From Planoprotostelium fungivorum (lineage: Eukaryota > Evosea > Variosea > Cavosteliida > Cavosteliaceae), in assembly GCA_003024175.1 (NCBI GenBank), contig MDYQ01000005.1, positions 248,001 through 312,000 of the forward strand: a DNA stretch of 64,000 nt, given 5' to 3'. The position numbers and the translations under genes were made by a program. Within the stretch, counting starts at the first letter, position 1; every line of letters begins with the position of its first letter. Below the pieces are notes generated by a model that worked only from the letters and a program-made list of their open reading frames with translations, had not been told where the DNA came from and did no database searches. Positions 1-64,000 of this stretch are shown here, in pieces.

Positions 1-143
1 TAATCGGCGCAATCTCTGTGAGAGAGAGTCTAATGTGACCTCAGTTTCGCTCATGTTTGAAATGATTCGAGGTCAGGTGATGTGGCGATTCGCAAGATTC
101 AGACATCGGAAGGTGAGATGATCACCACAAAGAAGAAGAGAAG

Positions 144-1900
144 ATGTCAGACGATGAGATTCCCAGGGCTGAGCCCATTCCTCACCTCGATCTGTCTTTA
201 GATGTGGAGAATGATGTCATGTGGCAGAGGAAGAAGGTGACAGCGAGAGAAGAGAAAGGAATGGAGTGGGCCATTAACATCAACCTGAGTAAACCCCAAT
301 CGGAGAAAGAACTGTGGGAAGGTGATTATCATCATCACGAGGAGACAATTGAAAGAGACTGATGAAGGACAGTCTATAAGAATGTGAAGCTCTCGAGTCA
401 CGGTGGGGATGGAACAGGTTTTCCTGGCGCAGTCAGTTTTCTCGGTTTCAGTGCAGATGGCAATCAGTCCGAGTTATTTGGTGAAAAGGTCAGCGAGAAT
501 AGATTGAATACCTCTCTTGCATCATCATCGACTTGCTATCAGACGTCATCTGATAAATCGAACAGTTTCTGATGAGAGAATGTGGAGAGGAACCTGAGCA
601 ATATAAGGTGACCATGCCCAACCGTAAACCCAAACGCCCGAAGAAGTTCCAAGATGTGTGGATAGACATCATCGTGCATCACCACTGACATCCCAAGATC
701 TTGGTCGTCGTCAAATTGATATCGAGAACATATCACAGTGTAGAAGACCTTTCTGATGAAGAAGAAGAGGAGGAAGAAGAGATGCAAGAGGAAGACCAAG
801 CGATGGACGCCCAGCCCAATTCAGAGGTCGTCCTCTATTCTACATCTTTTCATCTATCTTTTCATCCATCACACAACCTCCACACTCCATCTCCATCAAC
901 ACGACACTCATTCAACATCATGCAATCCCATCTTCACATCGGCTCATCATGATCCAGGGAGAGATCGAAGTCGTGGAACTCTTCAACGACGACCGCGAAT
1001 TAGAACCCGAGCTCATCGGCAGGGAGGACCTCCAAAAGTTGTTGGTCCAAGTGCAAGAAGCAACAAAGAACTACGATAAGAAGGCCAAAATCGCACCAGA
1101 AGAACCAGCAGCAGACGGAGCAAAGAGGGCGGAGACGTTGGCTGAGACCATCGACTTCTGCGATCACGTGACCGGAATCGAGCTGCTCGCTCCACGGGGG
1201 TGTGTTCGCATTCAAGTGGAACTACCCAGCGGGCTGACGAGATTTCAGCGGATTTTCCGGACCACAGTTGTACGATACGTTGGTGTCTTTAGGGTTTACT
1301 TATGAGCCGGAGAGCAAGCAGTTCCTCATGGACCTGACGGACCATTTGTCTCAACTGAAGAGAGATTACAACAAGAAGAAGAAGATCAACCCAATCAGAG
1401 GGGGCAGGCCGAGGAGGCCAGAGCCTGAAGTGAGATGGAATGTCTCGTTGTAGACTGAATGGATGGTAGGAGGACGAAGAAGAGGAAGAATCGGGGCTGA
1501 TGGAGGTGAGAGATTCGTGGAGAATGCGTGGGACAATCTGACACATGTGATAGGTCGTGGGCAGTACTGGCATGGAGAACTTGAGCCAAACGGCTATGAC
1601 GGACCCGCAGGCCAGGCTGTCCAGTCTCTCCTTTCAATTCTTCCTGCCTCATTGTAGATACCCGTTCACGCTGGCCAGAGCGGTCGTGTTAGCTGCAGAA
1701 GAAGTGAGAAGGAGATTGGGTGGAGAGGTGAAGTTTCAAATTTTGAATTCAGACCGTTGATTTTCCGTTAGATCGTAGACATCGACCGGCGACCTTGTCC
1801 TTCTCATAATCCAGTCATCGACGAAGTGAAGGAGATGATGATGAGCATGCAGAGGGCGGGCTTGCGACCGGGCAGCCCAGAGTGTGGCTATCTCTTTTGA
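144..1900 (+). CDS. Protein with C-terminal ZipA-C-like domain
   Basis: I read about nine exons; the firmest are 144-321, 373-488, 566-about 667, about 700-826, 958-about 1198, about 1252-1429, 1470-1505, 1554-1727 and 1772-1900. The stop is TGA at 1898-1900, with AATAAA just after. The N-terminal half is acidic and low in complexity (a run of eight Glu near 755-780) and matches nothing I know. The C-terminal third resembles the FtsZ-binding domain of bacterial ZipA: GIELLAPRG followed by FSGPQLYDTLVSLGF, then GMENLSQTAMTDPQ, FQFFLP, and EEVRRRLGGE spliced to IVDIDRRP. ZipA has the same order (a hydrophobic strand, NGxxLLxxLxxxGLxxG, xxENMxxFSTPG, FMQLP, LAxELGGEVLDDxRRP). No ZipA-like N-terminal membrane helix is evident. 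An in-frame Arg-rich extension (ATG at 53 or 62, joined by a possible 31-base intron 113-143) could be a mitochondrial presequence. The domain call rests on remembered family patterns, not on a search. Confidence 0.5.
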
Positions 1901-2263
1901 TGTGAATAAAGAGAACACATCAGCTCTTAGCCATAACTGGTCTCGGAGGGTAAAGATTATGTTGAATGTGCCTCTATGCACAGAGCCTGCCTGTCCCTTC
2001 ATCTTCTCTCGTCATCTGGAATGAGCTGACAGAACAGGATCCTGTAAATCAAGAACAGCTCCCTCCCCTTCCTTCCACGAGAGCTATGGGAGCACCTTCA
2101 TATCCTCTTCCAAGCACGTCAGATCCAATCTTTGGGATGTGTGCACATTCAAGATCGTCGATGGTGGTGCACTGTCTGCGTCGCATAACGGCAAAATGTT
2201 CCGTTGGTGAAATCGCATCTGCGAACACGATCACCACCACCCGACGGAACAACAACAGCAAAC

Positions 2264-5200
2264 ATGAGCGGGCCCAACGCAGCCGCCAAGCCAAAGAAGT
2301 TCTGGAATCTATTCGGATGGACGAAAGATTCACCACCCATTGAAGCCACGAGCCCATCGAAGGAAGATGCGGGTGATTATGCATTATCATTAGAACGGCC
2401 GTCGTTGACATGGGTTTAAAGGGAGAAAGACTTCAGAGGTCTCGCGGAATAATAAGACGATCACTGCGGAACAGAGGTGAGTCGAGATGGACTTAAAATC
2501 GTCTAAAATGTCTTTCTTTCGTTGCCAGTCTCTAGAGTTTTTTCGTTATGACTCGTAGCTTTATCATTAACATTAACACATTCCATTATCTCTTCGTATT
2601 ATCATCAATAGAAACACTGATTCTCGGCGTAGAAAGAGTATAAATGCTGGAAAGAAGGCGTCCAATACCCTCAGGTAAATCCTCCACCCGCTAACACCCA
2701 GAACTTCATGGACTCATATTCCGCAGCCCATCGAGCCGTGTCTCCCCCGATGTTACACCGGGTAGCACCATCGGATCGACGTCTTCCATCTCGTCTTCAT
2801 CTTCTAAAGGCAGTCGAAAATCAGTCATGTCCATTCTCCCCATGATGAACGCCGCCGCCGGTATAGAGCCCACCTCCTCTTCTCCAGGTCACGGAGATAG
2901 CATACAGAAAGCGAAACAGGTGAGCACATGATGTCAAATCACAATGTCGATCTCCTCTGATCATTCGTTCCCATTGGACAAAGCGTTCTCGATGCATCTC
3001 TTCGACATACACACACCTCACTTCTCCATCCATCTCATGATCTATCCTACATAACAAGCGACCCGTCTCTATTTTATTTCCTTTTATTCACCATCCTCTC
3101 TCGTTCCCCACACTGAACAAAGACAGACTATCACTGAGATCGAATCGTTCATTCAGAAGGAGCTGGCCATGATGACCGCCGATGACGTCATCGTCGACCG
3201 ATTGGACAGTCCAGACATGTCCATGAAGAAGGTGAGCGTCTCCTCTCATCCTCTCTCACCTCTTCCAGCGGCCGGGCCCAAAGTTGATCAAGCCAGTCAA
3301 CAAAAAGAAGAATAAAATGGTCATGGGAAATATGGAATACGACCCCGTGAGGAACGTATGGACGGGTGAGTCAGAAATGGCGGGAATTTCGAAATTCAAA
3401 TTTCGAAAGGCAACGAACAAGAGCTGGACGTCTTTCAGAAGGTCGGCGGGGCGATTCCTCTCATTAGAAACGTCGGACACGACAAGGACAAGCCACAAGG
3501 TGAAATATATGGAACGTAACGTACGCTCAACGGTCTCAGTTGTGGGTGACATGGTCTTCGATCCAGTGGAGCAGAAGTGGATCGGCAACGAGAAAGACTT
3601 GAAGAAATTTGGACTGAACATTCAGAACATACAACCGATGGAAGCAGATCAGGCCATAAGTGAGTTTCACTTTCCATTGTGGCTCGTTGTAGTGCGACGG
3701 ATCGACGCGTTGTAGTTTGACGTCACGGCTCGTTGTAGTCTGATCCACTTGGCAGTCACGGATGGAATGATGTTCGACCCCGAGACGATGAAATGGCAGG
3801 GAAACGAAGAGTCCATCGACATTTTTGAAGGCTTAGACGACTTAGACTCCCAACACTCCTTCAAGGTGAGTCACCCTCCGTGTCTTTAGACATCTGACGT
3901 GTCGCCGCAGGTCAGCGAGGGCGAATTCAACATCACGGATCTGGTCAAATCGTTTCGTGATTGGGAGGAGGAGCACAAGAAGTTGGGAGCTTGGCTTTTA
4001 GATGGCCCAGGGGACAAGAACGATCGCGACCACTTCAACGATATCCGCGGGGTGGGCTCGTTGTAGATGGAAATTTCTCTGAACGTTCCAGATGGCCGTG
4101 AATCGTATCGTGAGTCAGGCGAAGAAGGCGTCGGCTGCGGCGGCAGTTCTGATGATACCACCTCCTTCACCTCCGTCCATTCCTTCTCTTCACACTCTCA
4201 GCCCCTCTGCCTCTCTGGCCAGTCCTGTGCCCGTCAAGTGAGTGATCGTCTGATGACGGACAATTTATTCTATCTTATTTTCATTTCAATCTTTCACTTG
4301 GCCTGCGTTTGGATATATCGAAATATATGATCGTCTACAACGGTGTAGATTGACGTGCGGCAGATTTTCGAGGAGGTCGGTGATGAGAGAGTCGGGCTTG
4401 GGTGAAGTCTTGGCGACCTCTCCCAGAGGCTCGTCTTCCGTCCCCTCACTAGAGAGGAAGAAGGTGCGCCTACATCGTTGTAGATCGAACGTTCACGGAT
4501 TTTTCAGTCGATCGATGCGGAAGATTGGGACGACGTTGACATTCCGTCCGGTCTCAAAGTCAAGGTGAATTTTCGTCGATTTATGTTCGTCTACAACGCT
4601 GACGTGATACAGACCGCAGAGGATGCCCCTGACGTACTGATAGCTCCATCGGCAGAAGCAACAGACACACCGACACCGGTACCATCATCATCATCCATGT
4701 CATCCCAATGCATCACATCACATCACATTGCAACATCGGACATCACATCGCATCACCTTCCATCACAGACTGACTCTCCATCAGACGAAACCGGACGCGC
4801 TCAACCAGTACAAAGACGATGATGACGACGGCTTCGGTGATGTCGTAGTCGATTTCAGCCGAATCAAGACCTTGAACCGCACGTCGTCCACAAACAGCAT
4901 GGGAAGCAATCTCTCTTTCTCTAGCGGCACCATGGGCTCCGTTCAATCCATAAAGAAGGACGGTGACGCCAAGTGAGTCCATCACGAACATCATCACGGA
5001 GACATGCGTCCATCACAGACATCACGTCCATCCTCGAGACGTTCGACTTCTAATGAGTCTATCAGGTTCGATTCCGATGATGATGAAGACTTGGAAGACT
5101 TTTCTACAACACATTCTCATCAGAAGACCATCTCGATCTCGAACCCTCGGGCCAAACAGCTGCTTCCATCAGGAACAGCCACCATGAGCCGAAAGTTGGG

Positions 5201-5742
5201 AAAGTTTGTCGTCACGTCTTCGGAGCTCGACGACGCTTTCGGTGAGTTCCATCACTTGAGATCTCATACACTTGAGATCTCTTATGAGATCTCACACACA
5301 TGAGATCTCTTATGAGATCTCATTCAGAGATGATGTGATGACTCATCCTCTTTATAGACAAGGACGTAGAAGAGTGGACCGATACCGACCTCAAATTGCC
5401 CGATAACGGTTCGTTCCGAATCAAGAAGAAGAACCAGACACCCCCTCGAACTCCCAAGGCCGGCAAGGTGACAGCGACACCATGCGACTCATCGTCTAAC
5501 GTCTCGTGCAGGGAACGATGGCGACGGACAGTGAAGAATGGTCTGATTTAGACTTCCCCAGCGAGAAGCCGTTGGTCATCAAGAGGACGCACCAGTCCAC
5601 GGGCTCATCAGATGAAGCAGAGAGTGAAGAGTGGTCCGATTTAGAGATACCAAGGGATTTCGCCCTCCGTCTCAACGTGAGCCAACCGACCAACTCGAAG
5701 AAGTTGTCGAATGCAAAGAAGAACAACGTTGCGATCAAATAA
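2264..5742 (+). CDS. Byr4/Bfa1-like inhibitor of the septation/mitotic-exit GTPase
   Basis: In yeasts this family is the scaffold half of a two-component GTPase-activating protein (with Cdc16/Bub2) that restrains Spg1/Tem1 at the spindle pole. After splicing I see three copies of a motif: MEYDPVRNVWTGNE (3331-3420), MVFDPVEQKWIGNE (3551-3592) and MMFDPETMKWQGNE (3770-3805). A conserved block follows, FNITDLVKSF to HFNDIRG (about 3927-4050), matching the HLYEIRKM block of Byr4/Bfa1. The C-terminal half carries the family's short acidic repeat four times: EDWDDVDIPSGL (about 4520), EEWTDTDLKLP (about 5365), EEWSDLDFPSEK (5536) and EEWSDLEIPRD (5626). The ATG at 2264 is preceded by A-rich sequence. 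About a dozen introns of 38-150 bases interrupt the gene, and several carry the CGTTGTAG motif. The 3' exons end in NNVAIK and a TAA that overlaps an AATAAA-like context. Family assignment is firm; function in this organism is inferred. Confidence 0.82.
3681..3738 (+). repeat. Intron with three CGTTGTAG motifs
   Basis: One intron of the Byr4/Bfa1-like gene (about 3660-3755) holds three copies of the octamer CGTTGTAG, at about 3684, 3708 and 3730. Two of them sit in the longer form GGCTCGTTGTAG. Five further motif sites, in either orientation, lie in this gene at 4055, 4333, 4473 and 4588 and near the border of the gene upstream at 1444. It is the densest cluster of a motif that recurs in introns across the whole window. 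Confidence 0.8.
5255..5323. repeat. Palindromic GAGATCTC array inside an intron
   Basis: The intron 5242-5357 of the Byr4/Bfa1-like gene contains six copies of GAGATCTC or TGAGATCTCA in about 70 bases. They alternate with TTAT and ACACA spacers, and the core TGAGATCTCTTATGAGATCT is itself an inverted repeat. The transcript could fold into one or more strong hairpins within the intron. The flanking GTGAGT donor and TTTATAG acceptor look normal. Confidence 0.85.
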
Positions 5743-7334
5743 ACAAGATGTAGATGATGATGATGGAGTGGTGTATGTGCTGTGACGACTCCTTCTTCGT
5801 GAGAGTCATCTGACCTCTACATCATCACAGCTGAATGCGACGTAAAACTACTCAACATCTGGACGTTAAGAAATGCATGTGTGTCGTTCAATCTCCACAA
5901 TCTGCTCGATCCTGTGGCACCCCTCCTCAGACCTTCCTTTCAACAGGATCATCATGAGCTTCCATCTCTAAATAAAAACCGTTCACCGACGTGTCTCGTG
6001 CGTAAGGTGGATCCCTCACGGAGACTTCAGAACGCGCACGCAAAGAAAGAAATGGTCGAAAAAATGGTGGAAAACCCAATTTTGATTGGGACACCACAGC
6101 GAGCCCTCTTCTTATTATTCGAAGGAGGAGGACCGAGGAGGAGGAGGGGCAGCTGAGTCTATAGAGGCCACCAGGAGTGTGGCCAGCCGTATCAAGGGGC
6201 TCCAGATGCGCCAACACCATGTGCGGTACTGAGAGCAACAGATCACGGCGGCAGATGCATGCAAAAGCACATGGAACATCAGTGCAACGCAGGCCGTTAT
6301 TTATTCGGGCAGCGAGCTGCTAGCAAGTATTTTAGAATTTGCAGGCCACTCATGGCCTAGTAGAGATGACAAAAACACATTATAGAACCCAATGATCATT
6401 GGGTCGACTCATCACGACATAAAATTGTTATTAACCACGAATTAGTATCTTTTTTCGTCTTCATCGTCTAAAAGTTTTCGATCACACATGATTAGTGTTC
6501 TTCATAGAGCGTGACACCCAGTTTCGTGTTTCTCCCGTTTTTCATGGCAAGGCGTAAAGTTGCGACACACCACGCCGAACTATGGTGCATATTTCATCTG
6601 ACAGATAAGTCGCCGGGAATATTACCTCACGTAGAGACACCGCCTCATGTTCTATTTGATCTTTCATCGTTGATTTCGGTTGCCTTTTTGTTTTGTGCGT
6701 GACCCAGTGAGCTTCTTTTTTTCACGGCAAGTTATCATAAACCATTTCACGCTTCTATGTCACTAGAATGCACGACGAGTAGGTAGTGAATGCTGGAATG
6801 AATAGGACTCCATCTACCATCTGACGTCCAATCGACGCCGTTCTGATTACATAACGCGATTGTCTTGAAATATATAGTCATGTGATGGTCCCGAAGATTT
6901 AGTGGTTAATCTCACTCGTAAAGGACCATTCCCTTCTTCTCCTTTGCTCGAAACAGTACCTGTAGAGAGTTATCTCGTCAGCCTTGGTCTTGCGATCCTG
7001 ATCTCCATGTGATCATCTAACCTCATCGACCCGTACGACGAAGGGAAGGTGATCATCTCCATCGTCTTGATGTATTAAGAGGTGATATGACATCATCAGC
7101 GCTGACCCATACAGAGCTCACCTTCCCGATGCAACTTGGTGAATTTAACAGCTGCCTCCGACACACATCATCCGCATAATTGAATTCATCTGGCTGGCAG
7201 TACAGCGACAGAATGTGACTGTGGAGAGAAAAGGAGAGAGACATGCAGGTACAAACCATTCAGCGTGTGGTGCCACACTGATCGTGTGATGCAGCATACG
7301 AAGTCGAACGCCACTGGCATTATTATATTGAGCG
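5743..7334. other. Long intergenic region, no convincing gene
   Basis: These 1.6 kb between the Byr4/Bfa1-like gene (ending rightward) and the ankyrin gene (ending leftward) serve as 3' flanks for both. Open frames such as 5881-6156 and 6511-6702 lack splice logic, conserved motifs or similarity to anything I know. The base composition is more AT-rich than in the genes. A perfect 18-base palindrome, ACCCAATGATCATTGGGT, lies at 6387-6404, and an imperfect one, AGGCCACTCATGGCCT, lies near 6342-6357. I see no tRNA or other clear RNA gene. Confidence 0.5.
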
Positions 7335-10276
7335 TCATTTCTTCGCCTCTCTCAATAGAGTCATACACTCTTCGCTGTCCCCATAAGCAGCCAAGTCCAT
7401 CGCGTCCTCTCCTTCTTGGTTCAACAAGCTCACGTCTGCCCCCCTCTCGAGTAACAATCGTAATACGGATGAACTACCGAATCGTGCCGCCACGTGAAGT
7501 GGACTGTTCGCCTCGTAATTCGACACGTTGTTTACGTCCGCCCCAGCCTCCACTAAGACCTCAGCGCAACGTAACTGATCGTTCTGTGCTGCTGTCCCGG
7601 CTTCAATCCCCGTTCCCCGACTCTTTTTTTTCTCACCAGTGTGGAGGGGGGTCCCACCATCAGCATAGGCGTCTACTTGTGTCTTACACGTGTTGACGTC
7701 CATGTCTGTCCACTGCAAGAGATCGGACAATGATTCCACATCTGCATCAGCCACTGCCCTGTGTAACAAGCTACTACCGCTGGAATCCGTGAAATCTCTC
7801 AGAATATTCGCATCCTTCGAGGTACTGATGACGTCATCGACTGTTTGGTGAAATTTCGTGTAATTCTCACCGACACGCCTGGTTGTCCTTGTACATGTGT
7901 TTCAAAAGAATGAGAAGGGTGTGAGTGGATAGACTGTACAGGGCTGTCAGCAGAGCGTTCAGTGGCTCGGATGAATCCCGGTGAATTCTTCCGGTGTCGA
8001 AATCAGATGCCGGCGGAAGGTCCGTGACTGTGGGGTCAGAATATTCATAGAAAGTTCAACCTCACTGTTGGATGCGGCATCCTTCAGCATCGTATCTACA
8101 ACGCTCTGCTTCACTTGGTATGTCTGCGTACATCAGCACGATATATAAGAATGACGTATTTCTATCTGTATATCGTCTTTTGACCCCTCACTTTTTTGGC
8201 GGGAACGGCCTCGATGTGGGGGTCACCCCCGTGTTCCAATAAAATTCTCAGAACGTGAGAACAGTTGGACTCTGCTGCGGCGTGAACTGCCGTTGCTCCC
8301 CTCTCGTCTCTGTGGTTGATCAACGGAGCAAACCCTCCCTCTCTGAGGAGTACCTGTGGGACGTTCATTACGTACGATGCGTACGTTACGTACCTCGACG
8401 AGGGTCGAATTCTCTTCCATACGGCATGCATTACGTAGAAAATTCGCGGAATCTCCGAGGTGATGTTGGGTGAAGGCAGGGAGACTTTGGATCAATTCTC
8501 GTATCTTTCTCGTTCTTCAGTACGCGTTTCATTCGATTCAAACTCACCCTGGTGGACTCCCAAGTGATCTCGTTGGCTCCTATGTTCCGTGAATCTTCCG
8601 CGAATTTTGGAAGAAAATTACCCGAAATACACTGGAGCATTCTCTGAACGTGTTCGACTCGGCCCAATTGTACCGCGTTGAGGAAGGGAGTGTTACCGTG
8701 ATGGTCTGCGGTAGTTAACGCACCGAATTTGTCTTCACAATTCTCCAAGAGAGTCTCGATCTTGCACCACGGTACGCTCATCCGGTGAAAAGTCGTCGCC
8801 CCTTTCCTGGAAATTTCAATACGTACGTACCCTACGCATTCGAGTCGAATTTTCTCACTGGTTCCTCTGCTTCGGATCGTTTCCTGCCTTCAAAATGTTC
8901 CGAACGGTCTCGACTACAGCGTTGTAGTTTGTTCCATTTATAGAACCCCACGCTTCAGCCTCTGATCGATTGATGGGAGCGATCCTCGTCTCACCCAGGT
9001 AGAACCCTTTACCCTGTCGTACGTCACGTGACTTCATCCATCTACAACGAACCACTAATTTCTCGTCGCCGACGAGGTGAAGGGGGAGGTCACCGTTATC
9101 TCTGTCTCCGACGGAGAAAATTCCGGGAAATTTCTCTGCAAGGAGGCTTATGACGTCAGATTGACACCAGATAGAGGCTTCGTGTGCTGCAGTGTAGCCT
9201 GGTTCGTTCAGTGAATGAATCTCGGAGGTGATATCACCTGGCTGGTTGTAGATGATGACCTGCTCTTCTGACATGCGAGGAAGGAGCAATCGAATGAGGC
9301 TCGTGTTACCCTGACGAGCCGCCTTGATCAGAGGCGTGTCTGTCGGTGTCAGTTTCCCGCCATAATCTTCCGAGAAATTTCTAGTCTCACCTCCCTGTGC
9401 GTTCCTCGGTGCCAATTGTGCGCCCTGTTTCACGTTCAAAATTCAAACGTAACGGCCGAGTCTCACCTTCTCGATCAACATCTCGACCATTTGTTTCTGC
9501 TCTTCCTTCAAATCTGTCTTTGTCGCCAATTTGTGCAGACAAGTGTTTCCCCGCGAGTTGATCGCGTTCGCATTTGCTCCCGATTGGAGCAAGAGAGACA
9601 CCATCCTTTGTCTCTGCGTCAGCTCGTCTCACAAACATCGACACCTCACTCTGCCTTCGTGTCGTGGTAGCTGATGGCGGAAAGGAGGGCGGTGTTGCCC
9701 GTCTCTTTATCTATATTCTCCAGATCGATCGGGAGGTCGCATCTCTTGCAGTGATCGAATAAGAGGGAAACGATGTCGTGTCTACCCTTGAATGTCTTCA
9801 GATGCGATGGCCCAAGATGGAGATTGCGATCTCGATGCGAGATGATGGATCACCTGTGAAGCGGCTAATCGGATGGAGGGGCTGAAGCCTTCGGGTCCGG
9901 GGTTGTACTTTAGTACGACTCGTAAGGTCTGAAGCGGTTGTGCCGTCGCTGTCCGATGCATCACGAAAATGGATGATAGGTGCATGTTGTCACCTCTTCT
10001 TCCGCCTCTTCTGGACATTTCTGCAGCCGTCACTTGTTCGATAGGGTACAATCCATTGCCGTCGGCTAATCCCAATGAGACACCGGCGGACAACAGGATC
10101 TGCATGCTGGTTATGAAGAACGACGTTAGCCAGCACACCTCAGTTGCCTCTACATTCTTGGCTTTCAGAGCGGCTGACAGTGCGGCTACTCCTTCATCAT
10201 GGATTCGAGATGTGACCTGTTGTCTCAAATCGTCTAAAGATCCACTCTCGACCAATTGTGTGAGTGTCTGTGACAT
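7335..10276 (-). CDS. Ankyrin-repeat protein
   Basis: Reading right to left, the chosen start is the ATG at 10276 ([17 protein letters not shown]). This fits the common ankyrin N-cap layout in which a short [12 protein letters not shown] helix opens the array. Ankyrin units are seen in nearly every exon: [19 protein letters not shown] (about 10090), [20 protein letters not shown] (about 9300-9335), [21 protein letters not shown] (about 9150), [20 protein letters not shown] (about 8650-8700), [20 protein letters not shown] (about 8240-8300), [13 protein letters not shown] and [20 protein letters not shown] (about 7450-7560). The final repeat ends [12 protein letters not shown] and a TGA at 7335. 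I find no enzymatic or membrane domain. Such proteins bind other proteins; the partner cannot be told. One intron, near 9040-9053, contains the CGTTGTAG motif. Exact exon borders between 7770 and 8160 are not resolved. Confidence 0.75.
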
Positions 10277-10370
10277 GATACAGGATGTGATCACAGATGG
10301 TCCGAAAAATTGTGACTACACCGCGCAGATCAGATCATTCTCCACACATCACCGACATCGCATCCACAAA
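10277..10370. promoter_or_regulatory. Shared 94-base head-to-head promoter
   Basis: Only 94 bases separate the start codon of the leftward ankyrin gene from that of the rightward UFC1 gene. The interval must hold both 5' untranslated regions and any promoter elements. No TATA box is evident. A bidirectional promoter is inferred from the spacing alone. Confidence 0.45.
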
Positions 10371-11159
10371 ATGGACGCAGGAACCAAAGCCACTGTATCT
10401 AAATTACCTCTCCTCACGGTCAATGCTGGACCGAGAGACGGAGACAAATGGATCGCTCGATTGAAGGAGGAATACACGGCTCTGATCGCTTACATCAAGA
10501 ATAACAAAGACTCTGACAACGATTGGTTCACGTTGGAGGCGAATCCTGAGGGCACCAGGTGATGTTCGACATCGAATCGGACACATCTCTCATTCTCCCT
10601 CCATCAATACGTCGAGACGAGATAGAATCTTCGCGACACACCATCCGATCCACAGACCATCCCGATCGTGATGCATTTTCATGCATTCTAAACCCACACA
10701 GATGGACGGGCAAGTGTTGGTACATCCACAACTTTGTCAAGTACGAATTCGACTTACAGTTCGACGTGAGCATCATCACATTTCTCTCCTCTAACATGCG
10801 CAGGTGCCCGTGTCTTATCCCGTCTCCCCCGTCGAGCTGGAGCTGCCCGAGTTAGAGGGTCTAACCCCAAAGATGTACAGGTGATGTCTCTGGACTTCTC
10901 GCGAAGATGCCACACGAGCTGCCAATTTCGTTATGGTAACTGAAATGTTCTACAGAGGTGGCAAAATATGCTTGGACATCCACTTCAAGCCTCTATGGGC
11001 AAAGAACACACCAAAATTTGGGCTCGCCCACGCCCTCGCACTGGGAGTGAGAGGCCACTTAACCTTAAGTCCCTGACCACATCACAGCTCGCCCCTTGGA
11101 TGGCTGCCGAGGTCCCTCACTTGATCGAAGCGGGCAAGCTGCTCAAACAGCAACAATAA
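10371..11159 (+). CDS. UFC1: UFM1-conjugating enzyme UFC1
   Basis: UFC1 is the E2-like enzyme that receives the ubiquitin-like UFM1 from UBA5 and passes it to targets with the UFL1 ligase. The spliced protein is near full family length and matches the UFC1 pattern throughout: [99 protein letters not shown] and [17 protein letters not shown]. The catalytic cysteine lies in GGKIC (about 10970), where the human enzyme has it. Introns are about 10557-10701 (joining the R/W junction), about 10766-10803, about 10879-10955 and about 11049-11089. The ATG at 10371 gives [13 protein letters not shown], the usual N-terminus. The stop TAA overlaps AATAAA. The ankyrin gene is divergent 94 bases upstream. 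Confidence 0.96.
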
Positions 11160-11433
11160 AATGCGCGTTGATAGAGAACCGAGAGTACGGATGAATTCGA
11201 GTATTGCCAGCGTGAAAACACTGCGGACCGTTTCCTTATCAGAAGAGACAGGTCTTCATCCTCTATGATGAAAGAGATAGTCTCCGTTCCACGTTCAGTT
11301 CAGCTTTTCCACGCATCTCTATCAGCTGCGATGCCAGTGCACTTGCCGACTTCACTGATCAAGTTTGCCTGACTCAACGGAGAACACCTCTAGTAGATTG
11401 AGGCATCGTTATCGTATTTCAGTGTAGTTCTAC

Positions 11434-11871
11434 ATGAAATGTCAGCGTAAGGCCTGGGCTGATTGTTATAGTCTGACAGGTCTGCCGAATCTATCGGAGA
11501 ACTCTTGGTTTACTCAATTGGATAAATCCTCTATCTGGCCCGACAGAGGAGAGAATAAAGCCGAACGAGTTCATTCGTGGGTCACGCAGAAGAGAAGAAG
11601 ACATGTTCATTCAGAGAAACAGAGAGAGGAGCAGCAGCGACATGGACAATGGAAGAGCCCTGTGTCGAGCGACACCCTTCTACTTCAAACCCACAACGCC
11701 GGTCGAACAACGGATAGCATGGTGAGGTTCAAACTCTATGGAGTCATGGACTGACGGAGTTGCAGTCTGTTGGGTCCTCTTACCATCGAGTGCGAGTCAT
11801 CGTCGAGGAGAATCAGCATCGACAACATCAGTCTGAGACAAGACAATAAGAAGCAACGGATATCGCTGTAG
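11434..11871 (+). CDS. Possible small hypothetical gene
   Basis: Weakly supported. Between UFC1 and the repair fusion gene, the rightward strand has coding-like frames. One reading has an exon with MFIQRNRERSSSDMDNGR (about 11600-11660) and CRATPFYFKPTTPVEQ (about 11670-11716). A GT-AG intron of about 46 bases (11720-11765) then leads to LLGPLTIECESSSRRIS and a TAG at 11869-11871. A second frame from the ATG at 11434 is also open to about 11754. I recognise no family and cannot fix the start. An upstream exon near 11193-11390 is possible. Confidence 0.3.
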
Positions 11872-12246
11872 AATAGCTGTCGCAAGGTGTACAACATACA
11901 CATACCACTATTGATGGTCGATGGATGAAACAGAGGACGAAATCATCCGACCGCAGACAAAAACGTACTATGTACTTAGCTGTGTATAAACATACATAAA
12001 TTATGAGAATCAACAGAGGCGTCCGAAGTTTTTCTTTCAGAAGTGTAACATCCCGCCTGCAGCCATGCGCAAGACAGCGGACGTGTTGATAGAGGTAGAT
12101 ATCGTTTACGTGCCCCATCCGATGGAGGATAAATACATACTCTATGTCATCGCACCAGTCCCCTTCTCATCCAAGACGAACCGACACACATGAACTCTCT
12201 CGAAATAAATCGAATAAAACATCGAATTGATCCGAATATCGAACGT

Positions 12247-15200
12247 TTATATCTTCTCCATGAAAAGCTTGCGGTTCTCATCTGATGAGAAAGAAGGAGA
12301 CCAATTGATTTGGATGATCTCTTCGAACCCCTCCGCCCTTGTCGGTTCTGCTTCGTGTCAGCGTCCATCGTGGTGGACGAGTTCACCTTTCAACTTTGAG
12401 CGGTAACTCCGGAATGCAATGTCTGGCAATCGATCTGTCTCTCCCTTTGTCACCTTCTGTCGTTCTCCGTCAGATGCATCATCATCTCGTGGACGATGAT
12501 GACACGCGAAGTCGATGTGATGAGAGTGTGACGAAGGAGGTTATGATGAGAAGATGATGAAGATGATGAAGATGATGCGAAGATGAAGTGAAGATCTCAC
12601 GTTTCTGAATAAATTGAGATGACTGACGAGCTCGGGCCCTGCCGTGAATCTCAGACACCTCACGGAAACACCAAACTGACGGGCCAGATCGACGTACAAC
12701 TTTCTCGTCTCCACTACAACGAGTCAGGACGAATTCCGATCTACAACTCGCCATCGGGATTCGTATTGTCCACTACAACGCTCTTTCCTTCGCTGAGCGA
12801 TGATCTCGCCACGGCAACACATTTTTCTTTGCTATGGAGGGTGTCACGGTTGACGCGCACGTAACTGATGACGTGAGTTACGTTACGTAATAACCGCATG
12901 CACCCTCTATCACGTACGAGGTACTTCTGAGTGAAGGTCGATTTACCGGACGCGGGGCTGCCCACGCAGACTATGATTTCTTGTCTACCTTTGGGTCCCA
13001 AATCTGTCCCAAAATTGGTTTTGGCGGGAAAACGAGTTTGAGTTCTCACGGTCGGTGTGGAAGGGCGTCGATTTTCCCGCCATTTCGATCAGCTTCTCCG
13101 CGTCTAAACCGTCCCAAAATACCTGTTTGTAATCTTCAGATCCAATGACGTTCATCTCGTCTCACTTTGTTCAACGGCCATTCTTCTTCTCCCAGGAAAT
13201 ATTCCTCCGGTGTGTGAAAGGTCAATCCAATATTGTGGGCGAAGGATCTATCACACCGTCAGCTCCTCTCCTCTATATAGACACTCGAGAGATGATCGCA
13301 TCATCATGGATGTCGCATCATCATCATCATCATCATGGATATGATGAGGCGAGGAGATCATCATGAGGTGAGGGTGGATGATGTCGATCGATGTCACCTG
13401 TCAGCACACGAGAAGTCCTTGTTCACTTTCACCTTCCAGCCACCAGGTCTCCCCGCAGCATCTCCCACGTAAAACGATCGCTTTACGTCTGAATCTTCTC
13501 AGAATACTCTTACGCAAAGTACGTATGGGTACTGACCTGCTTCTACCCCTCGGTTCAGATTTTCGATGAATTTTCTCCACAGGAGGCTGCTGGGCTTCCT
13601 GAATTGATCCTTCTTCGTTGCAACTAAAACTTGGGCGGGAACGTTGATCGTACGTAATATTTTGGCGATCTACAACGAGTCATTTTTCGTTCGTCATGAA
13701 TTTGATACTTGTAAGGCTTCACCTTGTTTTGGATGCTGGATGCTGTCTGTTGTTTACCTACACCCGCTTGGTTCGTAAAGAGGACGATCTTGTACCTGAA
13801 TGAAGTCACGTGACGTGTGACGTCATCACATTCACCCCTGCTTGTGAAGTTCCTTCAATTTGGTTTCGATGATTTCATCGTACAGAAACTTCCAATCGGT
13901 TTCGTTCGCTGGATGCTTCCTTCCACTCTTCGTTGTGATTAAGGTTCCATCCTATCAACTTCAGCTTCATGTTTTCACACCCATCATCATCTATCGATTC
14001 GATGCTTGTGATCATCTTTGTCTTCAGATGTTTTTATTCTACATTTTATTTCATTTTGTATAAAAAAATGAAATAACAAAAATCTCACCATGTCGAAGGC
14101 GGCGATTCGATTGGATGGTGGTATGCGTGGCGAGTTGTAGATCAACAGAGAATCGTCTTCTCTCCAAGAGAAAGTCTTCCAGTCTGCGGCCATGGGCTTT
14201 TCTGATGCCTCTTCCTCTGAATTTCTATGAGATTTCGACGAGATTTCACAGACTCACCCTCCTTCCCTTCACCTTTCGCCTCTTTCACGGCCGCTTCGAC
14301 GATTTTCCCGCCTTTTTTGTCGTTTTTGGAGGGAAGAGTGTACACTTTCATGTGCACTGCCGTGCCCTCGAAGACCTCCTTGATCATTTCTCTGACTTTC
14401 CCCCATTGTAGATGATCTAACCCACAACCTATAAATAGTGTCAATCCATTTCGATCGTTTCTAATGATCGTGTGGGATGCTGACCTAAAAGGGGTACGCT
14501 GATTTTTGTGACGTCATGTTGGGACATGAGATCTCTCATGGAGCACAGAGACTGCTTCAGAGTGGGATAAAGAGGTTTGTTGTAGAACTTTTCTTTCGTG
14601 ACGAGATAGCTGAAGAGATGTCATGTTGATGATGCAGATGAGAAAGATGACACTCACTATATGTAACGATCGTTCCTCTTCAAGAAGGTGCAACCTCCCA
14701 TCTTGGTCTTCGTCTGTCTCAATTCTTCTTGTCCTTTGAATCGGCTGAGGAATTCGGCAGCGATGCCCTTGCCCATGTGGAAATCTATATGGTATTTATT
14801 TCATTTTAAATGTTATACGGCCTCCTTCACCTTCGCTCACGCAGTGTCCGAGAGAATCTTCTGATGAGAACAGATCACCGACGACCTCGTCTAAGACGAA
14901 CTCCCTCTTCTCTTCTTCGAGTGGCTTTGTCTTTTGTTTGGTCTCCTTGGGAGGTTCTTTGTCTTCGACTCTTCTCTTCTCGCTGTGAAAGATGAGATTG
15001 AGAGATGGGAGTGATGGACGTCACCTGTTGCCGCTGAGATGCAATTTGAATGGATAGAGTTGGACGAGGAGGGCGAAAGTGTGAGATGATTCGATCTTGA
15101 TCTTGTCTCCTTTTTCTAAAACTTCCCAAGAGCTGTTACCCCTTCTGTAAGAGCTTGGATTCGATCCGAGCTGATGGATGATTCAATGTCCATCTCACAC

Positions 15201-15512
15201 AAATGTAACAATAATCATCAGGTAAACGGAAGGAAGTGATAATAAGAAAGGATTGTGATGATCACCCGTTGAATGAAGAGTTGATTATCTTGGAGTGTGA
15301 TCTCCAACTGTCTCTTACTAATCCGCTTGTCTGAATCTGTACCTGGGATACCACCTCTTCCAATGATAACAGGTTCTTCCTCTGTCTTGGATCATTTAGA
15401 TCGTCACCATCCGAATGTTCCAATGTCTCACTATAGGGAATCTGGGCCACGTCTCTTCTTCCTCCGTACTATCTCCCTCTGAGATGGCTTCCAAGAGGAT
15501 GTGTTTGACCAT
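12247..15512 (-). CDS. FHA - TARG1/OARD1 macrodomain - PNKP phosphatase - PNKP kinase fusion
   Basis: A single leftward gene carries four DNA-repair modules in order. (1) An FHA domain of the PNKP/aprataxin type, EPVIIGRGGIPGTDSDKRIS and KRQLEITLQDN (about 15290-15380), which should bind CK2-phosphorylated XRCC-like partners. (2) A macrodomain of the TARG1/OARD1 kind: GDLFSSEDSLGHC (about 14850), FHMGKGIAAEFL (about 14760-14790), RYIYYLVTKEKF and GCGLDHLQWGKVREMIKEVF (about 14365-14440). The Lys and Asp used by OARD1 to remove ADP-ribose are present in VTK and GLD. (3) A HAD phosphatase: AAFDM spliced to DGTLITTKSG, then IVLFTNQAGVGK. (4) A P-loop kinase: VGSPASGKSTF (about 12950-12980), YVRVNRDTL and VVVDNTNPD. 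The C-terminus, EPTRAEGFEEIIQINW, matches PNKP and ends at TAA 12247. The start at 15512 (MVKHILLEA) is likely; an upstream in-frame ATG at 15617 is an alternative. No intergenic gap, stop or promoter was needed between modules. Confidence 0.85.
13312..13338. repeat. CAT/ATG simple repeat
   Basis: A run of CAT triplets (about eight units) lies in an intron-like stretch of the repair fusion gene. Similar ATGATG-rich tracts occur at 12540-12590 and elsewhere in introns of this window. Confidence 0.7.
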
Positions 15513-15798
15513 TCGGATGGCTCCCTTCGTTTGTCGTGCGTGATGATAAAAAAGTTTCAATTTCCAGGAAAACGAGTGCCAAACACCACACGCCTCGATG
15601 GAACGGATAGTGTTCAAACCAAACCACAGATCGAAGAGTATTCGCCTACCATCAGCAGCTGACGGAGAACTACATGTCCTTGATCACATCAGTTATAGTG
15701 AATCATCATGAGGCACAAACAAAACGACAATTCCATCTCCACACCGTCATCTCTTCATCATGCGAAATCCAGATAAATCTACAGACGAATTTATTTGA

Positions 15799-17163
15799 TT
15801 AAGGGCGTGGGGGCGGTCTCACACCGGGAGGTGGAGGAGGTCTAGCACCTCCAGGAGGTCCCGGAGGTGGCTTCCTACCCGCCGCAGGTGCTGCTCCTCG
15901 CCCTGCCGAACGACTGGGATAAGCCTTGGGTGTACCTTCACGCCATTCTCAGCCATCTACAATGAGCCAAATCCACTCACCCTTGAACTGAGGGGGGGCG
16001 GGGAATTCGTTCACCGAATGGAAGGACCATCTGCCCTCTTGTGGCTCCTCAGCCTCCGGCTCTGTGGGTCGTCAGGTGACACGTCAGATGACGTCATCAT
16101 TCGTCACCGTCGTAGTGTTGGGCGGGAGGGTGGTGTGCAGGGGGTGGGGGTGGGCGGGAAACTGCGGCCGGGGCAGGGGGAGCTCCCGCCGGCGGGGGTG
16201 GGCGGTTGTTCGCGGCGGGCGGGGGCGGCCTTCCTGATGGAGGGGGCGGTACGGCTCCACGAGACGGTGGAGGAGCGCGGCCTGGGGCGGGACCGCTGGG
16301 AGGGGGAGGTCTCGACTGTTGTTGATAAGAAGATGATGAGATGAGATGGTGAGAGGATGAAGAGATGAGAAGATGAAGAGATGAGATGGTGAGAGGAGAA
16401 GATGATGATGACGATCGTGAAGATGAGACGCACGGAAGGTGGAGGAGGCTGAGCGGGGCGGCCGGCCGGTGGAGGTGGTGGACCTCCGGGTCTTCCCAAA
16501 GGAGGGGGTGGTGCCGCCGTTGCCGTGGGAACGGGTGGAGCTGGAGCCCCAGGTCTGGGTGGTGGACCTCGACCTGTACAGAGCGTAAGAAGTCGAATTC
16601 TCGTCGAGATTTCAGAATGGCTGGGTCACCTGGTGCGGGTGCCGCTGGTGGAGGTGGACCTCTGGCTGAGAAGACGATCAGTTTTGGCTCGTTGTAGATG
16701 GAATCGGAGGTAGTAGAAATACTCACTGGGTGCAGGAGCAGGCGGAGGACCTCTACCTGGTGCAGGAGGAGCTGCATTTCGTGTCATCGATCGATGTTCG
16801 AATCATTTTCGAATGGACTCACCTCCTCGAGACGGAGGAGGGGCTCTTCCAGGAGGAGCAGGTTGACCTGGGCGAGGTGCTGGGGCTGCCGCTGATTTTC
16901 CAGGCAGACGTGGTGCACCGCCTGGGAACATACCACCGCCGCCACCTCCGCCACCACCAGACTTTTCTAAAGATAATGAGATAGGATGACGGATGCATTA
17001 TGATATCTCCACGCGTCGTTTGAGTTGTGAAAAGGGAGAGGATGAAGAGGTCAAGGTAATTTGATTCACCTGGGGCTAGGACGGGTGTGCTGCGATCATT
17101 TGTAGTTGCTTTGTTTAACTTTTTTCCCTTCTGAATCTGGTCCAGGAGAGAATTGCGCGACAT
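15799..17163 (-). CDS. WIP/verprolin-family WASP-interacting protein
   Basis: WIP proteins stabilise WASP and feed actin to Arp2/3-driven branching at the cell cortex. The ATG at 17163 opens directly on a WH2 actin-binding motif, RNSLLDQIQKGKKLNKA. Then come several hundred bases of Pro/Gly-rich exons (PPPPAHHPP, RPPPPSGPAPG, SGRPPPPAANNRPPPPAG), typical of profilin- and SH3-binding regions. The C-terminus has the WASP-binding element: GRWSFHSVNEFPAPPQFKG (about 15985-16035) then TPKAYPSRSAGRG (about 15905-15937). Human WIP has FxFHPISDLPPPxPY and KSYPSKLARN at the equivalent place. It ends PPPGVRPPPRP and TAA at 15799. Introns contain ATGAGAAGATG-type simple repeats (about 16332-16396) and a CGTTGTAG motif at 16686. 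The family call is strong; exon borders in the Pro-rich part are approximate. Confidence 0.88.
16332..16396. repeat. GA-rich repeat inside WIP intron
   Basis: The segment GATGAGATGGTGAGAGGA occurs twice (about 16339 and 16380) with related GATGAAGAGATGAGA copies between. It is low-complexity intron sequence with no coding potential in the WIP reading frame. Confidence 0.7.
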
Positions 17164-17300
17164 ATTCGTGTCGTGTCGTCGGTGTACCGATAGACTCTCT
17201 GTGTGGACCCGAGCAGATGTGATCTCTATCCATCGGGTTCGTGTTCACGTTGTAGATGACGAAAATATCTTCACTGCGTTTTTTTGACACCAACGAGACC

Positions 17301-17594
17301 ATGCTTCCTCAGCATGTGGCAGAACCGAACGCCTCTCGACACATTCGAGTGAACGAACGATACGAAGAGGATACAGACATTACGCGTGAACATCATCTCA
17401 ACACATTTGAGGATCACGATAGGGAAGGTGATATGGGGACATCGATGCCCCTGGAGAGATCCGAATCAGATGAAGATGACATTGGATCGATGGCTACAGC
17501 CCCTGTTCCGTTCAGTTGGTGGTCAAACGCAGCTGTTCCCGCCATCATCGTCTGTGGAATGGTGATGTTGATCAACAACACGATCAAATCGTAA
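17301..17594 (+). CDS. Small tail-anchored membrane protein, unknown
   Basis: This is an uninterrupted frame of about 97 codons from the ATG at 17301 (MLPQHVAEPNAS). A GTG or ATG 45 bases upstream (17256) is also in frame but sits next to a CGTTGTAG motif and is less likely. The body is acidic (EEDTDITREHH, ERSESDEDDIGSM). It ends with one hydrophobic segment, AAVPAIIVCGMVMLI, followed by only NNTIKS. That layout is typical of tail-anchored proteins of the ER or mitochondrial outer membrane. It is divergent from WIP (138 bases apart). I recognise no family. Confidence 0.6.
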   Translation: MLPQHVAEPNASRHIRVNERYEEDTDITREHHLNTFEDHDREGDMGTSMPLERSESDEDDIGSMATAPVPFSWWSNAAVPAIIVCGMVMLINNTIKS

Positions 17595-18247
17595 CGCATC
17601 GAGATAAAAGACTGTACATAAGTTCCGTCGTTGCTCTCCTCCAGTATCTGCCAGAGAGTATTCCTCCATCCCTTTCTACGCGGCAGATCGAACCACGTGT
17701 GGGTCCATCGAACTGTGTTGCGGCCAGTGGTATACACTCAGGTGAATGGACCGTCGATCATTCGGAGGGTACCCCGCATGTCTTCTGTCGAGTGGTCTCA
17801 GCACCGAGTGAGGGCTACGGACCGGCTCAAAAAGAATTAGAAGATGACAAATCGGTGCTGTTTCACAGGAGAATGCTGGATGGATGTGGTGATGGGAGAT
17901 CATTCGGATAATAGAATCGATAGCTTTTGAATTTTGAAGACGGTGGGATTTCTATCAACTTCAGAGTGTAAGTGTAATACACACTCCTAGCGTTCATTGC
18001 CTTATATGAGACATGTAGTAGTGTGCACTGTGCACTGTGTGTTATTGTGTAACGCAGAGATATTCTCACATTCAATAATGGGATCCCCACTCATCAGATC
18101 ATGCGACGATCAATTTCTTTCAAATCAACGACCATCTTCAGATCCTATTCTTCACCTCATGGCGATCAGCTTCGACAATGACGTCTCACCATCGCGACAT
18201 CTAATGTTGATCATGATTACAAAAAGAGAAGCGTGTATCTATTGCAT
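17595..18247. other. Intergenic region
   Basis: This is 650 bases between the small tail-anchored gene and the end of the reticulon gene. Open frames here (for example 17676-17903 on the minus strand) show no domain, splice pattern or composition suggesting translation. I see no RNA gene. GTGTGCACTGTGCACTGTGTG near 18015-18035 is a short imperfect palindrome. Confidence 0.5.
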
Positions 18248-19372
18248 TCAAGCGGACTTGGGCTTCAAGAAGGCAAGTCTCTGCTGGAGGGCAGGTGGTA
18301 CCTTGCTGAGTGCGAGCTGAACGTACTTGTCCTTCTCTGCCTGGAACTTGGCGTAACCCTGGTCGATCTCGTTCTTCTTCTCTTGGTACAGTCTGGGCCA
18401 CACGAAGAGACCCAAGGTAGCTATCGACACGGTCAGTTCCGTTTAGACGTCCATCATGATGATGATCTCACCCAGGTAGATGATGGTGAGATCACCGAAC
18501 CAGTTTCCAAAGTTGGCGGTGAAGAAGAAGAAGCCGAGGGCAGAGAAAGATCGAACGTTGTCCGTGACAAAGAAGATCTCGCGGATGGTGGAGAGGAACA
18601 GATTGACGAGATCGAGCAGGGTGTCCAAATGGGGCTGGGCCTCCTGTCGGCTCACTTGGAATTGGTTCTGGTGGAAGAGGGCCCTGGGAACACGATCAGA
18701 GATGGTCGGTGGAAATGGAATGATAATGCATGTCGTTGACGATGGAGGGTGAGAGAGTTATGTCTCACTTGAATGGGTTCTCAACGGCTCTGTCTTGTCC
18801 GTATTGAGCCTTGAGAACTATGTAGTTGACGTAACCGATGCAGGCGATGAGAAGAATGAGAGCGGCGTAAGAGAAAAGAGTCAAGAAGGTGAAGCCCCAG
18901 AAATTGACGAGGAAGTATGCGAGGGTGATGCAGCCGAAGACAGTACCACTTCTGGCGGGATCGGTCCAGTGGAAGAGAGCTGAAGCTGGAGAGTGTGTTA
19001 ATTTTTAAAATACAAATTGGAGTGTTTCAAGTCCCTCTGAGAGTAGAAGAGAGAAATGGATATGAATATGATCGCGAGATCAGTTACGTACCCTTGGGAT
19101 AGAGAGGGTTCTTCTTCAAAATGGCGACGAAAGCCTCTGTGAAAGAGGTGGTGGTCGTTCCAGCAACTGGATGAGATGTAGTCAACGTATCTCCGTGGAG
19201 AGCAGCTGCAACAGTTGCGACGGTCTCCTTAATTTCTCTCTGCACCTCCGTGTGTGCATTGATGGCGGGTTCTGTTCATCTTCAGGCATCTGATCGATTT
19301 CCCATCCATAATCATCTCACCAGAAGCGCTCGCGTGGGCGGTATCGAGCTCGGCGTGGATGTTGTGCGACAT
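18248..19372 (-). CDS. Reticulon-domain ER-shaping protein
   Basis: Reticulons insert two hairpins in the outer leaflet of the ER membrane and bend it into tubules. The spliced protein starts MSHNIHAELDTAHASAS (19372) and has a soluble stretch with INAHTEVQREIKETVATV. The reticulon homology domain follows: ALFHWTDPARSGTVFGC (about 18945-18980), the hydrophobic hairpin ITLAYFLVNFWGFTFLTL / YAALILLIACIGYVNYIV (about 18830-18920), a loop with QEAQPHLDTLLDLVNLFL, and a second hydrophobic region, FSALGFFFFTANFGNWFGD through IATLGLFVWPRLYQEKK (about 18390-18560). The C-terminus FLKPKSA ends at 18248 and lacks the KKxx retrieval signal of animal reticulons. It is about 250 residues, as expected for a reticulon-like protein. 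Introns are at about 18433-18475, about 18687-18770 and about 18985-19090, with another at about 19273-19320. Confidence 0.85.
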
Positions 19373-19682
19373 GATGATGTTTGTGTTCGATCTGTGTTGC
19401 GAAAGATGATCGGAGCTCGTTTTCTTCCTTCCTGGTCGTCTACGTTTCGGAGGATAAATTCTGTTCCTTTGGCCGTTTTACGGCGAATTCGTTGAAAAAC
19501 GTGGACTGGACCTGTCGCTGGGGTCCCATCTCTTCCCGCCCACTCATGCAACTTTTTCTTTTCAATCGACCATCCATTGTGATGTTCATTGCCCATGAAG
19601 GTGAGTGAGGAAGGAGACGATCAGACGTGTTTGTTGTAACATCGACATCGATGATGAAGTTTTGGAAACTTCCTTGATGAGG

Positions 19683-21515
19683 TCATGGACAAGATGTTGA
19701 TGAAAGGCAATTCTTTCTAGTGATAGTTTTATCACACTTAGAATCCATAGACTTGATGATGAATTGTATTTTGATTCTCTCGGCCTTCAGAGCAGAGTCA
19801 TTGCAGCAAAGATCAAAACGAGGCAAGCGCTCGCCACTACCTTCATTCAGCACGAAAATAGAACAATTTGAAAGATTCTCACCTCCAGCGCTGTTAGTAT
19901 AAGTGTACGAGTTGCTCACACCATTGAGATTGAGATCGAGGAGAGGAGAGTGGCTGTAAGAATAGGTCAACTTGTACGTGTACGTTCCATTCGGCAGGCC
20001 AAATAACCGAGCGGAGACCTGCGCGGACGTCATCACATGAACCGTTTGAATCGTCCTCACTGGAGCTGGTCCCACCACGTTATCAATCGAGTGACCGTTT
20101 CCAATCGCGTCTCTGACAACATAACTCAACTGAAATATCGTCGATTCGTGCAGAGACATGAGAAAGATTCACGTTAGAGACACAAGGGTCAGAGATGGGA
20201 GTGAAAGTTGCGATGGCAGAATCAGACGTGCTACCCCTGGTCATCTTGAAGTCGTTCACCGAGGTTGGTCTGTATGCATCGATGTATAAGGTGAGGTCTT
20301 GATTTACAGCTGATGAAGTTAACGATGAGACGGTGAGTTGGAAGTAGATCACTCTTCACGATCGCAGGGTTTAGACACTTGAAGTCAATCTGAACGCCTT
20401 GATCGATGTGTACTTGTGAAATGTCCACGTTGAGTTGACTCGAATGGATCATAGTTATATCCTCTGTCTGCATTCAGAGGTATTATGCATGTCTCACCCA
20501 CTTCGATAGAATGAAGTGAAATTCATGATGACATAAGCGACATAAGATAGAGTCAACGTGGATGCCACAATCATCGGAAATTCTTCTTCGACAGTTTGAT
20601 CCAAGAGAAGACTACTACCTCGATCGAATGTAACAGATTTGGCCAGAATGACTTGACCTCCTTGCACTATGTAGTCGGCTGAGGAAAAACGGACGTTAGA
20701 CTGAGGCCCCCACAGATAGATGGGTTCACTGTTGATCATTGGGTAATTGGCAGTGACAATTTTTCCATATTGGGAGTTGATGGTGTAGGTGTGATTGTTT
20801 CCGGCATTTTCTGTGATGTTACCGTTGATCGTTACGCCACCACTACGTTCATGTGAGTGATGGTGCGTGACAAGGACTACGCACGCGATCCACGTGATGT
20901 TCGCCCCTGAACTCAAAATGGCGGCACTCTGGGTGACTTGTATGCCAGAACAAACGAGGATGAACTGCTTCAGATTTCCCAGGTCTAAAATGCCGTCCTG
21001 AAGATTCAAGTTGGACAGGGACAGTTGGGATGAAAGAAGTGACGCGACGCTATTCGAGATCACTGTCAGGCTGGTGGACGTCGCGGTGGTTGCGTTGAAG
21101 ACGACCTTTCCTCCCTCACTCACATAAACGGTTTGAATCTATCGGACGTCATGCAAAATTTTGAGCCGATCGAGTCGCATTCACCTCTGTATGATTGGAT
21201 GAGATCATCACAAGGGACTTTGTGACACTGAGAGTAACGAGTTTGATATCAGAAGAGATAGAGACACCAAAGGAGAGAGTGTTGACCGAGATGACGGCCG
21301 CATCGTTGAAAGACGGAATCTGCATTCCTTCAGTTAAAGAAGGTGCATCGTCTAACACGCACGACCCCTCCATTCCAGCACGCTACCGTATTGAAATCAA
21401 TATAGCCGCTGGAGGCAGAGCAACCGGCTTGATTACTGTTCCACGAGATGCTTGCAGCCGAAACGGTAGAGAGGGTGAAGAGGAGGCAGAGAAGGTCGAT
21501 GTGATAAGGTCTCAT
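19683..21515 (-). CDS. Secreted or surface protein, unknown family
   Basis: The ATG at 21515 gives a clean signal peptide, MRPYHIDLLCLLFTLSTVSA, cut before ASISWN. The mature protein is rich in Ser, Thr, Asn and Val with alternating hydrophobic strands: VNTLSFGVSISSDIKLVTL, SLSNLNLQDGILDLGNLKQF, VTINGNITENAGNNHTY, ILAKSVTFDRGSSLLLD. Many N-glycosylation sequons are visible. The pattern suggests a right-handed beta-helix or beta-sandwich, but I cannot name the fold. The downstream exons (20083-20352 and 19683-20159) continue the same style with VSARLFGLPNGTYTYKLTY. It ends SSTSCP and a stop at 19683. No C-terminal membrane anchor is evident. Function is unknown. Confidence 0.65.
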
Positions 21516-22088
21516 GTCGATTGAATGTCTGAAGATAATCTCAAGTTTATCCACCCTACCATACCCCGGTATTCAGAATACCTTATCTGTCGGGCAGGTT
21601 ATCGGCGTTATCAACACCACCTTTCGCCTGAAGTGCTACAGATTATTACCTATGTTCTTTATCAGGAATGAAAAATGACGATATTGAGAGCGCCCTCACG
21701 CCGTCGTGAAGACAAGCGCGATGGTGTGATCGATCGGTGCGATGACAGAGGATAAGAGAGTCTCTATTTAGAAAATGAAGTTGGGCTTTCACCTTTACGA
21801 TTGCCAACAGCAGAGTCCCCATTCATTCGGACCTATGAAACAGTAGACGAGGATGCTATGATGGAACTCAGTGCATTTCTTACTTTGAAGAGCGTCAGCA
21901 ATGAACATCATGTCACGGTTTTCAAGATGTGGACTCACAGCATCACTCAGTGGAGGCGATGCACAAAGAAAATTCGCCGGCAAATTCGTTTGCACACTTT
22001 CAACAGATCCATGGTATGACAGCCTCCTCAGCATCCCAAATGCAGTTTCAGGAAACTCCTTTCATCCTAACGCGACCTGCTCGTCACT

Positions 22089-24355
22089 ATGCAGTCGTCC
22101 CTTAACTCCGTCAACAAGGGCATGAAAGGAGCATTTGGTTGGAAGATTCATCCACCCGTTGCGTGGGCGGATCTGTTGCGAGGGTCGCAACTGTCTAGAA
22201 CGTCAGATTGACTCGTGCCGGATCTCCAGCAAACGAGAAATCAGCTCGAAGCAACAGGTGCTTCTCTAAGATGCCCGAAGATGGTCTCTTCGAATTAGAA
22301 GTGGCAGCGAGTACATTGGGTGAGATGGATGATCCTTGAGAGGGTATGTCTTCTTCTTTGGGCTGACATTGTGCAGGAGATGTGATAGACACGACCTTGA
22401 TACAGTTGATGCGTTGTGACGACGTGGAGAGGACATCCCTTCAGATGAAATTGAACGATGCGGAGGACAGGTTGAAGATGATAAGAGAACAGATCCAAGT
22501 GAGATGGTCCGTCTTCGTGACCATTGACGCCAGCATCAGGCCCGTAAGAGGATGGATCGGATGTCCATCCCTATGGACAAGATGAGCATTCCTCTCTTTC
22601 GCACGAAGATGGAGTCACCCAGACCCTCGTCACCGAGAAGAATACACGAAGAAAACAATCAACAGACAGCCGCCATCGACATTCAGAGAGTCTATAGAGG
22701 ATACGCCGTGAGAGCCACGCTCTCCAAAGACGTAGACGGTAGACTCGTTCATCCCGGATTGTGATGCTGAACTTACAAACAGTCAAGATGCAGAAGAAGA
22801 GAAATGCAGCATGGAGGGAACTGATCTCATCTGAAGAAGTATACGTGCAGCTATTGCGTCTGTTGCAGGTGATACCGTTCCCTTCTTCATCCATTCTAAA
22901 CATCCTTCAGCACATCAAAGGGAATCTGGGCAGCATCGATCCATCGAATGGAAACTTTCGGATGGCATCATCCAACAAGTGACATCTCTTCATCTCACCT
23001 CCATATCGACATCATGCAGGCGAGCCAGTCTCCCTCTCCACTCTAAGAACCGTCTGACTGCCGCCGATCTCGACATGATGTTTGGCAACAGCGATGAGAT
23101 CTTGAAGTTTCACGAACATCTACTGGGGGAACTAAAGAGGGCCCACTGGAGCCATCCTTCAGAACACCTCATCGACTCGATATTCCGCAGAAATTTCGAG
23201 GTGAACGTAACGTGATGTCCTCTTCCTCACCTCCGCACAGTCCAACGCCGTCGGTCTGTACGTACAGTACGTATTCAATTACCCCCTATCAAATAAGATC
23301 TATTCCGCGCACCAAGATTCAGAATCATTCAACCGTATCGTTCACGTGAGAAGATGAAAGACTTGGAGTGTGTGACGTTCAACAGGAATCGCTGGTTTCC
23401 ATGGCACCGGAGATACCGAGACACTTACCCAGCTGCCTCATCACGCCAGGTAGATGATCATCATCGTCATCTTCGTTTCTTTCATGCCATGATCACTCCC
23501 CACTGATGTCATCATCACGATCCGAACGCATGACGATCATCTCACATGTTCTTTGCGATCATCATCATCAACTCGATCATCGTCTCACGATGTCAACAGT
23601 GCAACGCGTTCCTCGGTACGTCTTACTCTTCAATGAGATCAAGAGATACACGCCGGAAGATGACATTCGGTATCGTCTCATCCACGACTTGTTCACCTTC
23701 ATGAAGGACACATCGCAACGCATCGATGACGAGATCGAGGTGATCGCATCATCTCAAAGACGCTCCATCGTCTCATGTCTATCATCAGATGAGTAAGAAA
23801 TCTTCAAAGTCAAAAAAGTCAAAGAAGATCTACCGCGGAGGATCTCTGAAGGGAGGAGACATAGCTAGGTGAGAATCACCACCACCATCATCATCGTGGC
23901 TCATCACGATCAGCACTGCCACCGCCGAGATACGGCCCGTGACTTCTCCAGGTGAGCTCCACCTCTTTATTTCCACCTCTAAATATAAAACAGTTCCGAG
24001 GAAAGAGTCACTTAGAAAGCCCAGAATGGTCCACTCATCCAGCGAGATCGGTAATCACATCATCATCCCATCAGCTGGCACGATCTGATTTTTTATAGAT
24101 GTCCACAGCAGCAAAGAAGAGAAGGAAGAAGAGAAGAGGGAGATGAAGAGAACGGGATCGAAAGCGAGGGACATGTTCAAGAATAGGACAGACAAGAGTG
24201 GACTGAAGAAGGTGAGAGGGAGAAGAGAAGGGAGACTGATTCGAGGAGGTCCTGCCCGATTGGATGAAGAGATTAGTCAACGGAGCGTCTTGATTCGAAT
24301 GGAGGAGATGAATTGTATAAAGGGAGTTCGTGTCATCTCATCCGATGAGAAGTGA
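22089..24355 (+). CDS. IQ-motif RhoGEF (DH domain)
   Basis: DH domains load GTP on Rho-family GTPases. The chosen start is the ATG at 22089 (MQSSLNSVNKGMKG). A helical stretch, ERTSLQMKLNDAEDRLKMI (about 22430-22485), precedes an IQ calmodulin-binding motif, AAIDIQRVYRGYAVRA (22671-22718). The DH domain follows: CR1 as KKRNAAWRELISSEEVYV (22791-22850), the middle helices LTAADLDMMFGNSDEILKF (about 23050-23110) and LIDSIFRRNFE, and CR3 as TVQRVPRYVLLFNEIKRYT (23598-23655) with IHDLFTFMKDTSQRIDDEI. After the DH domain I find only a basic tail (SKKSSKSKKSKKIYRGG, then ARDMFKNRTDKSGLKKV), not an obvious PH domain. It ends SSDEK and TGA at 24355. The target GTPase cannot be told from sequence. Confidence 0.87.
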
Positions 24356-24482
24356 ATGATTTCAATTGTTCTCCTGTTGGAGTTTTATCTTTTGTCTTTT
24401 CGTCGAGTACGAGGTATCATGATGTGGCTCGATCAGATGACACAAACACATTACCAATGAGACGCATCATCTACCGATTTAA

Positions 24483-26103
24483 TTACATTTCGTTCTGTTT
24501 CGACAGAATCGTGATTGGTACTTCAACGTGAATGGGTTGCGTGTGTCCTCTTAAATGAATCTTAATAGTGTGCTCTTCTGCTGACGGTTTGTAATCGAGA
24601 GGAACATGGAATCCGTTCAGCTCGTACATCTTTCGGGTCTGACCTCTCTTCAGTACATCTACAACGTTGTAGAACCACACCGCCAGGTTCGATTGCGATG
24701 CAAACTCCAAGTGATCGACCAACGTCAGTCCACAGTACAGAGACAATTCCCACTGACGTGGATCCGGTATCTACAATCAGTCATTTCCGCATCTACAACG
24801 ATGTAGATGGAACCCACCCTCTGCATGGCCTCGTTGAGAACGTAAAATACCATTGGAACGGCTTCGCCCGGTTGAAAGAAATTCTTTTTCATCTTGACGA
24901 CGAAAGACATCGAGTCACCACCGGGCCAGGTCCACTTCTTACTACCCTGCAGGGATCAGAATTTCCGATAAGTTTCCACGTCGACAATCACCGAGACGGC
25001 CTTTTTGGCGGGAGCGGAGGGGTGCGTAACTCTACGTACTCTCATGGGAAATGCGAAGACTTTGGGGTCACCCAGCAACGGAATCTTAGCCCGAAATCAT
25101 TCGGTGAACGGAACATCTGAGACGCTCACCTTGCTCTCTAATGAAGCTCTCAAGTATAACTTTGAATAGCTACCGACTGTCTCGAATGTCATCATTTTGA
25201 CGATACGATCGAGATGATGATGTCTCACAGTTGCAGTCTTTCATCGTGTCTGGAATATCCATGGCTTTCATTTCGTATTTGAAAGGTATCCTCCATATCT
25301 TCCCCGCAGGTATCGTCTTCCACAGCTGGTGCGATGTCAAAAAAGTCCATCGATGATGGAAGGTCCATCTTGTCTCACCAATCCATGGAAAGCCGCCGGC
25401 CATCGAAAGCATGAGTGAGGAATATTGATATCGAATCGAACCTTGTGATGTCATTCGAATGACACGACGATGATCACACCTTCTTCTCTAATCTCTTCGT
25501 GGGATCTGGTGGCCCATAGAACATGAGCAATCGCAGAGTGATGTTCCTCGTCAGCGTGTCTGTCGTAGTTTTGATCCACACCTTTCGAGTTAGAGATGGA
25601 GGGCCATCGTGTCGTGATCACCTGCCCCCGGATGATGTTGGTCTGACCCGCTCGGATGATGTTTTCGTTTGTTCCCGTCCATATCCAACCAGAGTTGCTG
25701 GCTCTCACCAGCATCGTGCTCTCGTCTTTCAGGCATTCCATATGTCGTTTATAAAAGACATCGGTTCGGAGCAGATAATGATGCCGCCAGTGATACTCTT
25801 CTGATAGAGAAGACTCCTCCAATTCGAAAGGTTTTAAAAGATCTTCGATATCATCAAAGACATCATCGACCAACGGGGGTGACTACAGACATCAATTGAC
25901 TTACGACTCTAGAGACGCACCTGCGACGGTGATACTGGAGTCGATTCCTCTGGTTTTGCATTTCCAAATCTACGAATCCAACGCATCTTCCAGAGGTAAG
26001 GACTCAACGATGCGGAGTGAAACGATCGACAGACTTGTCCCATCTTAATGATATCAGCTGTACTCAACCCTGACAGCATGATTTGCTGCCAAACCTGAGC
26101 CAT
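24483..26103 (-). CDS. F-box protein with arrestin-like fold
   Basis: The ATG at 26103 starts an F-box, MAQVWQQIMLSGLSTADII then QVCRSFHSASLSPYLWK, with the usual W three residues after LSPYL. An F-box would dock the protein on SKP1 in an SCF ubiquitin ligase. A linker rich in EE/DD (25790-25870) is followed by beta-rich segments: IIRAGQTNIIRGQVI, GSIRYQYSSLMLSMAGG, then KMKKNFFQPGEAVPMVFYV (about 24850-24905) and AEEHTIKIHLRGH to HVEVPITI at the end. The PGE turn followed by VxVxNE is the signature of the arrestin C-domain, and EGSIRYQYxxxL resembles the end of an arrestin N-domain. The stop is TAA/TGA at 24483. Introns near 24770-24810 carry the CGTTGTAG motif. The F-box is clear; the arrestin call is good but rests on fold-level motifs. 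Confidence 0.68.
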
Positions 26104-26514
26104 TTCAGCATTCGCATCCGATTGCACTGATAGTCGCTCACATCGGATGGTACCAGTTCAGCCATTGGAGTAGAATGGGTTGTGACCTTCCCGTTTGTTT
26201 CTTGTTCACACAGCGATTTAACGAAAATTTGGTAAAGACAGGAAATGTTGAACAGTCGCGCGACAACACGAGCTAGATTCTATTGAAATCAACCATAGCC
26301 AACTGTTGCAAGGTGAACCATTGAAAAACAGGATGTATATGTAAGACCTATTTAAATGAGTTTCGTCACATCTACTATATCTGATAAAATATACCGTACG
26401 ATTTAAAATGATGCTTTATTGTAAAGAAGCTGACAGATAGCTCCTTGTTACCACACCGTGTATTTATGGTACCAAGGTATCAGCTTAGGATGCATGCCGA
26501 TCTAAGACGAAGCC

Positions 26515-29500
26515 ATGGATACCGATTATCAAGAAACAGCCAACGGATACGCCAATGGGAAGCTGTGTTCAGGTTTGACCTGATGTATAAAAATACACCA
26601 CAGGGGAGAGCTGCATGCAGGCTTCGAGAGCCTCACAAGTGAGTGGAGGCCCTCGCATCTGACTGACGATCAAAGGACGATCTGTTTGTCATGGAGCAGT
26701 TGATGAGAGATGCCACAGAGCACGTTGAAGTATCTCCTTCTAACAGTCCGACACTCTTCTCTCTACCAAATACGCCCCCTCCAACCCATGAATCTAACAG
26801 GAGCAGATCGGCATCTCACATCAAAGCAAAGTGGATGTCACCATTGGACCAAGGTCTCCTTCGAGCACGGCCGATTCGAAGAGAGAAGAGGAATCGATAC
26901 CGTTCTGAACGGATCGAATTTCACGACGGTGTGACATATGCTGCCATTGGAAGGTCCGTCTGGTCCATTCAAGAAGATGAGCCTCCGGAACGATGGGAGG
27001 AACATCCTTCAGAGATCACCAACATGGTCATGGCGGACGACAAGTCTGCGTTATACACGACACACAAGAACGACTACCTCCACAAGTGGTCTCTGGTGAT
27101 GATTCCTGAAGTATGATGCGCCTCGTCTAACTCGAATTAGAAGGCTCGCTCTCGAGGGAGTTCAGAATGGTATCTTCCAGGCATCTTCAACTTTGCAGTG
27201 AGTCTATCAGCTTCATCGCGTCTCAACAATGAACAGGTCCTCGGTGGTTACATCTTGTATTCCACATTGGACAAAATCATCCTCTATGATCTCTGTTCTC
27301 GCCAGGAGATACAACATCTGGAGACACCTTCGGGTTCAGACAGCATCATCCGAGCGAAGAAAAAGTGGTTTCACGTGGTCACCGGCGACACCCAGATGAT
27401 CTGGCGTCCAAATCACGACATCGAGACTTACTCCATCCCAGCCGGGCAACCCTGCCACTACATCACCAAGAGAGGACTCATACCCATACACACTGAGAGC
27501 CGTCTCACCGTCGATCCGTCGTCCTGCATCACGATCGGACGTCACATTGTGGCCATCTCAGATGGAACTGCCGTTGTCTTNAGCCGGGCAACCCTGCCAC
27601 TACATCACCAAGAGAGGACTCATACCCATACACACTGAGAGCCGTCTCACCATCGATCCGTCGTCCTGCATCACGATCGGACGTCACATTGTGGCCATCT
27701 CAGATGGAACTGCCGTCGTCTTCAGACGAATCAACTCCAGCATCGACCGTTACGAATATCTTCAAACATTCCGCCCAGCCAACCGAGACGACAGATACCT
27801 CTTCGTAAGATCCGACGAGAAGAACAATACCATCCAATTGTTCACTTCATCGATGATGGACGTGTACCACATGGGAGAGATCACGAGAGAAGAACTTCAC
27901 AACGGCGAGCTGTGGCTGATCTACAATGACTTTTGGGTGTGGAGAGTAGAATCATCACTGCAATTGAAGAACCGCGCCGGCGACGTGTTGTGCAAGATCA
28001 AACTACCCTCTGGAATCACCCTGCGCAAGATGTTTCTGCACGGCGATCTCTTTGTCTTTCAGACAGACGAGGATATATCCGTCTATTCACTGGTCAACTT
28101 CGAGCCCATAGTTCGCTTCGAAGGAAACCTCCTGCGGTGAGTCGACGGTGAAGTCATCGACCGATGAGACCACAGGTACACCCCACGAACGCTCACCTAT
28201 CACATATCCGGGAACGTGGAGACGCACAGAAGCATGCGTGATTGGGAGATCATCACCGGCAATCCAAATCTTCCGGTCTTGAAGGTGAATCCTTTCTCAT
28301 CATCTCCTGACATCGTCAGTCATTCGAACACGATATGAACACCAGAAACGTCGCAATGTGGATTCGTCACCACGGTTACAGCGGTAACTTTTCACACAGA
28401 GCTTATTCTCGATTGGAGAGTGATACGACTTCGGTGTGGAGACGATGCGTTCCCTCAACTGACGTGAACAGTTAGTGGCTGATGTGTGGGATAGTGCCAA
28501 TCGATCCTCGGGCAACGTCCTCGAATACCTCGAGTGTTACGCTTACATCGGAGAATTGCAACCCATAATGGTCGATCTCAAACAGTATCTGTGCCAAGGA
28601 CTGAAGATAGAGAGGCACGCGGAGTTCATCGCGAATGCCGTCTGTACTGCCTTGGAGATGCAGAATTGGAACTTTCTGAAGGACCTTCTTCTCTTGTTAG
28701 AGGGCAAAGATGGCAATCGATTGCGATTGAACGAGAGAGCTGAGAGGTGAACTATCACGATCACTATCATCTGAAACAGAACAGATTCGTCATGGAACGT
28801 GTCGTGTACGACGACAAAGATTTCCTGGAGCACTTCATTGTACTACCTCTCAACTACAATCACACAGCAGTGTGGTCGTGCATGTTCGCTCGACCGGGGC
28901 ATCAACTTGAATGCTTCACACTGTGGATGCAATCTCAAGGGGTGTCAGATCATGAACCAAATCAGCCAGTGGCATTGAGGGCTTATCAAGAGGGTTCATA
29001 TACGGACCTCGAAGAGGGATACATCGACCACGATCCTTACGTTCAGGTCACAAAGGACACACCCTGGAGCGAGAGAACGAGAGGATGGATGATGCTCCAT
29101 TATGCAGTCTTTCACGCTCACGTGAATGGTGTCCAAAAGATCTTGCAGATGAAAGAGACCTCTCTGAAGGAGGAGAAACAAGAGACACCGCAGAGAGAGA
29201 ATAGAGAGGACGACAGCATCATCAATCGACCAGATGCTCACGGAAGAACACCACTCAGTTACGCTTTCAACTTGAATGAGACACCCATCCGCCACGGTGA
29301 TGCCACTTCTCTCGACTCCAACTCGGGGGAACCTCTCTCAGAGAGAGAATGGCGGGAAACGTGAGTCCCAATAGATGTCCCGATCTCAAGCTCACAGGTT
29401 CGACCATCGCATGGAAGGCCACTTTTCATCGGACTCTTTATCCTGCGTCAAATCCCTCCTCAATCATCACCCCCAACCGAAACTGTTATCCGAAGAGAAG

Positions 29501-31924
29501 GGGACAGGCTACACGCCCTACGATCGTGTCACCATGTTGTATGCTGAAGGCATCAAGAGATTGGGAGACTATTACAAGGTACCCGATGAGCTGTGGCTGC
29601 TGGAGAGCCACAAACAGATGCACTCTCACCGCGATGAGATCGTGGACATGTTCAATCGAAAGTTGGTGAACCACAGGACCCTGTTTGCCGTGAGACGCTT
29701 CATAGAGAGATCTATACCCTTCTTCTTCTGGCTGTTCGCCATCGCACTGAGTGAGCTTCGCACTGTACAGTGCAACATTCGATACCATGTCGGTTAATCA
29801 TCGACAGGCGCCATCGGTGGAAGTACTGCGAACGAGCCCAGCAATTACGTCTTGTACGAACACATCATGAATGGCCTAACCACTTCGACATCTTGGAACG
29901 GTATCTCCTCGTCGACTGACGTGCCTATCTGGATGAACGACACTCTTCTGCCTTGGGTTGCAGCTACAGACTGGTACGATGATGAGAATCCACCAAACAC
30001 CTCGACTGGTAATCCCAATCGATTGATGGGAGCTATATTGATTCGTCAGGTGATTGAATATCTGATGGTTCTCGCTCACTCCATCAGCATCGATCGCCTC
30101 TCAATATCTGTTCAATTCCATCCGAATTAGACCAGAACCTGACCGTTTGCATCCCTTCTTCAACACCACAATACGACCAAAGGGATTTCGGCCCCAGCGA
30201 GACGGATTCCGCCTTCACTTATGCCAATCTCGGCAGTGATTACTACGGTATCGACCGTTTCCATTGGCCTTCGGGCGGCTATTCCTTCGTTTTATACCCG
30301 AGTGAGTCATCTCTTGCCACCGTACAAAACACTCACATGATGTCAGACATCAACCGGAGCCGACAGATCCTGCAAGAGAAATTGGATCGCGGTTGGCTGG
30401 ACGAGCGGACGCAGATGGTGACTGTTTCATTCACACTGTGGAATACTGGTGCGAACAAATGGGCTTCGATCACACTTGGCGCAGAATTTGGAGCGATCGG
30501 GTCGGGTAGGACTAGCAATGCCATTTATATCCAAAAAGGACTGCGATACAGAGGTATCACAGCGTCGGTGAGTGAGATGACGTCAAAGTATCTCAACGAC
30601 ACAGATGCTGGGATTTATGGAAGCGTACATCTTAATCTATTTCGTCACTTATGCCGTGTTGATCAAAGTCATTTCTAAGATGATTCGAAAGAGGTGAGTC
30701 TCTCGATAAAAGTGGAAAATCTAATCGATCTCGAGGTGGAATTATTTCAAAAATATCTGGAACTGGTATGAATTACTGTTGGTGGCTACGTTCTCTGTCA
30801 TTATCATACTCGAGCTCGTCTGTATTGGGTAAGGAGATTCATCTTGTCTACACAGAAAGGTGATGATAACAGTTACACTTACATCGCGCTGGATCTGTCG
30901 GTACCGTCCACCGAGTATTACGATTATATATTTCTCTTTCAAGTACAATACGCACAGTATTGTCTCACCGCTTTCTTTGTGGGAGCTATGGCCATAAAAA
31001 CGTTGCAGCATTTCAAAGTTCTCCCCTACACAGGTCCAGTCGTCTCGGCTTACGTGAGAGTGAGTGTCACGATGATGATTCGTACATCAAGATGAAGCTC
31101 ATCTCTTCCAGACTGTACTTGACAAGAGATTCGTTCTATTCGGTGTATTCTTCATCTACCTCACTCTCATGTGGGCCGTCGCCTATCACATCGTCTTCGG
31201 CTTCACGACGGATGGCAACAAGACGTATTACGATTCGATTCTCAGCTCTATGAGGGCACTCCTGGGGGAATCGCAATATTCATCCATCACTGCCGTTGCC
31301 CCTATATTTGGTCCGATCTTCTACGTAGGATTCGCTGTGTTCGAGAACATCATCCTGCTGAATCTGGTGAGACAATCGACCGATCAGTGAACTCACGATC
31401 CGATCAGGTCATTGCCGTACTGAACGAAGTGTATGCCAAGCACAGTGAGGAGAGCGTCTATCGATGGGAGGTTTCTATCTCCTTGTTGTATTCGAAGGAC
31501 ATCAAGAAGAGATTGAAGTACAGGACCATATGGAACAAGATCAAGAAGAGGTTGAGCCTGCTCGGCGTATTAAAAGATCAGTACAAATGGCTGATCAACA
31601 AGATCACGGAGAATGTCGTAACGGTGATGTCGCATGAGGTGACAACAAGTTGCTGATAAATTGCAGTCTCACATCTACCTCTCCGAAGAACAAATCGATG
31701 AGATATGTATATCGTGCCGGACGGGCAGAGAGGGAGACAAGATGGAATCCATGATCCGAGATGCAACGATCGAGTCATCGAGGAGCCAATCCGCTCTGCA
31801 AGAGCAAGTCAACAAATTGACCATCATGATGGAGGCACAAAGTCATGCATTCGATATGCAGAAGAAGATGATGGAAGGACAGAAGGTGCTGATGGAGGAG
31901 CAAACTAGATTTATACAAGCGTGA
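26515..31924 (+). CDS. Polycystin (TRPP) channel with cytosolic beta-propeller-like and ankyrin-like N-terminus
   Basis: This is a very large gene. The start ATG at 26515 (MDTDYQETANGYANG) splices through two short introns to DDLFVMEQLM. Part one (26690-28290) has WD-like blades: YAAIGRSVWSIQED, SALYTTHKNDYLHKWSL, GGYILYSTLDKIILYDL, ITIGRHIVAISDGTAVV, DVYHMGEI, DEDISVYSLVNF. Part two (28490-29600) has alpha-helical and ankyrin-like units (RGWMMLHYAVFHAHVNGV, DAHGRTPLSYAFN). Part three is a polycystin channel: TM1 at LFAVRRFIERSIPFFFWLFA, then the extracellular polycystin domain with NRLMGAILIRQ, FGPSETDSAFTY and RTQMVTVSFTLWNTGANKW. Then come TM2-TM6 with WNYFKNIWNWYELLLVATF, LFQVQYAQYCLTAFFVGAM, a pore region near GFTTDGNKTYYDS and IFGPIFYVGFAVFENIILLN. 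The C-terminus is a coiled coil (ESSRSQSALQEQVNKL) ending FIQA. It likely conducts Ca2+ or other cations. Confidence 0.85.
27440..27722. repeat. Near-identical 141-base direct duplication around one N
   Basis: Bases 27440-27580 and 27582-27722 are the same 141 bases, with two differences I can see (CGTC/CATC near 27512 and 27654, and GTTGTC/GTCGTC near 27574 and 27716). A single N at 27581 separates them. The pair adds 142 bases to the channel gene and shifts its frame. Removing one copy plus the N restores the open frame across the propeller-like region. It is most simply two haplotype ends joined over a gap. Confidence 0.9.
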
Positions 31925-32527
31925 GAGGAGAGATGCATGAATTATCTGATCTGAACAGTCTGTTGTCTAAAAGAAAACCTGAATAAGTCTCGTCTTGCAC
32001 CTGATGCTGAGACGCAGAGGATGTAACTATAAAAGCGTTTAGTATCCCTTCTCATTGCAGATCTGCATGCTCCCCTTGTCTGTACGTCTTCATCTTTTGC
32101 ATTTGGCTCACCTTCTCAAATACAACACTTGATGTGCACCCCGCCCTCAGGTCGTTAACTTCTTCAACTGACTCATCCACTTCCTCGTCTAGATCGCACG
32201 ACTCTCGATACCAATCTGCCCGGATATGACGACACCCAGCGACACTCGCTCCAACTTTTGGTCTAGGTGTGTCTTCACATTGTATCCTCAGGAACGGCAC
32301 GGTGCCGGAGGCTTGTCATGCAGCCTCGTTCGCAAATTGAGCCATTCTGCCGTTCGCATTCGCACCGTTCGGAAGGATATATGATGTCAACGCCGACCAT
32401 TGAGACAGCCGCTCGTCCATGTCAATAGGACAGACATTTCCTTGTATCCGTTTCCAGAGAGAATAATTATTCCGCCTGGAAGAGCCCCTCACTTACCTGT
32501 TTCCACGAGACATAACATCGAAATCGA
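31925..32527. other. Intergenic region with faint minus-strand frame
   Basis: These are the 600 bases between the channel gene and the thaumatin-like gene. A minus-strand open frame at 32052-32300 and a fragment reading MAQFANEAA near 32315-32345 resemble the first codons of the F-box/arrestin gene at 26103 (MAQVWQQ, with GCGAATGC just upstream in both). No F-box follows. It may be a decayed fragment or chance; nothing else is supported. Confidence 0.35.
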
Positions 32528-34078
32528 ATGGGGGTATTGAGATTGACAAGCAGCGCCATCCTGTTGGTGTTCTCCGTCTTCCTGATAGACTTTTGCCTTG
32601 GCGATGATAATCAGCCGCGCTCTTCACGCTCGGATCTGACAATGGTCAACAGTTGCTCTGTCACTGTGAGTCCATCACGGAACCGTTTGATTTGATTCCA
32701 AAAAGCTCTACATCGAAGGGAGAATGGGAGCGCAGGGTCAGCCACTTCCAGGTCATTCCACCACCTTCACCAGGTGCACTTCCATCCATCACAGATGATA
32801 TATCATTTCGTTGACCAAAGCAGAGTCGATCCTGGACAGTCCGTCTCATTTGATATTCCCGCAACGGGCGCACAGAGCACTCGTTTCTGGGCCAAATACG
32901 GCTGTGAGTCATCCTTTCGCCCATCAATGATCTGATTTCATCTTCAGGCGATGATAATGGTCGAAACTGTCTCATCGGTGATTCCATGCAATATTGGCCC
33001 GACGGAGGTGACGAAACGATCGAGAGTCACATGTGAATGATCCTCTTTAGGATGTCCCCTGGGAGGTTGTCAGCCACCTATAGACAGTCTCTTCGAGGCT
33101 ACTTGGGGCTGTGAGCCAGGATCCAGCTGTAACACTCAGAATCCAACCACATGGTGGGATACATCTCAGGTGTGTACTCTACATCATCACAGACCGATCG
33201 CACCATCATCATCTCTCGACATCACATATTTTGCATCATCACATCTTCCATCACCACATCGTCTGACGTGTGACACGAAAGGTGGACGGCTGGACCATTC
33301 CATACCAAGTGCACCTCTACGGTGAGACGAACAAGTGTGACTGCAGCGGCACCAACTGTCCCGCTCTAACGGTAAGTCCTCCATCGTCCCCTCCTCTCAA
33401 TCTGATTCAGCTCATCGATGCCTCACGTTTGGACTTGGCCAGCTGCCCCAGAAGTGAGGACGCCAGCAACGGCGGCCTCTACAACAGCTTCGACGGCTTG
33501 TCCATGAAGAATTTAGACTTGAGATACAGGAAGAACAACATGACGCTGGGCTGCATGTCACCGTGCAAGAGGCTGACGTACAGCGATCCGTTCGGTTTCG
33601 GCATGTCGGAGGCATCAGGTGAATTTGAATTTTGAAATTGGCGCCGAGAGTAACGGTCAGTAGGTCCGGCCCTCATGATGTGCTGTCCAACTCCGAATCC
33701 GACAAATTGTCTGCAGAGTCAAGGATGTGTCACAGCTCAAGAGTGTAAGGCCGGTCCGATAGAGAACTCGAATTACGTACGAGCCGTACACAGGATGTCT
33801 CCCGGGGTCTACGCGTATTCGTACGGTGGGATTTACGGTTTATGACGTCACGTGACGTGTACCAGATGATGGAGTCGGGCTACACGCTTGCCCGGCGGGA
33901 ACTGTACAATACGAGGTGAGACGATCGCGTCCGATCATGGCGATGACACCTACAGATGGAGTTCTGCCCTTCTGGTAGCACTCCTTTTCCAGACAGATCA
34001 GATGCCACCTCGGTGATGCAACACACCTCTTTGTACCTCCTCCTCTCTGTAATCTTCGTATCCGTGTACTTCCTTTGA
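32528..34078 (+). CDS. Thaumatin-like secreted protein with C-terminal anchor signal
   Basis: The start ATG at 32528 gives a signal peptide (SSAILLVFSVFLIDFCLG). The mature protein follows the thaumatin plan: an early NSCSVTLYIEG strand, SVSFDIPATGAQSTRFWAKYGC, CPLGGCQPPIDSLFEATWGC, and the hallmark QVDGWTIPYQVHLYG (about 33280-33330) that equals the family's SLVDGFNIP. It continues with CDCSGTNCPALT, LGCMSPCKRLTYSD, MMCCPTPNPTNC, and RMSPGVYAYSYGDDGVG, equal to CPDAYSYAYDD. The many Cys agree with the family's disulphide pattern. Unlike most plant forms it ends in a hydrophobic tail, LYLLLSVIFVSVYFL, after a small-residue stretch, which suggests a GPI anchor. The stop is TGA at 34076. Thaumatin-like proteins of this type can bind or cut beta-glucans; a role in handling fungal or yeast cell walls is inference. 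Confidence 0.83.
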
Positions 34079-34169
34079 ATGTAACATAAAAAAGTGTGGG
34101 GAGAATTACTGCACGTGAAACTGCTCGATGATGTCGCCATGATGACTGCATCTGTGAACGATACAGAGA

Positions 34170-34286
34170 GCTACGATCACACCTGGATGAACACTCACGA
34201 TCCCAGGTCGAACTCGTCAGGTAAGCAGCCGTGGGCGATGTAGTACTGTGATGGGTGACCGCACGGGAAGCCATCGTATCGTAGCC
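34170..34286 (+). rRNA. 5S ribosomal RNA, variant copy
   Basis: The 5' end GCTACGAT pairs with the 3' end ATCGTAGC. Between them are the 5S landmarks: an A-box-like GTCAGGTAAGCAG, GTAGTACTGTGATGGG and the C-box GATGGGTGACCGCACGGG. A run of five T follows as the polymerase III terminator. The copy is about 116 bases. It differs from the 43 kb copy in the loop A / helix III part (ACACTCACGATCCCAGGTCG here, GACCCACGATCCCATGCCG there) and lacks one C after GATGT. The other copy is nearer the usual eukaryotic sequence, so this one may be a variant or a decaying copy. Confidence 0.88.
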
Positions 34287-34567
34287 TTTTTCTTCTCCCA
34301 GCTCATCCGAATAGTGCGTTTTTTTACGAGATGGTGTCCTCTTCATCTCATCAACAACTAAGTTTTATCACATGAGACGGTGAGAACGACAGGCTTACAT
34401 GATGTTCACGGTGCGAATGATGAGCGATCGTCGACAGATGATAGTAGAACCGTTTATTTTGTAATTCAGTGATAGCTAAACCACCGGTAGATACGGTCCT
34501 CACCCGAGCTGCCTCACACGCGTGTGAAGGATCGAACAGGATTCCATTGTAGTGTTAATGATCCTGC

Positions 34568-35353
34568 CTATCTTGCCTCTTGGATGTATCCGATGAAGGA
34601 CGGTTTCGATTCCGTTCGAAACACTTTTTTGGGTGTATGAAGAGCCATCTGCGGTTCTTTTTCCAAGATGGGTGATAATCTGACTTTCATTGAGTCATCA
34701 ACATCCTTTTTATCTCTTCGTGTTACCTTATGTGCATGTCTCGATGAACTGTGGGTTGAAACGCTCTGACATCGTACGGATCTGACATCCTTCTCTTCAC
34801 ATCGAACGTCGAGAGTGACGTGGATAGTTTGTCTGGCTGTAAGATCTGGTTCACTTGGTTGATGTATGCCGTCGTCTCTGTGTGGTTCATCGATTTCGAT
34901 CTTCTGAAGCATTTCTTGGACTGATTCCGTTAGCACCTCTTCCTTCTGTCCTCGCATCACTCACCCCTGGCGGCACCAAAACAGTTTCAATCGGAGCGTC
35001 GTTGAAGATGCACTCGACCACGTTGAATGACACAGTGCTAGGGCTCTTTTTGACCTTTACGATAGAAGGTAGCTCGGTATCCACCGTCAATGTGGACGTG
35101 GAACCTCTGTGAACCTTTCCTCGTGAAACATCTTTAGCCGAAAGAGTTGGAGATAGAGGAGCATTCTTCCTCTGTACAGTCAAGCTGACCAGGTGATCGT
35201 CTGTGCTGTGAGATAGCCTGGTCATCGTGACGCTGGAGGCTGGAGGTAGAGAAAATACCTCCAAACGTCTCCTGCTTTTCATCCCAGGGGAGTCCACTTA
35301 CGCCTCTTTAGCTTGCCTGCAATCTTGCGGGTGCTATTGAATCTTCGGCTCAT
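34568..35353 (-). CDS. Hypothetical basic, Ser/Thr-rich protein
   Basis: Leftward gene. The ATG at 35353 begins MSRRFNSTRKIAGKLKRRK, an Arg/Lys-rich N-terminus that could be a nuclear or mitochondrial signal. An intron of about 55 bases is followed by SPGMKSRRRLEVFSLPPAS, then STVSFNVVECIFNDAPIETV. A second intron, near 34945-34960, leads to KEEVLTESVQEMLQKIEID. It ends PSFIGYIQEAR and a stop at 34568. There are many possible phosphorylation sites and no membrane segment. I recognise no family; coding status is likely because both exons stay open and splice in phase. Confidence 0.5.
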
Positions 35354-35621
35354 TGCGTTTTAATTTCGTACTCGCACTTCCTATAAGATCGAGTTGAAAT
35401 GGTCTATCATGCTTCACACAGTTTGTATACTGTCTATGACGACCGTTATAGGACATGCATGGTGTCTCCACACGAAGGGGAGTGAGAAGAAGAAAATGTA
35501 TTCATCATCCGTTGTAGAGAGATGAAGAAAAATACATGAGAAATTTCGGTGAACTCTCGCGATCCAGGAAATGCACCACAAAAGATTCACTCTGGCCAGA
35601 AAAGAAAGAGACACAATCACG

Positions 35622-37101
35622 ATGGCATCGCTTCATGAATTATTCCAATGGTCTATCCAGCACCAAGCGGCAGCGAACCAAGGCTCTAATGAGTCAGCAC
35701 CACCTGCGCAGAGAAGAGAGATCTCAGCATCTGACAGAGAGTTTCTCAATGCGGCGATTAGAACCGATGCCAGCAAGATGAAGGGACTGGTGGACATGTA
35801 TGTCTCACCGACCTCTACAGTTGAGGCCAAAGAGGTCGCTCTGGAGGAGTTGGAGTTTTATGTTCAGACGATAGACAATGCCTCTGATATATCTCACGGG
35901 ACAGTCGACGGTCTGAATCCTCTGTTGAAAGGTGCCTATAATCGGTGATCTCATACCGAATTGACCTGACTCCACCAGGAATTCAGTACGATGACCGACC
36001 CAACTTTAGAACTCCTTCAGTTAGAACGGGCTGCGCTTGGGTTCTATCTACTGCCGCACAGAATAATCCCAATTTGCAAGAAGCCATTTCGAAAGCAGGA
36101 GGAGAGAAAGCCGTCACCGACGCTCTCAAAGACGAAACCAATCAACTCTTCAAACTGGTGAGATCTATTCACATCACATACTCGTCTCATTTTTCATCGT
36201 CTGACGTAATTCGCAGATGGACAGTCAAGAGGGATTCTCTGACACAGAATTAACGGAGAGAGGAGACCTCAACTTGATCTCAAAACTCATCGCAGTCGCT
36301 TCCGCTCTCTTCGAAAACCCATCGGTGATCATTTTCACATCATCGTGTATCTCATTCGACCCAGTTCATCGAGTCGTTTAGAGAAAACGGAGGCTTCACT
36401 TGTCTATTTCAACTCTTAAAGTTGGACGTGTCCAAATTGGACCCCCTTCAACATGCGAGGGAGCAGGCCCACAAGCGGATCATCTCCGGGGAGGAGAACA
36501 TCGATGAAGACAGGAGGATCTTGGAACGAGTGGACGCTCTCGAGGCCGTAGACTCCCAACAGACCGGAAAGGTCTTTCTAGATGTAGAGGATCAGGTAAT
36601 CATGATGTCGCTGTCATCATCTCATCCTCGCAGGTCGCACTTCGCGCCCGCGAGCTTCAAAAGAGTCGAGCGAGGGCGAGATTAGCCCCCGGAACCACAG
36701 ACTACAACGACACGAAGGAGAGTGACAGGATATTGTGGCTCAGATTGGCCAGAAGAGTGACCCACGTCCTCTATAAGCTGCTGTTCATCCTGCCCGAAGC
36801 TTACACGAAGGGAAAGGAGGGAGTCGCGATCGAATGCCTCGTCCACCTCTTAGAAAAACACAAGGACAACGACTTGAGAGAGAAGACAGGTGAGAATGAT
36901 TATAGATGGAGAATAAAACTGAATAAAACAACAGTGAAAATCTTGGAGGTACTCTTGGAGAGAGAAGATCAGAGGAAGCAAGTGAAGGCGTTGGGATTGA
37001 ACGAACGATTGGTCAAAAGTCTGCGTTCGATGGAGGAGGACAACCGAGAGAATGAGGACGTGTCATCACAGATTCGAGAGGTTATAAAGAGGGTTTCGTG
37101 A
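35622..37101 (+). CDS. Hsp70 nucleotide exchange factor, Fes1/HspBP1 family
   Basis: Fes1/HspBP1 proteins embrace the Hsp70 ATPase lobe and release ADP, mainly in the cytosol. The ATG at 35622 gives MASLHELFQWSIQHQAAAN, the family's N-terminal element (LLKWSIxNS), which in Fes1 helps to release client proteins. The armadillo-like core follows: EVALEELEFYVQTIDNASDI (35830-35890, like LEELExLVExIDNANDL), TGCAWVLSTAAQNNPNLQEA (36028-36088), GGEKAVTDALKDETNQLFKL, an exon encoding DTEL then LISKLIAVASALFE, and the C-terminal helices RVTHVLYKLLFILPEAYT, AIECLVHLLEKHKDND, EREDQRKQVKALGL. It ends VIKRVS with TGA at 37099. Five or more introns of about 40-60 bases interrupt it. The family call is strong. 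Confidence 0.85.
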
Positions 37102-37213
37102 TGAACACATCGTCTCCTCTTTTTTATATATTCTTTCGCTCGTTGTGCAAGGTGAATCGTGGCAACATGATGAGCGAGCCCCTTCCCTCGTGATTGGATG
37201 ATGCATCAATCAT

Positions 37214-37901
37214 CTACGTGCTTCGGTTCATCTTGCTTGCTGGAAGAGATGACGACTTTTCTCCTCCTCTTAATTGCAAGTGTCTTGCTTGGAAGACACC
37301 GTTCTGTAGTTTTGTTATCTGAGCTGCTCTCTTCGATCCCATGTTGCTGGTCACGACCGGCAGCTCGATGGTGCTGCTGTGACGGTGCAACTTGGGTGAC
37401 CTCTGAAGAGGTGACGTCGATCCCAGAGAAGAAGACGATGAGTCTGTGCTCAGTGTCTCACTAGACCAGGAGGTGTTGCTAGACGACTGCATGATATTGT
37501 CAATGGACTTGATCTCCAAAGAGAAGAACGAGAGTTGAGACTCACCCATGATGATGCAGGTCTGGATTCCGTAAATCCAGCTGGATCCAATTCCGAAGAT
37601 GATGGTGGCGTCATTCTGTGTTGATATTCACTGCGCAGGCGGCGACGATGGAGTGCCTCTTTGTCTGGTCCGTGGCCGAACAGATCTCCGTTAGACAATC
37701 CTGCATTGGTCGTTGCATTCTTGAATCGTTCGGGCTCTCCGGTCTCGATCAATCGCTGACAGGCTCCGTCAGCCACACTCTACATCCGCATCACCTCACC
37801 CTCTGTGAGTTCAATTCTTGGATGGCCCTCTCTTCGAACCAATTGTTAGACACCAGGGTTGATGCACTGTAATGAGTCTTATGTCCAAGGGCGCTAGACA
37901 T
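37214..37901 (-). CDS. Hypothetical small protein
   Basis: Leftward gene of two or three exons. The ATG at 37901 gives MSSALGHKTHYSASTLVSN and NWFEERAIQELNS, splicing across about 50 bases to ADGACQRLIETGEPERF and PDKEALHRRRLRSEYQHRM. The last exon is Ser-rich (SSSSSLGSTSPLQRSP) and ends SLPASKMNRST. The N-terminal style (a short Tyr/Trp-containing motif, no membrane segment) recalls small microtubule-associated ciliary proteins, but I cannot name one and give it as a hint only. It lies tail-to-tail with the Fes1 gene, 112 bases apart. Confidence 0.5.
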
Positions 37902-38130
37902 GGTTGTGGTATGTCTGTGCGGGCTGGGGCGAGAATGTTTTGAAAATATGGACGACCAGGAGGAGGCTGTCGTTCTATTTTCGAGAGGGACACGGAAGTG
38001 GAACAGAATGTTGGGCCCAATCTTATATAGTACCTAATTCTCCATCCCGCTGGGCCCACACTGAATCAGCAACATAAAGGATTTTCACGATAAGGCAGCA
38101 GCCATTCTTTGAAGCCAGAGGAAGACAGAA

Positions 38131-38520
38131 CTCCTGTGCCTCTCTCTCTTCGCATCCTCTTCCGGATCATCCAACGGTCAGTACGTCAGTCTTGCTGGTA
38201 CATACAAGACAACCAAAATAGCTTGCTCTTCTTCATTCTGGGCCGACGGCTACTCCATCACCCTCTCAGGAACAAACACCTACGTCCTAATCACAAATGA
38301 CAAATACCATCTCGTGGTAGGAAATATCATACAGTCCAGCGACAGCACGTTCTCCATCTACCAGGGTTCTGCCAGCTGTTCCGGAGTGAAGACCGACGCA
38401 CGCTCGACCATGGTAACTTGCATTAACGGCTGCTCTGCCATTTGGACCTCAGGAAGTGGAATGGTAGTGGCCAACATCTTCTTGGTTGTCACTGCTGTCT
38501 CGGCCCTTTTGGCCTTGTAA
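38131..38520 (+). pseudogene. Truncated copy of the small secreted-protein gene at 41.2 kb
   Basis: From about 38131 this stretch is homologous, on the opposite strand, to the gene 41187-41744. The signal-peptide end LLCLSLFAS is joined straight to SSSGSSNGQYVSLAGTYKT, so the Cys-rich middle (KCAVNGVCCYCPNSSTC in the parent) is missing and there is no start codon. The rest stays open: ACSSSFWADGYSITLSGTN, STFSIYQGSASCSGVKTDA, INGCSA and the hydrophobic tail GMVVANIFLVVTAVSALLA, with TAA at 38518. Loss of the start and of the middle argues for a non-functional copy; a recruited upstream exon cannot be excluded. Confidence 0.7.
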
Positions 38521-38674
38521 TCTTTTCAATAGACTCCGGCCGATGATGATGTAAGATCCACTCAACACGTTATCAAAACTTTATCTTCTCGTCTCCGGTC
38601 CACCACTGTCCTCTCCATACTTCGCTTCTGCAATGTGTGTCATCTTTCCATCGTCCTCTGAAGGCACGAGTATC

Positions 38675-40255
38675 TCATGAAATGGGATACATCTTCAGGA
38701 GAGCTGATGTGGATGGTACGAAGGAAGCGATGAAGATGATCGGCACTCCCATCATGTCTTTCTTCACCGTCAGAGTCATCACACCTGCTCTCGTCATCCA
38801 CAACGCGCCATCTTGTGCCGCTCACATTCGATGAAAAATTCCTTCTCCTTTGTAATGGGACTTTCTCTCTCAGTGACGGGTAAAGACAGCTGATTGTTCC
38901 ATATCTTCAGCTGCCATCGATTGAGTGTCTACAATCAGCCACTCCCTCACCTCCCCCGGATACATGACGAATCGTGAGGAGCAATAGTTGTTCTCATTGT
39001 TGATGAAATTCTGTTTAAATCGTCAGCAGAGTGTTTTATATCGATATTTCATACAAGTGAAGAGAAGATGTGATGAATCTCATCGATGATGATGATCATG
39101 AGGAGATCACCCTCTGGTAATCGAACGACTTGAAAGTGTAACGGAACGACTCCATCCACAGAAACCGATCGTAAGGTGTCGGGGTGGCCTCACAGAACCC
39201 CGTGAAATCACGAAAAGCCTGGTTGACGTGATGCACGACCCCGAATTGTAGAGAGACCATAGTGGGCACGTCCGTCTGGTCGGATCCTTCCACGCATCTC
39301 TGTATCGAGTCACAGAGAGGAGAGAGACAGACAGCACCTCTAATTGGCCTCGGAGGTCTTCCCTCATCTGTCGTGCCTGCTCTTCGGTGAAGAAATTGGC
39401 CACTCTCTCTTGTCTGTCCTTCATTTGGGTGTAGTAGTTGTCGATCTTGTGGAGGTGTACGTCGTTGGTGTACCATCCTCTGTAGAGGAAGAGTGAGATG
39501 AGAGGGTCAGATGAGATGACATCACATTAGCCGAGCTTGTCGGATAAAATTGCGTTGCATCTCTTTCTTCAGCTCTTGATTGGGATGATAAGGATCAGTG
39601 GGATCCACTGCTGTGTCAATGTTAGAATACGGTAAGAGGGTGAAATGGGATAGTATGGTTAAGCGTCTATCGTAGAGGATCACTACACGCAATGTGAATG
39701 AGTAGATTGAGTCAATCACCTAATCCATCTTGTGGAGAAGAATCGAGAGAAGCTGGGAAGGGAGAAGTATACCGCAGAGGCATTCCGTCCACATTCAAGA
39801 GTGGGCGGAGGTCCTCGGCCATCAGATCCTGCGACGATCAACTTCTTTCGATGGTCTCCTCTCACCGTAAGGAAACTCGGGAGGTTAGAATAGATCGACC
39901 CCGATCCCGTGGATGCATTTTGTGATGTCTTGAGGAGTTTGTCACCAGCTGACGTCGCGAATGGATTACTGGAGATGGCAAGAGGTTCTTCGTTCGTGAC
40001 CTTTGGCTTCTTCGTCGATGCTCTCTTCTTGGGTGCGCTGTATGAGCAGGTCGTGTTTCTCCTAGAACATCTACTGCAGGGTTGTCCTGCTAGATCTTCA
40101 ATACATCGGTCGAATCGTACTCCATCACCCAAATCGCAAGAAACATGGGAACTCCTACAATTATCGCAGGTATGATATTTTCTTTTTGTCTCCTCTGTTA
40201 CCTTGTTGTCCATAGACGAAGCGATGAGCTGCCTGTGTTCCAAGCAATCATTCAA
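38675..40255 (-). CDS. Zn2Cys6 transcription factor with PAS-like C-terminus
   Basis: Starts at 40255 or, from the second in-frame ATG, at 40213 (MDNKVTEETKRKYHTC). The DNA-binding domain is a Gal4-type binuclear zinc cluster: CDNCRSSHVSC, a linker of about 20 residues, then CSRCSRRNTTC. A Lys/Ser basic region follows (PKKRASTKKPKVTNEE). Later exons hold TEEQARQMREDL and a PAS-like segment, MVSLQFGVVHHVNQAFRDF, YDRFLWMESFRYTFKS, FINNENNYCSSRFVMYPGE, LKIWNNQLSLP and VMTLTVKKDMMGVPIIFIA. It ends KMYPIS with TGA at 38675. Zn cluster plus PAS is the plan of the fungal Ert1/AcuK/Rds2 regulators of gluconeogenesis; orthology is not shown. The intron at 38906-38945 carries the TTGTAGAC form of the window-wide motif. 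Confidence 0.75.
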
Positions 40256-40278
40256 TTGATTGACGATGTGTCATCTCA

Positions 40279-40482
40279 CTACACGACCTCACGTGACACC
40301 CCTTTTTGATTTAACCCGGACAGATCACTTGTTCGATCAAGTGCGGCTGCATCAGGATTCACACAGAATACTTCACTATGGATTTTAAATATTCCGCCAC
40401 GCCCACTTCCAACACACATGTTCTCTTTTCGGTCGTCGTTGCTCAACACCAAACAGCAGCCAAGGAGAAGAAAGGACTTCAT
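40279..40482 (-). CDS. Short secreted-protein-like frame sharing the 41.7 kb promoter
   Basis: The ATG at 40482 starts a signal-like peptide, MKSFLLLGCCLVLS, in the same place relative to the duplicated upstream DNA as MRSSLLLLCIALFGSALA of the gene starting at 41744. After the signal the two differ (here MCVGSGRGGIFKIHSEV), and the frame ends after only 67 codons. It may be a young gene made by a duplicated promoter plus unrelated sequence, or a broken copy. Translation is unproven. Confidence 0.35.
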   Translation of the reverse strand: MKSFLLLGCCLVLSNDDRKENMCVGSGRGGIFKIHSEVFCVNPDAAALDRTSDLSGLNQKGVSREVV

Positions 40483-40930
40483 GAAGAGTTGGCTCGGTCT
40501 TTGCTGTCTGAGAAGACAATCAAAAAGATGAAGAAGTGTCCTTATGCAGAAGTCACACGGTAACTCAAGCGAACAATATTTTGGGTTCGTGAAGTCAACG
40601 ATTTCTGTTTCATCTTAATCGGGCGAGCTCGGGACACCCAACCGAGATGCTTCACGATAACAAATGTGAAGATTCAGGTGGTAGTTCACAAGAATGAGGA
40701 AGATTGACAGCGCCATAAAAGACATATATATGATATACCATTGGAAGAGTGGTGAGGCAGCAGGGCGCTCGACTGCGAAGCTGTGCTGATGCATGAAGCG
40801 TCCTCGGAGCCGTGTGTGATACTCAAGAGTGTAAATTCCGCCGTCTTCAAAATTTAAAAGCAGTTGGCCCATGCATCGAGGAAGAGACTACTTTTTCAGA
40901 CGCAAGAGAACGCCGATTCTTCATGAAGGC
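40465..40930. repeat. Segmental duplication, copy 1
   Basis: Upstream DNA of the 40482 start codon is a diverged direct copy of 41730-42240. Shared landmarks, in order, are GAGAAGAAAGGAC/GAGAAGGGAGGAC, AGAGTTGG, TCTTTGCTGT, CCTTATGCAGA, CGGTAACTCA, CAACGATTTCTGTTTCATC, CCTCGGAG, CCGTCTTCAAAATT and TTTTTCAGACGCAAGAGAACG. A small minus-strand frame (40615-40872, starting MGQLLLNFEDGGIYT) is carried in both copies but is intact only in part, so I treat it as duplicated non-coding or decayed sequence. Confidence 0.75.
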
Positions 40931-41186
40931 TCTATACGTACGTAGAATCTTCGATTATCTCTTGTGGTAACGTGAAGTTTTACACTCTTCCATTCCGTTG
41001 ATTGCCTTCGATGATTCAATGCCTTCATAGATATAATCCCGTAGTGAAAGTATTTAGTTATATACCTCGTGTATGAATGGATATATTCACATCTTTCAAA
41101 CACAACGATTCGAATCGAATCCCTGATGAAGAACAGTATATTCAAAGTATCAAAATTTGACTCTAAGAGGCTTGTGTATTGAAAGA

Positions 41187-41744
41187 TTACAAGGCCAATA
41201 GAGCAGAGACAGCAGCGACGACCAAGAAGATGTTGGCCACTACCATTCCACTTCCTCCGGTCAGAGTGGCAGAGCATCCGTTGATGCAGGCCACCTTGGC
41301 CTTGTGTGCATCTGTCTTCACTCCAGAACAGGTGGCAGTTCCATCCTGGAAGATAGAGAAAGTGCTGTCGCTGTACTGTATGACGGTTCCTCCCTGGTGG
41401 TTGTTGTCACTGGCGGTCAACACATACGAGTTGGTTCCTGAGGGGGTGAGGGAGTAGCCATCGGCCCAGAACGAAGAAGAGCAAGCGGTGTCGGACGTCT
41501 TGTAGGTACCGGCAAGACTGGCATACTGACCGTTGGATGATCCAGAAGAGGTCGAGGTGGTGGACGAAGGGCAGGTCTGGCAGACTGAACCATCGTCACA
41601 GCGTCCAGCGGAGGGATTGGAGTTGAATTGGTCGCAGGTCGAGCTGTTGGGGCAGTAGCAGCAGACACCGTTGACCGCGCATTTAGCCAGGGCTAAGGCT
41701 GAGCCGAAGAGAGCGATGCACAGAAGGAGAAGGGAGGACCTCAT
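41187..41744 (-). CDS. Small secreted Cys-rich protein with hydrophobic C-terminal signal
   Basis: This is a single exon of about 185 codons from the ATG at 41744. The signal peptide is MRSSLLLLCIALFGSALALA. A Cys-rich module follows (KCAVNGVCCYCPNSSTC, then CDDGSVCQTCPS), a Ser/Thr linker (SSTTSTSSGSSNGQ), and a globular part, LAGTYKTSDTACSSSFWAD, SDSTFSIFQDGTATCSGVK, ACINGCSATLTGGS. It ends with GMVVANIFLVVAAVSALLA and a stop, the layout of a GPI-anchored surface protein. A truncated copy lies at 38.1-38.5 kb and a promoter-sharing relative at 40.3 kb. Its function is unknown. Confidence 0.75.
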   Translation of the reverse strand: MRSSLLLLCIALFGSALALAKCAVNGVCCYCPNSSTCDQFNSNPSAGRCDDGSVCQTCPSSTTSTSSGSSNGQYASLAGTYKTSDTACSSSFWADGYSLTPSGTNSYVLTASDNNHQGGTVIQYSDSTFSIFQDGTATCSGVKTDAHKAKVACINGCSATLTGGSGMVVANIFLVVAAVSALLAL

Positions 41745-42240
41745 GACTGAAGAGTTGGATGGATCTTTGCTGTATGAGAAGAGAATGAAAAGGTCAAGAA
41801 GGAACCGCGGCATATGCCCTTATGCAGAGGCTGTACGGTAACTCACGCGAAGATTCTTTTGGGTCCGTGAAGACAACGATTTCTGTTTCATCGTAATCGG
41901 ATCAGCTCACCCAATCGAGATACTCCCCGTTAATAAACGTGAAGGGTTTAGGTGACCCAACAAGATTCACCAAAGATTGACAGTGACAGCGTTTGATTCG
42001 GATCAAACGAAGGCCATTCACCAGAATTGGGAAGATTGACAACGCCGTAGAAGAGCAGCATCATGGTAAGAGGCACCAGGACGCTCAAATCCATAGCTGT
42101 GATAAAGCATGAAGCGTCCTCGGAGTAGGTTCATGTGATAATGAAATAAAAACGCTGTAGACGAGGTATAAATCCCGCCGTCTTCAAAATTCAAAAGCGG
42201 TTGACCCATGTATCGGGACAACTTTTTCAGACGCAAGAGA
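41730..42240. repeat. Segmental duplication, copy 2
   Basis: Promoter and upstream DNA of the secreted-protein gene starting at 41744, direct copy of 40465-40930 about 1.26 kb away. It contains the same small minus-strand frame (GQPLLNFEDGGIYT, near 42150-42210) with an inserted segment (AFLFHYHMN) relative to copy 1. Several short indels separate the copies, so the duplication is not recent. Confidence 0.75.
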
Positions 42241-42578
42241 ACGTCGATTCCACAAGAAGATTCTATCCATCTCTTTTGGCTTTGTGCCTTCTTGTGGGAA
42301 GTACATATTATCCGTACATCGTGTATGGATGGACCCATATCGTGCACATCCAGCCTCACCCGTGCTGAGACGAGAGTTGGACAGAAGCCTTGCAAGGAAC
42401 ACTTGTGATGAAAGGTGCGATCGATGCCACATCTACGTGAGTGAACATCACCGGTTATAATGCATCCATACAGATCCACAAGCTATATCGATGCCCAGGA
42501 AAGGGACGCTGGTGAGCCAAGAGACTTGTCGACAAGACTGTCAGTTTGATCTGATCTAAGCGCGCCAACGCTCACCAC

Positions 42579-42670
42579 TCCTCGATAGTATAGTGGTGAG
42601 TATACAAGCCTGTCAAATACGCGCAGCGTACAGATCGCTTGGGACCCGGGTTCAATTCCCGGTCGGGGAG
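42579..42670 (+). tRNA. tRNA-Asp (GUC) with a 20-base intron
   Basis: The acceptor arm TCCTCGA pairs with TCGGGGA and is followed by the discriminator G typical of tRNA-Asp. The D arm is TAGTATAGTGGT. The anticodon stem CAAGC/GCTTG closes a loop CTGTCA+C with anticodon GTC. The T arm is ACCCGGGTTCAATTCCCGGT. Between A37 and C38 lies AATACGCGCAGCGTACAGAT, a 20-base intron at the canonical 37/38 position. A TTTT run follows within about four bases as a polymerase III stop. Confidence 0.93.
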
Positions 42671-42777
42671 CTCTTTTACCTGTTGTGACCTGTACTGGCT
42701 ATTTGGAACCTTTCTGTACCCTTTCTACCGTGATAACACGATTTTTAGACAATTTTAGAGCGATATTAGGAAAATAG

Positions 42778-42795
42778 ATCTACAACGTTGTAGAT
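42778..42795. repeat. 18-base perfect palindrome ATCTACAACGTTGTAGAT
   Basis: This intergenic site is the fully symmetric form of the CTACAACG/CGTTGTAG motif found in many introns. The one nearly identical copy, at 24655-24676, overlaps coding sequence of the F-box/arrestin gene. Confidence 0.85.
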
Positions 42796-43056
42796 ATACG
42801 ATAAATCCCACAAGTGTCAATACATCATTTGTTCCAACGACCCACATAAGTTGGGTTGTGACAGAATTTGAGGATCACCACGAGCAGTAACTGCAACTGT
42901 TCACCCGTTCAACTTACATGTTGAGGTTGAAAAGTTCAGTTCCCTTCTTTACTTCATCAACTTGCACCTTCTGTTGATGATCGCATCTCGCGTGTACATG
43001 CATCATCACCATCGTCTCCAAGCATGACAGCCAAAGGATTGTTGAGAGAAGAAAAA

Positions 43057-43173
43057 GCTACGATACGATGGCTTCCCGTGCGGTCACCCATCACAGTACT
43101 GACATCGCCCACGGCTGCTTACCTGACGAGTTCGGCATGGGATCGTGGGTCTTCATCCAGGTGTGATCGTAGC
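43057..43173 (-). rRNA. 5S ribosomal RNA
   Basis: On the minus strand the sequence runs GCTACGATCACACC to CGTATCGTAGC, 117 bases, with closed terminal stem GCTACGAT/ATCGTAGC. It includes CCCACGATCCCATGCCG and AACTCGTCAGGTAAGCAG, then GATGGGTGACCGCACGGG. Five T (AAAAA on the plus strand at 43052-43056) follow. It is a canonical-looking 5S gene, 9 kb from the variant copy and in the opposite orientation, so 5S genes are dispersed here rather than in a tandem array. Confidence 0.93.
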
Positions 43174-43775
43174 TGTGAGAGGATAAAAGTTTCCCGTGTC
43201 TGTTGTACGACAGTAGGTGTTTTCCTTGGATTTACAAACCTATTGCACTTTTCTCTATCTACGCCATCGGTGCACGTAATGAGAGAGGATTGCGAACTTA
43301 TTAAAGGCAATACGATGATGTTTGTCCAAGATTATGTGACAGTCAGTCAGATCGGTACTTTATCGTCAGCCTTTGCATCGCGTCTTTATCCTCATCTTGA
43401 GTATTCTCTTACATCGTTGTTGCCTCCAAGCCCAAGCTAAGAAAAAGTTGCGGAAATGAAAGATGGAAAAGAGACAAAGAAGGCAGAAGGAATGAAACCA
43501 TTGTCTCATCGTCCGGTTGGTTTGTAAAACGAAAATAAAATAAAGGCTTGGGGGAAATTTCAGCATTTTTACCGAAAAGGAAATCTCAATAACCCACAAC
43601 CGACAGAGACACGTACACGTTGACCATCGAGTCAGACATGCCGGCACAAGACATAAGACAATCGCAAGTTACAAAGAAGAACCACGTGAGCTGCGACTTA
43701 ATCTAGATATGGATTTGATCTGACTCAAGATACAGGCACGACGACACTTTAAAGGTTCGGAGTCAACAGTCAGAC

Positions 43776-44723
43776 ATGAAGAGGTACTTGTTCTTGCACG
43801 ACCCCCTCCATCTGAATTCTATACAGGTTTCAAAAAAGAAGGACAGGTGTGGAATCTGTCTAGAGATTCCCCAGAAGCGTGGATGTATGGACAAATGCCC
43901 TCACGTCTTCTGTGCCTCCTGCATTTTGAAATGGAGCGAGACCGCCAACGTGTGTCCCTTCTGCAACAAAGAATTTCATTCCATCTCCTGCCACGAAGTG
44001 GGGTTTCACTCATCGTGCTCTGATCTCACCTTCCATCAGAACAATCAACGCAAGACGATCGAAGTCAAGAAATTGGACAGGAGGTATCTCATCTGTTCTG
44101 ACGATTTCTACTTGAACCCCGCAGACTTGATCTTTGATTCCGACCTCGGTGCGTGCCTCTCATCCACATCATTCACTGATCGAGCATAGAATCAGACGAT
44201 GAGCACAGTGATTCCGATTCCGACGAAGACAGCTTCACGAGAAGGGGTGGCATGAGAGACATCCAGCTGGCCACCCTCCAATCCCTCTCCCTCGGAGGTA
44301 CATATCATCTCACGTCCATCACCTCACGATCACCTCCGTCCCGTCTCATGCTGACCTCTACAGTTCGATTCGGACCCAGCGTCCACGAGCACTACCCCAT
44401 CTCCAGCGATGAAGAAGAACCTGCGGTACCCTTCACCACCAACGAAGAGATCGATAACCCCCCCGAGTCAGTTCCCAACAGAAGGGTAACGTCCATCACA
44501 GAAGATGATCCAATGACACGACACAGGCGGTCAGGATGAGAGTTTTAGAGAGGAGGAACATCTCCAGGAGTAGATTGGGAGTGAGACAGCTGTCCAATGC
44601 GAACCTCTTGAGAAGAACTCATCCCAGTGAGTCCATCTCATCAACTCTTCATCCGATCGACGACATCAACATCATCATCATGAAGACGAGAAGAAGGTGA
44701 CAGTGTTACAGGTCGCAGGGTGA
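43776..44723 (+). CDS. RING-finger protein, probable E3 ubiquitin ligase
   Basis: The ATG at 43776 leads after about 25 residues to a C3HC4 RING: CGICLE, GCMDKCPHVFCASCI, LKWSETANVCPFCNKEF. RING fingers recruit E2 enzymes. After the finger come KKLDRRYLICSDDFYLNPA and acidic Ser-rich exons (ESDDEHSDSDSDEDS, then HYPISSDEEEPAVPF). The last exons give MRVLERRNISRSRLGV, then NEKKVTVLQVAG and TGA at 44721. The spacing is like the N-terminal RING of PHRF1/TOPORS-type nuclear ligases, but no PHD or other domain follows, so the subfamily stays open. Short introns at about 44150-44190, 44299-44364, 44486-44527 and 44631-44690 splice in phase. Confidence 0.8.
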
Positions 44724-44818
44724 GAATCTTCTGATCACTTTATCTGGTTGGGAGGCAAAGTATTGTTCTTCCACCTCTCGTTGGCTGATTCCAATTCAAT
44801 GATCCTCTTCTGCTCCCC

Positions 44819-47800
44819 TCAGTCAAGGTTTTCTTGTACATACACTTTCACCTCCATTCCCAAGTGTATTCCCTTCAGATTCTTATACTTTTCCTCCATC
44901 GCCTTCATCTTGTCCTCCCACACTGCGTGCTGATGCCGTAAGACGTCACCACTGATGCCGTTCCCCTCTTCTTCGTGGGGTCCACTCGTCATCAGCGGAG
45001 ATGACGGAAGGCTCATCTTCCTCTCGACCTCCATGTGCTGTCTCTGTGTTGTCTCCAAGCGGTGGGAGAGCTGTTCGGAGAGGTCTCTGTAGTAGTCGAG
45101 GGTGGAGGTGTTCTTCTTCTCTCGATCGAGGAGCTCTTGCAGTTTCTTGTGTTGGTGACGGGAGGCTAAGAGTTGACCGTTGAGGCTCTCGTTGAGACGC
45201 CTCAGTTCTTCCATCTGCTGTCTTCCAGTGGTGATACCAGCACTCTTCATCTCGTATTCTCTGTTCCTGTTGATATTGAGTGTCTCATAGAGTATGAAGA
45301 GTACAGTGTGAATGATAAGGACAGTAGGATGTGAATGAAGAGTTAAGTATAGATGAAGAAGAGAGTATAGTAAATGAAGAGTGTAGTATAGATGAAGAAG
45401 AGAGTACAATGTAAATGAAGAGGATTTGAATCGTATGGTGTGATAACTCACTTGAGGTGAGATTCTCTGAGGCGGATCTGCGTAGACACGAGATCCTCTT
45501 CAATTCGACTCTTCTCCATGCGTAACATCTATTACATGTCAATCCTGTGTTCCCCCTCCACCTTCACCTCTGCCTCGTTCCTGTACTTTGTGTTCTCTTC
45601 TGTCAGTTGATGAAGCTTCGCGGTGATGTTGCTGCTCTGCTTCATCATCTCACTGCGTAACAATTGTTTGTCTTGATCTTCCTTCTGGAACATCAACTTC
45701 ATCTGATGCATCATGGACTGCTGATCTTGCAATCGGCTGATCTACAACGAGTCAGTTCGAGTTGAATGGACGGGAACACACGAGAGATTGAGCGTTGTGT
45801 CGTTTGGCTTCCGACTGCATGAGTTTCTTGTGTGCGTTGTAGAACCTCCTGATGAATTCTTGTTTGAGATATTTCTCCAAGAGCAGTTGGTTCTTCAGGC
45901 ACAGAAACTGTCTCACTGATTCTGTGTTCTTTGAAGCTGACACGATGTCAGGCGTTGAGGTGTGAGTAGAGGACTTCACCCAATATGGTCTTGTCTAAAC
46001 TACCGGAAGATCTGCTCAGCTCATGAGCTGGGCCCAGCACTTTCTCTTCGATCATCTTCTGTATCTCTAATATCTTTCGAGTCACGTGATCTGATGTCAT
46101 CAGCTGTCATTCTCTCGTCACAACCCACTATCCACGATCGACGCATTCTCTTGCGTCAGATTTTCCCGCCTCAATTCCTCGAACGTCTCTTCCTTTTTCC
46201 TGGAATTTTCCACCGAATCTTCGGAGAAGATTTCGGGTGGAGTGTGCAGGGAGGGCATCTGAAAGGTGGCGGGCATATGATAATTGTTCTTGATCGCATC
46301 CCAATCTCTATCTGTCGACAGCTCTTTCTCTCTGCTCGATAAGAAGATCAAGGCGAGCCTGGCTTTCATCATGAAGGGCTGAACGCGTCAATCAACAACC
46401 TTCTTACGTACAATACGTACCGTCACGCAGGCCTTCATGCCTCGATCGGAGAGACACTCGCTGCGGAGGTGGGAGTAGAAGGTGCATGGAAATATACTGT
46501 ACAAGTGTTCGAATAAAACGTAGAGTGTCTCGGTCCATTCTTCTGGTGGCCTCGAATCACCAAACTCTTGCACTCGCGTCTGTGGATGTGAGTGAGATTT
46601 CATGGAGATTTCGATGGGTTTTACCTTTGTGACTTTGGTCAAGTCGGATTCGTTGATGATGAAATTCTGAACAGTAGCACTTACTGATGACAGTTGGTTC
46701 AACACCTGCATCCATCTTCAGTCATCTCATTTTATAAAGTGTGTTGAGAAAAGTATGGAGATGAGGCTCAGTCGAAGAGAATAAAATGTACAGAGAAGAA
46801 CAAGGAAAAAGATTCACCTCTGTAATTTTCGACAGCTCGTTCGGTGAGTCCGATGCGTTCTGCATCTTCTGCAGTATCCACTTTTTATACTGCGTCATAG
46901 TGGACAGACATTCCTCCAATCTGGACGTATCTCCCACGTGATACGCTGTCCCTTTAAGTCGTGAATTCCTCTCTCACCTCACCCTTTTCCTTCAGATCGG
47001 CCAGGTAATTTGTGATCTTCTCCACCGACACAGACAAGTTCTCTTGTAAGGGAACGTCCTCGCTGTCCTGCACCTCTCCCACGCCTTCGGGGTGTCGCAA
47101 GCTCCACGAACAAGCCCTGAGAAAGATGGAGAACAGGTCTTGGTAGATGTTTCTCATGGAGTGGAGGATCTTGGGTAGCAACATGGTCACGGTCATCAGC
47201 CCAACGGACATCAACCTCTTATCTTTTTCGCTCTGAAGGGATGAGAGGGGAAGAAGGAAGGACGCACCATCAAGAGTTGGAGGAGATTGTGGAGGAGGTC
47301 CGTCTCTGCGATCTCGTGTAACCTGTGGCCTTGTTCTTGGATGATTCTGACCAATAGATCTAGAGAAGCTTGACGAGTGGCTGGCTTGACGAACCATTCA
47401 TTCACGTTGAGAAAAACCAGCTGGAAATCGAATGAGAGTTGATACGTGAAAGGTGTAGAGAAAAATGAATCGAAGGAAAGATTCGTCGTGGAATAAACAT
47501 TTTCTCTCACCCTCGCTTTTGTCATGGATAAGGAGACGATGATTCGAACGATGTTGTCCACGCGATATTCTTCTTCACTCTTTCTGCTCTTGCAGTTCAT
47601 GATGGGTCCACTGTACTGTGGATCCTGCCTCGTCTCAACAACAAACGTTCCACGTGACCTTCACCTGAGTGGAGCAAATCTTGTAGGATGAAAAGTAGGT
47701 CCCGATGAATTGGGCCCTGAATGCATGATCTCTCGCGATCAGTTCCGTGCATAGAGGATTCAATACAGAGAGCAGGCCCGTGTGTTGTGATCTCTGTCTC

Positions 47801-48079
47801 TGCAGGAGCATGTGATGCCACGGACTCAATTTTTCATGACCGAACACGGGCAACAGTCGATGGAGGTATTGAATCAACACGGACACCTGATGAGATCGAT
47901 GTGAGGAAGTGTGAAGCTGATGAGATCACCTGTAGGTCCGTGATGTCTGCACTTTGGATCTCGGCAAACTTGTCAAAGAAGTGATACGATGCCCCGAGGT
48001 TGTTCGCAGAGAGCTCTTCGATCTTTCCCAGAACGGTTTCGTCGAAGGTGGCGCTTCGGATGGCTGCTGTGATCTGCAT
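44819..48079 (-). CDS. TSC1: Hamartin homologue (TSC1)
   Basis: Hamartin partners TSC2 to switch off Rheb and so restrain TORC1. The N-terminal helical repeats read KIEELSANNLGASYHFFDKF, VSVLIQYLHRLLPVF, MLLPKILHSMRNIYQDLFSI (about 47120-47180) and FLRACSWSLRHPEGVGEV. Then comes the strongest block, YVLFEHLYSIFPCTFYSHLR (about 46455-46520), which equals human [20 protein letters not shown], followed by RDWDAIKNNYHMPATFQMP. The C-terminal coiled coil includes KNQLLLEKYLKQEFIRRFYN, matching [20 protein letters not shown], and long heptads such as LNESLNGQLLASRHQHKKL. It ends VYVQENLD, stop at 44819. The start at 48079 (MQITAAIRSATF) is the minimum. An upstream exon MQNVVANLLKE (ATG at 48414) could splice in phase at the CAG before ITAAIR. 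Confidence 0.85.
45347..45423. repeat. Two-unit, 39-base tandem repeat in a TSC1 intron
   Basis: GTATAGATGAAGAAGAGAGT begins at 45347 and again at 45386, each followed by TAAATGAAGAG. Related GATGTGAATGAAGAG sequence lies just before. It is intron sequence of the hamartin gene. Confidence 0.75.
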
Positions 48080-48555
48080 TTTCAACGTGAGAAAGAGATG
48101 GTAGAGGAGAATTCGTCATCGGTGTTCATTTCTTCTCTTTTCATGTTATAGAATGTGTTTGTGATCGCGATGTGGTGATGGACAGTGCGTATCTAAAACA
48201 TCGGGTATGTCGTGGGAATGGAAAAGAAGATTGAATGAATTTCTATCTTCAAAAATGGATTATGAGGGAGTATTGTGGAATATCGTAGGAAGAAGTAGAA
48301 TGGATGTGACCTCTGCAATCGACGATAATCGATTCGATCAGAGGTGGAACACGGTGTTCATTCTATCGATCAAATAGTCTCACCTCCTTCAATAGATTCG
48401 CTACGACATTCTGCATCACTCCTTCGATGCTTCCAGTGTGATGTTACCTCCCGTCGTATATATACACAGACCTGTCTTCCAAGGTATTGGATTGAGACGA
48501 CCCTCTGATGCTCAAAGAGGTCTTCCAATCGTGCCCTCTTCTTCAATCAGATCAG

Positions 48556-48798
48556 CTACTCCGGCATTCCCAGGCTCGTCTTGAGAAAACGAAAATTCCC
48601 TGAAAACTGAACTTCCGGTAGCTCCACGCTGACGAGGGCTGTCTCTTCTTTGTGGAACTGAAACAAAGAAGGTTCAAAAGCTTCCCTGCACCCACACAAG
48701 GCAATCCATGTGGTAGAATCAGCAGTAGCGTCTCCATGATACACGAAATGACCCGTAAAAGACCATATATGTATCCATTTGAAAGAATAAGCCTTCAT
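48556..48798 (-). CDS. Possible small hypothetical protein
   Basis: This is an 80-codon uninterrupted frame from an ATG at 48798 (MKAYSFKWIHIWSFTGHFV). Composition is protein-like, with Trp, Tyr and Cys spread evenly and a beta-rich pattern (ALVSVELPEVQFSGNFRFL). There is no signal peptide and no known motif. It may be an exon of a longer gene or chance; nothing else explains 48.4-48.9 kb. Confidence 0.3.
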   Translation of the reverse strand: MKAYSFKWIHIWSFTGHFVYHGDATADSTTWIALCGCREAFEPSLFQFHKEETALVSVELPEVQFSGNFRFLKTSLGMPE

Positions 48799-49122
48799 GT
48801 TTTCGATATCACAGAAGAGAGATCCATTTTAGAGGACAAACTGTTCTTTATAAGACTTATAATTTAATGCATCACACTCCACGATGTATTGTTCGGCGGG
48901 TTCGTTTTCACACCAATAAAATAAAAGTACTCAGTTTTCGCTCAGTTCTTAGAAATAGATGATTCTGATTTTTTTTAATCCTTTCTTCAGAAATTCTGAA
49001 AACTCCGTAAGGGCGGAGATATCTGCGAAGAGTGGCAGCCACATGTTGCCTGGTGCGATCTGCGGTCCGCCTTACATCGGAGTTTTCAGCGTTGTCCTTT
49101 ACAAACGAACAACAGCCGCAGG

Positions 49123-50114
49123 ATGAAGGTCCTTCTACTCGCCCTCTGCCTCGTCGCCACGGTCTTGAGCGTTACCGTCCCCATTCAGCCCTGGCTGAAC
49201 ATTCTGAACGATAAGGAGTGCAAGTATGAGCGATGCGTAGAGGTAGACTTTTCGAAGGTCGACTTTGACGTGCCTTCTACCGATCCCTTGTTCTCTGATA
49301 TGTTTTGGATCGCCGCTGACGAAGGTGAGATCCATTTCACCACGAGGTATCATCTTGTCTGAAAGGAAACAGGAGGAGAGGATGGAACCTACAGCTGTGC
49401 TAAGCCTGATCCCAACAGCACGAGATGTCTGTTCGACCCCCAAAATGTATACGTGAAAAATGGCGTGCTCGAGCTCGCCGTACCAGGTGGAAAACTAGAC
49501 GGAGAGACTATCTCCACCTCTCAAGTGAGCTATCACGCATAATTTAACGACTCACGCGATGCACAGATCCGCTTCGTGGGTTCCGAGTTCATCGTCTCTG
49601 GAGTCTTTGAGATCGTCGCACAGACCTCCGCCGTGAGTACCATGAGTCTTAAGAAATGAACTGAAAATGTACGCAGGTACCAGGAACTTGCCAGGCCATT
49701 TTCACCCAGGCCAACCCTGGATTCCCCGCTCAGAAGGACGAGCAGGACATCGAGATGCTAACCGGTCATTACACGGAGGCGAGCGACAACATCAAAGCGG
49801 GTCTGCAACTCACCAGCTGGAACGCATTCCCCACCGGAGAACACGATCGTCAACAGAATCAAGTCGTCGATTACGGCTTCGATCCCACCGCCGACTTCAA
49901 TGTCTTCCGCATCGAGTGGGATCGCAACACGACCACTTACACCTACGGCGAGAGCTCCGTCACCTTTGAAAAGTATTCTTCTCAGAATCCATCCAAGTTT
50001 GTCGTCAACAATTGGAGCAACGCCGGAAAATTCTGGACAGAAGGACCACCGAAGGAAGACAGCATCATGCGCATCCGCAGCTACAAAGCTTACTACAACA
50101 CGAAGAAGAACTGA
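49123..50114 (+). CDS. Secreted GH16-family glycoside hydrolase
   Basis: GH16 enzymes cut or transfer beta-1,3/1,4-glucans and related polymers. The ATG at 49123 gives a signal peptide, MKVLLLALCLVATVLS. Downstream exons give NVYVKNGVLELAVPGGK (49447-49500), SEFIVSGVFEIVAQT, then the active-site segment FPAQKDEQDIEML (about 49722-49757), whose E-Q-D-I-E fits the family's E-x-D-x-E nucleophile/acid pair. After it come FNVFRIEWDRNTTTYTYGE, a typical strand with the family W, and FVVNNWSNAGKFW. It ends AYYNTKKN at TGA 50112. Four exons are joined by introns of about 45-60 bases. The protein is of usual single-domain length. Substrate cannot be fixed; a role in digesting fungal or bacterial walls fits a phagotroph. 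Confidence 0.85.
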
Positions 50115-50159
50115 TCTCGTGACACGAAGAATATAAACGATTGTACCGAGTTTTAAGGT

Positions 50160-52872
50160 TTATCTCGGTTCTTCGTCGGGTAATTCCTTGGGATCTTCCC
50201 ACACATCCTCCACGCCACTTGTCGACGTCGACAGGATGTCTTCCTTCATGGGACGGACGATCGGTGAATCAGCTCCACCCCGCAGGACCTTCTGGTGTCA
50301 TCTACAACGCTCCGGAAGAATCCAACTCACCCGGATCAATTCCCCTACGGCCCTACCGTTCACCGTGCTGACGTTGACAGCGATGACGTCATTGTGGGTC
50401 ACACCCTCCGCTGGGAGTACGTACACGTTAGCCACCTTGTTCATCGATTCCTTTGATAGTCTGTCGAATAGTTCTCTCTCGTTACAGACGCCAGGAGCCA
50501 TCCACAGGTGACCTACGTCGTCTCTCTGTTGGGAGATCAGATGTGGCTCGTTGTAGTGTGACTTACCTGCACGATACCGATGGCTTTCGTGGGTTTCATC
50601 ACCTTCTCTGTGGTGCGTACGTAACGAGACGTACGTCTACCGTCTATCCTGGGCCTATCCGGTGTGACTGTTATGATATCTCCATCTTCCACAGTGACAT
50701 CAGATGGTGGATAGACATACACGAAATCTTCTCCTTCTCGGACCCAACAGTGACCTCCGTCCACCTGCTCGAAGTTCAGGGGTTGAAAAAGGCGGGAACG
50801 GCCTCACCTTGGCCCTCGACGTGAACGTCTGCGGTTGGTACCGTGACAGGATGGATTGTACCGCGATCGTGGGGCCTTCCTGCGTGGCGGTGATGACGTC
50901 ACCGGCCTGGAGGTCGAACTGGTTCTGCGGAACGGGTAGGAATTTTTCTTGAACTTTCAACCACAGGTGATTACCATCGGTGAGAACTTGTCCCACCAGA
51001 CTCTGGCTGGGGTCAGAAAATTCACGAGAAGTTCGTGGAATTTTCCACGAAATATCACCAGCTGATCGGAAGGGATAGAAGGTAAGGTGGGGGGTGAGAG
51101 TGGATGTACGTCACTCGAAGGTGGCTGAGGAAAAACGATTTGATCTTTCTCGGGATCTTCTCTCCTCGGAACAGACGGGAAGTAAGGGATGTTTGTTTTT
51201 TCATCGGAATTTCCGTGTGTAACGGGGGGGCGTTGTAGATGATCGATGTTAGATTGGTCTGGGTTCTGTGTCGATGCGGCTTTGAGTTTCTCCATGGCCA
51301 GTCTTTGTACATTCAGAGAGGAGAGAAGGTGACACTCACCGGATGGCCGCAAGACTGTCCTCCATCTCGTTCGTTCCTTCCGTTCTGTTCTTCTCTTCCG
51401 CTGCGATCTGTCTGTGATCAGTATCCCACACGTGTCACTTTCACTGATGATGAGAGAACGAGTACCTTCATTTGTTCGTGTAGATCGTCCGTCTTCGTTA
51501 CACTTACAGATGTCTGCACGACGTTCGAAACATTTTCTGGGAAATTTCTGGTTTCGACTTGGACGATTTGCCCCACTCGATGTCCTTCCTCGAGTTTTCT
51601 CAGAAATTTCATCCTCGTGCGTACCACACTCACTGGACTCTTACGTACGATCGCCTTCACTCGATCACCCTCCCCGGCCTCACCCCCTCCATCGGGTGCT
51701 ATAAATAGAGCACCCCCCTCTCCCACCACCCATCGATGTCCGTCCATGTCGACGCGGAATATTCCGGTAAAATTCTCCACCTCCTTCTTCTCCAGCACGT
51801 GCAATACGTCTCCAGATCGAACACCATCGTGCCTCACGTGTAGTTGAACGGTCACAGTGTCTCCCTCTTCTCCTCCATTCGATCGATCTACAGCGATGTA
51901 GATGGGATCCCACGATTCGTCTATTATTTTTCAGAATGAAAGAGAAGAAAGGGAGTACCGAGAGAGACTGCCCACAGGTGGCCGTTCGTGTCTGTCATGA
52001 TCTGGAAGATGATGAGATGGTGATGAGATGATGCGATGAGACCTTGCCGATGAAGGTGCTGGTGGTGGGTTGAGGATCTTCTTCTTCGTGGCAGCATTCT
52101 TCTTCTCTTCCCTGAGAGTTCTGTGAAGCATTGAGACTCGAAATCGCACGCGTCGTTGCGAAGATGATGGTGAGATCACCAGCATCTTGTCCCAGCTGAG
52201 ATCTTGTTTGTTGCGAAGGACATGGAGGTAGAAATCGATGAGAGAATCTGGAGGAATCTTTCCAGATAGATCCCGAATCAACTGCAGGACAGAGTCGGAC
52301 CATCACCTCCAGCGTCATCCACCTCACCTTTGGATTGATGTAACCTCCGGCCGCCATCTCAGCCATGAAACTTGGACCGAATTTGTCCAATAGAAACTGT
52401 CGCACCTAGACGAGCTCATTCGATGGATGGTGATGTCGTCCCCTCTTCACCTTCATCAGTTCGGGTTCACCGAATCTGGCGTCGTTAGAGAGATAAGGTG
52501 CCGTATAGATGAGACTTCCGACTGCTTCTAAGAGGTCCTCTGGACACTCTTGCGAGATGGAGATCAGCTCTAATCGAACGGCGATCGCCTGACAATAATA
52601 TTCCATCAAGTTGAATACCTGGAAGAGTCAGATGACGTGGGAATGGGAGAGGTGACCTCTATCATGTAATCATCTTGGATGACTGTAGTGACCTTTGTCT
52701 TTGCTGCTGCGTCTTTGCCCGCATCAATCAAGGAAGAGATCTTGGGAACGTCAACGTACACATCAGTCGATCGCTTCACCTCTCGTTTAGCTCTCATGCA
52801 GGCTTCGATTTTTCTATTCTTATGGATGTTCATCCTGTTGAGTGCCAACTTCAAACTTATATCGCTATGCAT
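50160..52872 (-). CDS. IST1-domain (ESCRT-III-associated) protein with repeated GHxW modules
   Basis: IST1 regulates Vps4 and ESCRT-III in endosomal sorting and abscission. Reading right to left, the ATG at 52872 gives SLKLALNRMNIHKNRKIEAC, then VTTVIQDDYMIE, MEYYCQAIAVRLELI, AVGSLIYTAPYLS, MKVRQFLLDKFGPSF and IRDLSGKIPPDSLIDFYLHV (about 52190-52290), the full helical IST1 domain. Instead of the usual low-complexity MIM tail, the C-terminal two-thirds carry about five copies of a module that opens (D/G/N)GHxW and ends with a GDxIxV strand: NGHLW (about 51965), DGHRWVVGEGGALFI (51700-51750), NHLWLKVQEKFLPV with AGDVITATQEGP (50870-50990), GGHCWVREGEDFVYVYPPSD (50700-50760) and GHLWMAPGVC (50480-50510). 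It ends ELPDEEPR at 50160. The repeat is new to me. Confidence 0.8.
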
Positions 52873-53141
52873 TGTTATCATTCGAGATCTGATACGCGTG
52901 TGAAGAGACGAACCATTGTTTGACAGTGGACTTGTGTAGAGATAGCATCTCGTGTGTATGTTGATGATGTGAAACGTAGCCAGAGACTTGTCGCGACGTT
53001 TCAAAGAAGGTTTCGGTGCTCAATGATTTGAGCTGATCTACAAACCACAACTGTAATTCTGTTAACAAACACAATTTACATTCATACATCAGAACCGACA
53101 CACGCAGCACATGCACAAGACACTCGACAAGATCCACATGT

Positions 53142-55090
53142 TTAATCTCGAACCATAGCCGAATAATTCTTCCCCAGTAGATCCAACATGAAGCTGCTGT
53201 CCTTGTTGTCCAACACACTCTTGGGTCCACCTCCATCTTCGTTTGTCTTTTCCTCTTGGATGAATGCCACCTTGGCCTTCTCGATAAAACCCCAACACTC
53301 CACCGTCTTGATCTTGAACTCTGGTGTAGAAGACAGAGACGGACTGCCGAACGTTCTACACGGATGAGAGTGTCCCCTGCATCACCATCAGACTACGTCA
53401 TCGCGATGGTTCTCACTTTAAGAAGGCTTCGTCCAAGAAGATGCCGTGGTAGTTCCTGTCCAATTTCAGCTTCTTTCGAATGCCTTCGTGACTCACTTGA
53501 CGCCACCGATGGCGGCTCCGGTCTCATCAGAGAAGACAAAATTCTTCAGAGCGGCCTCGGCGTTCTCTGCTGTCTTCCCTTCACTCCACTTTATCTTCGC
53601 CGGATACACTTGTACCTCTTATGAAAGTTATTCGTCGTTAGAATAATGAGATATGTGGAGGACAAGGACTCACGTGATTGTTGGATGGAGAAGAGGAAGG
53701 TGTCTACGTTTCCGTAGGGTTCACGAGAGAATTTCCTCCACAGATCTGTGACGAAGGCACCGAAGATCTTGTTTCATCGTTAGTTTATGATTCGTGATGT
53801 GATGACAAGGAATTAAAATCAAATAAAATCGGGTGGGTGAATGGAATCTTTCACGATAGAGATGGAGGTATATACTACGCGATTTGGAGGTGCATGTCAT
53901 CATGATCACCTGATCACCCTGATCGCGGATGATGATGAGTGTCGGGTTCTTGATGTCCCTCTTCTTCGTGGTGACCAGATGGGTCATCGTTGTTAGAGAG
54001 TATCCGTTCACCGTGGAACTGTACAGTTTCATCATGTTCATCGTCTGATATTCGTTGGGCAAGGCCTTCTTGATCTACAACGCTCGAGTCAGTCTCTTTG
54101 AGGAGATGAAATGATACCTTTCGAGTGATGGCTTCGTCGATGAGCTCGCTGGAGCTGAGTAGATTGATTGGAGTGGATATCGTGGAGCCTTGTAGGGACA
54201 GTGGCATCTCTTTCTCGGGTTCGAATTCTCTGCGTCAAGTGAGAGACGTAAAGAGGATGAGTCGATCACCTGCCGATGACAAAAGTGATGAAGTCTCTGA
54301 TCTTTGTCTTGTTGACGATCCATCGTTTGAAGTGGGCGAAGGGAATGGAAGATTGATTGCCGAAAGAGTTTCGCAGGTGCATCATGACCCTCCTCTTTAG
54401 ACCCTCCACATCGTCCATGTCGAGTTCTTCTTCTCCTCCTTCCATCGATAAGACATCTGTCTCCAACATCACGTGAGCCGATCTGCAGATGTTGTATAGC
54501 ACGGTCTCTGCATCGAGAAAAGACACTTGACCTATCGACAAAGTTGAGGAGGATGAGAAGCGAAGGAGAGATCACCATGATGATGCATATCGAACAGATC
54601 GTACAGATCTGTGTGACGTGAGTTGTCGAAGACACGTGAACATCTCCTCACACTGGATCTTGATGTCTTCCTCTCCTCTGCAGCACCTATTTGTTTGTCG
54701 ATATTCATCAGAGGAAAGAACAGCTCACATGGCTACCCCCGACACGTAACTCTGGTAATCAATCAGACCATCAGAACCCGGCTGGGTCGACCTCTTCAGA
54801 TACCCGTAACAGATTTGATTTGCCAATAGTTCTTCCAATTGATGGTGGTGCTGTTTTATATTAGAATGGTTGCGATACAGATCGATGGATCGATCACCTT
54901 CCGGATCGTTGCAGTGTCAATCTTATTTGTAGGTTCTGTGTGTTTCGCTAACATCTTGAAGGTTTTTGTCAGTTCTTTCAGTTCATCAGCATCAACTGCA
55001 CGACGTCAGAGGAGAGCAGATCTATCAGGACTTCTTACATTTGGAGAGTGCCTCCTTATATGCCATCGTGCGGCTCGATGCGTTGCCCAT
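53142..55090 (-). CDS. TLDc-domain protein resembling MEAK7 (TLDC1)
   Basis: The first exon reads MGNASSRTMAYKEALSK from the ATG at 55090; Gly2 with Ser5/6 fits N-myristoylation, as in MEAK7 (MGNSRSR). Helical EF-hand-like exons follow: FDADELKELTKTFKML, HHHQLEELLANQICYGYLK, SDGLIDYQSYVSGVA. The middle has RRVMMHLRNSFGNQSSIPF and FKRWIVNKTKIRDFITFVI. The TLDc domain reads GYSLTTMTHLVTTKKRD, NPTLIIIRDQGDQ, VFGAFVTDLWRKF, NVDTFLFSIQQS, LKLDRNYHGIFLDEAF and KIKTVECWGFIEKAKVAF. The C-terminal SVLDNKDSSFMLDLLGKNYS has the same place as SILDADPEAQALLEISG in MEAK7. The stop is TAA at 53142. Animal MEAK7 is a lysosomal mTOR-signalling factor; orthology is inferred. Introns near 54071-54090 carry the CGTTGTAG motif. 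Confidence 0.8.
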
Positions 55091-55266
55091 TGTGAGTTTA
55101 TTCGTAATATGCCCCAGCTTCTCAGAAGCTGTCGAACTACACCACCATCTATTTCGTTGAATATCAGCAGATTGATGATACCGTGTTTTGGGCAGTAAGA
55201 TCATCTGCGAATCTCAAGACAGAGCGATTGCCAATCGACCTAACATCCTTCTATCTTTCTCACAGC

Positions 55267-57509
55267 TCAATCTGCACACGTTTGAAGCACTACGTTTATT
55301 TTCGTACGAGTGAGACAAACAGGAGCAAGATGATCCACTGTAAGAGAGAGCCATCTGTCACCCTCACTGCCTCCGATACTTTTGCTGTCGTCCTTTCCAT
55401 CGATTGTACGCGATAGATTGGCGATCATCAGAGTACGATTGATGTATGCCACATCTCTACTGAAGGCCAGAGTGTGACCGTCCAACACGGCACTGGCCGC
55501 CCAGCTGGTTCCATTCAGGTTGGAAGTGTAAGTGGCAGCTTGCAAGTTGGCGACCATATCGGATACGTCTTGTGGTGATGATATGGTCTTAGCTTGAAAT
55601 GCCACGAGTCCCAGAGTCTGTTCAGCTGTCCATCGCAGAGAAGGTTGAAGACGATGAAAGATGGCCAATCTGCCCACAACTGAGAGGATGATCAATCTTT
55701 GTGAGGTAGTCTTGAGGCTCACGGTTCAGTCCTCCAGGTTCGACGATCCATCGTAGAGTGACTGAAGATGTATCATTTGCTCCCGTGGTGGCTTTCAGCA
55801 CACGAAATACGATGGAGCCGTTCTTGTGCCTGACTGAGACGATTGTATCGAGGGGCAGATCGACTGAAGTATTCATCGCAAGGCTGGGGGCTCTTCCGTT
55901 GATGAGAATCTCATCCACACCCAATGGTACCATGATGTTCGTGGATACAGTCATAGAATTCTGCCCTCGTTTCAGCACGAAGAGAAGAGTCGAGTGCATG
56001 GATGATATGAATGGTAGAGACGTACCATCAGAGTGGAATTATCCCACGAGATACCCGCCAAGATCGTTCCTGCCTTCTGTACGTTGACTCTGATGTTGGA
56101 TAGGTGCGTACAGTGTGCGTTGATCAATGATGCACCCGAACAATAAGGATCACCCAATACATCAGTCATCAGATACAGAGGAGGGAGAGAGAAACTGGTA
56201 AACAGCCCGACCAGAGGAATATCGGCCTGATTCTCGTGAGTGTGATGATCATAACAGCCACTTCACCGTGTGATAGTAACCAGCTGCTCCGATGGAGACG
56301 CCCGGGGATACGTAAGTGCTCCTGTCACTCCCCAACTGTCTCGTCCACATGGACGTGAATCTTCCACGGTAGCTCTTCGTGGGCCATTGTAGATACCGCC
56401 TGCTGACCTCTGATGGACCCCACGGTGCGATGTCGGGCTCACTGAAGAGATCCACCGAGAAGAGATCGAGTCCAGATCCGTGGAGGATGGTGGACAGGCC
56501 GGAGATGTTCCAGCCGGGGAACTCGAAGGCTGGATACCAGACTGAGGTGGCACTCCTGAGGCGAGTGTAGCGGTACGATCTGGAAGATGAGCCACTGGTG
56601 AAGCGTCAATCGATCGTGTGTCGATTTGGATGATTGCGTCATGTGATCACGGCTCACCCTGTGAGGCCTGCGCCGGGGAAATAAGCGGCGGTGATCTCCC
56701 TCCAGAATAAGTCTAAAGCGGTGGCTGCATCTTGTCGGATGACTTGAGGTCCGTTGCGAGCCAAGTCTTGCAACAGACCCAGATCGAGGCCCATGTAACT
56801 CTGGGCGTTGAATTCGGATACTCCGTAATTTGAGGTCTGGTCGATCCACGCCTTCAGCATCTTTTGCCCGATCGAAATGAGGGTGTCATTACCGAGAATG
56901 GCACCCCACATGGTGTAGATGTGGATGTCGCCTAGATACATATTCGTGTATGCGATAGGAACAGCACTGGGACCGGCTTGTCTTCCCGTTATATATTGTA
57001 TGGCTGTCATCGTCAGCCGAGCTCATCTGATCGTACATTTCACTCACACTTACGAACAGAAGCGAGGTAAGATTGATAAGTCTTCGCAGAGACTATCTTC
57101 AGAGCTGCTCCACACTTTCTGATGCAGATGGATGTGTACATACCGATGAAGGTATTTGTGTTGCCGCTGTAAGATAGAGGAGAGAAGGTATCAGAATATC
57201 TTCCATAATTGCCCCCAGAGCTGTTGACCTGCAAGAGTATCAGCGGGTCCAGTGTCGTCCACTATCTGTGGTGTATACCTGCACAGAAAAGATGGCATCC
57301 AAGATCTCCGCCATCCGGCTGATGTTCCCGTTGATGGCACAGATGATACCTGCATTCAAAGCATTATCGGTCGTCGTTGTGTCCAGAATTACATCGCGCT
57401 CTGGATGAAGATTGGCAATGGTCGAATTATAATACGGGTCTGTATTCAAATTGATGGTCCCTAGACCGCTCGAAATGAGGCACAAACAGCCGAGAAGATG
57501 CAGAAGCAT
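55267..57509 (-). CDS. Secreted protein, probable (alpha/alpha)-toroid type, unknown function
   Basis: The ATG at 57509 gives a signal peptide (MLLHLLGCLCLISSGLG). The body includes YTNMYLGDIHIYTMWGAIL, GQKMLKAWIDQTSNYGVSEF, NAQSYMGLDLGLLQDLAR and ALDLFWREITAAYFPGAGLT (about 56655-56950). Regularly spaced helices with a GVSEFNAQSY motif recall a widespread uncharacterised secreted family of helical-toroid proteins (pattern GixEYNSPTYxGvxLxxL). Later exons are beta-rich: RYTRLRSATSVWYPAF, YLQWPTKSYRGRFTSMW, VPLGVDEILINGRAPSLAM, LSRDVAYINRTLMIANL. It ends VVLQTCAD at 55267. Many sequons suggest glycosylation. No catalytic residues can be assigned by eye. Confidence 0.68.
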
Positions 57510-57676
57510 GCTGCCTGCGTAAAACTGCCGTGGAAAGAATACGCAAATTATGAACGCGGAACTTCCAGGAAGATGACAAGACCGAGAGACTCATACACCA
57601 CGAACAGATGAAAGATTCTGATCCTATTCACATTTATATACTAAGGAGGAACATCTTGACCTCTTAGGAAGACACA

Positions 57677-59204
57677 TCACCGATACTGTGAGTGATATGA
57701 GCTGTTGCAGTCATCGCACACACGAACGTGCAGCTCTTCGTCCATTCCTTCCTTCTTCATCGGAATCCTACCCGTGGAACAATTCCCACAGAAGACTCCT
57801 GATCTCCATCAGGTCCATGTTCCATCTTCTACAGCATCTCACCTCCGCAGTTCCTGCAGTGGTGTCTCCTCCTCAGGATACCAAAAGGGAGAGAGCACTG
57901 TTGGCACTCGATCACTTCTTCATCGGGTGTCCAATGAGTCTGTTCACCGATGCCATGCAGCAGCATGTGATTGTTGATGTTCAGCTTATTCATCTGGTCG
58001 ACTTGTGTTCCGACGGCATCTGTTTCATTTCAGTGGACGAGCAGGCGGCGCATGAGAAGATAGACGAGTTCGCGATGATGATGTTGTTTGTGATGATTCG
58101 GGAGGAGATGATGAGACGATACTGACTTCCGACATAAGCCCCGGCGACTGCTGCCAGTGCGATGATGGGCACGCCACCCACACATGCACCGATCATGGTG
58201 CCTGTGACAGTCCCCACGATCCTCGTCCATCCATAGACTTGGTTGTTTCGTGCGATCTACTCCACGTCAGCTCACTCCTCTCCTTCCTCTCTTCACCTCT
58301 GCCACACTGTTCAGTCCCTTTCTCGAATCGCGCGAGCCATCTTCCGTTGCTACTTCGATTTGGTCGATGTGTTCGTCCACCTGATTTGAATTGAGTGTGT
58401 GACGTTTGAAGATTGTGAAGGATATGATATAGATGATATCGAATCGTGATCAGTAGAGAGTTGCTGCACGTGATGTGCATGATGAAATATGACTGATGAG
58501 AAGTGTGCGAGCGTTATCAAAGTGATGACGATCTACCTCTGAGACTAAGTGAGAGGTGATCTTCAACAGGGCAAGTAATTGCACTAATTGTTCCTGCAAT
58601 GGCTGTCAGTCTCATACTTTGGAAATCATGTTTGGAAAATATCACCCACCGAAAACTGTCTGATCTGCTCGTTGCGGTTTCTGATCATGTCTTCCAATGC
58701 CTGCTCGACTGAGCTATATTGTGTGGTGGAGACCCTCGTGAATTTGATGTCACCATCCGTAGTCTCTTTGGGGCTCTCCGAAAAAGATCTCCTGCGTGGG
58801 GTGACAGAGATGGTGTGGGCTCTGTGATTGAGTGTATGTTCATTCTCTCGAGAGTACGAGTGCCGATAGAGTCTTTGCCAATCTTCTGAGATGGATTCGT
58901 ACGTATCGAAGACTACATCCAATCGTTGCTTGACAAGAGGGTGATCAACGTCATACTGCTTCTGGATATTTTCGAGTCTACGTCGTATACTCTTCTCCAA
59001 TTCTTTCGCTTCCTCTCTCGTCTTCCTCAGATGGATTCTGTGATCTGGCGAATCAGAAGTTGATCCGATCAAGAGCGTTGCCTTGCTCAATTCATTCTGG
59101 AGGGACAAGAATTTGTCTACGTCGATCTGCAGCTGATGGTCCGTGTTCGCGAGTTGCATCTTCTTGGCTTCTGTTGGCTTTTGACCCGGAGGCTTCTGTT
59201 TCAA
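57677..59204 (-). CDS. Syntaxin-like SNARE with glycine-zipper membrane segment and C-terminal FYVE finger
   Basis: Start at 59204 or at the in-frame ATG 59159 (MQLANTDHQLQIDVDKF). The N-terminal helices (QNELSKATLLIG, EEAKELEKSIRRRLENI, VKQRLDVVFDTYESI) fit a three-helix syntaxin N-domain. The SNARE motif is spliced from RNRNEQIRQFS, EQLVQLLALLKITSHLVSE, VDEHIDQIEVATEDGSRDS and RKGLNSVAE. A Gly-rich membrane segment follows, GTVTGTMIGACVGGV then ALAAVAGAYVGNAVG, in the style of the syntaxin-17 glycine zipper. After a short linker comes a FYVE finger: WTPDEEVIECQQC, RRRHHCRNCG, GVFCGNCSTG and VRVCDDC. All eight Cys and the WxxD, RRHHCR and RVC signatures for PI3P binding are there. The stop is TGA at 57677. 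As spliced, the zero-layer Gln appears to be Val (LVSEVDEHID against LVESQGEMID). Confidence 0.78.
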
Positions 59205-59437
59205 TTAAATTGGGCCACCGGCTTGTAATTTGAAATTTCCTTCAAAAATCTACTCAGTATCTAGTCCACACCAGATAGACCACGAAGAGTGTTGATCGAG
59301 AGGCCACATAGGACATCACACAAGAGACGGTCACTGATGACGACCAAAGAGAATCGACAAAGATTCCAGTCGTGTTTGTTGTAGATCGTGTTTCTTCACT
59401 TTTTGTGATTATCGGAAACAGCAACAGTCGCACCGTC

Positions 59438-60717
59438 ATGTTCAACCCGATCTTGGATGGAGTGATATGTTTTGTATTCCTAATCGTCGCCTCTTGGTGC
59501 GTGGGCGAAGGGGGAGAGATCCTAGGGAAAAAGTATGATGCCAGCGTTATCGGTGGTATAGTCATTGCATGGCTTAATACAGGTATAGTTGGCTCAATCT
59601 AATCGTCAGTTCCAATTCTAAATGTGAGCAGCACCAGAGACCATTTTCTTCATCACAGCCCTCCAGAGCGGTAATGCCAGGTATATTGAGAGAGATTCAA
59701 TGGTCGAAACTGATAAGAAGACAGATTTGCAGTTGGCGCAGTCAGTGGGTCTACTGTCGTGGTGTCCACAGTCGCTGTAGGAGCTTGTCTGTGGATTGGT
59801 AGTACGGCAAAGAAGACCAACATATCTCTTCAACCAGCTGTGAGTTCAGATCCTCTCATTTCCATCAGCACCTGCCAACTCTCGGCAGGTGAAATCTCAA
59901 TGTTACGTGTTGTTATTGTCCACCGGTATCTCGTTCATCATCGCCATCACTGGCTTCACCATCGTGATGGGATTTGCTGGCGTCATCTTTTATCTCTGGT
60001 TCATGTGGAAATCCCTCCAAAAGTCACCAGAAGACCCGAAAGAACACGATGAAGGTGCGTCCCTCTGTATCATCTCTTCGATGACATCCGTCTCAGAGTT
60101 GGGTCATGCAGAAGAAGAGGAAGAAGAAGAAGAGCCGGTCAGCAAAGGTTTCATCTATTTAGTCATAGGAGGTCTCCTCATCGTTTTTTTCTCCAGTCCG
60201 TTCATCAACTCCGTCGTTGCCACGGCAGAACTGTTATCGGTGAGAAGATGATGATGATGGACATCATCGTGCGATTTCTCACATGCACGACAGGTGAACC
60301 CCATCCTATTGGCGTTCTTCTTGGCTCCCATCGCTAGCGAGGCACCGGAAATCTTGGAGAGTATCTCTCTCTCTCGTAAAGGTAACCTCCAGTCCATCAA
60401 CATCGCCTATAGCAATCTCATCGGTGGAACCGTGACGAAAACTTCTCTTCTTTTGGGGGTGAGATGAATGATGCCACGAGACCATCATCTGATGACATCA
60501 GATCCTCTGTTTCTTTGGAGTGGCGAAAGAGCTGACGTGGGAGTATCCATCCTTCACGTTCAGTCTCCTGATGATGATCTTCTGTGCCGGAATGGCCGCC
60601 GGCATCGGTTACTTCTTACCGTCACAAAACAAGTGGCACGGTGCGGGGCTGTTGGGGTCTTTTGTAGTCGTGGGTCTGATTCAGTACTTTGCAAATTCTT
60701 CGGTGGAGACAGTTTGA
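59438..60717 (+). CDS. CaCA-superfamily cation (Ca2+) exchanger
   Basis: A membrane antiporter that would swap Ca2+ or a related cation for Na+, H+ or K+. The ATG at 59438 begins MFNPILDGVICFVFLIVAS, TM1. The first alpha repeat is GGIVIAWLNT spliced to APETIFFITALQSG, where PE stands in the place of the family's S-x-P-E. Then come STVVVSTVAVGACLWIG, LLLSTGISFIIAITGFTI, GFAGVIFYLWFMWKSL, and an acidic cytosolic loop (about 60100-60135, EEEEEEE). The second half has GFIYLVIGGLLIVFFSSPF, the second alpha repeat PILLAFFLAPIASEAPEIL with NLIGGTVTKTSLLLG, and a last helix, AGLLGSFVVVGLIQYFA. It ends SSVETV, TGA at 60715. It is compact, about 340-370 residues, nearer the YRBG/NCKX-like and plant types than NCX. 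The substrate is not proven. Confidence 0.83.
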
Positions 60718-61075
60718 GAAGAGTTGATGTAGACACCATAGAAGGACTGGAGAGTGAGCTGGAAGAAATAAATGTGGTGTCACAGACTGTCTTCAAGTGA
60801 CTTGGATTTGCTTTGATGTTGACAGCAGCTGATGGACGTGATCAGAGGAGGATGGATACGCTCGCCGTCATGAACACGATAACCATCGTGCCATCTGTGA
60901 CAGTCACAATAGAGTCATCCTCGAGGTGTCTACGAGATCTCGTCTGTCTTATGGAGGGAGGCTAGATTTGCCGCCTTCTCAAATTTAAAGGCGCGGAGGC
61001 CGTCAACTTGTCCCGCGCGTTCTGGTCAATTTGAAAAGCCAGTACAGTTCAACTCATTTCACTTTCGAGCAAGCC

Positions 61076-62203
61076 ATGCCTAGAAGACCCTCCTATAAAT
61101 CCATGATCCTTGGCATCATCAAGTCTGAGCCAGAGAGAGCCCTCTTCTCACACGTCTACTTAAAGAAGAAGATAGTAGAAGAGCACACACTCATCACAGA
61201 GAACAATCTCAAGAGATACACGAAACTCGCTCTGGACAAACTCGTCGCTGATGGAACATTAGCCCAAAGAGCGCAGTCATACAAGATGAGGAAGGCGAAA
61301 CCCAAGAAGAAAGCAAAGAAACCTTCACCCAAGGCCAGAAGTCCCAAGTCTGCCTCTGGTACAGCAAGAAAACCGAGAGCTCCTAAATCCTCCATTCGAT
61401 CCATCGATGCCCTCCCCCCAACCGGAGACTTTTCAGACCGTCAGCCTCAATCCACCGGACCAGACAGCGGCATGACCGAGCTCATCTTCGCCTTCGACAC
61501 CACTGGTTCAATGGCAGGAGCCATCGCAGAGGTCAAAACCAAAATCACTCACACCATCGATCGACTCTTCCGGGACACACCCCTCATTCGCATTGGACTC
61601 ATAGCTCACGGAGATTACTGTGACGGACCAGTGAACGCCCTCCGTCTTCAAGACTTTGTCCAGATGGGAGATTCCAGCAAGCTCACCGAGTGGGTCAACA
61701 CTGTCACATCGACCGGTGGAGGCGACGGAGATGAGAACTACGAGATGGTACTGGAACACGCACACGACAAATTCTCTTGGACCGAAGGCAGCCGAAGAGT
61801 GTTGGTCATGATCGGTGACGCTTCTCCTCACGCACCAGCAGAATGCCTACGACAGATGAAAGAGTTCAACATCCCCGATCCGAGAGCCATCGATTGGATC
61901 AAAGAGACCGACGCATGCTGGAAGAAGGGCATCAAGATCTACTCCGTCGGCGTCAACTGCTCTCTACCCTTTCATAGAGAGATCGCTGAGAGGACATGCG
62001 GAACTCACTTCACCATGCAAGGTTTCGAAGGCGTGACCGACATGATCTTAGCCCTCTGCTTCAGAGAGCACAGCGGAGGCAGCCACTACGGACAGTTCCT
62101 CAAGGAGGTACAAGCGGAAGGAAGAATGACCAGTAACATGCAGAGACTGGTCAAGCAGCTGTCCACGACGATTGCACCTGAGACGGCAGCCACCTGTTCA
62201 TAA
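61076..62203 (+). CDS. Linker-histone (H15) winged helix fused to a VWA domain
   Basis: An intronless gene of 375 codons from the ATG at 61076 (MPRRPSYKSMILGIIKSE). Residues about 1-70 fit the H1/H5 globular domain: RPSYKSMILGII, VYLKKKIVEEH, NNLKRYTKLALDKLVADGTL and LAQRAQSYKM. A histone-H1-like Lys/Pro/Ala tail follows (KPKKKAKKPSPKARSPK). From about residue 125 comes a von Willebrand A domain: ELIFAFDTTGSMAGAIAEVK with an intact D-x-T-x-S MIDAS, IGLIAHGDYCDG, TGGGDGDENYEMVLEHA and RRVLVMIGDASPHAP. KIYSVGVNCSLPF and MILALCFRE close it. The C-terminal tail ends TIAPETAATCS. VWA domains of this style occur in the Dictyostelium VwkA kinase, but no kinase is present here. DNA or chromatin binding is inferred from the N-terminus. 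Confidence 0.86.
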   Translation: MPRRPSYKSMILGIIKSEPERALFSHVYLKKKIVEEHTLITENNLKRYTKLALDKLVADGTLAQRAQSYKMRKAKPKKKAKKPSPKARSPKSASGTARKPRAPKSSIRSIDALPPTGDFSDRQPQSTGPDSGMTELIFAFDTTGSMAGAIAEVKTKITHTIDRLFRDTPLIRIGLIAHGDYCDGPVNALRLQDFVQMGDSSKLTEWVNTVTSTGGGDGDENYEMVLEHAHDKFSWTEGSRRVLVMIGDASPHAPAECLRQMKEFNIPDPRAIDWIKETDACWKKGIKIYSVGVNCSLPFHREIAERTCGTHFTMQGFEGVTDMILALCFREHSGGSHYGQFLKEVQAEGRMTSNMQRLVKQLSTTIAPETAATCS

Positions 62204-62331
62204 AATGCAGATGTTCTTATGTGTAGAGCAGTGATGTGCGAAGAAGAGTTTCACTTTGTGTACAAGTGATGCCTTCTATACGGGTAGTGATCCGATGAAA
62301 TAGAGATAAGCAAACGAGAAGCTCTGTCTTT

Positions 62332-63229
62332 TCATTTGTCTTGTTTCACACGAAAGAACACTTCGTCATTGAGTCTTTGTACGGTCTTAGATTCGAGATT
62401 CGTCTGATAGATGAAACCATTCTCCCACGCATCAGCTCCAGGGACTTTCACGTTCGGAGGTAAATCCGAACGGTTCTCGATGAGCTCTTGTGGTGATGTC
62501 TTATTATCTCTCATCACCTTCCACAGGCGTCAGCGGCTGAATCAGCTGAGATAGCTCACTTTTTGGATGAGGTGATCGTTGGCTTGATTGGGCCCAGTGA
62601 AAGACATCATCAGCTGCGGAATACCAAGAGGTACTTTGTCTCCACGATCCACCTGACTCGATCAAAATCGAACCATTCTCGTTGGAGGAGGAGATGAGCG
62701 AGCGGGTGTGTGCACCTGCCAGGTGTGGAAGACTTTGCCGTATGTCTTGTGAAGGTGACTCATGAGTTTGTGTTCCACCACCAAAGGTAGACCAGGTGCC
62801 GTAATGATACCTCCCCTCACTTCATAATCGTGAGAATGCCACAGCTTCTTCTCATCATCGGGAAGTTCCTGATCGGTGTCAAGACAGATTCAGCTTGGCT
62901 CTCACCATGAATAACTTCTCGCTGACAATGTATTCAATACCGATTAATCTTGCGTCAGGCTGGTCGGAGTCGTATATGACGCACTGGTGCATGTCTGCAG
63001 AAAGGTGGTGGCAATAGTGATGTGCGATCACCTGTGGGCGTGAGGACAGGTGACATCCATGTCGATCACCTGTCTGGACATGTCTCCACTGTAGAAATGG
63101 ACACCACAGATGTGTTGGTGTATCTTCTCAATGGGTCCTGTTCTGGTGTCAGCTCCTTTGCGTATTGTCAGCAGTACGATCACCTCTGTTCTGTATCAAA
63201 GCCGCCCCCGTGTCTAAGACAGTTTGCAT
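62332..63229 (-). CDS. OBAP / DUF1264-family protein
   Basis: Oil-body-associated proteins were described from plant seeds, and relatives are common in fungi, bacteria and protists. The start at 63229 ([15 protein letters not shown]) is chosen because it matches the family N-terminus; an extra 5' exon near 63313 is possible. The family pattern is clear in order: [82 protein letters not shown] (about 62815-62870), [39 protein letters not shown] and [11 protein letters not shown]. It ends FFRVKQDK with TGA at 62332. There are five or six exons. It is likely cytosolic or on lipid droplets. Confidence 0.85.
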
Positions 63230-63632
63230 CGTGGTCAGACCCTCTTGATCGTGATCTACGTCACACTGCCTGAGTCAGACTTCGAATCTGTCTGTGGCGA
63301 CTCTCACCATTGTTTCCGCTGTTCGAATGATGTTGTTGTGAGAGATGAGAGAGGCGGGCAACTTGCGTGCGGTTACAGCTCTAATGAAGCGGCAGAGTGA
63401 AAAGTCTTACATATCTCCCACTATTGTGAGGTCTATCAATACCCTGCCGAGGTGGGGCCCGAGCGCTTGGGACGATCTTCACCCGCACGTGTCCTGAAAG
63501 CGTAGGGGAAATGAAGGAATCTTCTACTAAATCTCAACAAAGATTGGGTTTTAGTTGCTCTTTTAGTGGCGCAGAATTGGTACGATGACGAAAATTTCTA
63601 TTTTAAGTTCTCATCTGTGTTGGGATATAAAA

Positions 63633-64000
63633 ATGCCAGCGATCAACCCTTTATCCAACCCGAAGAGCATCAAACTGAACTGCGAATTGTGTGGTAAAGT
63701 TGCATATATCCAATGCCAGTTCTGCAGAGTCACTTATTACTGGTGATGATAATCGCTACCCAATGGGTCTAAATTCGACAGCTCTAAAGAGCATCAAACC
63801 ACAGACTGGAATGGTATACACGTGAAGATCTGTCAGCTACTCGTTCCACTACGAACGCAGGCTAAATTACTCGGTTCAGAGGAGGAGAGGAGAAATAAAG
63901 AGAAGGACATCAGACGCAACCAAGTGAGCGAGATGCATTCATCATCGATCTCATTCTCTCACAGAAAGCCCTGCTTGAGATGACACGAACGGAGGCGCAG
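63633..64000 (+). CDS. ZMYND12: ZMYND12-like MYND-finger protein (5' part, runs off the window)
   Basis: The ATG at 63633 gives MPAINPLSNPKSIKLNCELC. A MYND zinc finger is completed by splicing out 63744-63779: CELCGKVAYIQCQFC and RVTYYC joined to SKEHQTTDWNGIHVKIC. The next residues, QLLVPLRTQAKLL then GSEEERRNKEKDIRRNQ, KALLEMTRTEAQ, match human ZMYND12 (CQLLIPLRT, NSEEER, RQKYLIE) very closely. The tetratricopeptide-like rest of the protein would lie beyond base 64000. ZMYND12 works with TTC29 in ciliary/flagellar motility, so its presence suggests that the organism builds a motile flagellum. Confidence 0.85.

Follow-up and report, generated by a model that had tools for sequence, protein, structure and literature searches.

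Sequence comparison indicates that the product of a gene near the beginning of the window, as modelled, is a divergent homologue of bacterial ZipA, with a C-terminal domain of the FtsZ-binding type and a tail that together span five exons. The window is the whole 64-kb stretch of DNA that was analysed (contig positions 248,001-312,000), and it lies on a contig of 317,154 bases in a genome of 36.9 Mb and 471 contigs. In bacteria, ZipA anchors the division ring of the cell to the membrane; to our knowledge it is otherwise known from bacteria only, and the open-licence literature searched yielded no description of a eukaryotic ZipA. The ZipA-C-like domain had been proposed in the first-pass annotation, and the profiles, the C-terminal tail and the reciprocal whole-genome searches agree with that proposal. 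Homology to ZipA may thus be regarded as established for practical purposes, with the reciprocal searches providing what we consider the main evidence.

The four motifs on which the proposal was based are all encoded on the + strand between 958 and 1900, in the order that had been given. This region contains five open exons whose spliced product has 253 residues (Table 1). The introns between these exons are of the GT-AG type and measure 49, 40, 48 and 44 nt, and leaving them unspliced results in stops or a change of frame. A search of the organism's own genome with the spliced product gave four matches, all of which were its own exons at its own locus. Farther upstream, the ATG at 144 is the first in-frame ATG past the start codon of the divergent minus-strand neighbour, which was identified as dynactin p22 (PF07426, E 2.4e-24, exons joined approximately), and a simple splice enumeration of the linker region returned six alternative parses. 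By eye, the octamer CGTTGTAG was seen to recur inside several introns as read, for example at 1446-1453 and 4059-4066, and it is possibly a branch-site or a decoy acceptor.

Table 1. Features at the ZipA-like locus (window coordinates).
Feature	Position	Strand	Remarks
Dynactin subunit p22, 5' end of divergent neighbour	1..54	-	Start codon 54-52
Probable first coding exon	144..321	+	MSDDEIPRAEPIPHLDLSL..., acidic; open frame; putative start codon
Linker with further exons	373..826	+	Ends in acidic run DEEEEEEEEMQEED; exact structure uncertain
Exon, helical lead-in and first strand of ZipA-C-like domain	958..1199	+	First strand TGIELLAPRG
Exon, first helix and second strand, then beginning of charged insert	1249..1429	+	GFSGPQLYDTLVSLGFTYEP (first helix and second strand)
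Exon, acidic end of insert	1470..1505	+	EDEEEEESGLME
Exon, core of ZipA-C-like domain	1554..1727	+	MENLSQTAMTDPQ...FQFFLP...AAEEVRRRLGGE
Exon, IVDIDRRP... and C-terminal tail	1772..1900	+	Tail QRAGLRPGSPECGYLF; stop 1898-1900

Other features of the window were recorded as well. In the next gene (about 2264-5000, + strand), the short motif Mx(Y/F)DPxxxxWxGNE occurs three times. It is reminiscent of Bfa1/Byr4, a GAP subunit that acts in the spindle checkpoint of yeasts; for this gene, all Pfam families stayed below their cut-offs. One long frame at 60989-62197 (+) combines a linker-histone H1/H5 match (E 2e-9) with a von Willebrand A-type match (E 3.1e-7), and this pairing is unusual. Two 5S rRNA genes lie on opposite strands (34169-34287, +, and 43055-43174, -), and a 93-nt tRNA-Leu (CAA) is located between them at 42579-42671 (+).

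When the spliced protein was compared with the 24,736 families of Pfam, ZipA_C (PF04354) ranked first, with an E value of 0.0094. The comparison with this family that had been suggested earlier was therefore borne out in the ranking but not in the score, as the whole protein reached 16.3 bits and the protein with its charged insert cut by hand reached 19.2 bits, both below the curated cut-off of 23 bits. The NCBIfam search of the spliced protein gave no match, and the PDB sequence search gave no relevant one, its sole match being 4-hydroxybenzoate octaprenyltransferase at E 1.5. A frame-by-frame search of the own genome with PF04354 gave nothing at E 0.001, as expected for a weak domain that is split over exons.

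Eight profiles were then built from bacterial ZipAs; those of the tail class were made after the tail was seen, so that their E values look better than they should. ZipA_C is present in 130 of 398 sampled genomes from the phylum of an Escherichia, and a set of 75 ZipAs was formed from that of E. coli K-12, 34 loci returned by the searches and 40 more retrieved by coordinate among the divergent and intermediate matches listed. Against the 75-ZipA profile the window protein scored 16.2 bits (single-sequence E 3.7e-7), while the best shuffle reached 11.5 bits among 20,000 full and 20,000 local shuffles, 40,000 having been made and 23,964 scored by HMMER. Shuffle counts in this report are shuffles made, of which HMMER scored about half to four fifths in most runs. 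Among 2,168 reading frames drawn from the window and three own-genome loci (one overlapping the window), the highest score with the same profile went to the frame containing the exon at 1554; counting distinct frames, the one containing the exon at 1249 ranked third. In profile-profile comparison with the 75 ZipAs, the uncut protein reached 54.0%; removing the insert by hand raised this to 94.7%, and 300 shuffled versions of the cut copy reached 3.7% at most. A 41-residue piece of the exon at 1249-1429 (TGIELLAPRGGFSGPQLYDTLV...) scored 6.3 bits, a value reached by 3 of 30,000 shuffles. The lead-in helix of the exon at 958-1199 was not significant by itself (2.3 bits, reached by 1,520 of 30,000 shuffles), and no ZipA counterpart of the exon at 1470-1505 was found in the alignments made. 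Identity to the 63 aligned ZipAs was 13-24%. A single 58-residue exon was also folded, and the model, of low confidence (mean pLDDT 64) and uninformative, consisted of two helices and no other elements.

The tail of the window protein was used neither in the argument of the first-pass annotation nor by the Pfam match. The protein ends in QRAGLRPGSPECGYLF, which resembles the ending found in one bacterial ZipA class (GI-PGS-ALRLF). In 28 of the 75 bacterial ZipAs, a helix past the Pfam domain ends in GIxxGSxxAxRLF or a near variant; the class is defined by a C-terminal helix with G-[IL]-x-x-G-S and LF at or near the end, and the window protein has these features. A profile of the 28 tail-class ZipAs scored 22.0 bits against 8.8 bits for the best of 20,000 shuffles, and profile-profile comparison of the uncut protein with this class gave 92.0%. 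When the profile was restricted to the final 34 residues, the last exon of the gene came first of the 2,168 frames, and its score was reached by 3 of 50,000 shuffles; the frame of this exon was also first of 2,168 with the 21-sequence profile described below. The gene order is smc-zipA-ligA in two tail-class genomes (G326 and G354), and zipA adjoins ligA in two more (G368 and G110), and these neighbours show that the tail-class genes are real zipA genes at the loci inspected. The ZipA of Neisseria gonorrhoeae can be assigned to the tail class because the zipA reverse primer given in PMC5727935 reads back as ALRLFS-stop. In tail-class ZipAs (L136, L153 and others) the conserved part exceeds PF04354 on both sides, with a lead-in QLADRSG...LDxFC and a tail GIxPGSxxAxRLF, which suggests that the PF04354 model is cut short for this class. 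The ZipA relative described here also suggests that others like it can escape notice because the Pfam model ends short of the tail. In three of the 398 proteobacterial genomes (G054, G318 and G399) ZipA_C matches twice, and the weaker match, which lies in a frame about 200 aa long, may represent a short paralogue of ZipA.

The reciprocal searches used the window protein alone as the query, with no profiles, against six-frame translations of whole genomes. The first sample consisted of 369 genomes from the class of G326, a genome chosen because no other ZipA matched the window protein better in pairwise comparison. At E 0.05 there were matches in twelve genomes, and of the 10 loci that were fetched, three were ZipA in register (L175, L177, which is that of G326 itself, and L181), while seven were not recognised by the ZipA profiles, including the best-scoring one (L174, 45% over 38 residues). 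The second sample comprised 57 genomes from the order of G597, the source of L175, chosen because G597 had matched. Here 27 genomes gave a match, and in 26 of them its place was the zipA gene of that genome, the single exception being G785; the places of these matches and of the PF04354 matches were compared by eye. With G597 and G478, which were known beforehand, left out, 24 of 25 matches fell on zipA. PF04354 was present in 53 of the 57 genomes, and a locally shuffled query matched in none of the 57. All 21 loci examined from this order were ZipA by profile. With a profile of these 21 the window protein scored 33.7 bits (single-sequence E 1.3e-12), and 30,000 shuffles reached 11.4 bits at most; the score is flattered because the loci were picked by their match to the window protein, and profile-profile comparison of the uncut protein with them gave 94.7%.

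The window protein departs from bacterial ZipA in several respects. A charged insert of about 47 residues takes the place of the short loop that connects strands two and three in ZipA. The modelled protein showed no transmembrane segment, its best 19-residue hydropathy being 1.34 (with the exon structure of 373-826 uncertain); for comparison, 68 of 75 bacterial ZipA frames reach 1.6 within their first 120 residues. The likely N-terminus, starting at 144, is acidic, with a net charge of -6 over 60 modelled residues. The N-terminal exons look like the N-terminal region of ZipA by eye, and this candidate was rejected at a profile score of -1.3 bits, with 16,669 of 40,000 shuffles as good or better in a run in which nearly all shuffles were scored by HMMER. 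At ten positions that we take to be FtsZ contacts in E. coli ZipA, two residues are identical in the window protein; these changes say little, since the alignment is uncertain at these positions and two other compared ZipAs differ from E. coli there too.

An exon at 53-112 had been put forward as encoding a mitochondrial presequence. The peptide MFEMIRGQVMWRFARFRHRK is indeed encoded there, but its status as an exon found no support: the peptide begins on the dynactin p22 start codon (54-52), and the implied intron (113-143) would have 31 nt, less than any of the six other modelled introns (40-131 nt). On these grounds the exon appears doubtful.

The genome also holds an FtsZ-like gene (L168, C315:40634-42036), to which six matches spread across 1.4 kb belong; stops occur in one of these, as would be the case for a gene broken by introns. 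Another match of this search, on C465, was rejected as tubulin. As read from the frames, the host FtsZ ends in ...RKKEAEVTVEASETTAGALDDLKKAFHKIKKNWW, its last residues being LDDLKKAFHKIKKNWW. In a pattern search of a 3.5-kb stretch, the usual C-terminal peptide, which binds ZipA, was absent from the host FtsZ as read, and three loose matches to the pattern all lay beyond the FtsZ stop. The cationic helix LDDLKKAFHKIKKNWW, possibly amphipathic, stands where the usual peptide would be, and it might bind the membrane directly. By eye, the frame upstream of this FtsZ contains FSRHFSSG, which resembles a mitochondrial cleavage site. Of the Min proteins, no MinC_C was found in the own genome, and MinD gave one MinD-type exon at 35 bits, below the cut-off. 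According to one report (PMC12583498), anchors such as FtsA, ZipA and SepF bind FtsZ via its conserved C-terminal motif. Because the genome holds FtsZ, a possible partner for a ZipA-like adaptor is present in the cell, mitochondrial location and binding being possibilities.

A bacterial origin of the gene is likely. Transfer from a proteobacterium would be the simplest origin because the relatives found in the collections searched (bacterial genomes, genome_contigs and viral_contigs) were all bacterial, with none found in the scans of genome_contigs and viral_contigs. A tree tried for the donor was uninformative, as it left the window protein unplaced on a long branch (length 2.2). Taken as a whole, the explanation that we consider quite probable is that of a ZipA homologue gained by proteobacterial transfer and then remodelled into what may be a soluble adaptor. 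The gene would have entered this lineage or an ancestor of it. Later it would have acquired introns, a new N-terminus of acidic character and the charged insert that separates strands two and three, and its membrane anchor would have disappeared. Such an adaptor would bind a short peptide from its partner in the ZipA groove, and its acidic N-terminal half might act as a flexible arm.

As for the partner, a cytosolic or nuclear one is rated likelier than the host FtsZ. We give about an even chance to the idea that the fold was kept while the protein took on a new task in the cytosol or nucleus, unrelated to FtsZ, together with a putative eukaryotic partner. The acidic N-terminus, the lack of an anchor in the modelled protein, the large charged insert and the differences at eight of the ten presumed contact positions are in keeping with it, although those positions carry the alignment uncertainty described above. 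A ZipA-like role, in which the protein is imported into mitochondria, tethers the host FtsZ to their inner membrane and contributes to mitochondrial division, appears unlikely. The intron-broken FtsZ gene with its upstream FSRHFSSG and the retention of the core and tail of the domain speak for such a role, as does the statement in PMC5727935 that the tail-bearing gonococcal ZipA partly complements an E. coli zipA mutant; the same paper also reports a two-hybrid analysis in which gonococcal ZipA showed no interaction with any tested division protein, FtsZ included. The proposal of a mitochondrial division factor is further weakened by the doubtful presequence exon, the acidic start at 144, the missing transmembrane segment and a host FtsZ that as read ends without the usual peptide. 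The first-pass interpretation thus holds for ZipA homology in an intron-bearing gene, while its mitochondrial part is neither proved nor disproved and appears somewhat disfavoured by the sequence. It is likewise rated unlikely that a zipA acquired from bacteria was remodelled with introns by a eukaryote and now serves alongside the mitochondrial FtsZ of the host; if true, a bacterial Z-ring tether would again be working inside, or at the surface of, mitochondria.

A chance resemblance to ZipA is very unlikely because of the reciprocal result, in which nearly every match in the second sample fell on zipA and the shuffled query found nothing, and the match of the tail lies outside the Pfam model. 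These observations have to be set against the weak Pfam score, the best match in the 369 genomes, which is not ZipA, and the fact that chance matches are bound to turn up when a sequence is read with an eye for the unexpected. Bacterial contamination, or a recent and unchanged insertion, is practically ruled out even though ZipA is otherwise familiar to us from bacteria alone, because the gene sits 248 kb into the 317-kb contig, in its interior, and adjoins dynactin p22, and its GT-AG introns, from which the first-pass annotation had correctly argued, and its low identity to the aligned ZipAs agree with this.

The presence of a ZipA relative and FtsZ in one genome provides a testable case. The question posed is whether a transferred division protein rejoined mitochondrial FtsZ, or whether a peptide-binding module was reused otherwise. 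In protist mitochondrial FtsZ/Min systems, bacterial division parts are likewise encoded in the nuclear genome, and FtsZ is present here too. Nuclear-encoded mitochondrial FtsZ is described for amoebozoans, glaucophytes, red algae, stramenopiles and haptophytes in PMC4164004. Unlike here, no ZipA is reported for such systems in the open-licence literature searched; in the Nannochloropsis genome ZipA was sought and none was found, consistent with its absence in other heterokonts, according to PMC3499364.

The C-terminal domain of E. coli ZipA belongs to the same family as that of the window protein. E. coli ZipA has a transmembrane anchor and, unlike the window protein, a Pro/Gln-rich linker and no tail, and the residues that we take to be its FtsZ contacts mostly differ. 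Betaproteobacterial ZipA, such as that of N. gonorrhoeae, is membrane anchored, and the gonococcal protein has the same kind of tail as the window protein. The ZipA of the order of G597 differs from the window protein in that the latter has introns, the 47-residue charged insert, an N-terminus unlike that of ZipA and no anchor that was found, and identity is at most 24% over 153 aligned columns. The core and the tail nevertheless align in register, with LANLYQPGSFDP...LARRLGGRLFDADRKPLSD...GINPGSLNAVRLF of L175 standing against MENLSQTAMTDP...VRRRLGGEIVDIDRRPCPS...GLRPGSPECGYLF of the window protein.
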